Below, one piece after another: positions 1 through 42,822 of a DNA stretch of 42,822 nucleotides (positions within the stretch are counted from its first letter, which is position 1; each line of letters starts with the position of its first letter). The notes under the pieces are model-generated. The model made no database searches, was not told the DNA's origin, and was given only the letters and a program-made list of their open reading frames with translations. Source of the DNA: an uncultured Flammeovirgaceae bacterium (GTDB lineage: Bacteria > Bacteroidota > Bacteroidia > Cytophagales > MED-G16). The translations under genes were made by a program, and so were the position numbers. Location of the stretch: positions 1 to 42,822 of the forward strand of contig CAJXDN010000010.1 of NCBI GenBank assembly GCA_913052485.1. The letters are read 5' to 3'.

Positions 1-44
1 GATTGTGGTTCAGGAGGTCGCCGGTTCGAGTCCGGTCTTCCACC
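1..44 (+). tRNA. tRNA-His (GTG), 3' part, cut by window start
   Basis: The window begins inside the anticodon arm. Positions 5-7 read GTG (histidine anticodon) after the invariant T at 4. The 3' anticodon strand is TCAGG (10-14). A full T arm follows: GCCGG (20-24), loop TTCGAGT, CCGGT (32-36). The 3' acceptor strand CTTCCAC (37-43) is followed by discriminator C at 44, which is characteristic of bacterial tRNA-His. CCA is not encoded. A T-run at 46-51 may end the transcript. Whether the missing 5' half is intact cannot be seen. This copy may be the genuine gene, or another 3'-end repeat like the one at 705-748. Confidence 0.75.
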
Positions 45-150
45 CTTTTTTCTTACAATGCTTACAGTTTTTTCCTCTACAATATAAATAATTCTGACAG
101 TTATTTGACAGTTATTGATTAATCAATCTTTTAAGGCCTTTAAGGTTGGA
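1..150 (+). repeat. att-like repeat unit A (tRNA-His 3' end, iterons, palindrome)
   Basis: The unit has three visible parts. The first is a 63-bp core (1-63), identical to 705-767 and covering the tRNA-His 3' end, T-run and flank. The second is three related 10-mers: TTACAGTTTT (62-71), TGACAGTTAT (95-104) and TGACAGTTAT (106-115), the last two exactly 11 bp apart. The third is the palindrome TTGATTAATCAA (115-126) followed by a TTTTAAGGCCTTTAAGGTTGG tail (to about 149), also found in unit B. A tRNA 3' end flanked by direct repeats is the usual plan of an integrase attachment site (core plus arm-type sites). No integrase is in the window, so that role is inferred. Confidence 0.7.
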
Positions 151-177
151 TGATGATTCAAAAGAGTTATGTTTTTT

Positions 178-630
178 TTAAAGAGTTTGTCCAAAATATG
201 ATAAAGCCTGGAGTATTGGTGTAGAAAGGCCCAAGACTTTTCCATAGCTGAGATTTTTTTTAAATAAAATAATTATTCCTGATATAATTGCTGGTATTAT
301 TAATGCCCCAAAAAGAGAACCAAATAAACTTGCTAAATCAGCGCTAAACTCACCAGTAATTACCACATATATAAATGATGATAATACTGCAACAACATAA
401 CCAATATATTTACTAACATCTAAATCTATTGTTGTTTCAACTTGATTTGAATTACTTTCTATTTTATTATTTTTTAATACATTAGAGTATTCACCGCTAT
501 TATATTTATTATCCAACTTCAATTTTTCATCATTATCTTTTTTATTGTATTTGTCTCTCAAATCACTAATCTCTTTTAAAGAAATTTTTCCGTTATTATA
601 ATCATCTTCTATTTTTTTTATATATGACAT
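178..630 (-). CDS. Cassette protein with 2-3 membrane segments, unknown function
   Basis: A 150-residue protein that I do not recognise. The N-terminal half (1-65) is very polar and rich in Lys, Asp and Asn. Its first 27 residues (KIEDDYNNGKISLKEISDLR) recall the short helical SHOCT-type motif, but the match is weak. The C-terminal half has hydrophobic stretches at about 73-92, 98-122 and possibly 128-147, so it is probably an inner-membrane protein with a cytoplasmic head. There is no signal peptide. It is the only gene between repeat units A and B and reads toward unit A, its stop lying about 28 bp from the conserved tail. This placement suggests a cassette cargo gene. Confidence 0.6.
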   Translation of the reverse strand: MSYIKKIEDDYNNGKISLKEISDLRDKYNKKDNDEKLKLDNKYNSGEYSNVLKNNKIESNSNQVETTIDLDVSKYIGYVVAVLSSFIYVVITGEFSADLASLFGSLFGALIIPAIISGIIILFKKNLSYGKVLGLSTPILQALSYFGQTL

Positions 631-660
631 AGATTTAAACTTAATTTTAATTCATCCCTT

Positions 661-852
661 AATCTAAAATTTTTTATGCCAAAATGCAAAATGGAGGTGA
701 GTCTGATTGTGGTTCAGGAGGTCGCCGGTTCGAGTCCGGTCTTCCACCCTTTTTTCTTACAATGCTTGCACTTCTCTTAGAAATAAAGATATAAAATCTT
801 GGCACTTATCTGGCACTTTGATTAATCAATCTTTTAAAGCCTTTAAGGTTGG
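661..852 (+). repeat. att-like repeat unit B
   Basis: This is the second full unit. A 5' segment (661-700, starting AATCTAAAATTTTTTAT) is shared with unit C. The core 705-767 is identical to 1-63. Three related 10-mers follow: TTGCACTTCT (766-775), TGGCACTTAT (800-809) and TGGCACTTTG (811-820). Their layout matches unit A, but the motif is GCACTT where unit A has ACAGTT. The palindrome TTGATTAATCAA (818-829) and the tail CTTTTAAAGCCTTTAAGGTTGG (to about 852) close the unit. Between core and palindrome the two units agree only in layout, so the ends are conserved and the iterons have diverged. Confidence 0.7.
691..748 (+). pseudogene. tRNA-His-like sequence lacking the D arm
   Basis: Upstream of the core repeat, ATGGAGG (691-697) can pair with CTTCCAC (741-747) at six of seven positions, counting one G-T wobble. 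Only four bases (TGAG) separate it from the anticodon stem TCTGA (702-706), where a normal tRNA has a D arm of about 18 bases. Anticodon stem, GTG anticodon (709-711), T arm and C73 are all present. It is most simply a decayed duplicate of tRNA-His that lost its D arm; the same short spacing recurs in units C and D. A functional D-armless tRNA is not excluded but is unlikely in a bacterium. Confidence 0.5.
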
Positions 853-895
853 GTGTTAATTAAAGAAAATTATATAATCATAGATTTTTGGTAAT

Positions 896-1294
896 TTAAT
901 CCTTCTTAATGAAGGATATTCTATTTGTCACTCTTCTACATACTTTACCACTTCCACACGGAATCATACTTGACTGACTATCTCTATCTACAATTTTGTA
1001 TCCATAAAACCTAAAGAATTCTATTACAACAGGCATCATATTTTTTTCAGGTTGCATTACTTTTCCATCTATTTTAATAATGACTTTTTTCCATTTTTTA
1101 AAAGAAAATACTGGTCTGGTGTCAACTTCTATAAATCTTCCAACAAAAATACCTTGAGCCCAAGAACTGTAATCAATTAATGCATCTTCTGAAACATTTC
1201 TAACATCAAAAACTTCTCCTTTCTTATTAGTAATAATCTGACCAAATGAATTAAAAGATATAAATAAGAGGATAAATAGTATTCTCATACTCAC
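896..1294 (-). CDS. Small secreted cassette protein, unknown function
   Basis: A 132-residue protein that I do not recognise. It starts with a clear signal peptide (hydrophobic LFILLFISFNSFG, likely cleavage before QIITN at about residue 19). The mature part is about 110 residues with two cysteines near the C-terminus (PCGSGKVCRR) that could form a disulphide or hold a metal. MSMR and the internal MRIL (two codons later) are both possible starts. It is the only gene between units B and C, and like its neighbour at 178-630 it reads toward the unit on its left. The conserved AATCTAAAAT segment of unit C begins right at its start codon. Confidence 0.55.
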   Translation of the reverse strand: MSMRILFILLFISFNSFGQIITNKKGEVFDVRNVSEDALIDYSSWAQGIFVGRFIEVDTRPVFSFKKWKKVIIKIDGKVMQPEKNMMPVVIEFFRFYGYKIVDRDSQSSMIPCGSGKVCRRVTNRISFIKKD

Positions 1295-1375
1295 AATCTA
1301 AAATTTTTATACTGTAATACAAAATGGAGGTAATTCTAGATTTAATTAATCAACCTTTTAAGGTCTCTAGGATTG
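1295..1375 (+). repeat. att-like repeat unit C, internally deleted
   Basis: This decayed unit keeps the 5' segment (AATCTAAAATTTTTAT at 1295-1310; ATGGAGGTAATTCTAG from 1324, matching unit B from 691). It then jumps directly to the 3' tail (TTTAATTAATCAACCTTTTAAG from 1341, ending near 1375). The tRNA anticodon loop, T arm, 3' acceptor strand and iterons are missing. It supports the view that both ends define one repeat unit and that the middle can be lost. Confidence 0.55.
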
Positions 1376-1431
1376 TATATGTTATATTTTGTTTTATTTA
1401 ACTAATTATTTTAAATTAAAAAAATTTAATA

Positions 1432-1875
1432 ATGTTAAAAATACCTCCCCCACTTATAGTTTTAGTTTTAGTAATATCCATTTATTTTTCATCAACTAAA
1501 TTAGATTTAATTCATATACCATTTCAACTCCAAATATCAATTTTTATACTTTCTGTTGGAATACTTATTTTTATAAATCCAGTGGTGCAATTCATAAAAT
1601 CAAAAACTACTATAAATCCTATCAAGTTCGAGGAAACTAATAAACTAGTAACATCAGGAATTTTTAAATATTCAAGAAATCCTATGTACTTAGGCATGTT
1701 GATGATCGTTATATCTACATCAATATTTTATTTAAATATTTGCTCTATACTAGCACCTTTTTTATTTTTATTATGGATAAATAAATTTCAGATAAAAAGA
1801 GAAGAGGTTTTTCTCGCAGAAAAATTTGGTAAAGAGTATTTATCATACAAGAAGAAAACTAGAAGATGGATTTAA
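1432..1875 (+). CDS. Isoprenylcysteine carboxyl methyltransferase / PEMT-like membrane methyltransferase
   Basis: A 147-residue membrane protein with hydrophobic segments at about 5-22, 35-50 and two across 83-118. The stretch TSGIFKYSRNPMYLGMLM (about 77-94) followed by KREEVFLAEKFGKEYLSYKKKTRRWI at the C-terminus is the typical signature of the ICMT/phospholipid-methyltransferase family: the R-N-P-M-Y motif and the conserved E-E-x-x-L...F-G-x-x-Y. These enzymes use S-adenosylmethionine; bacterial members have mostly unknown substrates. Length is normal for small bacterial members. It lies alone between units C and D and is the only plus-strand cassette gene. The family is clear, the substrate is not. 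Confidence 0.8.
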   Translation: MLKIPPPLIVLVLVISIYFSSTKLDLIHIPFQLQISIFILSVGILIFINPVVQFIKSKTTINPIKFEETNKLVTSGIFKYSRNPMYLGMLMIVISTSIFYLNICSILAPFLFLLWINKFQIKREEVFLAEKFGKEYLSYKKKTRRWI

Positions 1876-1893
1876 TTTTTTTATACCCACATG

Positions 1894-1944
1894 CAAATTG
1901 GAAATTATTCTGATTATGGTTTACGAGGTCGCCGGTTAGCACCC
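1894..1944 (+). repeat. att-like repeat unit D, decayed tRNA-His 3' end
   Basis: CAAATTGGAAATTATTCTG (1894-1912) aligns base for base with the unit B segment CAAAATGGAGGTGAGTCTG. The tRNA part ATTATGGTTTACGAGGTCGCCGGTT matches unit B until a deletion of 14 bases or so removes the T loop and half of the acceptor, leaving AGCACCC (to 1944) and a T-run. The anticodon would read ATG, so it is not a working tRNA. No iterons or palindrome follow. It marks the right end of the cassette region; ordinary single-copy genes start after it. Confidence 0.6.
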
Positions 1945-2014
1945 TTTTTCAATTAATTTTTCTTTTAATTAATAGTGTTCTTTCCTAAATTAAGTAAAAT
2001 TAAAAAAATAGATT

Positions 2015-2296
2015 ATGAATAAATATTTAATTAAAAGAGAAATCGAGGGTGCCTCTCAAATACCTTCGGAAAAACTTGAGGAGATTGGACAGGGGTCAGA
2101 ATCAGTTCTTGTCCAGATGAGAAATGAGGGTAAGAATATAGAGCAAGAACAAAGCTATGTGGCTGGCAATAATGTCTTCTGTGTTTATAATGCAGACTCA
2201 GAGGAAGTAGTAAAAGAACACGCAGAGCGAGCTGGAGTTCCTGCAAATGAAATAACTCTTATTTCTAGTGTATTGGAACACAATACAAATAAGTAG
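2015..2296 (+). CDS. DUF4242 domain protein
   Basis: A 93-residue protein covering a single DUF4242 domain: K-Y-L-I-K-R-E-I at the start, an EEIGQGSESVL helix, E-Q-S-Y-V, then F-C-V-Y-N-A and VKEHAERAGVPANEITLI near the end. Proteins of this family are small ferredoxin-fold proteins, one of which (Streptomyces SCO4226) binds nickel; the general role is unknown. No signal peptide, so probably cytoplasmic. It starts a plus-strand series of small genes (2015-4522), with a 24-base gap to the next. Function beyond family is not known. Confidence 0.75.
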   Translation: MNKYLIKREIEGASQIPSEKLEEIGQGSESVLVQMRNEGKNIEQEQSYVAGNNVFCVYNADSEEVVKEHAERAGVPANEITLISSVLEHNTNK

Positions 2297-2320
2297 TAAT
2301 TAGATTATTTAAAAGAAAAA

Positions 2321-2530
2321 GTGAAAAAACAGAAGTTGATAGCAACAGTTTGTGCTGTGTTATTATGCATTTTGATGATTGCCTCAGATTATCACGGATA
2401 TACAACAGAGATGGCAGTTATTGAGTTTAAAGGTGAAGTTTTTGATAAAAGCTTTACTCCCAGTTGGGGAAGTTTTATTGTTCCTCTATCAATTTTAGTG
2501 ATTGCTTTTTTACCAAATTCAAAAAAATGA
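2321..2530 (+). CDS. Small two-helix membrane protein, unknown
   Basis: A 69-residue protein with a GTG start and two hydrophobic segments (about 5-22 and 48-64) separated by a short polar loop. I do not recognise a family. Its TGA stop overlaps the ATG of the next lipoprotein gene (ATGA at 2527-2530), which supports it as a real, translationally coupled gene. The loop probably faces the periplasm by the positive-inside rule, since both termini are lysine-rich. Confidence 0.5.
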   Translation: MKKQKLIATVCAVLLCILMIASDYHGYTTEMAVIEFKGEVFDKSFTPSWGSFIVPLSILVIAFLPNSKK

Positions 2531-3009
2531 AGAAAACATTTTTAATTATAATATCATCATTGATTTTTTCTTGTTCTGTAACGAAAGAAAATTCGCTAAA
2601 CAGAAAAAATCTTGAAATGGCTCAATCTTTTCTTGATAATATTATCAGCAACCCAGAAAAAGCTCAGAGTCTTCTACACAAAGACTTTACATTCGCCTGG
2701 ATGGGGATAATAGAGCAGGGAGGAAAAATTTGGAATAGAGAAAATTTATTTGATGAGTACTTTAAAAACATAATTCCTGAGATACTTCCAAACGGGATAG
2801 TGTTAAAGACAGTTGATAGTATTTCTGACGAAAACGGAGTGGCTATAATACAAGAGGGCGATGCAGAGGGTAAGAACGGTGAGTATGACAATAAATATGT
2901 TTGGATTTTTAAAATGAAAGATGGCCTAATATATTCTATTAGAGAATATAATAGTGATATCCTTGTTGCTACCCAGCTATATGACTATAAATTAGTAAAC
3001 GTTAAATAA
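2527..3009 (+). CDS. NTF2/SnoaL-like lipoprotein
   Basis: A 160-residue protein. I place the start at 2527 (MKKTFLIIISSLIFSCSVT), which gives a lipoprotein signal with lipobox-like I-F-S-C; an upstream in-frame ATG would spoil it and lies inside the previous gene. The mature part has the features of a cone-shaped NTF2/SnoaL-like fold: an early helix (AQSFLDNIISNPEKAQSLL), then H-K-D-F-T-F-A-W, a central loop, and paired strands ending in a tyrosine-rich tail. No catalytic residues are obvious. Members are a mix of small-molecule enzymes and binding proteins. A second protein of this type lies at 6502-7050. Confidence 0.6.
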   Translation: MKKTFLIIISSLIFSCSVTKENSLNRKNLEMAQSFLDNIISNPEKAQSLLHKDFTFAWMGIIEQGGKIWNRENLFDEYFKNIIPEILPNGIVLKTVDSISDENGVAIIQEGDAEGKNGEYDNKYVWIFKMKDGLIYSIREYNSDILVATQLYDYKLVNVK

Positions 3010-3044
3010 AAAAAATTAAATTATTAAATATTAAAACTTTTATT

Positions 3045-4067
3045 ATGAATAAACTCTTATCAATCACTCTAATCTTTTTTCTTATCTCATGTTCAACAAC
3101 GGATAAAGAATCTAATCCTAAAATTGAAATCTATGATAATTCTGTATTAGGAATTATAGACAACTTCGCGGACATTGAACAAATAGCTGATGAGATAGCA
3201 CTTCCGGAAGGACCTGTCTGGGACAAATCAACTAACTCATTACTTTTCGTAGATGTAATGAATAATGTTATGTATAAATGGAATGAGGCTGAGGGTACAA
3301 CTGAGTATATATCTCCAAGTGGAAATACAGGTTACGCACCCAATGTAAATTTAGGATTACTCGGTGCTAATGGATTAATGATTAATGCTGAAGGAGACAT
3401 CATTGTATGTCAGCATGGTGACAGAAGAATATCAAAAATTAAAAACGCTTCAACTACTTCACCAAGTTTCACTACGTTGGTTGATAACTACGAAGGCGGA
3501 AGATTTAATAGCCCAAACGACCTCACATCGTCAAGTGATGGAAATATTTATTTTACAGACCCTGCATTCGGATTTTTTAATCTAGAAACTGGTCAATTTG
3601 TTGAGTCTGAAATTAAAGATTTAGATTTCAATGGTGTTTACAAGTATAATACTCAGTCAGGTGATGTTTCTCTTATTACCGGCGAGGTTGATTTGCCTAA
3701 CGGGATTGCACTCTCTCCAGATGAGAAGACACTATATGTAAACAAGATGGCTTCCATAGACGGCAACAAAAAAATTATGAAAATAAATCTAGAAAATATG
3801 GAGATGAGCACTTTATTTGATGGCGCTAATCTACCATCTGATAATGAAGGAGATTTTGACGGGATGAAAGTACATTCATCTGGTAATATTTTTACATCAG
3901 GACCAGGTGGTCTTCTAATAATTTCACCTGAAGGTAAGCTTCTAGGAAAAATTGATTTTGGACAGATAACAAATTGTGCGTTTGATGATAATGAAGAATA
4001 CCTGTACGCAACAGGGTTCGTTAATAATCCAAAAGTTTATAGAATTAAATTAAAAAATAAATCATAA
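3045..4067 (+). CDS. SMP-30/gluconolactonase-like lipoprotein
   Basis: A 340-residue lipoprotein (signal MNKLLSITLIFFLISC, lipidated Cys at 16) with a six-bladed beta-propeller of the SMP-30/gluconolactonase/LRE type. Expected metal ligands are visible in order: Glu in LPEGPVW, Asn in NSPNDL with the following YFTDPAFGF, the L-P-N-G-I-A-L-S-P-D-E-K-T-L-Y strand, and Asp in the DFDGMKVHSSGN segment. Such enzymes hydrolyse lactones of sugars or related esters in the periplasm, but the specific substrate cannot be told. It is flanked by small secreted proteins with short gaps, so it may share their transcript. Confidence 0.8.
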   Translation: MNKLLSITLIFFLISCSTTDKESNPKIEIYDNSVLGIIDNFADIEQIADEIALPEGPVWDKSTNSLLFVDVMNNVMYKWNEAEGTTEYISPSGNTGYAPNVNLGLLGANGLMINAEGDIIVCQHGDRRISKIKNASTTSPSFTTLVDNYEGGRFNSPNDLTSSSDGNIYFTDPAFGFFNLETGQFVESEIKDLDFNGVYKYNTQSGDVSLITGEVDLPNGIALSPDEKTLYVNKMASIDGNKKIMKINLENMEMSTLFDGANLPSDNEGDFDGMKVHSSGNIFTSGPGGLLIISPEGKLLGKIDFGQITNCAFDDNEEYLYATGFVNNPKVYRIKLKNKS

Positions 4068-4087
4068 CAAAAACTAAATTCAATAAA

Positions 4088-4522
4088 ATGAGAAAACTGA
4101 TATTATTTATAACTTTTATATTGGGATCAAATATTAATACTTTCTCTCAGGACCTTTCCCAGCCTACAGGAGGAGGGACACTTGATATAGTATTAGTGAG
4201 TCCTGGTGATGGCTACTCTATAATGAATTTTGAGGGGGATATAACGGGTTATGGCACGGTATATGTCAAATTTAAAGTTGCATCGATTAATACCTCTAAA
4301 TCTAGTGGAACATTAGACGGTCAAGGCAGAACTATCCTAGAGGACGGAACTTTATTGTCTACCCCTCTGAGAGGCACCTGGAAAAGAGAGGGAGCTGTAG
4401 TTAAGTTTTATTTTACTGATGCATTAAATAACGGAGCTATGAATTTTGTGATGTGGGATGTGAATATTTTAGATAAGAAGGCAGTGGTGAAATATGTCGA
4501 GTTACATAGCTCTGAAAATTAA
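4088..4522 (+). CDS. Secreted protein, unknown function
   Basis: A 144-residue protein with a signal peptide (LILFITFILGSNINTFSQ, cleavage likely near residue 20). The mature part looks all-beta and rich in glycine (SPGDGYSIMNFEGDITGYG), with a segment on dose-like beta turns (GTLDGQGRTILEDGTLL). It resembles a small lipocalin-like or jellyroll barrel only by composition, and I do not assign a family. It follows the SMP-30-like gene by 20 bases and ends six bases before the convergent gene at 4529, with no visible terminator between them. Confidence 0.5.
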   Translation: MRKLILFITFILGSNINTFSQDLSQPTGGGTLDIVLVSPGDGYSIMNFEGDITGYGTVYVKFKVASINTSKSSGTLDGQGRTILEDGTLLSTPLRGTWKREGAVVKFYFTDALNNGAMNFVMWDVNILDKKAVVKYVELHSSEN

Positions 4523-4528
4523 AGGTAT

Positions 4529-5236
4529 CTAACGTTTAATTAATTTTTTCTCAATCTTATCTCTTAAATCAACTAGAGTTTCATAGTATTTTTCGAGAAA
4601 AAATGTCTTCACAGTCATCGTCCTTAGTTTAATTTTAAGATAGGCCTTAAAATTAGCATCATTCATTATATTTGATCTCAAATTTTTTATGGATTCGTCA
4701 AGTGATAATTGATCCTGATCAAGAAAAGTTTGAGGATAATTATCAGCAAGATACAGACTTATTTTCTGCTGAATAATCTTCTCATCACTAACGTTTGCAT
4801 TTATATATTTAAAGAAAGTATTATGCAGTTGACTGAGTAACTGTTTAATTGAATCTGACTCCACAAATTTTAATGTGCCCTCACTAATTATTGAATTATA
4901 TCTGTTAAGAGGAGGACCAAACCCTCTGTAGTCGATAACAGCTATGTTAATTTCATCATATGATGTTATAATTTCTTTTAGGCTATCAATAGAATGTTGA
5001 TCTTCACTCATCAAATGATATAATATCTTCTCATCTTTTGTAAACATTAATTTTCTCTCTAAGGAGAAGACATCAATCTCATCTAACTCAATTTTTAAAT
5101 TATTTAAAACTTTAAACTTTTCTTCCTTGTTTTGTAATTTCTCCCTGTACTCTTCAACCCAAAAAGACGCACTAACACCTAGGACAATGACTGTAAATTC
5201 AATAAAATATTTTAATATACTATTCGACCTAGGCAT
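4529..5236 (-). CDS. Membrane-anchored protein, DUF6090-like
   Basis: A 235-residue protein with one N-terminal membrane helix (YFIEFTVIVLGVSASFWVEEYREK, about 10-27) followed by a helical, charged domain (ENKEEKFKVLNNLKIELDEI and onward) and a basic C-terminus. The layout of a short N-terminal anchor ending in W-x-E-E-x-R-x-x, then a helix with repeated leucines, is that of the DUF6090-type proteins common in Flavobacteriia; the assignment is tentative. It probably belongs to a minus-strand run from 7050 to 4529. No catalytic motif is seen. Confidence 0.5.
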   Translation of the reverse strand: MPRSNSILKYFIEFTVIVLGVSASFWVEEYREKLQNKEEKFKVLNNLKIELDEIDVFSLERKLMFTKDEKILYHLMSEDQHSIDSLKEIITSYDEINIAVIDYRGFGPPLNRYNSIISEGTLKFVESDSIKQLLSQLHNTFFKYINANVSDEKIIQQKISLYLADNYPQTFLDQDQLSLDESIKNLRSNIMNDANFKAYLKIKLRTMTVKTFFLEKYYETLVDLRDKIEKKLIKR

Positions 5237-5243
5237 TGGTAAT

Positions 5244-5690
5244 TCAATTCTTTTCCCTGAGTTTCTGAATCATTAATTCCCTCTCTAATATTCTTCTTTT
5301 TGCAGCCGTCTTGAATGGAACTGAAATCCCATATCCTATCACTCCAACACTTATAAAACTCGCTCCAAATAGGGCGGCAATTCCCTGACCTATTCCTGAA
5401 TTTTGAGCAGAAGCTGTAGATAAAAATATAACTCCCAGACCACCATTAATAAACCCAACTACTCTGAAAATTGATCCAATCACATTATTAATTTTCCTTC
5501 TTTTGTCAATAAGAAGCAGTTGCCTAAGTTTTAGATTATTATATTCAGTTTTATTTATATCTAATCCCAGAGACAATAAATTCAGACTATCTCTGTACGA
5601 TAATTGGTGAATTCCAGAAGCTGAATAGTCTTGTCCACTTAAGTTAGAGTTCAGGAAGAAAATAAAAAATATTACTAAAAATTTTTTCAT
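5244..5690 (-). CDS. Signal-peptide protein with glycine-rich membrane hairpin, unknown
   Basis: 148 residues from MKKFLVIFF; the ORF extends eight codons further upstream, but that would overlap the preceding gene and hide a good signal peptide (cleavage near SGQ, residue 20). After about 50 residues of helical sequence there are two long hydrophobic, glycine- and alanine-rich stretches, VVGFINGGLGVIFLSTASA and GIAALFGASFISVGVIGYGI, then a basic tail (KRRILERELMIQKLREK). This suggests an envelope protein with a membrane hairpin. I do not recognise a family. It starts 4 bases after the stop of the gene at 5695. Confidence 0.5.
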   Translation of the reverse strand: MKKFLVIFFIFFLNSNLSGQDYSASGIHQLSYRDSLNLLSLGLDINKTEYNNLKLRQLLLIDKRRKINNVIGSIFRVVGFINGGLGVIFLSTASAQNSGIGQGIAALFGASFISVGVIGYGISVPFKTAAKRRILERELMIQKLREKN

Positions 5691-5694
5691 AAAA

Positions 5695-6486
5695 TTATTT
5701 GAATAAAGACTCAATTAACTGCTTATCAGGCTCTGTCAATATCTTTTCAATATAGTCAACATATAACTTATGTCCAATTGGAAGCTGATCTCTAATTTCA
5801 TCTGAAGTACCTAAAGAAAACTCACTATTACCTGTTATATTCTCATTATCTCTATTTCCTGTTATATCAAAATAATTCCACTCTGCAAGAATGAGCCAGT
5901 ACGCATATTCTTGAGTGATAACGCTATTATAACCCTCAGTATCACCCTTAAACTCATCATATTGTGATATATCATAGACCCCCTTATCAATAGCTTCTTG
6001 CATTGCCTCCCGCAACCTTGTAGAAGAGTTTATAAAACCCCAATCAGCTGGGTAGGCTAGATTTAATATGACGTTAGTTACAGTATGAAGTAGGTGTTCT
6101 ATCACCTCATTAATTTGCCTTGGACCCCCACTACTCTCTTGCCAGATATAATCTGTACAATTATGTCTATAAGGTCCAGGAATTTTACCATTATCAGCAT
6201 AGCTTTCATTCTCACTGAAAGAAGACTCTAACCCAACTCTTTGAAAAACTCTCTTATCCAATGAGGTTAATAGGTAATGTGAACGCATATTCTCATCAAT
6301 TTTAGAGTTATCCCCAAACATTGCATCGTATGATGTAGCTACTTTTTCAAGGAAATCAGTATCCACATCTTCCTTACCAAATATCCTCAAATTGTTGGAG
6401 TCGACGTATTGAGTAAAATTAATTCTTGATAATTCGGAGTTACCTCCACATGAGAAAATAAATAAACATAAAAGGAATAGCCTCAT
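5695..6486 (-). CDS. Lipoprotein with EHxxHT motif, possible metal-binding protein
   Basis: A 263-residue lipoprotein: MRLFLLCLFIFSCGG, lipidated Cys at 13. No family recognised. The feature that stands out is NEVIEHLLHTVTN at 127-139, where E130, H131 and H134 sit on one helix face, like part of a zinc site, and a later QEYAYWLILAEW segment (about residues 195-206) gives more acidic residues on a helix. This is not the classical HExxH of zincins. The region G-P-Y-R-H-N-C-T-D-Y-I-W (about 104-115) adds a His and a Cys. Possibly a metalloenzyme or metal-binding lipoprotein; unproven. Confidence 0.5.
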   Translation of the reverse strand: MRLFLLCLFIFSCGGNSELSRINFTQYVDSNNLRIFGKEDVDTDFLEKVATSYDAMFGDNSKIDENMRSHYLLTSLDKRVFQRVGLESSFSENESYADNGKIPGPYRHNCTDYIWQESSGGPRQINEVIEHLLHTVTNVILNLAYPADWGFINSSTRLREAMQEAIDKGVYDISQYDEFKGDTEGYNSVITQEYAYWLILAEWNYFDITGNRDNENITGNSEFSLGTSDEIRDQLPIGHKLYVDYIEKILTEPDKQLIESLFK

Positions 6487-6501
6487 GGACAGTGTAACCT
6501 A

Positions 6502-7050
6502 CTACAGAACTCCCTGATTCTGGGCATCAACCGTTACATCTCCTGAGGTCTGTTGAAGCTGGTTCAAAAGAGACATCATATCAAAAAAATCTTGCTCTCT
6601 AGAAATTTTTCCGTCTTTTATACTGACTAAAGTTGTCCCTGACAGATCTAATTTATTTCCTGATGCTGGGATTCCGAAAAAATCACCAGTGTGAACACCT
6701 TTAAAGTTCCAATACTTAACAATCTTATCACCCTGTCCAAATGCATCAACAATTGTGAACTCAGCATCTGAAAATCCCAGGAAGTAATTCAAATAAAAAT
6801 TTTTAACAGCTTCAACACCAACAAGATCTCCTTGATCTGTTACAACCACAACATCCTCAGCAAAATATTTATCATTTACAATTGAGGTGTCTCCCTCAAA
6901 GAAACGCTCCCAAACATATTTATACATTTCAAGATCTTTTTCGAGCTGAGCTTGGGTATCTAACTTCTCTTGCTGTTCTTTACTTGGTCCTGAGCAACTA
7001 AATAAAAGGACTAATGATATAAAAAGAATTGATTTTAATCGATGTATCAT
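6502..7050 (-). CDS. SnoaL-like/NTF2-like lipoprotein
   Basis: A 182-residue lipoprotein (MIHRLKSILFISLVLLFSC, lipidated Cys at 19). After a short helical linker (KEQQEKLDTQAQLEKDLEMY) comes a SnoaL-like fold: W-x-R-F-F-E-G-D at about 48, YFAEDVVVVTDQGDLVGVEAVKNFY, then W-N-F-K-G-V-H-T-G-D-F-F-G-I-P-A-S-G, which is the typical signature of the polyketide cyclase/ester cyclase branch, and a C-terminal SIKDGKISREQDFFD strand. Substrate unknown. It begins the minus-strand run 7050-4529 and is divergent from the thioesterase gene at 7145. Confidence 0.7.
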   Translation of the reverse strand: MIHRLKSILFISLVLLFSCSGPSKEQQEKLDTQAQLEKDLEMYKYVWERFFEGDTSIVNDKYFAEDVVVVTDQGDLVGVEAVKNFYLNYFLGFSDAEFTIVDAFGQGDKIVKYWNFKGVHTGDFFGIPASGNKLDLSGTTLVSIKDGKISREQDFFDMMSLLNQLQQTSGDVTVDAQNQGVL

Positions 7051-7144
7051 AATATTTAATTTTGAATTGAAAGTGTTTTCATAAAAATAGATATTTTTTT
7101 ATTTAAATATTAAATTGTGATAAGAGAAATAAATATTATCATAA

Positions 7145-7567
7145 ATGAGAAATGATTTTAATCAATATCTAAACTACCACAAATCCAATGGTGGCACAGG
7201 TAGACTTTTTAAATTTCAGTTTATAGATTATAGTGAGGGCTATCTAAAACTTAAAGGTGAATTTTCCTCTGAGACATTAAATCCTAGTGGTACTGTTCAA
7301 GGTGGCCAAATGAATTCAATGCTTGACGACGTTACTAGTTTATTATTCATATTTGAGTCCCAGGGAAGACATTACCCGAACTCGACTAATTTACACACTA
7401 TACATCACAGGCCACTATTCGAAGGTGAAGCTATCGCGACAGCGGAAATTATTAAAAAAGGAAAAAATATAGTGACCATTAAAGGAGAACTATTTAACAC
7501 TGAAGAAAAGTTGTCAGCAACTCTTTTACATACAGCCATGATAATGGATAGCAATTTTAAAATGTAA
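7145..7567 (+). CDS. PaaI-family hotdog thioesterase
   Basis: A 140-residue hotdog-fold protein. The hallmark is NPSGTVQGGQMNSMLDDVTSLL (about 47-68): the usual 'H/N-G-G' turn is here Q-G-G, followed by the central helix with Asp residues that usually position water on the thioester. N-L-H-T-I-H-H-R-P-L and the A-T-A-E-I-I-K-K-G-K-N strand complete the fold. Family members hydrolyse acyl- or phenylacetyl-type CoA thioesters in the cytoplasm, but the acyl chain here is unknown. The gene stands alone, convergent with coaE (2-base gap). Confidence 0.75.
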   Translation: MRNDFNQYLNYHKSNGGTGRLFKFQFIDYSEGYLKLKGEFSSETLNPSGTVQGGQMNSMLDDVTSLLFIFESQGRHYPNSTNLHTIHHRPLFEGEAIATAEIIKKGKNIVTIKGELFNTEEKLSATLLHTAMIMDSNFKM

Positions 7568-7569
7568 TT

Positions 7570-8163
7570 TTAATTTTTGAATAATCTTTCTATCTCTTCA
7601 ATTACCTTGGGTAATAGAAGATCATCCTGGTTATTATAAAGTATAACATCAGCTAATTTTGAGGCCTCATCCTCATCAATCTGTTTACTTATAATATTTT
7701 CAATTTCCTTTTTTGAACGATCAACATCTCTTTCTAGGACTCTCTTAATTCTCAATTCCTTATCGGCAATCATTAAAATTGTTTTATCTAAATGACGGAA
7801 TGCCCCTGTCTCAAAAAGGAGCGCAGATTCCTTAAATAAGTACTTATCATTTGAATAAGAAGCTATCCAGGAATTAAAGTCTTTCTCAACTTCTGGATGA
7901 ATAATTGAATTAATTTTTTTTAAAGATGAATCATCTTTGAAAACCTTTCTTGATAATGCTTTAGAATCTAATTTATTATTATTAAATATTTCATCCCCAA
8001 AAATACTTTCCAGCTTATCTCTAATACTCCTAACCTCTCCAATTATCTCTTTTCCTCTTATATCAGAATTGTATACCTTATAATTTAAATGTCTTAATAT
8101 CTTAGAGACTGTAGATTTACCAGATCCCATACCTCCAGTAATTCCAATTAACCTTTGCTTCAT
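7570..8163 (-). CDS. coaE: Dephospho-CoA kinase
   Basis: 197 residues. Catalyses the last step of coenzyme A synthesis, phosphorylating dephospho-CoA at the ribose 3' hydroxyl with ATP. The P-loop GITGGMGSGKST lies at 7-18, the CoA-binding domain follows with SIIHPEVEKDFNSWI at about 83-98, then KESALLFETGAF (about 109-120) and the lid region (KRVLERDVDRSKKEIENIISKQ). Length is normal for the family. It is the last gene of the minus-strand block from nusB and overlaps the YbbR-like gene by one base, so co-transcription is likely. Confidence 0.95.
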   Translation of the reverse strand: MKQRLIGITGGMGSGKSTVSKILRHLNYKVYNSDIRGKEIIGEVRSIRDKLESIFGDEIFNNNKLDSKALSRKVFKDDSSLKKINSIIHPEVEKDFNSWIASYSNDKYLFKESALLFETGAFRHLDKTILMIADKELRIKRVLERDVDRSKKEIENIISKQIDEDEASKLADVILYNNQDDLLLPKVIEEIERLFKN

Positions 8164-9062
8164 TAATCTAATATAAATGAATTAGGATAAATATCTAAAA
8201 TTTGTATGAGGTCAGTATCATTAACAGTAGGCACTAAAATATTATCCTCCCTTCTAAGAATTATAAATATTGAATCAGAATTTGTTAACTCTTCGTCTCT
8301 CCTAAATTTATAGGTTACAACCACAGATGTATCTAGATTATAATCATTTTCATTAAAATTTACATTTAATCTAACTTCTTCTTTAATATATTCAACTACT
8401 TTAAAATTTAGATTAATAATTTCTGGTGAAACAGATATTAGGTCCCCAACTATATCTACGCTTATATTCTCATTAAAATCTGAATTTAAGTCCGATACTG
8501 CTTTAGAATTAATATAGTACTGGTCAGGCAAAGAATTTAAAATTGATTGCGGTCCCTCTACAGATAACTTATCGTTAGATAAGATAAAATCACTTACCCT
8601 CTCATGCCCTGAAGTAAAAAAAAATTTTGATGTGTCTACTAAAACCTCAATCTGCTTTATACTTTTTTTTTCAATATTTATAAGAATTGAGTCTGTAACA
8701 ACATAATTTAAATTGACATTTTCTAGGGTCTCGGATATATAGGGAACAAGTGAACTAGATAAAATAAATTTTGTTTGTAGAGGTCTGTTTATATTATACT
8801 CGACATCTACTATATTTAATTTCAATAAATTCCTAAGTAAATTCCACCCAGTGCCATTAATGGAAATCTCTACGGTCTTAGGTGGTGGAGTAACCTCTAT
8901 CAGTTCTTCAGATAATTCATAATTAAAGTTTATTGGATAATTCATTGTTGCGTTTGAGGGATTATTTAGTTCGTTAAAAAACCAAATTAAGGATCCGGCA
9001 ACAAAACAATAAAGTAGGATTTTTGGTTGAGAAATAAGATTTGAGGGACTAAACTTCCTCAT
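8163..9062 (-). CDS. YbbR-like domain protein
   Basis: 299 residues. An N-terminal membrane helix (PKILLYCFVAGSLIWFFNEL, about 13-32) is followed by an extracytoplasmic region with YbbR-like beta-rich repeats: PPPKTVEISINGTGWNLLRNLLKL (about 60-83), I-E-V-L-V-D-T-S, and VEGPQSILNSLPDQYYI. YbbR-type proteins (CdaR in Firmicutes) bind and regulate diadenylate cyclase in some bacteria; in the Bacteroidota their role is not established. The place between yajC and coaE is typical of Flavobacteriia and supports the call. Confidence 0.8.
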   Translation of the reverse strand: MRKFSPSNLISQPKILLYCFVAGSLIWFFNELNNPSNATMNYPINFNYELSEELIEVTPPPKTVEISINGTGWNLLRNLLKLNIVDVEYNINRPLQTKFILSSSLVPYISETLENVNLNYVVTDSILINIEKKSIKQIEVLVDTSKFFFTSGHERVSDFILSNDKLSVEGPQSILNSLPDQYYINSKAVSDLNSDFNENISVDIVGDLISVSPEIINLNFKVVEYIKEEVRLNVNFNENDYNLDTSVVVTYKFRRDEELTNSDSIFIILRREDNILVPTVNDTDLIQILDIYPNSFILD

Positions 9063-9068
9063 AACTTC

Positions 9069-9359
9069 TTATTTTTTAGTTGATGACATCTCAAAGGATA
9101 ACGAGTTTTTATCAAACTTTAACTTTGTGCCTCTATCAACCTCAAGGGTAACTGTATTTTCTTGAATTAAAAGTATTTTACCGTGTAGCCCCCCAGCTGT
9201 TACAACTTGATCACCTTTTTTTAAATTTGAGATAAAAGTACTCTGTTTATTTCTTCTCTGCTGTTCCGGCCTATAAATAAAAAAGTAGGCAACAACTATT
9301 ATCGCAATTGGGAAAAAAAGTTGAGCGAAACCAGATCCGAATGATTGCAGTAGTATCAT
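9069..9359 (-). CDS. yajC: Preprotein translocase accessory subunit YajC
   Basis: 96 residues. One N-terminal membrane helix (AQLFFPIAIIVVAYFFIYRP, about 12-31) is followed by the diagnostic P-E-Q-Q-R-R-N-K-Q and LKKGDQVVTAGGLHGKIL (about 47-64), an SH3-like small domain that ends with E-V-D-R-G-T-K-L-K-F-D. YajC associates with SecDF in the Sec export machinery at the inner membrane. Length and motif order are normal. Seven bases separate it from the upstream DUF1573 gene. Confidence 0.93.
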   Translation of the reverse strand: MILLQSFGSGFAQLFFPIAIIVVAYFFIYRPEQQRRNKQSTFISNLKKGDQVVTAGGLHGKILLIQENTVTLEVDRGTKLKFDKNSLSFEMSSTKK

Positions 9360-9366
9360 GTATTAT

Positions 9367-9834
9367 TTAAGACCTTGGATTGACCTGAGCTCGTATCAGT
9401 AACTTTTTAACTTTAGATTCTGTGTTTGAAGTTATAGTAACGACTTTATTTTGCATTCCAGGCTTATTACTAGAGTCAAACTGAACTTTAATTTCTCCAG
9501 ATCCTCCAACAGGTATAGGTTGTCTTGGCCACTGAGGAACAGTACATCCACATGCAGCCGTAGCTTTTGAAATAATTAATGGTGCCTGTCCAGTATTGGT
9601 AAATCTAAAAACATGGCTTACTATATCACCATCTCTAATATTTCCAAAATTATGTTCCTCCTCACTAAAATTAAACTTTGGAAATGCACCTGCAGGAACT
9701 ATTGTGCTTACACCACCTTTCCTCATTGAGGCAATTTCTGTTTCAAGTTTAGCAACTCGAAGTTCCAGATCGCTCACCTGCGATCCACATGAAATTAAAA
9801 ATGATACAATTAATACTGATATAAAGTTTTTCAT
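9367..9834 (-). CDS. DUF1573 lipoprotein
   Basis: 155 residues. A lipoprotein signal (MKNFISVLIVSFLISC, Cys 16) is followed by a short heptad-type segment (DLELRVAKLETEIASM) that may form a coiled coil, then one DUF1573 domain: F-S-E-E-E-H-N-F-G-N-I-R-D-G-D, HVFRFTNTGQAPLIISKATAACGCTVPQWP and GGSGEIKVQFDSS. This is an Ig-like fold with a conserved C-G-C. Its function is unknown; in this order of genes it is typical for Bacteroidota and probably faces the periplasm or the outer membrane. Confidence 0.85.
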   Translation of the reverse strand: MKNFISVLIVSFLISCGSQVSDLELRVAKLETEIASMRKGGVSTIVPAGAFPKFNFSEEEHNFGNIRDGDIVSHVFRFTNTGQAPLIISKATAACGCTVPQWPRQPIPVGGSGEIKVQFDSSNKPGMQNKVVTITSNTESKVKKLLIRAQVNPRS

Positions 9835-9839
9835 AATAT

Positions 9840-10139
9840 TTAATTTTCTTTGATTTTAGATAATATGCCGTCAACATCTTTAATTAGTCTCTCCGCCTTA
9901 GTTTTAGCGTCATCAACAACTTTCTTACCTTTAGTTTTTGCCTCTGAATCGATAGAATCTTTCTCATCAATGATTTCATCTAAGAGATCCTCTAATTTTC
10001 TCTTATATTTATTCAGTCTAAAAGTTAGCCTATCTCTAGTATTATTTCCTTTGTCAGGAGCAAATAAAATACCCAAGATACCTCCAATTATTAACCCTAA
10101 AATAAGGCTGATAAAAGAATTTGTAGAATTTTTACTCAT
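9840..10139 (-). CDS. YtxH domain protein
   Basis: 99 residues. An N-terminal glycine-rich membrane helix (FISLILGLIIGGILGILFAPDKG, about 9-31) ending in F-A-P is the hallmark of the YtxH domain. A charged amphipathic helical tail follows (RKLEDLLDEIIDEKDSIDSEAKTKGKKVVDDAKTKAERLIKD), probably a cytoplasmic coiled coil. YtxH proteins are linked to general stress in Bacillus, but their activity is not known. Six bases separate it from nusB upstream and five from the DUF1573 gene downstream, consistent with one operon. Confidence 0.8.
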   Translation of the reverse strand: MSKNSTNSFISLILGLIIGGILGILFAPDKGNNTRDRLTFRLNKYKRKLEDLLDEIIDEKDSIDSEAKTKGKKVVDDAKTKAERLIKDVDGILSKIKEN

Positions 10140-10145
10140 AACTAT

Positions 10146-11108
10146 CTATTTATTATCAATTAAACCCTTCCCGGATTTATTTATTTTATTTTCTTTTAAC
10201 AAACTTAATGAAATTACGTCTAAAAGACCATTTATAAACTTGCTGCTCTTTGGTGAACTATAATTCTTTGCGATATCGATACATTCGTTAATTGTAACTT
10301 TCAAGGGGATATTACTAAAATGAGTCATTTCACCAATTCCCATTTTAAGTATAATCTTATCCATTGATGATACCCTTTCCAAATCCCAATTTTTAGCGAA
10401 TTTGGTTATGTAGTTATCATAATCATAAGAGTTATCAATAACGCAATTAAATAATGAGCGAGCAAATTTAACGTCATCTCCTAAATCATCCGATAAACTT
10501 GCGACAGCAAATTTATTAAAATTTGTGGAATTCAAAGATTTAAGAGTTTTTTTTATCATTGACCTAACTACTAAAAAATCTTCACTCCAAAATATATTAC
10601 CCTCCTCAAAGAAATGCATAACATCTACATTTTTAAATAAAAATTTTAATATTAAATTTTGAAAGAAGTCAAGATCCTCCTCGAAATTAGGTTTATTAAT
10701 TTTGATATAATCAATATAAAAATCTTCCTTCAGTAACAAGTTGTACCAGGCCCTAATCTTTTCATTCTTTAAAGTCCATTTATTATCATATTTAATTTGA
10801 CCATCTATAATTTCAGAGTTTTTTTGAATAAAACAAATAACTCTATTTTTTGATAGATTAAATCTTGATTGACTTTTCTTTATTAATTCACTTTTTGATA
10901 TTATCCTTTTCTCTTCATTAATCTCCTTAAAAATTATACAAAGTGTAAAAATATCATAATATCCTTTTTCAATACTACAAATTGATTCTTCTAACTGGTT
11001 TGAAATTTTAAGCTGTGCATCACCCTTGTCTTTCCTCAAAGATATTTGATTGTAGTAGGAAAAGAGTAACTGTAAAACCTTTACCCTTAGGGATCTTCTG
11101 TTTATCAT
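10146..11108 (-). CDS. nusB: Transcription antitermination factor NusB, long Bacteroidota type
   Basis: 320 residues from MINRRSLRVKVLQLLFSYY, the usual start of this family; a TTG five codons upstream is also in frame but less likely. The N-terminal 190 residues are an extension found in Bacteroidota and contain many Lys and Asn. The C-terminal part carries the NusB core: ARSLFNCVIDNSYDYDNYI, WDLERVSSMDKIILKMGIGEM, N-I-P-L-K-V-T-I-N-E-C-I-D-I-A-K and S-S-K-F-I-N-G-L-L-D. NusB, with NusE (S10), assembles on boxA to help antitermination of rRNA operons. It heads the block that runs to coaE. Confidence 0.9.
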   Translation of the reverse strand: MINRRSLRVKVLQLLFSYYNQISLRKDKGDAQLKISNQLEESICSIEKGYYDIFTLCIIFKEINEEKRIISKSELIKKSQSRFNLSKNRVICFIQKNSEIIDGQIKYDNKWTLKNEKIRAWYNLLLKEDFYIDYIKINKPNFEEDLDFFQNLILKFLFKNVDVMHFFEEGNIFWSEDFLVVRSMIKKTLKSLNSTNFNKFAVASLSDDLGDDVKFARSLFNCVIDNSYDYDNYITKFAKNWDLERVSSMDKIILKMGIGEMTHFSNIPLKVTINECIDIAKNYSSPKSSKFINGLLDVISLSLLKENKINKSGKGLIDNK

Positions 11109-11142
11109 ATGCTTTAAATTCAAGAACGAGATGCAAATGTAA

Positions 11143-12210
11143 CTACTTTTTAGAATTTTCTTTGATTCTATCTTTCGCTAATCGAATTGCAGATGCATTA
11201 GTTGTTAAGGAATTATCCTCTGAGTGTTTTAATACCGAATTTACTTTATCATATATTAACTCTGTCATATCCATAACTTTCTTATAATCAATATCATTAA
11301 TCTGCTCATGGTAGACACTAATTATTCCACCTGCATTTATTAAAAAATCAGGGATATATAATATATTTTTTTTCTGTAATATATCTGGAACTAATTCATC
11401 ATCTTCCAACTGATTATTTGCAGCTCCGGCAATAATTTCACAATTTATTTTTTCTAAAGAGTTAATATTTACTGTTCCACCAAGTGCACACGGAGAAATT
11501 ACATTATAGTTTGAATCATATATTTCTTCTGGACTTACAACAGTTATATTCTTACCACTAAGTAATTCAATGTTATTAGTGTTAATATCACAAACTGTCA
11601 CTTTAGCATTTTCATCTAGTAAATGATTTACTAATTTTCTGCCAACATTTCCAACTCCCTGAACTAAAACCTTTTTATCGGTAAGGGAGTCGCTTCCAGA
11701 GATATGTTTTACTGCCGACTTAATCCCCATGTAAACCCCGAAGGCAGTAGGACTTGAGGAATCACCTAAACCACCATGCTCTTTTGGTAACCCAACAACG
11801 TATTTTGTTTTTTCTTTTATCCATATTAAATCTTGAGTGCTCATATTAACATCTTGAGCAGTCCAATATTTACCTCCTAGATCATTAATAAAGTTAGCAA
11901 ACCTCTTAACTAATTTCTCAGACTTAATTTTTGTATTACCAATTATTACAGCTTTTCCTCCTCCTGAATTTAAACCAGCTAATGAGGATTTATAACTCAT
12001 AGCTTTAGATAAATTTAATACATCTTGAAGCCCTTTTTCATCAGTAACGTAATCCCACATTCTAGTACCACCAATTGCTGGTCCAAGGACAGTGCTGTGG
12101 ATACCGATTATAGCTTTCAAGCCGAGTGTGCTATCATTACAAAAAACTATTTGTTCGTGATTATCCCCATTAATTTTTTCAAAGACCGAATTATTTTGGT
12201 GATTACTCAT
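11143..12210 (-). CDS. Leucine/Glu/Phe/Val dehydrogenase family
   Basis: 355 residues, a cytoplasmic NAD-dependent amino-acid dehydrogenase that reversibly deaminates a branched-chain amino acid to its keto acid and ammonia. The dimerisation domain has LGPAIGGTRMW (42-52) and K74 in MSYKSSLAGL, followed by GGGKAVIIG with the likely catalytic K86. The NAD domain has VQGVGNVGRKLVNHL near residue 183, then C-D-I-N-T-N for ribose binding, and P-C-A-L-G-G-T-V-N in the middle. Length fits leucine dehydrogenase of the phylum, but valine or phenylalanine forms cannot be ruled out. It lies upstream of nusB on the same strand. Confidence 0.88.
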   Translation of the reverse strand: MSNHQNNSVFEKINGDNHEQIVFCNDSTLGLKAIIGIHSTVLGPAIGGTRMWDYVTDEKGLQDVLNLSKAMSYKSSLAGLNSGGGKAVIIGNTKIKSEKLVKRFANFINDLGGKYWTAQDVNMSTQDLIWIKEKTKYVVGLPKEHGGLGDSSSPTAFGVYMGIKSAVKHISGSDSLTDKKVLVQGVGNVGRKLVNHLLDENAKVTVCDINTNNIELLSGKNITVVSPEEIYDSNYNVISPCALGGTVNINSLEKINCEIIAGAANNQLEDDELVPDILQKKNILYIPDFLINAGGIISVYHEQINDIDYKKVMDMTELIYDKVNSVLKHSEDNSLTTNASAIRLAKDRIKENSKK

Positions 12211-12268
12211 TTATTTGATATTTAGTAATAGTTTTACACTTAGTTAGATCATAAAATTATACAAAAAT

Positions 12269-14041
12269 TTGAAAGACCTTTCCTATTTAAATAAATACCT
12301 TCTAAAGTATAAATATTATTACATAATTGGGGGAATATTTATATTAATTTCAACCGCTTTCGCAATTGTCCCAGCAACACTTATTCGAGAAACTTTTAAT
12401 CTCATAGAAAGTGGCTTCCAAGAATATAACGAAGGGAACATATATGTGAAGGATGAAATTCTTGGGAATGTTTTATTTTTTGCAATTGCAATTATAGCTG
12501 CAGCCGTTTTTAGAGGATTATTTATGTACATGATGAGACAGACAATGATAGTTGCCTCCAGAAAAATAGAGTATGATCTTAAGAATGAGATTTTCTTTCA
12601 TTATCAAACCCTCCCATTAAGTTTTTACAAAAATAATAACACTGGGGATTTGATGAATAGGATTTCTGAGGATGTGGGAAAAGTTAGAATGTATCTTGGG
12701 CCAGCTCTAATGTATGGTTTAAATGTAATTATTCTTATGGTTATGGTTATCCCTTTTATGTTTTATATAAATTTTAATCTTGCATTCTATAGTTTAATTC
12801 CTCTTCCCTTCTTGGTTGTGTGTATATACCTAGTTCAAAATATCATAAATATCCGATCTGAAGAAATACAGGTGTCTCTTTCAAATTTATCAACCTACGT
12901 TCAAGAGAGTTTTTCAGGAATAAGGCTAATAAAATCTTTTGTGAGGGAAATAAATTTCGAAAATGTATTTAAGAGTAAGAGCATTGATTACAAAGATAAA
13001 TCAGTAAACCTGCAGTACGTACTTGCTTTATTCTTTCCCATAATCATAACACTTATTGGTATGAGTATTATAATCACTGTATATATAGGAGCTACTGAAG
13101 TTTTTGAGGGTAATTTATCTATTGGGAATATAGCTGAATTCTTAATATATGTCTACCTACTTACATGGCCAGTAACAGCACTCGGCTGGATAACAAGTAT
13201 TATCCAGAGAGCATCAGCCTCGCAGAGAAGAATTAATGAGTTTCTAGAACAACAGACAGATATATTATCTAGCAAAAAAGAAAAGGTAGAGCTTTTAGGA
13301 AAAATTGAATTTAAGAATGTTTCTTTCCGATACCCAGACACTAATATTCATGGGATGAAAGATATCTCATTCAAAATAAATCCTGGTGAATCGCTTGGTA
13401 TAATTGGAGCAACTGGTTCAGGAAAGAGTACCATTTCAAATAGTATAATGAGATTATTTGATGTTGACAATGGAAAAATTTTATTCGATGACACTGACAT
13501 AAAAAATTTAGACATTCAACATTTTAGAAGACAAATAGGGTATGTACCTCAAGACGTATTTCTTTTCTCAGATACAATTACTAATAACATATTATTCGGC
13601 TCAGAAAATAAAAATTATGAAAATGTAAAGCATGCTTCTGTAAATGCTGACCTGATGAGGAATATAAATTCTTTTCCAGAAAAATTTGAAACCAAAATTG
13701 GCGAGAGAGGCATAACATTGTCAGGAGGTCAGAAACAAAGAATTTCTATAGCTAGGGCAATAATAAAAGAACCAAAAATTTTAATTTTAGATGACTGTCT
13801 TTCAGCTGTCGATACGAAAACTGAGAATATAATTCTTGAGAACCTAAAAAAAGTTATGTTAGATAAAACTTCTATTATTATTTCTCATAGAATTTCATCG
13901 GTAAAGCTCGCAAAAAAGATTATTGTAATAGATGATGGAAAAATTATCGAAACTGGAAATCATAAGAATCTTATCGATAAAAGAGGGTACTATTTTGATC
14001 TTTATAATCAGCAGTTAGAAAAAGAAAACGTACGAAATTAA
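12269..14041 (+). CDS. ABC exporter half-transporter with Asp in Walker B
   Basis: 590 residues with a TTG start. Six membrane helices (about residues 15-300) form an ABC exporter domain; the nucleotide-binding domain has Walker A GATGSGKST (about 380-388), Q-loop GYVPQDVFLFSD, signature LSGGQ (484-488), and Walker B ILILDD with Asp at 509 where catalytic Glu is expected. H-loop SIIISHR is intact. An Asp there is the mark of the degenerate site of heterodimeric exporters. The likely partner is the gene at 14038-15801, whose signature is altered in the matching way. The substrate (lipid, drug or peptide) is unknown. Confidence 0.88.
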   Translation: MKDLSYLNKYLLKYKYYYIIGGIFILISTAFAIVPATLIRETFNLIESGFQEYNEGNIYVKDEILGNVLFFAIAIIAAAVFRGLFMYMMRQTMIVASRKIEYDLKNEIFFHYQTLPLSFYKNNNTGDLMNRISEDVGKVRMYLGPALMYGLNVIILMVMVIPFMFYINFNLAFYSLIPLPFLVVCIYLVQNIINIRSEEIQVSLSNLSTYVQESFSGIRLIKSFVREINFENVFKSKSIDYKDKSVNLQYVLALFFPIIITLIGMSIIITVYIGATEVFEGNLSIGNIAEFLIYVYLLTWPVTALGWITSIIQRASASQRRINEFLEQQTDILSSKKEKVELLGKIEFKNVSFRYPDTNIHGMKDISFKINPGESLGIIGATGSGKSTISNSIMRLFDVDNGKILFDDTDIKNLDIQHFRRQIGYVPQDVFLFSDTITNNILFGSENKNYENVKHASVNADLMRNINSFPEKFETKIGERGITLSGGQKQRISIARAIIKEPKILILDDCLSAVDTKTENIILENLKKVMLDKTSIIISHRISSVKLAKKIIVIDDGKIIETGNHKNLIDKRGYYFDLYNQQLEKENVRN

Positions 14042-15801
14042 TTTGCAATATTCTCATATTGCATCTCATAAAGTTTTCTATAAAAACCATTTTCTTTTAA
14101 TAACTTACTGTGGCTCCCTACCTCCTTAATTTCGCCAGAGTCAATTACAATTATTTTATCAACTTCTTTAATGGTAGATAACCTATGTGCAACTACAATA
14201 GATGTCCTATTTTTTAAAATCTCTGTTATAGCGTTTTGAATCATAATCTCAGATTCTGAATCAATTGATGAGGTAGCCTCGTCAAGTAGAATTATTTTGG
14301 GATCATATAACATAATTCTAATACAGGAAATTAATTGTCTCTGCCCTACTGATAGAGAAATTCCCCTTTCTTTAACATCAAATTGTAATTTATTTGGTAG
14401 GTTATCGATAAATTTTTCTGCTCCTACTCTTCTCACAGCATTCCAAACTTCCTCCTCAGAAATAGAATCATTAAATAAGGTAATATTATTATAAATTGAA
14501 TCTGAGAAAAGAAATACGTCTTGAGAAACTAATCCCAAATTATTTCTTAGAGATGAAATATTATAGTCGATAATATCTTCACCATCAATTAAAATTCTTC
14601 CTCTCTGGAAATCATAAAATCTATTAATCAAGTTTATGATTGAAGTTTTACCTGAACCCGTTGCCCCTACAAATCCAACAGATTGACCTCTATCGATTTT
14701 AAAAGAAATATTATTGAGTACAAAGTCATTCTCATTATAAGCAAACCAAACATTTTTAAATTCAACTTTACCTTCAATTTTATTATTAGTTATCAAGTTT
14801 TTAGATTTAATACTTTCATTCTTATCTAATAAATCAAAAATTCGTTTTGAACTTACCACTCCCATCTGAAGTGTGTTGAATCTATCCGCAATAGATCGAA
14901 TGGGTCTAAAGAATAGTTGAAGATACATTATAAATGCTATTAAAACACCTAGCGTAACTTCTTCCATAAATAGTTGGCTAGATCCGTACCATATTAGTAG
15001 ACCCAACCCAATAGATGTGAAAAGCTCCATAACTGGGAAGTAAATTGAATAATATAAGACAGCCTTTAAATTAGCTTTTAGATGGAGCTCATTTATTTTC
15101 TCAAATTTTTCGTATTCTTTCTTCTCATTTCCAAATATCTGGACAATATTCATCCCGACTATATGTTCCTGGACAAATGTATTGAGATTAGCAACTGCAC
15201 TTCTAACATTATTAAAGGAAATCTTTACTTTTTCTTTGAAGATATAAGTTGTCAAAAAAAGGAAGGGAAGGGTGGCTAAACTTATCAACGTCAATTTCCA
15301 ATTTATATAAAACATTAAGGCTACTATTCCAAATAACTGAAGAATATCACCGATAATTGTTGCTATTCCTTGTCCAAAAATATCTGCAATTGTCTCGATG
15401 TCTGAAACATTTCTTGTAACAATTCTACCAATTGGTGTTTTATCAAAAAACTTAAGTTTAAAGTTTTGTAGGTGAGAGAAAAGTTTAATTCTAATATCCT
15501 TTATTATATTCTGTCCAAGCCAACCAGAAAGGTAGGTGTGGAAATAGACAACAATTGCGTTAACGATCAGAAGACCAAATAACAATAATGTCATAGATTT
15601 TAATCCTTTGACATCATTCATAGAAACATAATCATCAATAATAATCTGTGTGATGTATGGTCTAACTGGTTGTAATATTGATAAACTTAGTGTCAAAATA
15701 ATCAAGGTATAAAAGACACTCATATAAGGTTTACAAAAAACAAATAGCCTCTTTAATATTTTGATATCAAAAAGATTACCACTTATATTATTTACCTTCA
15801 T
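14038..15801 (-). CDS. ABC exporter half-transporter with LSVGQ signature
   Basis: 587 residues: six membrane helices (about 25-310) followed by a nucleotide-binding domain with Walker A GATGSGKTS, Q-loop LGLVSQDVFLFSD, an altered signature LSVGQ (483-487) and Walker B IILLDE with catalytic E508. The H-loop is SIVVAHR. LSVGQ with canonical Glu is common in one half of heterodimeric exporters, and the convergent gene at 12269 shows the complementary change. The stop codon overlaps that of its convergent neighbour (14038-14041), and its start overlaps the end of truA (15798-15801), suggesting co-transcription with truA. Confidence 0.88.
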   Translation of the reverse strand: MKVNNISGNLFDIKILKRLFVFCKPYMSVFYTLIILTLSLSILQPVRPYITQIIIDDYVSMNDVKGLKSMTLLLFGLLIVNAIVVYFHTYLSGWLGQNIIKDIRIKLFSHLQNFKLKFFDKTPIGRIVTRNVSDIETIADIFGQGIATIIGDILQLFGIVALMFYINWKLTLISLATLPFLFLTTYIFKEKVKISFNNVRSAVANLNTFVQEHIVGMNIVQIFGNEKKEYEKFEKINELHLKANLKAVLYYSIYFPVMELFTSIGLGLLIWYGSSQLFMEEVTLGVLIAFIMYLQLFFRPIRSIADRFNTLQMGVVSSKRIFDLLDKNESIKSKNLITNNKIEGKVEFKNVWFAYNENDFVLNNISFKIDRGQSVGFVGATGSGKTSIINLINRFYDFQRGRILIDGEDIIDYNISSLRNNLGLVSQDVFLFSDSIYNNITLFNDSISEEEVWNAVRRVGAEKFIDNLPNKLQFDVKERGISLSVGQRQLISCIRIMLYDPKIILLDEATSSIDSESEIMIQNAITEILKNRTSIVVAHRLSTIKEVDKIIVIDSGEIKEVGSHSKLLKENGFYRKLYEMQYENIAN

Positions 15802-16538
15802 TGATATATTTTCTTATCATAACACACTTTATTTAAATATAAACCGTGTGCAGGCACAGAGGGTCCTGCATATTTTCTGTCTCTCTTTAATATAATATCA
15901 TTTAAATCTTTAATACTTAGTTTTCCCTCGTTTATTTGAAACAATGTACCCATTATAGCTCTGACCATACCTCTTAAAAATCTGTTAGATGATACGCTAA
16001 AAATATAGCTGCCATTTTCATTTTTCATGTATGCCTGATCTATTTCACAGTCAAAGTTATTTACATCAGTTTTTACTTTTGAGAAAGTCTTAAAATCTTT
16101 AAATGACATTAAGATCTTACAGGCATCATTTATGAGATTAGTATCGATTTCTTTGAAATAAAAAAAAGACCTGTCTTTTAAGAATGGTGATTTTTCTGAA
16201 TGAATCCTGTAGATATATTCCCTCCTTATAGCATCAAACCTAGCACTTACATTTTCCCTGACTTTTCTAATCGAATTGATTGAAATGTCATCTGTGAGAA
16301 AAGAATTTACTTTAAATAAAAAAGAATCATCGATATCTTGCCCATAATCAAAATGAGCAACTTGACCAAGCGCATGCACACCTGTATCTGTCCTCCCGCT
16401 ACCTAAGGTTCTTATCTTACAATCTAAAATTAGCGATAAAGCATTATCAATTTCTTCTTGAATTGTTCTAGCATTTTCTTGGATTTGCCATCCATGAAAA
16501 TTTTTACCTAAATATGATATGTCAATAAAAAATCTCAA
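15798..16538 (-). CDS. truA: tRNA pseudouridine(38-40) synthase TruA
   Basis: 246 residues. Makes pseudouridine at positions 38-40 of the tRNA anticodon arm. MRFFIDISYLGKNFHGWQIQ (1-20) and LGSGRTDTGVHALGQV (45-60) are classic; D51 of GRTDTGVHA is the catalytic Asp. The C-terminal R-F-L-R-G-M-V-R-A-I-M-G-T-L and D-R-K-Y-A-G-P-S-V-P-A-H-G-L-Y-L complete the family pattern. Length is normal. It is divergent from the DUF4293 gene (41-base gap), and a downstream ABC exporter gene overlaps its end by four bases. Confidence 0.95.
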   Translation of the reverse strand: MRFFIDISYLGKNFHGWQIQENARTIQEEIDNALSLILDCKIRTLGSGRTDTGVHALGQVAHFDYGQDIDDSFLFKVNSFLTDDISINSIRKVRENVSARFDAIRREYIYRIHSEKSPFLKDRSFFYFKEIDTNLINDACKILMSFKDFKTFSKVKTDVNNFDCEIDQAYMKNENGSYIFSVSSNRFLRGMVRAIMGTLFQINEGKLSIKDLNDIILKRDRKYAGPSVPAHGLYLNKVCYDKKIYQ

Positions 16539-16579
16539 TTTTTAAATCAATTTTATATTTCTTTGTACAAAATACGCTC

Positions 16580-17065
16580 ATGATACAGAGAATCCAAACA
16601 ATATTCTTATTCTTATACATTGCAGCATTGATTTCTACATTTTTTTTTCCTGTATGGCAAAAAATTTCATTTAATGACCAAACAAATGAAGTTGATGTTA
16701 TCGTTACAGGCCATGTCTCCTCTGTCATATATGATAGAGCGGGGGAAGCTATTATTTATGACAACTTTTGGGTTGGGGGATTTATTATAATTGCATGCAT
16801 TGTTGCTGCTATGTCAATTTTGAGTTTTAAGAACAGATTGACACAGATAAAGTTAGGTACGTTAAATTCACTTTTCACCTCATTACTAGTCACATACTAT
16901 CTCTATGAGATATTCTATAATATTGACTACATAGATATCAAAGACAAAATCAGTTTTCTAATTTCATTTTATTTAATATTTTTGGCGATATTTTTTAATT
17001 TTCTAGCGAATAGGTTTATTAGAAAAGACGAATTATTAGTAAGAGAATCTGAAAGAATTAGATAA
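16580..17065 (+). CDS. DUF4293 membrane protein
   Basis: 161 residues with four membrane helices (about 5-24, 63-82, 92-113 and 121-145) and a conserved MIQRIQTIFLFL opening, as in the DUF4293 family of Bacteroidota. Function unknown. In many relatives this gene sits next to rho; here it is followed by htpG with a 5-base gap, and truA lies divergently upstream. No catalytic residue stands out. Confidence 0.8.
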   Translation: MIQRIQTIFLFLYIAALISTFFFPVWQKISFNDQTNEVDVIVTGHVSSVIYDRAGEAIIYDNFWVGGFIIIACIVAAMSILSFKNRLTQIKLGTLNSLFTSLLVTYYLYEIFYNIDYIDIKDKISFLISFYLIFLAIFFNFLANRFIRKDELLVRESERIR

Positions 17066-17070
17066 GAGAC

Positions 17071-18963
17071 ATGAAAGAAAAAGGAAACATTTCTATAAAT
17101 ACTGAAAATATATTTCCGATAATAAAAAAGTTTTTATACTCGGATCATGATATTTTCTTAAGAGAACTTGTGTCGAACGCAGTAGACGCAACGCAGAAAA
17201 TTAAGAGTCTTTCACAAATGGGTGAACTGAAGGAGGAACTCGGAGATTTAACAATAGAAGTAAGTGTTGATAAGAAAAAGAAGACAATATCAATTCTAGA
17301 TAAAGGTATTGGTATGTCTGCTGAGGAGATAAAAAAATATATCAATCAAATTGCTTTCTCTGGAGCAACTGAATTTGTTGAGAAATATAAGGAGAAGGGT
17401 GACGCACAGCAAATAATTGGTCATTTTGGGTTAGGGTTTTATTCTGCATTCATGGTCTCCTCATATGTTGAGATAAAATCTAAATCCTATATATCAAAGA
17501 ATAAATCTGCCTACTGGAAGTGTGATGGAAATACAGAATTTGAAATTAAGGAATCAAATAAAAAAGAAAGAGGTACAGAAATTATTCTTCACATTAATGA
17601 TGACTCAAAAGAGTTTTTAGAGGACTCCAAGATAAATGAAATCCTAAATAAATATTGTAAGTTCTTACCTACCGAGATTAAGTTTGGACTGAAAGATAAA
17701 TCAGAAGAGGATGGCAAGGATAAAGATGGAAACCCAAAATATAAAAATGTTAAGATTGATAATATCATTAATAACCCAAGTCCAATTTGGAACCAAAGTC
17801 CTAAAGATTTAACAGATGAGGATTATAAAAGTTTTTATCGGGAGCTTTATCCTTTTGGTGAGGAACCCCTATTCTGGATACACTTAAATGTAGATTATCC
17901 ATTTAATTTGACTGGTATACTTTATTTTCCTAAAATTAAAAATGACTTCGAAGTTCAAAAAAATAAAATACAACTATACTCAAGGCAAGTTTTTATTACA
18001 GATGAAGTTAAAGATGTAGTTCCAGAATTTCTTATGCTACTTCATGGTATAATTGACTCACCAGATATCCCATTAAATGTATCCAGGAGTTATCTTCAGG
18101 CAGACGGTAACGTAAAAAAAATCAATACATATATAACGAAAAAGGTTGCGGATAAATTGAATGAACTTTTTAAGGATGATCGAAAAGAGTTTGAGAGTAA
18201 ATGGAAAGACATAAACCTTTTTGTTAAGTATGGAATGATATCAGAAGAGAAATTTTATGATAAAGTTGAATCTTTGGCAATGCTTGAGAGTGTTGATGGA
18301 AAGATGAGAACCTTTGAAGAGTATAAAAAATTTATAAGTAAAACACAAAAAGATAAAGATAAGAATCATATAATTTTGTACACATCAGATGTTGACAAAC
18401 AGGACTCATTCATTCAAGATGCCAAAAACAGAAATTATGATGTTGTAATCTTCGATAATGTAATTGATAGTCATTACATCAATCACTTAGAACAAAAACT
18501 TGAAAAAACTCAAATCAAAAGAGTAGATGCAGATATACTAGATAAACTCATTGATAAAGGAACAAAAAAGGAAACAGTTATATCTGAAGAAAACCAGAAA
18601 GAGTTGAAAGATATTTTTGAAAAAATAATAGATAACAAAGCTTCAACTGTAACGGTTGATGCCCTAGCTCCACAAGACAGCCCAGTAATAATAACTCTTC
18701 CTGAGTTTTTTAGGAGGATGCAAGACATGGCTAAAACAAGTGGGGGAAATCCAATGATGATGGGAGGGCCCGGAGAAATGATCTCTGTGAGTATTAATGG
18801 AAATCATAAAACAATTGATAAAATTTTAAAAGCAAAAACGACTAAAACCAAGCACAAGATTGCCTCTCAACTATATGACTTAGCTTTACTATCCCAGAAT
18901 ATGTTAAGCGGCTCCAACTTAACAAGTTTTGTTAAAAGAAGCCTTGATATATTATCAAAGTAA
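17071..18963 (+). CDS. htpG: Hsp90-type chaperone HtpG
   Basis: 630 residues, ATP-dependent cytoplasmic chaperone. The GHKL ATPase domain has SDHDIFLRELVSNAVDA (catalytic Glu and Mg-binding Asn, about 24-40), D-K-G-I-G-M with the adenine-binding Asp (about 77-82), and GHFGLGFYSAFMV (about 115-127). The middle domain has the I-W and PLNVSRSYLQ (residues about 337-346) segments that hold the catalytic arginine. A C-terminal dimerisation domain ends near residue 630. Length is normal. The gene follows DUF4293 with a 5-base gap. Confidence 0.96.
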   Translation: MKEKGNISINTENIFPIIKKFLYSDHDIFLRELVSNAVDATQKIKSLSQMGELKEELGDLTIEVSVDKKKKTISILDKGIGMSAEEIKKYINQIAFSGATEFVEKYKEKGDAQQIIGHFGLGFYSAFMVSSYVEIKSKSYISKNKSAYWKCDGNTEFEIKESNKKERGTEIILHINDDSKEFLEDSKINEILNKYCKFLPTEIKFGLKDKSEEDGKDKDGNPKYKNVKIDNIINNPSPIWNQSPKDLTDEDYKSFYRELYPFGEEPLFWIHLNVDYPFNLTGILYFPKIKNDFEVQKNKIQLYSRQVFITDEVKDVVPEFLMLLHGIIDSPDIPLNVSRSYLQADGNVKKINTYITKKVADKLNELFKDDRKEFESKWKDINLFVKYGMISEEKFYDKVESLAMLESVDGKMRTFEEYKKFISKTQKDKDKNHIILYTSDVDKQDSFIQDAKNRNYDVVIFDNVIDSHYINHLEQKLEKTQIKRVDADILDKLIDKGTKKETVISEENQKELKDIFEKIIDNKASTVTVDALAPQDSPVIITLPEFFRRMQDMAKTSGGNPMMMGGPGEMISVSINGNHKTIDKILKAKTTKTKHKIASQLYDLALLSQNMLSGSNLTSFVKRSLDILSK

Positions 18964-18981
18964 TTTTTTCGTTACATCTAT

Positions 18982-19791
18982 ATGATTAGGCATGCTATCA
19001 CCATTTCGTTAGTTACAATTTTTATACAATTCAATATCTCTGGCCAGGATATATTTAGAATAAATACTGATACTATTTCATCCTTTGACCTTCTTTATCG
19101 AGAGGCTGAAGACACTCTTATGATAGGTAAAAAGAAAAAGAAAAAAAAAAATGTTTTCTTCGGTATTAAATCTAAGAAAGGATTTATAAGATCAACAAGA
19201 GGAAGAAATATTATTTATGAGAATTTCTACTATATCAAAAATCCGGAAATTAAAAATAAGTATGCTCAGGAGATATTTTTCTATGACAAAAAGAAAAAAA
19301 AGATAGTAAAAACCAAAGAAATAATTGATGATGCCGTAATGATGCACGGTCCATATAAAAAAAGAGTCGGAGATCAAATAATTGAAGAAGGAATATTTTA
19401 TTATGGATTAAAACACGATAGATGGTTAAGATATAATAGTTCTGATATTTTACAGAATAAAGAGTTTTTTTCCATTGGTTGGTATAACGAATCAGTTAGG
19501 TTTTTTTGGGATTCAGAAAAAGAAAAGCTCAAAGAAATTATTCCAAAAAGATTTGGAGAGAAGCAGGGTATATATTACGCCTTCCACAACAATGGTAAGC
19601 TTGCAGCAAGAGGAGAGTTCGCTTTTAATAACCCAGTTGGTACCTGGACTGAATTTTATAGTTCAGGTAAAAAGAAAAGAGAGATTAAATTTGTTGATTC
19701 AGATTTAAATTTAAATAAATCATTTATAACTAGAGAATGGAATATAAATGGTAAATTGATATACGATAGAGCTTTATTTATCAAAAAATAA
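18982..19791 (+). CDS. Secreted MORN-like repeat protein
   Basis: 269 residues with a signal peptide (MIRHAITISLVTIFIQFNISG). A very basic region follows (GKKKKKKKNVFFG, about 49-61). The second half has MORN-variant motifs: Y-Y-G-L-K-H-D-R-W-L-R-Y, G-I-Y-Y-A-F-H-N-N-G-K-L-A-A-R-G-E-F, NPVGTWTEFYSSGKKKREI, and N-I-N-G-K-L-I-Y-D. Such repeats (YwqK/toxin-antitoxin type in databases) form beta hairpins; function is unknown. The gene lies between htpG and lipB on the same strand. The run of lysines is notable but not out of frame. Confidence 0.6.
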   Translation: MIRHAITISLVTIFIQFNISGQDIFRINTDTISSFDLLYREAEDTLMIGKKKKKKKNVFFGIKSKKGFIRSTRGRNIIYENFYYIKNPEIKNKYAQEIFFYDKKKKKIVKTKEIIDDAVMMHGPYKKRVGDQIIEEGIFYYGLKHDRWLRYNSSDILQNKEFFSIGWYNESVRFFWDSEKEKLKEIIPKRFGEKQGIYYAFHNNGKLAARGEFAFNNPVGTWTEFYSSGKKKREIKFVDSDLNLNKSFITREWNINGKLIYDRALFIKK

Positions 19792-19813
19792 TTTTATTAA
19801 ATCTAATATTATA

Positions 19814-20533
19814 TTGAATAATAAAATAAATAAAATAGTCAAGTTTATTAAACTTGGTCATATAGATTACAAAGAGGCCTGGGATCAACAAGAGAAGATA
19901 TTTAGCTCAATAATTGAAACAAAAATTAATAATAGGAAAACGGGTGAAAATAATATAACAGATAACTATATTCTCTCATGTTCACATCCTCATGTTTACA
20001 CCCTTGGTAGAAGCGGAAATGAAACAAATTTACTTATTGATAAGGAATTTGTAAAAAAAGAAAATTTAGGCTTTTATAAAATAAATAGAGGTGGTGATAT
20101 TACCTATCACGGGCCAGGTCAGATAGTTATATACCCTATCATTGACTTAGAAAACTTTTTTACAGACATTCATAAATATCTTAGAAATCTTGAAGAGGCA
20201 GTAATTCTTACCCTGAAAGACTTAAATATAGAATCAGGAAGAGTTGAAGGTCTCACGGGTGTATGGGTTAACCATCGCAGTAAGTCTCCCAAAAAGATTT
20301 GTGCTATGGGGGTGAAGACTAGTAGGTGGGTGACAATGCATGGATTAGCTTTAAACGTAAATACAGAATTAAAATACTTTGAAAATATTATTCCTTGTGG
20401 GATTCAGGGTAAAGATGTTACCTCAATTAAAAAAGAAATAGGTAAAAAATTTGATGTGGAGGTTTTAGAAAAAAACCTCCTAAGAAACCTTTCAAAGGTA
20501 TTTGAGTTTAATTTTTTTAAAGATGAATCATAG
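19814..20533 (+). CDS. lipB: Lipoyl(octanoyl) transferase LipB
   Basis: 239 residues with a TTG start. Transfers octanoate from acyl carrier protein to lipoyl domains of 2-oxo acid dehydrogenases and related proteins. Family motifs are seen in order: H-P-H-V-Y-T-L-G-R-S-G (about 58-68), INRGGDITYHGPGQIVIYP (about 94-112), T-G-V-W-V-N (about 150-155), and KKICAMGVKTSRWVTMHGLALNV, with the catalytic Cys in K-I-C-A-M-G and a Lys two turns later. Length is normal. Its end overlaps the start of the RNase R gene by 11 bases. Confidence 0.94.
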   Translation: MNNKINKIVKFIKLGHIDYKEAWDQQEKIFSSIIETKINNRKTGENNITDNYILSCSHPHVYTLGRSGNETNLLIDKEFVKKENLGFYKINRGGDITYHGPGQIVIYPIIDLENFFTDIHKYLRNLEEAVILTLKDLNIESGRVEGLTGVWVNHRSKSPKKICAMGVKTSRWVTMHGLALNVNTELKYFENIIPCGIQGKDVTSIKKEIGKKFDVEVLEKNLLRNLSKVFEFNFFKDES

Positions 20534-22451
20534 AAAGAAAAAGAATAATTCAGATAAACACACATTATCAGGTACTGTTGATCATGTAAATAGAAAATAT
20601 GCCTTTATCGAAATTGATGAATTCTCAGAAGACATAAAAGTAAGAAGTAGGTACCTTAAAGGGGCTATTCATGGAGATAAGGTAGAGGTCAAAATTTTTC
20701 ATCATTTATCAAGAAGGAATCTTGAGGGAGAGGTAGTGAAAATAACCTCTAGGGGAAATACTGAATTTATTGGAACTATAGAGGACAGTAAGGGGTTTGC
20801 ATTTTTTATACCAAAAAACAGGAAAATATTTGTTGATTTTTTTATTCGAAAGAAAAAGTCTGACAAATATTCAAACAAAAAAAAATACCTTGTAAAAATA
20901 ATTGATTGGGGGAACAAGAATAAGAAGCCAGAAGCATCTGTAATAAAGTGCTTAGGTAATATTGGAGAGAATGAGACTGAAATTAATTCTATAATTTATG
21001 ACTTTAATCTTCCTAATAAGTTTCCCCCTGAAATAATTAATGAAGCTGAATCACTTAATGATAAAATATCAAGTAAAGAAATTGAGAAAAGGAAGGATCT
21101 AAGAAATATTGATACATTTACTATTGACCCAGATGATGCCAAAGACTTTGATGACGCACTGTCCGTCGAAGTTAAAAGAAATTATTATATAATTGGAATT
21201 CATATTGCCGACGTTTCTCACTTTTTTAATGTGAGAACAAAAATTAATGAGGAGGCCGAAAAGAGAGCTACATCTATTTACCTAGTTGATAGGACAATAC
21301 CAATGCTACCAGAAAAACTTTCTAATAATCTTTGCTCTCTCAGACCAGACGTAGATAGATTAACTTACTCCGTAATTATAAAATTTGATAAAGAGTTTTC
21401 AATAATTGATAGCTGGATCGGCAAAACTATTATTCACTCCAATAAAAGGTTTACATATGAGGAGGCTCAAAATTCGATAGATAATAATGATGGTATCTTT
21501 CATAGTGAACTAACTATTTTAAATTCTATTGCAAAAAAAATAAGAGGTAATAGATTTATCTCTGGTTCATTTAATTTCGGCAGTGACGAAATAAAATTTA
21601 AGCTCAACGAAAAAAAAGAGCCCATTGAAGTTTATAAAAAACAAAGAAAGGATACACACAAAATGGTTGAGGAATATATGCTACTCGCAAATAAAATAGT
21701 CGCGGAAGAAATTATCACCTTAGAAAAAGAAGAAAAAAAAAATTATCCTTTTGTTTACAGAATTCATGAGGAACCTGAACAAGGTAAAGTTAATGAACTG
21801 AAAAACTATATTAAGCAATTTGGATATACAATTAATACTGAAGAAGGAAACTTAGCGAACTCAATGAATAAATTAATGAAAGACATAAAGGGTAGTCCGG
21901 AAGAAAAATCAATTGAAAAGTTTGCAATTAGGTCTATGTCAAAAGCTAAGTACTCTACAATTAAAGAAAAACATTTTGGGTTATCATTCAAACATTATAC
22001 ACACTTCACATCTCCAATTAGGAGATTTCCTGATGTTATGGTTCACAGACTTTTGAGTGACTACATTAATAATAGTAAACCCAAAAAGAAAAGGTATTAT
22101 GATCTCATGTGCAAACACAGTTCTAAAATGGAAATCAATGCGACAAAAGCAGAAAGAGAATCAATCAAATTCAAGCAGGCTGAATTTATGTCAAAATTTA
22201 TAGGTAAAAAATTTGAATCCATTATTACAGGAGTTACAGAATGGGGAATATATGCAGAAATTTCAGAAACATTATGTGAGGGATTGATTAGGCTTTCAAG
22301 CATGAGTGATGACCACTACCTTTTTGATACCGAAAAAATGAGAATTACTGGGAAAAATAGTAAAAAAATATTTAGGTTAGGTCAGAATATTAGAGTCAAA
22401 GTAATTGACACTGACATTGAAAAAAGGACGATTGATTTAGAACTATCATGA
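20523..22451 (+). CDS. rnr: Ribonuclease R
   Basis: 642 residues from the ATG at 20523 (MNHRKKKNNSD); the ORF extends seven codons further but would lie deeper inside lipB. Processive 3'-5' exoribonuclease, active on structured RNA. Order: cold-shock-type OB domains (about 15-160), the RNB catalytic domain with DPDDAKDFDDALSVE (about 201-215) giving the Asp cluster, K-H-Y-T-H-F-T-S-P-I-R-R-F-P-D, and a C-terminal S1 domain (GVTEWGIYAEISETLCEGLIRL). It is shorter than the 700+ residues of many family members, mainly at the N-terminus. An ATGA overlap links it to the next gene. Confidence 0.93.
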   Translation: MNHRKKKNNSDKHTLSGTVDHVNRKYAFIEIDEFSEDIKVRSRYLKGAIHGDKVEVKIFHHLSRRNLEGEVVKITSRGNTEFIGTIEDSKGFAFFIPKNRKIFVDFFIRKKKSDKYSNKKKYLVKIIDWGNKNKKPEASVIKCLGNIGENETEINSIIYDFNLPNKFPPEIINEAESLNDKISSKEIEKRKDLRNIDTFTIDPDDAKDFDDALSVEVKRNYYIIGIHIADVSHFFNVRTKINEEAEKRATSIYLVDRTIPMLPEKLSNNLCSLRPDVDRLTYSVIIKFDKEFSIIDSWIGKTIIHSNKRFTYEEAQNSIDNNDGIFHSELTILNSIAKKIRGNRFISGSFNFGSDEIKFKLNEKKEPIEVYKKQRKDTHKMVEEYMLLANKIVAEEIITLEKEEKKNYPFVYRIHEEPEQGKVNELKNYIKQFGYTINTEEGNLANSMNKLMKDIKGSPEEKSIEKFAIRSMSKAKYSTIKEKHFGLSFKHYTHFTSPIRRFPDVMVHRLLSDYINNSKPKKKRYYDLMCKHSSKMEINATKAERESIKFKQAEFMSKFIGKKFESIITGVTEWGIYAEISETLCEGLIRLSSMSDDHYLFDTEKMRITGKNSKKIFRLGQNIRVKVIDTDIEKRTIDLELS

Positions 22452-23407
22452 ATGTATCTAATAAATACCAAGAAATAATAAATTCTAGAATTAAGGATAT
22501 TAATGTTAAAGGTGAACCTAAAGAACTATATGATCCCATTAATTACATTTTAAATTTAAAAAGCAAACGAGTAAGGCCAACACTAAGTCTTCTATCCTAC
22601 TCTATATTTTGTAAAAACATCAAAGAAATTGTTAAACCTGCAATTGCATTAGAATTCTTTCACAACTTTACTCTGATACATGACGATATAATGGATAATG
22701 CCAATATTAGGAGAGGGGAAAAAACAATTCATAGTAAATGGAATAATAATATTGGAATATTATCCGGAGATCTTCTGATGATTTTTGCATATAAGATGTT
22801 AGAAGGTATTGATAAAAATATTATAGTAAATACTTTTGAAAGGTTTAATGAGATTGCAATAAAAGTTTGTGAAGGGCAACAACTTGATATGAACTTTGAG
22901 AATCAAGAAATGATTTCAGAGTCAGAATATATAAAAATGATTACTTTAAAAACTGCAGTTTTAATAGGTTTTAGTCTTGAGTTAGGTGGATTAATCGCTA
23001 ATCAAAAAAAAACAGTAACTGATAAATTGTATATGGCCGGTGAAAAAATTGGGATATCATTTCAGTTAATGGATGATTACTTAGATGTATTTGGAAATTC
23101 AGAATTTGGGAAAAAAATTGGTGGAGATATATCATCCAATAAAAAAACATACCTAATGATCAAACTTTTGGAGCATGCAGAAGAGTCGGACAAAAAAATA
23201 ATTAATAATTTATTGAATAAAAGAAAGGAGAATACCACTAAAGTTAAAAAGATAACAGAATATATGATTAAGTATAAAATTGACGAACTCACGAAAAAAA
23301 TCATGAATGAATTCTTTATAGAAGGTATTTCGATACTAGAAAGTATTCCCGGTAAATCTTCGGAATTAAAGAAATATTTTGAAGTGATTAGAAGGAGAAA
23401 ATTTTAG
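22448..23407 (+). CDS. Polyprenyl diphosphate synthase
   Basis: 319 residues. A trans-prenyltransferase that extends isopentenyl diphosphate chains, most likely making the side chain for menaquinone or a related lipid. The first Asp-rich motif is [14 protein letters not shown] (about 78-91), the second [11 protein letters not shown] (about 199-209); the K-S-K-R-V-R-P-T-L motif (about 38-46) and G-D-L-L (about 105) also fit. Chain length cannot be read from the sequence alone. Starts with an ATGA overlap on rnr and ends in overlap with the convergent rpmA (23404-23407). Confidence 0.9.
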
Positions 23408-23661
23408 CTAGGGTCTATAATAGATACAAAAGACCTATTATTTCTACCTTTTCTAAATTTTACAACTCCATCAGTCAAAGCAAACAGTGTATGATCTTTT
23501 CCCATGCCGACATTATCACCAGGATGATGTTTTGTCCCTCTTTGTCTTACTATGATATTTCCAGCAATAATCTTCTGTCCACCAAAAATCTTAATACCAA
23601 GTCTTTTACTGTGTGATTCTCTTCCGTTCTTGGAACTACCTGCTCCTTTTTTGTGTGCCAT
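23404..23661 (-). CDS. rpmA: Ribosomal protein bL27
   Basis: 85 residues: [20 protein letters not shown] at the start, then [27 protein letters not shown], and a lysine/arginine-rich C-terminus. It is a component of the large subunit near the peptidyl-transferase centre. No N-terminal propeptide of the Firmicutes type. It follows rplU with a 3-base gap, the normal rplU-rpmA operon, and ends within the stop codon of the convergent polyprenyl synthase gene. Confidence 0.97.
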
Positions 23662-23664
23662 ATC

Positions 23665-23973
23665 TTATTTAATATCTTTAATTAAAATTTTTGTCATCTT
23701 CTGCCTGTGGCCATTTTTAACTTTGTAGCCTTTCCTTCTTTTCTTTTTGAAAACAATAACTTTATCATCTTTGAATTGTGATAAAACCTCACCTGTAACT
23801 TTAGATCCTTTAATGGTAGGCTTACCGATCTTTACCTTACCCTTGTCACTTATAAATAGGACATTATTAAATTCAATTTTTTTTCCAGATTTTGGTTCAA
23901 TCTTATCAGTGTAGATAAATTTATTTTTTTCTACTTTGAATTGCTTTCCTGAAATTTCAACAATTGCATACAT
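23665..23973 (-). CDS. rplU: Ribosomal protein bL21
   Basis: 102 residues: MYAIVEISGKQFKVEKNKFI opens the protein; the C-terminal KKKRRKGYKVKNGHRQKMTKILI, rich in Lys and Arg, binds 23S rRNA. Length is normal. First gene of the rplU-rpmA operon; its promoter is visible 23 bases upstream of the start codon at 23997-24027. Confidence 0.97.
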   Translation of the reverse strand: MYAIVEISGKQFKVEKNKFIYTDKIEPKSGKKIEFNNVLFISDKGKVKIGKPTIKGSKVTGEVLSQFKDDKVIVFKKKRRKGYKVKNGHRQKMTKILIKDIK

Positions 23974-23996
23974 ATCTACTTTTTTTAAAACGATTG

Positions 23997-24027
23997 CAAA
24001 TTTATGATTTTATCTGTATTAATCAAA
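23997..24027 (-). promoter_or_regulatory. Bacteroidota-type promoter for rplU-rpmA
   Basis: On the minus strand the -33 element TTTG (24027-24024) and the -7 element TAAATTTG (24004-23997) are separated by exactly 19 bases. This matches the TTTG-N19-TAnnTTTG form used by the primary sigma factor of this phylum. It lies 23 bases from the rplU start codon, leaving a short leader. Confidence 0.75.
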
Positions 24028-24084
24028 TCTAAAAAATCAAATTAGAAAAAATTAAAAAAAAAATAAAAAACCTTTGAAATATGT

Positions 24085-24116
24085 TTTGATATTTTAAAGT
24101 CTTTTTATAATATTTG
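24085..24116 (+). promoter_or_regulatory. Possible promoter for nrdB-nrdA (one mismatch)
   Basis: TTTG at 24085-24088 and AATATTTG at 24109-24116 are 20 bases apart. The -7 element differs from TAnnTTTG at its first base. If real, the nrdB leader would be about 160 bases long and would contain the inverted repeat at 24197. In such AT-rich DNA the match may be chance. Confidence 0.35.
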
Positions 24117-24196
24117 TACAGCCTAGATCGGAAGATGAAAATTACTTATTTTTTTCTGATCATAGCTTCCAAACACAAAGATTATAAACCACTTAT

Positions 24197-24216
24197 TGAC
24201 TAAATTATTTTAGTCA
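24197..24216. promoter_or_regulatory. Perfect 8-bp inverted repeat upstream of nrdB
   Basis: TGACTAAA (24197-24204) and TTTAGTCA (24209-24216) are exact inverse complements around a TTAT centre. A hairpin in the nrdB leader or a dimeric repressor site are both possible. No poly-T follows directly, so it does not look like a terminator. A second weaker inverted pair, TTACA and TGTAA (about 24222-24242), follows. Confidence 0.45.
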
Positions 24217-24286
24217 TTATGTTACAAAAAAATTAATGTAATGACGAGGATTCTTTTGTCTTTTTTTTAGTTTAAACATTAATAAA

Positions 24287-25279
24287 ATGCAAAATAAAGA
24301 GCAAACCCTAGAACCAATACTACAAGAAAACGCTGACAGATTTGTATTATTTCCAATAGAACACGATGATATCTGGCAGTTCTATAAGAAAGCTGAAGCA
24401 AGTTTTTGGACTGCAGAAGAAATTGATTTAAGTCAAGACCTAAAAGATTGGGGGAATTTGAATGATGGAGAGAGACACTTCATTAAACACGTACTTGCAT
24501 TTTTTGCTGCAAGCGATGGTATTGTAAATGAAAACTTAGCTGAACACTTTGTTTCTGATGTACAATACACTGAAGCTAAGTTCTTTTATGGTTTTCAAAT
24601 AGCAATTGAAAATATTCATTCTGAAACATATTCATTACTAATAGACACTTACGTTGATGACCCAAAAGAAAAAGACACACTTCTACATGCTATTGAAACA
24701 CTGGACTGTGTAAAGAAAAAAGCAGACTGGGCACTTAGATGGATTGACAACGGAACATTCGCCGAAAGACTAATTGCCTTTGCTGCTGTGGAGGGAATAT
24801 TCTTCTCAGGTAGTTTTTGTTCAATTTTCTGGTTGAAGAAAAGGGGGTTGATGCCAGGGTTAACTTTTTCAAATGAACTTATTTCAAGAGATGAGGGGCT
24901 ACACTGTGATTTTGCTTGCCACCTCTATACAAAACATTTAATTAATACCCTGCCAAAAGGAACAGTTGAGGAGATAATAAAGGATGCGGTAGAGTTAGAG
25001 AAAGAATTTGTGACGGATGCGATACCGGTTAAATTAATTGGGATGAATTCTGACCTAATGTGCCAGTACATTGAGTTTGTTGCCGACAGATTATTAGTAG
25101 AACTAGGTTGCTCAAGAGTTTATAACTCCACCAATCCATTTGATTTTATGGATATGATATCTCTCCAAGGAAAGACTAACTTCTTCGAGAAAAGAGTCGC
25201 AGAATACCAAAAAGCTGGAGTTCTTAAGAAGGAGGATGCGGCTGATACACCTAAATTCTCATTGGAAGAAGACTTTTAA
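24287..25279 (+). CDS. nrdB: Ribonucleotide reductase class Ia small subunit
   Basis: 330 residues. Provides the tyrosyl radical of aerobic ribonucleotide reductase. The expected di-iron ligands can be followed: D77 ([12 protein letters not shown]), E108 and H111 (IENIHSETY), E169 (AAVEGIFF), E203 and H206 ([10 protein letters not shown]), with radical Tyr115. The sequence, including [20 protein letters not shown], is closely similar in type to eukaryotic R2 and differs from E. coli NrdB. It is followed after 11 bases by nrdA, so the two form an operon. Confidence 0.96.
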
Positions 25280-25290
25280 ATTGTAAAGAT

Positions 25291-27645
25291 ATGTTAGTAA
25301 TTAAAAGAGACGGCAGAAAGGAAACAGTAAAATTTGATAAGATAACTGCAAGAATCGAAAAACTCAGTTATGGATTAAATTCTGACTTTGTAAAAACTAT
25401 TGAAATTGCGAAGAAAGTAATTGATGGACTTTATGATGGTGTCTCTACTCAGGAGCTTGACGAACTAGCAGCAGAAACGGCTGCGACCCTCACAACCAAG
25501 CACCCTGATTTTGCTACATTGGCTGCTAGGATAGCCGTTTCAAATTTACATAAGACAACAAGTAAGTCATTTTCAAGTACAATGAAAAGGCTCTACACTT
25601 ATGTGAGTCCTAAGACAGGTGAAAACGCTTCCCTTTTATCAAAAGAAGTTTACGGTATAATAAACAAAAATGCAGCATTGTTCGACTCTTCAATTATATA
25701 TGACAGAGACTTCAGCTATGACTATTTTGGATTTAAAACACTTGAAAAATCTTATCTCCTCAAATTAGATGGGAAAGTAGTCGAGAGACCACAACACATG
25801 CTGATGAGGGTTGCTGTAGGTATTCATATGGATGACATTGACTCTGTATTAGAAACATATAACCTCTTGTCCGAGAAGTGGTTCACTCACGCAACACCAA
25901 CACTCTTTAATGCGGGAACACCAAAGCCACAACTTTCTTCATGTTTTCTACTTACAATGAAGGAGGATAGTATTGATGGTATTTATGATACTTTAAAGCA
26001 ATGTGCAAAAATTTCTCAATCAGCTGGAGGTATTGGTTTGAGCATACACAACGTGAGGGCAACTGGATCCTACATCAAAGGTACCAATGGAGTTTCTAAC
26101 GGGATAATTCCGATGTTAAGAAACTTTGATATGACCGCAAGGTATGTTGATCAGGGTGGTGGGAAAAGGAAAGGAAGTTTTGCGATATATATTGAGCCAT
26201 GGCACTCCGACATCTTTGAATTTTTACAACTAAAGAAGAACCACGGGAAAGAAGAGCTCAGGGCCAGAGATCTTTTTTACGCAATGTGGATTCCTGACCT
26301 ATTCATGAAGAGAGTCGAATCAAACGAGGACTGGTCCTTATTCTCTCCTGACGAAGCCAAAAACCTTCATGAGACATATGGAGAAGAATTTGAAAAGCTA
26401 TATGAAAAATTCGAGAAAGAAGGTAAAGCAAGAAAAACAGTCAAAGCACAAGATCTGTGGTTTGAAATACTTGAGGCACAAATAGAAACTGGAAACCCAT
26501 ATATTTTATATAAGGACGCCGCAAATAAAAAATCTAATCAGAAAAATCTAGGTACAATAAAATCCTCAAATTTATGTACTGAGATTATAGAGTATACATC
26601 ACCTGATGAAGTTGCTGTATGTAATCTTGCGTCAATTGCACTAAATAAGTTTGTAAAAGATGACCGTACATATGATCATCAAAAACTATATGAGATAACA
26701 AAAGTTATCACCAGAAATCTAAATAAGGTAATAGATGTAAATTATTATCCAGTAGAAGAAGCAAAGAACTCAAACATGAGACATAGACCAATTGGTATTG
26801 GTGTTCAAGGACTAGCTGACACTTTCATATTAATGCGTCAATCATTTGATTCACCTGAAGCAAAGCAACTAAATGCAGAAATTTTTGAAACAATTTACTT
26901 TGCAGCAATGGAATCCTCAATGGAAATCGCACAAAAAGAGGGGCCTTATAAAACTTATGAAGGATCACCAGTCTCAAAAGGAATTTTTCAATTCGATATG
27001 TGGGGTGTTGTGCCTAACTCTAAAAGATGGGATTGGACAAAGCTCAAAAGAGAAGTTAAAAAACACGGTGTAAGAAATTCTTTACTATTGGCACCAATGC
27101 CAACCGCATCTACCTCACAAATCCTTGGAAATAACGAGTGTTTTGAGCCTTACACTTCAAATATATATACAAGAAGAGTATTATCTGGTGAGTTTATTGT
27201 AGTAAATAAACATCTGCTCAAAGATTTGATCAAGCTCAATCTATGGAATGAAAATATGAAAGATAGATTAATGGAATCTAATGGATCAATCCAAGGTTTT
27301 GAGGAAATTCCAGAAGATATAAAGCAACTTTATAGAACCGTATGGGAAGTATCACAAAAAAGTATAATTGACATGGCAGCTGATAGAGGAGCATATATTT
27401 GCCAAAGTCAGAGTATGAATATCCACATGCAAGACGCAAACTTTGGAAAACTAACATCAATGCATTTCCATGCTTGGAAAAAAGGATTAAAGACCGGACT
27501 TTATTACTTAAGGACAAAAGCAGCAGCAGATGCGATTAAGTTTACAATTGTAAAAGAGGAAAAGTCTATGGATAAAGAAGAAGAAAAGTCAGCAATGCAG
27601 TGTTCTATAGATAATCAAGACGACTGTGAAATGTGCGGAAGCTAA
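25291..27645 (+). CDS. nrdA: Ribonucleotide reductase class Ia large subunit
   Basis: 784 residues. Reduces ribonucleoside diphosphates to deoxy forms. An N-terminal ATP-cone ([18 protein letters not shown]) suggests dATP feedback control. Catalytic features: the redox Cys in [11 protein letters not shown] (about 215), [28 protein letters not shown] with active-site Asn, Cys and Glu (about 426-434), and [20 protein letters not shown] near residue 610. The C-terminus DDCEMCGS carries the CxxC pair that is re-reduced by thioredoxin or glutaredoxin. All key residues are present. Confidence 0.97.
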
Positions 27646-27650
27646 TTATT

Positions 27651-28658
27651 TTACAATAGATTAATACTATTCCTTATACCTTCAGAAAAATATTTGGTTG
27701 TGTCACCTTCATCATTAATATAGACCACCAATACGTCTAGGCCATCGATGCTGCTTACAATTTTTTTTGATTTTTCAAATCCCAAAGCCATGAACGAAGT
27801 GGCATAAGCATCTGCAATAAAACAGCTTTTTGCAAAGACTGATGCGCTCAACATATTAGATCTTGAAGGGTATCCTGACTTGGGGTCAATTGTGTGGTAA
27901 ACTAAACTATCTTTAAGATTGTAAAAATTCCTATAATTTCCTGAGGTAGCCAAAGACAAATTATTTAAAGAAACAGTTGCAAAAATTTCTGATGATAAAC
28001 TAAACTTAGGATCCTCTACCCCAACTAACCAATATCTATCTGAAATATTTTTGCCAGATACTCTAACCTCACCACCTATTTCAACAAAATAATTTGATAG
28101 ATTTTTATTTTCGAGATATTTTGTAATTATATCCACAGCATAACCCTTAGCTATTGCACTAAAGTCAATATATGATTCTCTGTTCTGTTTTTTTAATGAT
28201 AAAGAATCAAATTTAATTTTGTCTAGTCCAACATAATTCATGATTTTTCTGATCTCCCTATTATCAGGTGGGTACTCTACCTTGTCTGGACCAAAACCCC
28301 AAGCGTTTACAATAGGCCCTATGGTTGGATCAAAGTAACCATTTGTCTGATCATAAATCATTTTACTTTCTTTCAAGAGAAAATAAAACTCAGGACTAAT
28401 TTCTATAATTCCAGAACTATTATTAATAGTTGATATTTCTGATGTTGGAATATAGGTTGAAAATGTCTGATTGAATTTTATTAAGATTGAATCAATTTCT
28501 GTTTTATTTACTAATTTTTTACTGGATATATACTTAATATTATAAGTTATGTTACCCATCGTTAGGCCAGTAATAGAAAATTCCTGATTTCCTTTTTCTT
28601 GAAAAAATAAGAGATAAAGAAAAGTAACAAAAACTATAAACATTATAATTCTACGCAT
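27651..28658 (-). CDS. apbE: FAD:protein FMN transferase, ApbE family
   Basis: 335 residues. Attaches FMN from FAD to Thr or Ser of extracytoplasmic proteins such as Na+-NQR and RnfG subunits. An N-terminal membrane anchor (IIMFIVFVTFLYLLFF) has no lipobox Cys. TGLTMGNITYNIKY (about 31-44), G-P-I-V-N-A-W-G-F-G-P (about 114-124), DFSAIAKGYAVDIITKYL (about 166-183), EIGGEVRVSGKN and T-I-D-P-K-S-G-Y-P fit the family. No flavinylation target gene is nearby. Divergent from ruvB with 28 bases between. Confidence 0.9.
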   Translation of the reverse strand: MRRIIMFIVFVTFLYLLFFQEKGNQEFSITGLTMGNITYNIKYISSKKLVNKTEIDSILIKFNQTFSTYIPTSEISTINNSSGIIEISPEFYFLLKESKMIYDQTNGYFDPTIGPIVNAWGFGPDKVEYPPDNREIRKIMNYVGLDKIKFDSLSLKKQNRESYIDFSAIAKGYAVDIITKYLENKNLSNYFVEIGGEVRVSGKNISDRYWLVGVEDPKFSLSSEIFATVSLNNLSLATSGNYRNFYNLKDSLVYHTIDPKSGYPSRSNMLSASVFAKSCFIADAYATSFMALGFEKSKKIVSSIDGLDVLVVYINDEGDTTKYFSEGIRNSINLL

Positions 28659-28686
28659 AAAAAATATTTAAATTAGCAAATATAGA

Positions 28687-29715
28687 ATGAGAGAAGATTA
28701 CTTAGATTCAGAAAATTATTCAAGTTCTAAAGATAAAGAATTTGAAAATATTTTAAGGCCTAAATCCTTTTTGGATTTTATGGGTCAAGAACAGACTATA
28801 AAAAATATAAAAGTTTTTGTCAAAGCTGCAAAACAAAGATCCGAACCACTCGACCACGTCATACTACATGGTCCTCCAGGATTAGGTAAAACGACATTAT
28901 CTCATATTATCGCAAATGAACTATCCTCTAATCTAAAAATAACGTCTGGTCCTGTACTTGAAAAAGCTGGTGACCTTGCAGGACTATTAACAAACTTAGA
29001 GGAGGGGGATGTGCTGTTTATAGATGAAATACATAGATTAAATAAGGTTATCGAGGAATACCTTTACTCAGCAATGGAAGATTTCAAAATAGACCTAATG
29101 ATTGATTCTGGACCAAGTGCTAGATCAGTACAAATAAAACTTAATCCCTTCACACTAATTGGTGCAACTACACGATCTGGATTATTATCAGCACCCCTAA
29201 GGTCTAGATTTTCGATTAATTTTAGATTGGAGTACTACGAAAAAAATATACTTGAAAATATTATAAATAGATCTGCCAAAATATTGAAAATACCCATCGA
29301 GACACAGGCTGCTAAAGAAATAGCTAAGAGAAGCAGAGGTACACCAAGAATTTTAAATAATTTATTGAGACGAGTAAGAGACTTCGCGCAGGTAGAAGGA
29401 AAGGGGGAAATTACAAATGAAATTTCTATAAAAAGTCTTGACTCTTTAAAAATTGATAGAAAAGGTTTAGATGAAATGGATAATAAGATAATTGAGGTTA
29501 TAGTCAAAAAGTTCAATGGAGGGCCGGTCGGAATAAAGACAATTGCAACCGCTTGCGGGGAAGAGTCAAATACTATTGAGGAGGTTTATGAACCATTTCT
29601 AGTTCAGGAGGGATATATAAAGAGAACACAAAAAGGTAGAGTAGCAACCGAATCAAGCTTTAATCACTTGGGTATAAATCCCAAAGGTGGTTTCCAAAAT
29701 ACTATTTTCGAGTGA
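28687..29715 (+). CDS. ruvB: Holliday junction branch migration helicase RuvB
   Basis: 342 residues. Hexameric AAA+ motor that moves Holliday junctions with RuvA. Walker A is GPPGLGKTT (about 61-69), Walker B D-E-I-H-R (about 112-116), sensor 1 T-L-I-G-A-T-T-R (about 157-164), and R-S-R-F-S provides the arginine finger; the C-terminal winged-helix domain ends in GPVGIKTIATACGEE and GYIKRTQKGRVAT. Length is normal. A four-base overlap (GTGA) joins it to queG. Confidence 0.97.
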   Translation: MREDYLDSENYSSSKDKEFENILRPKSFLDFMGQEQTIKNIKVFVKAAKQRSEPLDHVILHGPPGLGKTTLSHIIANELSSNLKITSGPVLEKAGDLAGLLTNLEEGDVLFIDEIHRLNKVIEEYLYSAMEDFKIDLMIDSGPSARSVQIKLNPFTLIGATTRSGLLSAPLRSRFSINFRLEYYEKNILENIINRSAKILKIPIETQAAKEIAKRSRGTPRILNNLLRRVRDFAQVEGKGEITNEISIKSLDSLKIDRKGLDEMDNKIIEVIVKKFNGGPVGIKTIATACGEESNTIEEVYEPFLVQEGYIKRTQKGRVATESSFNHLGINPKGGFQNTIFE

Positions 29716-30629
29716 AGAAAAAGAATACAAAATTTATAAAAGATGAATCAAAAAAACTTGGATTCTCAAGTTGTGGAATATCTCAGGCAAGGTTTTTATC
29801 TGAGGAAGCTGATAATTTTGAAAATTGGTTGACAAAAGGTTATCAGGGCTCCATGTCATACCTTGAAAAAAATATAGATAAAAGACTTGATCCGAGGCTA
29901 CTAGTTCCAGGATCAAAATCTGTTATATCACTTTCATATAATTATTTCCCACCAAAAAAATTAATAGATGAAAATAATTTTATTATTTCAAAATATGCAT
30001 ACGGTAAAGATTATCATAAGGTCCTCAAAAAAAAACTAAAGAAATTATTTGCAAGAATCCGTGAAAAAATGGGCGAAATTGAGGGAAGAGTTTTTGTTGA
30101 CAGCGCCCCAATACACGAAAGGGCCTGGGCAAAATTATCAGGGTTAGGTTGGGTAGGTAAAAACTCATTACTAATAAATAAAAATAAAGGAAGTTATTTT
30201 TTTTTAGCAGAAATAATATGTGACCTAGAACTTGAGTATGATGAACCTGTCTTAAACAGGTGTGGCAGCTGCACCAGATGTATTGATGCGTGCCCTACTG
30301 ATGCGATAACAGAGGCACAAGTCATAGACGCAAATAAATGTATCTCTTATCTGACAATTGAAAATAAAGAAAGTATACCAGAAGAACTCAGAGGATCTCT
30401 TAATGATTCAATTTTTGGGTGTGATATATGTCAGGATGTTTGTCCTTGGAATAAAAGATCAACACCTCACAATGAGAAAGAATTCATTCCCAATAAAGAA
30501 CTTAAAAAACTAAAAAGAAAAGACTGGATAGAGCTCACTGAAGAAACATTCAATAAAATTTTTGAGGGATCTGCAGTAAAGAGAACTAAATATAAAGGCT
30601 TAACTCGTAACATAAAAGCCCTTACATAA
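29712..30629 (+). CDS. queG: Epoxyqueuosine reductase QueG
   Basis: 305 residues with a GTG start. Cobalamin-dependent enzyme that reduces epoxyqueuosine to queuosine in the wobble position of certain tRNAs, including tRNA-His. VDSAPIHERAWAKLSGLGWVG (about 129-149) carries the conserved catalytic Asp; two [4Fe-4S] clusters are bound by C-G-S-C-T-R-C-I-D-A-C-P and C-D-I-C-Q-D-V-C-P. The usual C-terminal HEAT repeats are shortened, as in many Bacteroidota members. Overlaps ruvB by 4 bases. Confidence 0.93.
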   Translation: MKKKNTKFIKDESKKLGFSSCGISQARFLSEEADNFENWLTKGYQGSMSYLEKNIDKRLDPRLLVPGSKSVISLSYNYFPPKKLIDENNFIISKYAYGKDYHKVLKKKLKKLFARIREKMGEIEGRVFVDSAPIHERAWAKLSGLGWVGKNSLLINKNKGSYFFLAEIICDLELEYDEPVLNRCGSCTRCIDACPTDAITEAQVIDANKCISYLTIENKESIPEELRGSLNDSIFGCDICQDVCPWNKRSTPHNEKEFIPNKELKKLKRKDWIELTEETFNKIFEGSAVKRTKYKGLTRNIKALT

Positions 30630-30688
30630 TTTAACTTTTTTTAATTTTTATTTAAAATCTATAAAAAACGGTTTAATTAAATTTGAAC

Positions 30689-32137
30689 ATGGTTAAACAC
30701 TTTACAATATGCTCATATCTGTTGCTATATCCATTTCTAGTATTTTCTCAAGAAATTAATGTTGACATCTCACCAAAAAAAATATCATTAGGAAATAATT
30801 TAAAAATTACTGTGACAATTTATAATGGAAAAATTAATAATTACGATCCTTTCCCAGAGATAGATGGTTTTAGAAAATCAGGGATTTCCTCATCAAGTTC
30901 AACAAACTTTATTAATGGGAAAAGGTCTAGCTCTCAGAGTATAATTCAAAATTATATACCAACTAACGTTGGAAAATTTAATATCCCAAGTTTTACTTTG
31001 AATATAAATGAAAAAAAAATTAATGTAAATAGCACAGAAATAGAGGTAAATAATTCAACAAGCACACCAAATAATTCGCCATTTAATAATTTTTTTGATC
31101 CTTTTAACAACCCATATGACAATTTTTTTGATAGAAATAATGAAGAATTCTATGAAGTTGAAGCAGATGCATTTCTAAGTTTATTAACAAGTAAAAAGAG
31201 TGTGTTTGTTGGAGAAGGATTTAATACAACCCTATCCTTTTATGTTAGTGAAAATAATGTGGCAGATATGAGATTCTATGAGCTCGGAAGACAACTTACT
31301 GATATTATTAAGAAAATAAAACCATCAAACTGTTGGGAAGAAAACTTTAATATTGAGAATATTAATAGCAAACCAATTACCCTGAACAACAAAAGGTATA
31401 ACGAGTATAAAATATTCGAAGCGACTTATTACCCTCTAAATAATGAAATTATTCAATTTCCAAGTTTAGAACTAGAATTAATAAAATATAAAATTTCTAA
31501 AAGACCATCATTCTTTGGAAGAAATAAGATGGAAGATTTTGAAAAGTTTACATCAAAACCAATAAAAGTTATTGTAAAAGATCTACCACCCCACCCATTG
31601 AAGGATAACGTATCTGTTGGAAGATATAAACTAAACGAAAAGGTAAATAACCCTAACATACAGACAGGAGAAAGTATTACATATGATTTTGAAATATATG
31701 GTGAAGGAAATATATCAACAATATCAGAGCCCAAAATAAATATATCAGGAATTAATTTTTATTCACCTAATTCACAACAGAATATTCAAAGGGAAAAAGG
31801 TAAAGTTTTTGGAAGAAAAAAATACAACTATTATGCAGTCCCATCTGAGCCAGGGAAATACGACTTATCAAAATATATTGAGTGGATATACTTTGACCCA
31901 TTTAGAGTTAAATATGATACATTAAAGTCAAAAGTAAAATTAAATATCGGAGGTCTAAGTAAAAAAACACTTTATAATAATAGCACTGAAAAAAATAAAA
32001 TTTTAGAACTTATAGATAATGATTACAAAGCATTAATACCATTAAAAAAACAAAAAGATATTGCTCTAATTCTAAATATTATTACCTTAACTTTATTTGG
32101 TTTATTAATCTTTTTTATGATTTTAAGAAAATTATGA
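30689..32137 (+). CDS. BatD-like protein (oxygen-tolerance family)
   Basis: 482 residues from the ATG at 30689; a TTG two codons earlier is also in frame. Signal peptide ([17 protein letters not shown]), then beta-rich domains characteristic of Bat[56 protein letters not shown]-type blocks and a long C-terminal membrane helix ([21 protein letters not shown]). BatD usually stands in a bat operon with MoxR and von Willebrand domain proteins, thought to aid stress tolerance; none of these partners is beside it here. ATGA overlap with aroC suggests co-transcription. Confidence 0.8.
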
Positions 32138-33201
32138 GTAATATTTTTGGAAAAGTTTTTAAAATTTCAACATACGGAGAATCACATGGTAAAGCGATAG
32201 GAGTTGTTATCGATGGCTGTCCGACAGGTATTGAAATAAATGAAAAAGATATTCAATCAGAGTTAAATAGGAGAAAACCTGGACAATCAAAAATTACTAC
32301 ACAAAGGAAAGAAAGCGATTCGGTTGAAGTTCTTTCTGGAGTTTTCAATGGCAAAACTACGGGGTCACCGATAAGTTTATATATAAAAAATAAAGATCAG
32401 AAAAGCAGTGATTACGATCATATTACAACTGTATTTAGACCCTCACATGCTGATTATACATATCACAAAAAATATGAGAATAGAGATTTTAGGGGCGGAG
32501 GCAGGAGCTCCGCGAGAGAAACAGCTAACTGGGTAGCTGCTGGAGCCATAGCAAAAAAAATATTAGATGATCTTGGTTTAGAAATAAATGCCTATGTTTC
32601 TAGGGTAGGAAAACTAGAAATGAATACACACTATAAGAAACTTAATTTAAAAAATACAGAAACAAATATTGTAAGATGTCCTGATAAAAACTTTGCTAAT
32701 AAGTTCATTGAAATAATTGATGAGGCAAAAAAAAACAGAGACACGGTTGGTGGAGTTATTTCGTGCATCATCTCAGGTTGTCCGGTTGGGATTGGAGAAC
32801 CAATCTTTGGTAAACTTCATGCAGAGCTAGGGAAGGCAATGTTATCAATAAATGCCGTTAAGGGGTTTGAGTATGGGAGTGGATTTAAAGGATCAGAAAT
32901 GTATGGTTCGGAACATAACGATCAGTTTGAAATTAAAGAAGATAAAATCAAAACTAAATCTAATCATTCAGGAGGTATTCAGGGCGGAATAAGCAATGGT
33001 GAAGATATCTACTTTAATGTAGCTTTTAAACCAGTCTCGACAATAATGAAAGATCAACAAAGTGTTGACAGTGAAAATAAAAAAGTAACTGTAAAAGGAA
33101 AAGGAAGACATGATCCTTGTGTTGTACCTCGTGCAGTACCTATAGTTGAAGCAATGGCTGCAAATGTTTTAGTTGATTTATATTTACAAAGTAAAAAGTA
33201 A
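32134..33201 (+). CDS. aroC: Chorismate synthase
   Basis: 355 residues. Converts 5-enolpyruvylshikimate-3-phosphate to chorismate with reduced FMN. Family motifs are all in place: [19 protein letters not shown] (about 14-32), R-R-K-P-G-Q-S (about 47-53), [21 protein letters not shown] (about 120-140; given here as its conserved block), and [15 protein letters not shown] (about 281-295). C-terminal [13 protein letters not shown] is also typical. Starts at an ATGA overlap with the BatD-like gene. Confidence 0.97.
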
Positions 33202-33202
33202 A

Positions 33203-34492
33203 ATGGCTCTTCACTCAAAAATAATTCTTGGTTTAATTTTCGGCTTAATAGTAGGTATAATATCTGTTTTCATGGGTATTGGAGAATATATATCAGATTG
33301 GATTATGCCTTTTGGGACAATATTTGTCAAAATGCTAAAACTTGTTGCGGTTCCCTTAATCTTAGTTTCTTTAGTATCAGGGATTTCTAATTTAAGAGAT
33401 ACTTCAAAATTATCTAGAATAGGTGGCAAAACCTTTGGAATATATATAATGACAACAATATCTGCAATTATTATTGCTTTAATTCTAGCAAATACATTAC
33501 AACCAGGTGAATATTTTCCTGAGGATAAGACTATAGAACTTAAAGAAAAGTACGCCTCAGATGCATCTATGAAAATTTCTAGTGCAAAAGATGTTGAGGA
33601 TTCTGGACCACTTCAAATGATGGTAGATGTAGTTCCTGATAATTTTTTTAACTCTGCGAGTAATAATAGAAATATGCTTCAAATAATATTTTTTGCTGTT
33701 CTTTTTGGTATCGCTCTAGTTCTTTCATCTCCAAAAAAAACCAATTCAATTAAAAAAGCCTTTGACGGATTAAATGAAATCATTATAAAAATTGTAGAGA
33801 TAATCATGGAGTATGCACCCATTGGTGTTTTTGCATTATTGGCTGGTTTAATTGTTGACTTAGCAGGAGATGACCCAAATAATATAATCACAACGCTGAC
33901 TCCTTTATTATACTATGCTCTTACAGTAATAATTGGATTAACATTTATGGTCTTTATATTTTATCCATTAATTATTTACTTAAAAACAGGTATAACAATT
34001 AAGAAATTTTTTAAAGCTATTTTTCCAGCTCAAATGCTAGCATTTTCGACTAGCTCAAGTGCCGCAACTCTGCCTCTAACAATGAAAAGAGTTGAAAAAA
34101 ACTTGAACGTTTCAGATGAGGTGACAAGTTTTGTCTGCCCACTTGGAGCTACAATTAATATGGACGGTACAAGTATACACCAGGCTATCTCTGCTGTATT
34201 CATAGCACAAGCATTTGGACAAGATCTAACCTTGGTTGATCAGGTTGCAATTGTACTCACCGCTACCTTATCATCAATAGGTGCTGCTGCAGTTCCTGGA
34301 GCAGGATTAATCATGCTCGTTATTGTTCTTGGGGCTATAGGAATTGACCCTCAAGGGCTTGCATTAATTATTGCTATTGATAGACCCCTTGATATGCTCA
34401 GAACGGTCGTAAATGTTACTGGTGATGCAACAGTAGCAAGTGTTGTTGCGTCTACTGAAGGAGAAAGAATTAAATTTACTGATGATGAATAA
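33203..34492 (+). CDS. Dicarboxylate/amino acid:cation symporter (DAACS)
   Basis: 429 residues from MALHSKIIL at 33203; the ORF extends ten codons upstream into aroC, but this start clears it by one base and matches family starts. The protein has about eight membrane helices plus two re-entrant loops. Diagnostic motifs are AFSTSSSAATLPLTMKRVEK (about 288-307) and GATINMDGTSIHQAISAVFIA (about 319-339), which form the substrate and sodium/proton site of glutamate, aspartate or C4-dicarboxylate carriers. The exact substrate is not readable. Its stop overlaps the start of the Nfu gene. Confidence 0.92.
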   Translation: MALHSKIILGLIFGLIVGIISVFMGIGEYISDWIMPFGTIFVKMLKLVAVPLILVSLVSGISNLRDTSKLSRIGGKTFGIYIMTTISAIIIALILANTLQPGEYFPEDKTIELKEKYASDASMKISSAKDVEDSGPLQMMVDVVPDNFFNSASNNRNMLQIIFFAVLFGIALVLSSPKKTNSIKKAFDGLNEIIIKIVEIIMEYAPIGVFALLAGLIVDLAGDDPNNIITTLTPLLYYALTVIIGLTFMVFIFYPLIIYLKTGITIKKFFKAIFPAQMLAFSTSSSAATLPLTMKRVEKNLNVSDEVTSFVCPLGATINMDGTSIHQAISAVFIAQAFGQDLTLVDQVAIVLTATLSSIGAAAVPGAGLIMLVIVLGAIGIDPQGLALIIAIDRPLDMLRTVVNVTGDATVASVVASTEGERIKFTDDE

Positions 34493-35048
34493 TGTCAATA
34501 TATATCTTGAGGCTAACCCAAATCCAAATTCCTTAAAATTTGTAACAGATAGGATGTTACTTGATGATGGAAAAATCAAAGACTACCCTGATGTTGAGAG
34601 TGCATCAGACTCACCTATTGCAAAACGTTTATTTGAATTTGATTATGTTGAAAGAGTATTTATAATGAGTAACTTCATTACAATAACGAAAAATGATCAA
34701 GTAAATTGGGATGATATAAAGATCGAACTTAAAAATTATATAAAACAACATATTGAAGAAGGAAATAAAATAGTTGATCTTAAAAAAAATGATGTAAAAA
34801 AAGTTTCTTCAAATAAAAAAATTGATAATAAAATTATAGAGATACTAGACGAGTATATAAAACCAGCTGTAGAGCAAGATGGTGGAGCGATTCAATTTGA
34901 ATCATTTGATAAAGGAGTTGTAAAAGTCTCTTTGCAGGGAGCTTGCAGTGGATGTCCATCATCTATGATAACGCTGAAGTCAGGAATTGAAAAACTTTTA
35001 AAAAGATTCATTCCTGAAGTTAACGAAGTCGTTGCAGAAGGTGTTTAA
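34485..35048 (+). CDS. Nfu-type iron-sulfur cluster carrier
   Basis: 187 residues from the second of two adjacent ATGs (34482 and 34485). An N-terminal Nfu_N domain (IYLEANPNPNSLKFVTDRML, about 5-24, up to about residue 85) is joined by a lysine-rich linker to a NifU-like C-terminal domain with KPAVEQDGGAIQFESFDKG and GACSGCPSS (about 150-158). The CxxC pair binds a bridging [4Fe-4S] cluster for delivery to apoproteins. The architecture is like eukaryotic NFU1. The gene overlaps the symporter end by eight bases. Confidence 0.92.
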   Translation: MNNVNIYLEANPNPNSLKFVTDRMLLDDGKIKDYPDVESASDSPIAKRLFEFDYVERVFIMSNFITITKNDQVNWDDIKIELKNYIKQHIEEGNKIVDLKKNDVKKVSSNKKIDNKIIEILDEYIKPAVEQDGGAIQFESFDKGVVKVSLQGACSGCPSSMITLKSGIEKLLKRFIPEVNEVVAEGV

Positions 35049-35052
35049 AACA

Positions 35053-36513
35053 TTAAACTTTTACAGACCAGGTAGTTTGTCCATCTGAATTATCTTTTAA
35101 CTCAATATCAGACTTAAGAAGTTCGTCTCTTATTTTATCAGATTTAATATAGTCTTTAGCTGATCTAGCTATATTTCTTTCTTTTATCTTATTTTCAATA
35201 TCAGTTAACTTAATTGATTTTGATTTTAACATAAGTATATTCAAATCATCAACAAAACTATTTTTTGCTTCTTGAAATACCCCTAATATTTTCCCGTAAT
35301 GATCAAAGAGGTTTATAAGTTTCTCAGCAAAATATTTTGCGGAACTTGTAATTTTTTTATTTACAGCAATAGTGTTAAACTCTCTAATCACATCAAATAA
35401 AACTGAGAAAACACCTGGTGTATTTAGATCATTATCTAAAAAACTCTCAATTTGACTTTTATATTTTTTAAATAATATATCGTACTGATCAGATGGTTGA
35501 GAGTCAATACTTGATTTTATAATTTTATCAGCCAATTTAAGTGAAGAATAAATTTTTATTAAGTTTCCGATAACCTGATGAATAAAAGTATTATTAAAAT
35601 TTAGTACCGATCTATAATGAACGCATAAAATCAAATATTTTAAAATCTCAGAATTGAAATCATTTATAAAATCTCTTCCCTTTATTATATTTCCTAATGA
35701 CTTTGACATCTTTTGATTATCAAAATTTATTAGATTATTATGAACCCAAAAATTTGCAAAAGTGGAAGAAGTTCTACATTCAGATTGAGCTATTTCATTT
35801 TCGTGGTGAGGAAACAATAAATCAGCACCACCCCCATGAATATCAATTTTCGATCCTAGTAATTTATGAGACATCGCAGAGCATTCAATATGCCAGCCGG
35901 GTCTCCCAAAACCCCATGGTGAATTCCAACCTGGATCAGCATCTAATGATGGCTTCCAGAGAACAAAATCCATAGGGTTTTCTTTAATATCATTAATTTT
36001 TACCCTATGTCCAGCAAGCAAATCCTCGATGTTTTTTCCAGATAATTTTCCATACATCTTAAAATTTTTAATTCTAAAAAAAACACTTCCGTCCCTAGAG
36101 TATGCAAAATCTTTAGATATAAGATCTTCTATAAATAAAATTATTTCGTCAATATATTCTGTACATTTAGGAGTAAAAGTCGGTTTTGATATTTTTAAAG
36201 AATTATAATCAACCTCAAATTCTTTGATATATTTTTCAGATATATAGTTTGTAGATACCCCTTCTTCTTTTGACCTGTTGATTATTTTATCATCAATATC
36301 TGTGTAGTTGTAAACATAATTAACTTTTAAACCCATATCCACCAACCTATTTCTTAAGAAATTAAAAAAAATAGGCCCTCTAAAGTTACCAATATGAAGA
36401 AGGTCATAGACTGTAGGTCCACATACGTACATTGATACCTCCCCGTCAATATTTGTGAAAAAATTCTCTTTCTTCTTTCCTAAAGAATTGAAAAGTTTAA
36501 GTGTGTGCCCCAT
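35053..36513 (-). CDS. cysS: Cysteinyl-tRNA synthetase
   Basis: 486 residues, class I aminoacyl-tRNA synthetase. Y-V-C-G-P-T-V-Y-D with zinc Cys (about 29-37), the HIGH-like L-L-H-I-G-N (about 39-44), GRPGWHIECSAM (about 204-215) with the second Cys, and FPHHENEIAQSE (about 234-245) complete the zinc site; KMSKSLGN (about 269-276) is the ATP-binding loop. Length is normal. It is divergent from nusA, leaving 115 bases, and convergent with the Nfu gene (4-base gap). Confidence 0.97.
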   Translation of the reverse strand: MGHTLKLFNSLGKKKENFFTNIDGEVSMYVCGPTVYDLLHIGNFRGPIFFNFLRNRLVDMGLKVNYVYNYTDIDDKIINRSKEEGVSTNYISEKYIKEFEVDYNSLKISKPTFTPKCTEYIDEIILFIEDLISKDFAYSRDGSVFFRIKNFKMYGKLSGKNIEDLLAGHRVKINDIKENPMDFVLWKPSLDADPGWNSPWGFGRPGWHIECSAMSHKLLGSKIDIHGGGADLLFPHHENEIAQSECRTSSTFANFWVHNNLINFDNQKMSKSLGNIIKGRDFINDFNSEILKYLILCVHYRSVLNFNNTFIHQVIGNLIKIYSSLKLADKIIKSSIDSQPSDQYDILFKKYKSQIESFLDNDLNTPGVFSVLFDVIREFNTIAVNKKITSSAKYFAEKLINLFDHYGKILGVFQEAKNSFVDDLNILMLKSKSIKLTDIENKIKERNIARSAKDYIKSDKIRDELLKSDIELKDNSDGQTTWSVKV

Positions 36514-36541
36514 ATATTAATATCCTTTTTTTGTAACAAAG

Positions 36542-36572
36542 TTTGTCTATATTCTAAAAAAAGTTAAGTTTG
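36542..36572 (+). promoter_or_regulatory. Bacteroidota-type promoter for nusA operon
   Basis: TTTG (36542-36545) and TAAGTTTG (36565-36572) are separated by 19 bases and match TTTG-N19-TAnnTTTG exactly. Transcription would start a few bases after 36572, giving a leader of roughly 50 bases before the nusA ATG at 36629, with the hairpin at 36594-36609 inside it. Confidence 0.75.
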
Positions 36573-36593
36573 CGTACTAATTTAATTGGAAGC

Positions 36594-36618
36594 GGGGACA
36601 TTTGTCCCCATTTTTTTT
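36594..36618 (+). terminator. Terminator-like hairpin in the nusA leader (attenuator)
   Basis: GGGGACATTTGTCCCC (36594-36609) folds into a six- to seven-base-pair GC-rich stem with a tiny loop and is followed by eight T residues (36611-36618), the form of an intrinsic terminator on the plus strand. No gene on that strand ends here; the upstream cysS is read in the other direction. The hairpin therefore most probably terminates a fraction of transcripts starting at 36572+, ahead of nusA. Confidence 0.75.
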
Positions 36619-36628
36619 GAAAAATATT

Positions 36629-37870
36629 ATGGATACTAAAGTACTAATACAGACCTTCACAGAATTTGCTAAACAAAAAAACGTCGATAGGCCTACGATG
36701 ATCAGAATATTACAGGACGTTTTCAGAGCTATGATAAAGAAGAGGTTCGAACATGATGAAAATTTTGACATTGTAATTAATGCCGATAAAGGAGACCTTG
36801 AAATAATGAGGTTTAGAGAAATTGTTGATGATAACTCTGAAGATATCTGGGATTTTGATAAGATTAAGCTCTCAGATGCAAAAAAAATTGAAAAAGATTT
36901 TGAAGTTGGTGATGAAGTGGCTGAAGAAATAAAGATTGAAGATTTTGGTAGAAGGGCTGTAATACTTGCAAAACAAACTTTAATTCAAAGGGTAAAAGAC
37001 CTTGAAAAAGAAGTTATTATCAGTAAATATGATGAATTAGCTGGAGAGATAATAACCGGAGAAATATATCAAATTCTCAGTAGAGAAGTTCTATTAGTAG
37101 ATGGAGAGGGTAACGAAATATCTTTACCTAGATCTGAGCAAATTTATAAAGATAAGTATAGGAAGGGTGATACTTTAAGAGGCGTAGTCTCAAGTGTAGA
37201 AATGTTTAGAGGAAATCCTAAAATTACGTTGTCTAGAACAAGCCCACTATTTCTTGAGAAACTTTTTGAAAACGAAGTCCCAGAAATTACAGACGGCCTA
37301 ATAACAATAAAAAAAGTAGTTAGAGAACCTGGAGAAAGAGCTAAAATATGTGTTGAATCTTATGATGATAGAATTGATCCTGTTGGCGCATGTGTCGGAA
37401 TGAATGGGTCAAGAATACACTCTATTGTTAGAGAACTTCAAAATGAAAATATCGACGTTATCAACTACACAGATAATCAAGAATTATATATCTCCAGAGC
37501 TTTAAGCCCTGCTAAAATTACTAACATGAATATTGATAATGAGGAGAAAACCGTGTCGGTATACCTTAAACCTGACCAAGTATCATTAGCAATTGGGAAG
37601 GGTGGACAAAACATTAAGCTAGCTAGTAGACTACTAGATTTAGAAATTGATGTTTTTAGAGAGTTAGATGAATCACAGGAAGAAGATGTTGACATTGAAG
37701 AGTTCTCAGATGAAATAGAAGGTTGGATAATAGATGAGTTAAAAAGAATTGGATTGGATACAGCAAAAGCTGTTATAAATCTTGATAAAGAAGACTTAAT
37801 CAAGAGAGCTGACTTAGAGGAAAGCACCATTGATGAAGTAATATCCACCCTAAAAAAAGAATTTGAGTAA
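36629..37870 (+). CDS. nusA: Transcription termination/antitermination factor NusA
   Basis: 413 residues from the ATG at 36629; an upstream in-frame TTG would lie inside the hairpin and is unlikely. Domains: N-terminal RNA-polymerase-binding region ([20 protein letters not shown], to about 125), S1 ([11 protein letters not shown], about 135-200), KH1 with [18 protein letters not shown] (about 254-271), and KH2 with [20 protein letters not shown] (about 319-338), then an acidic C-terminal tail. The usual upstream partner rimP is absent here. It lies 2 bases before infB. Confidence 0.95.
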
Positions 37871-37872
37871 AT

Positions 37873-40284
37873 ATGAGTAACAGTAAAAAATTAAGGCTAG
37901 GTCAAGTTGCTAGAAAATTAAATGTTGGTAGAAATACAATAATTAATTATCTGCAAGAGAAGGGATACAATATTGATTCTAACCCTAATACTAAAATTGA
38001 TGACAGCCTATTTGAATTACTCGAAAATGCATTTGAAGATTCTGCCGTTGAAAAAAAGGTTGCTTCTAATATAAAAATTGGTTTAGAGGAGAAGGAACTA
38101 ATCCCAAATGCAGTTGTCAGAGATAGTGATAAGAAGGATGAAAAAAAAGAAACGGAAACAAATAAAGTAGATGACAAAAAAGATGCTAGCCCCAATGAAA
38201 AAAATACTGGAGGAATTAAAATTATAAAAAAAATTAACCTAGATAATAATGATAAAAAGAGAGTAGCTTCATCTGATCAATCTAAAAAGAAAAGAAGACC
38301 AAGAAAAAGAATAATTTCAAACAAGAATCAACCAAAATCAAAAACATCTGTTGAGAGTCAAGAAGATATCGATAAAAAAAATAAAGAAATTCAAGATAAA
38401 ATAAAGTCAACACTTGCTAAACTTAGTGGTTCAAAAGATTCTGATACAAAAAGATCAAAATACAGAAAAGAAAAAAGGACACAACACGCTGAAGCTTTAG
38501 AAGAGGAAAAGATAAAATTAGAACAAGACGCAAAAATATTAAAAGTTACAGAATATATTTCTGCAAATGATTTAGCTAAGCTTATGGATGTCACCGTAAA
38601 TGATGTCATATCGAAATATCTTGAGATAGGTATGTTTGTCTCTATCAATCAACGTCTAGATGCTGAGACAATTAGCATAATTGCTGAGGAGTTCGGTTAT
38701 AAAGTTGAGTTCACAACCTCAGAAGATGATGAGATTGAGGTAGTTGAAGAGGTTGATAAAGAAGAAGACCTATCCCCTAGAGCTCCAATCGTTACCATAA
38801 TGGGTCATGTCGACCATGGTAAGACATCATTATTAGATTATATAAGAAACTCAAGAGTAACTGAGGGTGAAGCTGGTGGTATAACACAACACATTGGAGC
38901 ATATGATGTCGAGACTAAAAGTGGACAGAGAATTGCCTTCCTTGATACACCAGGACACGAAGCATTTACTGCTATGAGAGCCAGAGGAGCAAAAATTACT
39001 GACATAGTAATCATTGTAATAGCTGCAGATTCTACAGTCATGCCTCAAACTAAAGAAGCAATAAATCATAGTAAGGTAGCTGACGTACCTATAGTTTTTG
39101 CAATCAATAAAATCGATACGCCCAACGCTAACATTAATAAGGTTAAAGAAGACCTATCAAATAATAATATTCTGGTTGAAGATTGGGGGGGCAAGTACCA
39201 GTGTCAAGAAGTATCTGCGATGACGGGGCAAGGTGTGGAAGAATTACTAGAAAAAGTTTTGTTAGAAGCTGAACTTTTAGAATTAAAAGCTAACTCAAAT
39301 AAAAAAGCTACCGGAACCGTTGTAGAGTCTGAACTTGATAAAGGAAGAGGATACCTTACTACAATTATGGTGCAGGGAGGAACATTAAATAAGGGAGATA
39401 TTGTTTTAGCTGGGGCTCAACATGGAAAAGTCAAAGCTCTATTTGATCACAGAGGAAAAGAAAAAACAAAAGTAGGACCAGCTACACCAATACTAATGCT
39501 TGGTTTAAGTGGGGCACCTCAGGCTGGTGATAATTTCAATGTATTTGAAACTGATAAAGAGGCCAGGGAACTTGCTACAAAAAGAGAACAGCTAATAAGA
39601 GAGCAGAAACTTAGGACAAAGAAACATGTTACCTTGGATGAGATTGGAAGGAGATTAGCTCTTGGTAGCTTCAAAGAACTTAACGTTGTCCTAAAAGGAG
39701 ATGTAGACGGTTCTATCGAAGCGTTATCAGACTCCCTAGAGAAATTATCATCAGATGAAATATCTGTAAATATTATACACAGAGGAGTAGGACAAATTAC
39801 AGAATCCGATGTATTACTCGCTTCTGCATCAGATGCTATCATTATTGGATTCCAAGTTAGACCATCTCTCAACGCGAGGAATTTAGCAGAGAAAGAAGGA
39901 ATTGACATAAGATTATATTCAATAATTTATGAAGCAATTAATGAGTTGAAGGCTGCTATGGAAGGGATGCTTGAACCAACTGAAGAAGAAAAAATAATGG
40001 GTAATGTTGAGGTAAGAGAAACTTATAAAATATCTAAAATTGGAACAATAGCTGGGTGCTATGTTACTAATGGTAATATTATAAGAAAAAACAAAATAAG
40101 ATTAATAAGAGACGGTATTGTTATCTTGACTGGAAAAGTAAAACAATTAAAAAGATTTAAAGAGGATGCTAACGAAGTTAAATCTGGATTTGAATGTGGT
40201 ATAAGCATTGAAGATTTTAATGATATAAAAGTTGGTGATATTATAGAATCATACGAAATACAAGAAATCAAAAGAAAACTTTAA
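37873..40284 (+). CDS. infB: Translation initiation factor IF-2
   Basis: 803 residues. An N-terminal helix-turn-helix-like segment ([20 protein letters not shown], to about 50) and a long, charged Lys/Glu/Asp-rich linker lead to IF2_N and the GTPase domain: G1 [11 protein letters not shown] (about 313-323), G3 DTPGHEAFT (about 358-366), G4 N-K-I-D (about 412-415) and G5 S-A-M. Domains II, III and IV follow to the C-terminus. The protein is somewhat short compared with many Bacteroidota IF-2 proteins because of the linker. Places fMet-tRNA on the ribosome. Confidence 0.97.
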
Positions 40285-40294
40285 ATTTGTAATT

Positions 40295-40678
40295 ATGGCT
40301 AATAAGGAAAAAAACAAATACTCAGTATCTGAATTAGTTGAATTTGAGAAACTTATTCTCGGAAAAATGGAGAATGCACAGAAGGAGCTTGATTTTATTA
40401 AAGAATCTTTACTGAGAAGTAACCTATCCGGGACTGATTCAACACAAGGAGCGTTAAAAACACTTGAAGATGGGGCTGATACTATGGAGAAAGAGAGTCT
40501 AAGCCAACTTGCCGGCAGACAACAAAAATTTATTTCTAATCTAGAGAAGGCATTAATTAGGATAAAAAATGGAACTTACGGAATATGCAAAGACTCGGGC
40601 AAGCTTATTGATAAAAAGAGATTGAGAGCAGTTCCACATGCCACACAATCAATTGAGGCAAAACTAAAAAGAGGATAA
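40295..40678 (+). CDS. TraR/DksA-family protein with degenerate zinc finger
   Basis: 127 residues. An N-terminal coiled-coil hairpin (about 14-80, with FEKLILGKMENAQKELDFIK) and a C-terminal region GTYGICKDSGKLIDKKRLR-AVPHATQSIE (residues about 97-123) match DksA-type proteins, but only one of the four zinc-binding cysteines is present. Loss of three of the cysteines is common in Bacteroidota members. DksA proteins bind RNA polymerase in the secondary channel and alter the response to ppGpp; whether this protein does is not known. Lies 10 bases after infB. Confidence 0.85.
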   Translation: MANKEKNKYSVSELVEFEKLILGKMENAQKELDFIKESLLRSNLSGTDSTQGALKTLEDGADTMEKESLSQLAGRQQKFISNLEKALIRIKNGTYGICKDSGKLIDKKRLRAVPHATQSIEAKLKRG

Positions 40679-40681
40679 ATC

Positions 40682-41245
40682 TTGAATTCTTTAGAATCTA
40701 ATGTAGAATCACTAATATTTTGTTCACCAAAACCAATAAAAATTGTCGATATAATTAATACTTTTAAAGAGAGTGAAAAAGAACATTACAGTGAGGAATC
40801 TATTTTAAAATGTATTAAAAAAATTCAAAAAAAATTCAGTGATATAAAGTTTTCATTTGAAATAGTTGAATCTGGAGGAGGTTATCAATTTTTGACAAAA
40901 AATGAATTTTCTAGGTTAACCGAGATAATGCTAAAACAACAATCAAGAAGGAGACTGTCAATTTCTGCTCTAGAGACTCTATCAATTATTGCCTATAAAC
41001 AACCCGTGACAAAATCAGAAGTTGAAAAAATAAGAGGAGTTAACTGTGACTACACAATTCAGAAACTTTTAGAGAAAGAGTTAATAAATATAGATGGTAA
41101 GTCAGATAAAGTAGGCAGGCCGCTAATTTATTCAACAAGCGAAAGATTTATGGACTACTTTGGAATAAATAATTTAGATCAATTACCAACAATAAAAGAT
41201 TTTCAGTCCGAAGAAAATTCAATTGGAAATGAAAGAGAAGTCTAG
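40682..41245 (+). CDS. scpB: Segregation and condensation protein B
   Basis: 187 residues with a TTG start. Two winged-helix domains: the first from VESLIFCSPKPIKIVDIINTF (about 8-28), the second from RRRLSISALETLSIIAYKQPV (about 88-108) with the signature ISALETLSIIAYKQPVTKSEVEKIRGVNCDYT in which I quote only parts. L-G-R-P-L-I-Y-like K-V-G-R-P-L-I-Y-S-T-S-E-R-F-M-D-Y-F-G completes it. ScpB works with ScpA and Smc in chromosome organisation; scpA is not adjacent. Ends overlapping the next gene by 17 bases. Confidence 0.93.
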   Translation: MNSLESNVESLIFCSPKPIKIVDIINTFKESEKEHYSEESILKCIKKIQKKFSDIKFSFEIVESGGGYQFLTKNEFSRLTEIMLKQQSRRRLSISALETLSIIAYKQPVTKSEVEKIRGVNCDYTIQKLLEKELINIDGKSDKVGRPLIYSTSERFMDYFGINNLDQLPTIKDFQSEENSIGNEREV

Positions 41246-41948
41246 CTCTAATACTATCCGATTAAATAAATTTATATCTAATACAAGCTTTTATTCTAGA
41301 AGAGAAGCTGATAAACTAATAACTAAAGGTAGAGTTACAGTAAACGGTTCTTTATGCACAAAATTAGGAATAAAAATAAATTTAAATGACTCTGTCAAAG
41401 TTGATGGAAAAGTTTTTGAGCCAAAAAGAAAAGTTTATATTTTACTTAATAAGCCAAAAGATTTTTGTACAAACACAAACACTAATAAAACTAAAAAGTC
41501 TGCAAAAGAGCTAATAAAAAATATAAACCAAGAAATAGTTTCTGTTGGAAATTTAAGCTACCAAACAACTGGATTAGTCTTTTATACAAATGATTTAGAA
41601 TTAAAAGAAAAACTTTTAAATTCAACCAATCAAGTGAAGGTAATCTATAGTTTAGTTCTAAATAAAAATATATCTGAAGATGATATAAAAAAAATCAAAG
41701 AATGCACCAATATTGATACTACTATTGTTAGGATAAATAAAGTCGAGAGATTAAATAATAAAAATGAGTTCGGATTAGAAACTTACGTATATGATGATGA
41801 TATTCTTAAAATAGTTTTTGAAAAAACAAATACTAAAATTATCAAATTAGATCGAGTCTTATTTGGCCCCTTCTCAAAAAAAGATTTACCTAGAGGAAAG
41901 TGGAGAATGCTAAATAAAATAGAAGTAAGAAACTTAAAATTGTTATAA
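41229..41948 (+). CDS. RsuA/RluB-family protein lacking the catalytic Asp
   Basis: 239 residues from MKEKSSSNTIRL (41229; a TTG two codons earlier is also possible). An N-terminal S4 RNA-binding domain (RLNKFISNTSFYSRREADKL, about 11-60) is followed by a pseudouridine-synthase domain. In the catalytic motif, where RsuA/RluB proteins have V-G-R-L-D-x-x-T-x-G-L-L, this one has VGNLSYQTTGLVFYTND (106-122): Asp is replaced by Ser110 (codon AGC, 41556-41558), and the Arg of the motif by Asn. Rest of the fold, including LDRVLFGPF and D-L-P-R-G-K-W-R, is present. It probably binds rRNA but does not isomerise uridine. Confidence 0.85.
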   Translation: MKEKSSSNTIRLNKFISNTSFYSRREADKLITKGRVTVNGSLCTKLGIKINLNDSVKVDGKVFEPKRKVYILLNKPKDFCTNTNTNKTKKSAKELIKNINQEIVSVGNLSYQTTGLVFYTNDLELKEKLLNSTNQVKVIYSLVLNKNISEDDIKKIKECTNIDTTIVRINKVERLNNKNEFGLETYVYDDDILKIVFEKTNTKIIKLDRVLFGPFSKKDLPRGKWRMLNKIEVRNLKLL

Positions 41949-41957
41949 TTGTTTAAA

Positions 41958-42704
41958 ATGAATAAAATTAATATTTATAATAATAGTTATGATGGCTCAA
42001 AAGATCTCGCAAAGATACTTATCAAAGAAATTAACTCAATTATATTAAAAAAGGGGTATTGTACAATAGGACTTCCAACAGGTAATTCACCAGTAAAACT
42101 ATATGAAGAATTAGTAAACTCATATAAAAATAATTTAATCCAATTTAAAAATGTTATACTCTTCAACCTAGATGAGTTCTATCCAATTAGAAAAGATAAC
42201 AAATATTGCTACCGTAATTATTTATATGATCACTTATTGGATCATGTTGATTTTAATGAGAAAAATCTTTATTTCCTTGATAGTGAAATTAAAGAGGAGA
42301 AATTAGCTAATTACTGCGATTTATTTGAAAAAAAAATCATTGAAGTTGGTGGATTAGATATACAAGTTTTAGGTATAGGAATTAATGGACATATTGGGTT
42401 TAATGAACCAGGATCAAAAATAGAATCGAAAACTAGAAAAGTTAAAATAAGTAACGAATCTTACAAGACTATATCGAAGGATTTTAAGGAGACAAATAAC
42501 ATCCCAAGAGAAGCATTAACCTTAGGTATAGAAACCATACTATCTTCTTATAAGATTTATCTTATGGCCTGGGGAAATAATAAATCATCAATAATTAAAA
42601 AGGCAATAAAAGGAGAAATTACTAGTTCCTATCCAGCTTCGTACCTCAAGAAACATAATGATGTTACCTACTTTTTAGATGAGATGTCGTCTTCAAAGTT
42701 ATAA
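41958..42704 (+). CDS. nagB: Glucosamine-6-phosphate deaminase
   Basis: 248 residues from MNKINIYNN at 41958. Deaminates and isomerises glucosamine 6-phosphate to fructose 6-phosphate and ammonia, linking amino-sugar use to glycolysis. Motifs: C-T-I-G-L-P-T-G-N-S-P (about 33-43) for phosphate binding, F-N-L-D-E-F-Y-P-I with catalytic Asp (about 68-76), and G-I-G-I-N-G-H-I-G-F-N-E-P (about 135-147) with the catalytic His and Glu. No other nag or chitin gene is in the window. Its end overlaps a convergent drug-efflux gene by six bases. Confidence 0.93.
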   Translation: MNKINIYNNSYDGSKDLAKILIKEINSIILKKGYCTIGLPTGNSPVKLYEELVNSYKNNLIQFKNVILFNLDEFYPIRKDNKYCYRNYLYDHLLDHVDFNEKNLYFLDSEIKEEKLANYCDLFEKKIIEVGGLDIQVLGIGINGHIGFNEPGSKIESKTRKVKISNESYKTISKDFKETNNIPREALTLGIETILSSYKIYLMAWGNNKSSIIKKAIKGEITSSYPASYLKKHNDVTYFLDEMSSSKL

Positions 42705-42822
42705 GCTAGCTGATTTTGAAAAGAATTTAAGAATAAAAACACCTGAAACAATTAACATTAATCCTAGAACTGCAGGCACATCTAGCGACTGGTTATACCT
42801 AAAGTATCCAATTAATGAAATT
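42699..42822 (-). CDS. SMR-family multidrug transporter, C-terminal fragment (cut by window end)
   Basis: About 40 codons read on the minus strand end in a TAA at 42701-42699 and stay open to the window end. The translation contains FRYNQSLDVPAVLGLMLIVS and continues GVFILKFFSKSASL. This is the typical fourth helix of small multidrug resistance proteins (EmrE/QacE/SugE family): Q-x-L-D-x-P-A-x-x-G-x-x-L-I-x-x-G-V. The N-terminal three helices, including the membrane Glu, lie beyond the window. These proteins exchange protons for quaternary ammonium compounds or guanidinium. Confidence 0.75.
   Translation of the reverse strand, partial: ISLIGYFRYNQSLDVPAVLGLMLIVSGVFILKFFSKSASL

Follow-up and report, generated by a model that had tools for sequence, protein, structure and literature searches.

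How does a row of tRNA fragments, with one small gene in each interval, come to stand at the start of a bacterial contig? Our answer, to which we give a probability of about two in three, is that small elements lacking an integrase, usually of one gene each, were inserted serially into tRNA-His by a phage-type tyrosine integrase that is not their own. The window analysed here is one entire contig (C10), 42,822 bases long, of the source genome G000, whose assembly comprises 1.19 Mb in 29 contigs and is 77.7% complete. An earlier note on this DNA had described an exact 63-bp repeat carrying the 3' part of tRNA-His. Indeed, positions 1-63 and 705-767 are identical over 63 bases, and the first 45 bases of each copy make up the 3' half of tRNA-His (anticodon loop through CCACCC), with a 100% match to the intact tRNA-His of the same genome (G000:C15:22621-22695). 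The spacings of 704, 633 and 574 bp given in that note are also correct. Its partial copies stand as related sequences, since the matches at 1295-1342 (E 2.3e-4) and 1874-1937 (E 1.4e-10) are above chance in a whole-genome search. Its claim that each repeat carries a tRNA copy does not: 1295-1375 is a left arm followed by a right-arm tail, with the core absent and no tRNA sequence, and the truncated copy at 1874-1944 has a core reduced to 29 bases at 90%.

A full junction consists of three parts. First comes a left arm whose end is a truncated tRNA start; next, the 3' half of tRNA-His (the core); last, a right arm that contains a direct repeat with 11-bp spacing (TGRCASTTATTTGRCAS) as well as TTGATTAATCAATCTTTT. 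All junction parts are given on the plus strand. The fullest junction in the window, at 655-865, is made of left arm 655-704, core 703-749, which spans the anticodon stem to CCACCC, and right arm 750-865 with the arm-type direct repeat TGGCACTTATCTGGCAC at 800-816 and TTGATTAATCAATCTTTT at 818-835. The first core copy (1-45) opens the contig and is followed by a right arm at 46-165, with TGACAGTTATTTGACAG at 95-111 and TTGATTAATCAATCTTTT at 115-132. Genome search and alignment place a second left arm, its core lost, at 1295-1342; the core-less right-arm tail lies at 1341-1375, and a decayed left arm with 29 core bases at 1874-1937. Because the end of left arm 655-704, CAAAATGGAGGT, is close to the native tRNA-His start CAAAATGGTGGT, this arm seems to be a displaced tRNA that lost its D-arm region. 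In Rfam, the corresponding G005 junction is scored as a tRNA at 30.2 bits.

The window units measure 704 bp and about 590 bp (all unit sizes, here and in relatives, are approximate), with a single gene in each. Cassette 1, between the cores at 1-45 and 703-749, has no integration or transfer genes of its own, and its gene (178-630, minus strand) encodes 150 aa with a hydrophobic C-terminal half. Cassette 2 has lost its outer core; its gene (896-1294, minus strand) is listed at 132 aa, likely starts at an ATG at about 1288, and has an apparent signal peptide. The lengths of these two reading frames were reached in 0 and 2 of 2000 shuffles, thus both are longer than expected. Neither gene has a relative at E 1e-5 among 380 genomes of the order, G000 alone containing them, nor a match in Pfam and NCBIfam. 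The third gene is of another kind. This PEMT/ICMT-type methyltransferase gene (1432-1875, plus strand) occurs as one copy in each of 8 family genomes and therefore is not a variable cassette now. Hence the single-gene cassette array proposed earlier comes down to two clear cassettes beside a conserved neighbour.

Base 1 of the window falls within the tRNA-His 3' half, and the array begins there solely because the contig does. There is no intact tRNA within the 42,822 bases. A whole-genome search found only one other strong core copy in the G000 assembly, the intact tRNA-His on C15, downstream of pyrC (dihydroorotase-like) and about 1.1 kb from the contig end; after it comes part of a larger element whose far end is lost in the assembly gap. 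In G008 (record CACOFQ010000004.1, labelled uncultured Marinoscillum, and presumably a single-cell genome, judging from the style of its isolate name AH-321-C20), pyrC, tRNA-His and the right-side genes are on a single contig, about 12 kb apart. Since G008 has both flanks on one contig, C15 and C10 are most likely two sides of one island. The left flank is fixed, as pyrC is next to tRNA-His in all ten family genomes where it was found, and the methyltransferase gene recurs on the right side in related genomes (records labelled Marinoscillum, Cytophagales and Bacteroidota). Five genomes of the genus gave a match neither to pyrC nor to the methyltransferase; their assemblies probably lack the region. 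Incompleteness affects several of the compared genomes, and the core is a frequent breakpoint of contigs. A second contig of G005 has the flank genes directly after tRNA-His, which is perhaps an empty site but may also be contamination or a second locus, and we place no weight on it. The order of the methyltransferase and SnoaL-like genes at 1432-3009 differs among the window, G008, G005 and G012, therefore the right side of the island was rearranged too. The window array forms the inner portion of a hotspot for integration at tRNA-His.

Do relatives carry the same units? Comparing species with species, we nowhere saw the same genes in the same order, and the earlier reading as a cassette array is partly supported by unit-by-unit variation between the fixed flanks and by integrase-type arm sites in the units. 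G012 has a one-gene unit of 1133 bp and a two-gene unit of 2490 bp; in G009 a unit of 1212 bp holds three small genes, and two others measure 770 and 1428 bp; G005 has one of 1536 bp with one gene. In G008, units of 872, 683 and 1876 bp hold a single gene each, that of the last being of GmrSD restriction type, and beyond them a stretch of about 7.5 kb contains a type I restriction system as well as an integrase. G010 has units of about 875, 700 and 1317 bp, then an integrase-bearing element. The 78 island genes across relatives fall into 51 families, 37 of them seen once. The window contig does start in a repeat, as would be expected from an assembly artefact, or if the tRNA region had been duplicated in tandem and passed on vertically. 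In our opinion this explanation is scarcely credible, given that every interval holds different genes and that arrays occur in independent assemblies of several species, including 100-kb-scale contigs (CACOFQ010000004.1); the gene content of relatives refutes it.

A tyrosine integrase (348 aa, PF00589 47 bits) lies within the tRNA-His island of G008 and G002, its start facing the core with an arm repeat in between; in the G002 copy, the N-terminal end is disrupted. The G010 island has an integrase fragment cut by a contig end. Three relatives thus have an integrase in the island, and in two it is beside a core with a matching arm repeat. In other bacteria, homologues are found next to different tRNAs, again with paired arm repeats of a similar kind. 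One with 64% identity (AG-914-G02) belongs to an element of about 10.5 kb that is flanked by two copies of the tRNA-Asn 3' part and has TTGGCA-type repeats at each end, and another with 47% (a Polaribacter record) adjoins a tRNA-like sequence with TTTGGCACACTTTTGACAC. Such repeats beside the G008 and G002 integrase and its homologues indicate that the repeat travels with the integrase family, and this association makes the direct repeat a putative arm-binding site.

The earlier note had considered that an integrase located elsewhere might mobilise the array and had advised looking for a tyrosine recombinase to the left of the window. An integrase is indeed found in the same island of three relatives, while none of this family was found in G000, a 77.7% complete genome. 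What C15 does have is the arm repeat TGGCAGTTATTTGGCAG, plus a noncoding stretch that over 198 bases shares 69% identity with its counterpart in the integrase elements of G008 and G010. Judged by this resemblance, a relative of the integrase elements starts right after the intact tRNA-His of G000, so the enzyme need not lie far away, and the missing gene may be in the gap just left of the window. The recombinases on C2 and C7 (301-316 aa, XerC/XerD-sized) and the 390-aa one on C9 were considered as movers and rejected, having no link to the arms; the surrounding stretches, as far as they were read, showed no tRNA.

The larger elements have features of their own. The noncoding stretch is conserved near their left end (L005:12990-13184, L037:7796-8150, L034 reversed 8338-8692; 69% across species) and corresponds to no Rfam family; it is possibly a structured RNA or an origin. 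In the integrase-side tRNA-His copy of L066 (9855-10007) and L067 (9833-10009), as in the tRNA-Asn junction of L068, an insertion separates the D-arm from the anticodon stem, which may silence the displaced tRNA. A family of small basic proteins (MRVKTGGRKKGTPNK-like, about 70-108 aa) recurs across the larger elements (L034:10557-10811 on the minus strand, L068:19463-19678, L132-L134). AG-914-G02 also has arrays of small genes (L068 reversed 9.4-20.8 kb; L132-L135), many with a repeat ahead that is the reverse complement of the last ~50 bases of the integrase gene plus a promoter-like block; this repeat has 24 matches in that genome, in 4 clusters.

In the reading we prefer, the integrase would move the cassettes, in an order of events that we infer as follows. 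Supplied in trans or in cis, it would stack single-gene elements, each bringing its own tRNA-His 3' half, so that the tRNA remains intact and the older 3' half is pushed outward, marking the previous insertion. The enzyme would come from larger elements using the same site, such as the one starting right after tRNA-His in G000, and older junctions would lose their core and become fixed. Several findings count against this reading. The typical arm repeat is on one side only of the cassettes, no integrase of the family was found in the 77.7% complete G000, and among the assemblies compared neither an excised circle nor gain or loss within a species was seen. In G008 the core is missing at three inner junctions and kept at the outermost, a poor fit to simple ageing by distance. 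A three-gene unit, nearly identical in G007 and G009, bounded on the right by a core and with different neighbours beyond, means that units do not always have one gene.

The ends of the cassettes bear on two other explanations. Eight left arms from five genomes have, on the reverse strand, a common block like TTTTGCATTTTGGTATAAAAATTTTAGATTGAAGGATG, and the cassette gene is on the minus strand at all eight; reverse-strand reading of left arm 655-704, for example, leads into the gene of cassette 1. In most of them the start codon is about 6-11 bases past TAGATT, being farther in window cassette 1 and in G005, and a ninth left end (G010 5077) is more divergent with a similar layout. The left end may thus be inferred to provide the gene with its promoter and start codon. 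A G010 gene agrees with that of cassette 2 over 93 bp at 87%, covering arm, start and signal peptide, despite which the mature proteins are unrelated. This stretch, which begins in the left arm and reaches into the start of the coding sequence, together with arms and cores that are similar repeats long enough to recombine, would suit units that move with imported DNA by RecA-dependent homologous recombination, with no integrase at all. We consider that improbable, for it leaves unexplained the tRNA 3'-half target, the integrase-type arm repeats and the integrase at the same core.

Each unit could instead be the last remnant of a full integrase-bearing element after near-total deletion. Elements that lost their integration and transfer genes while retaining att sites are described as cis-mobilizable elements, or CIMEs (PMC5704250), full elements do occupy this tRNA-His site in relatives, and the gene units of AG-914-G02 are preceded by stubs of the 3' end of the integrase gene. 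Outside full elements, however, no remnants of the integrase gene or of the 84-aa gene were found in the tRNA-His arrays, and the left ends that the cassettes have in common are unlike the integrase-side ends; simple deletion from the known integrase elements therefore does not account for the cassettes. Cassette ends could have been replaced, which would make the absence of remnants compatible with decay, and we regard such an origin as unlikely rather than improbable. More ambitious, and only tentatively put forward, is a dedicated one-gene cassette system with conserved ends, its left end combining integration sequence, promoter, start codon and sometimes a signal peptide, with a phage-type integrase acting in trans and stacking at a tRNA.

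The attachment sequences are confined in their distribution. Under a strict cut-off, 9 of 390 sampled genomes of the order match the attachment segment, all nine in the family, and no match was found outside it. The 211-base junction segment has matches in 8/12 genus and 11/15 family genomes, some of these being to the tRNA portion only. Matches to TTGATTAATCAATCTTTT occur in 9 genomes of the family, against none for its reversed control; within the genus of the window, these matches are on contigs of island or array type. The left arm surrounds unrelated genes in five genomes of two genera, the right arm in more. In G014, of another genus, core-less junctions of left and right arm are dispersed away from tRNA-His (L061, L064, L084, L090, L096), one of them preceding a DEAD-box helicase-like gene. 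Matches to tRNA-Asp in G007 and G011 were rejected as tRNA similarity only. In IMG/VR, neither the integrase nor either of the two arm patterns had a match.

Which known systems does this resemble? An identity with integrons, whose logic had been invoked earlier, finds no support, as the integrase scores 33.6 bits against an IntI cut-off of 265 and by that measure is not an integron integrase; where attC sites might be sought, the junctions read as left arm, tRNA core and right arm. Integron cassette arrays without integrase (CALIN) are rows of single-gene units with one recombination site each and the recombinase elsewhere. The present array is similar in all three respects, whereas its core is tRNA-derived with arm sites, its cassette end contains promoter-like sequence, and its putative integrase is of a non-integron type.

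The find belongs among rows of units bounded by tRNA or tmRNA and among additive islands, as a variant in its miniature size, dedicated ends and apparent expression signals. Of Dehalococcoides ssrA islands, 15 have no integration module and were proposed as CIMEs (PMC3146451), and mobility through the recombinase of a neighbour was proposed for CIMEs and tandem accretion (PMC3146451, PMC5704250). Those, too, are tandem units bounded by a tRNA or tmRNA 3' end, many without integration genes, and cassette 1, with flanking attachment sites and no integration or transfer genes, has the composition of a CIME. In contrast to them, the units here are mostly 0.3-2.5 kb, often of one gene, associated with a tyrosine recombinase, and have conserved ends of their own unlike integrase-element ends. 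Additive flexible genomic islands are known in Alteromonas (PMC4119200), and repeats in fGI-2 of Methylophilaceae are the last 20 nt of tRNA-Lys (PMC10872708); sizes down to 330 bp were reported (PMC4119200, PMC10872708). A conserved tRNA target with displaced 3' copies, content varying between conserved flanks (here at the species level) and many unknown genes are common to them and our island; ours differs in that the arm sites, a matching integrase and the build of the cassette ends have been resolved. As described in PMC10872708, tycheposons of Prochlorococcus are 4-200 kb cargo elements, likewise tRNA-bordered, with a tyrosine recombinase, in streamlined marine bacteria; units here mostly have a single gene, and a tRNA-targeting recombinase is absent from the window cassettes and present in the full elements of relatives. 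What is unusual is the dedicated ends, from which the genes appear to receive promoter and start codon.

Gene content still varies among streamlined marine bacteria, and the routes by which single genes enter them are poorly known. The bacterium studied here is marine and has a small genome; at this tRNA-His site, gene sets differ among the related species we examined, and what is known of the integrase, the site and the cassette ends now suffices for a direct test. Should a dedicated cassette system be true, it would amount to integron-like gene collecting built from different parts. If the cassette ends bring expression signals and the integrase is borrowed, one tRNA would serve as a loading dock, gene by gene.
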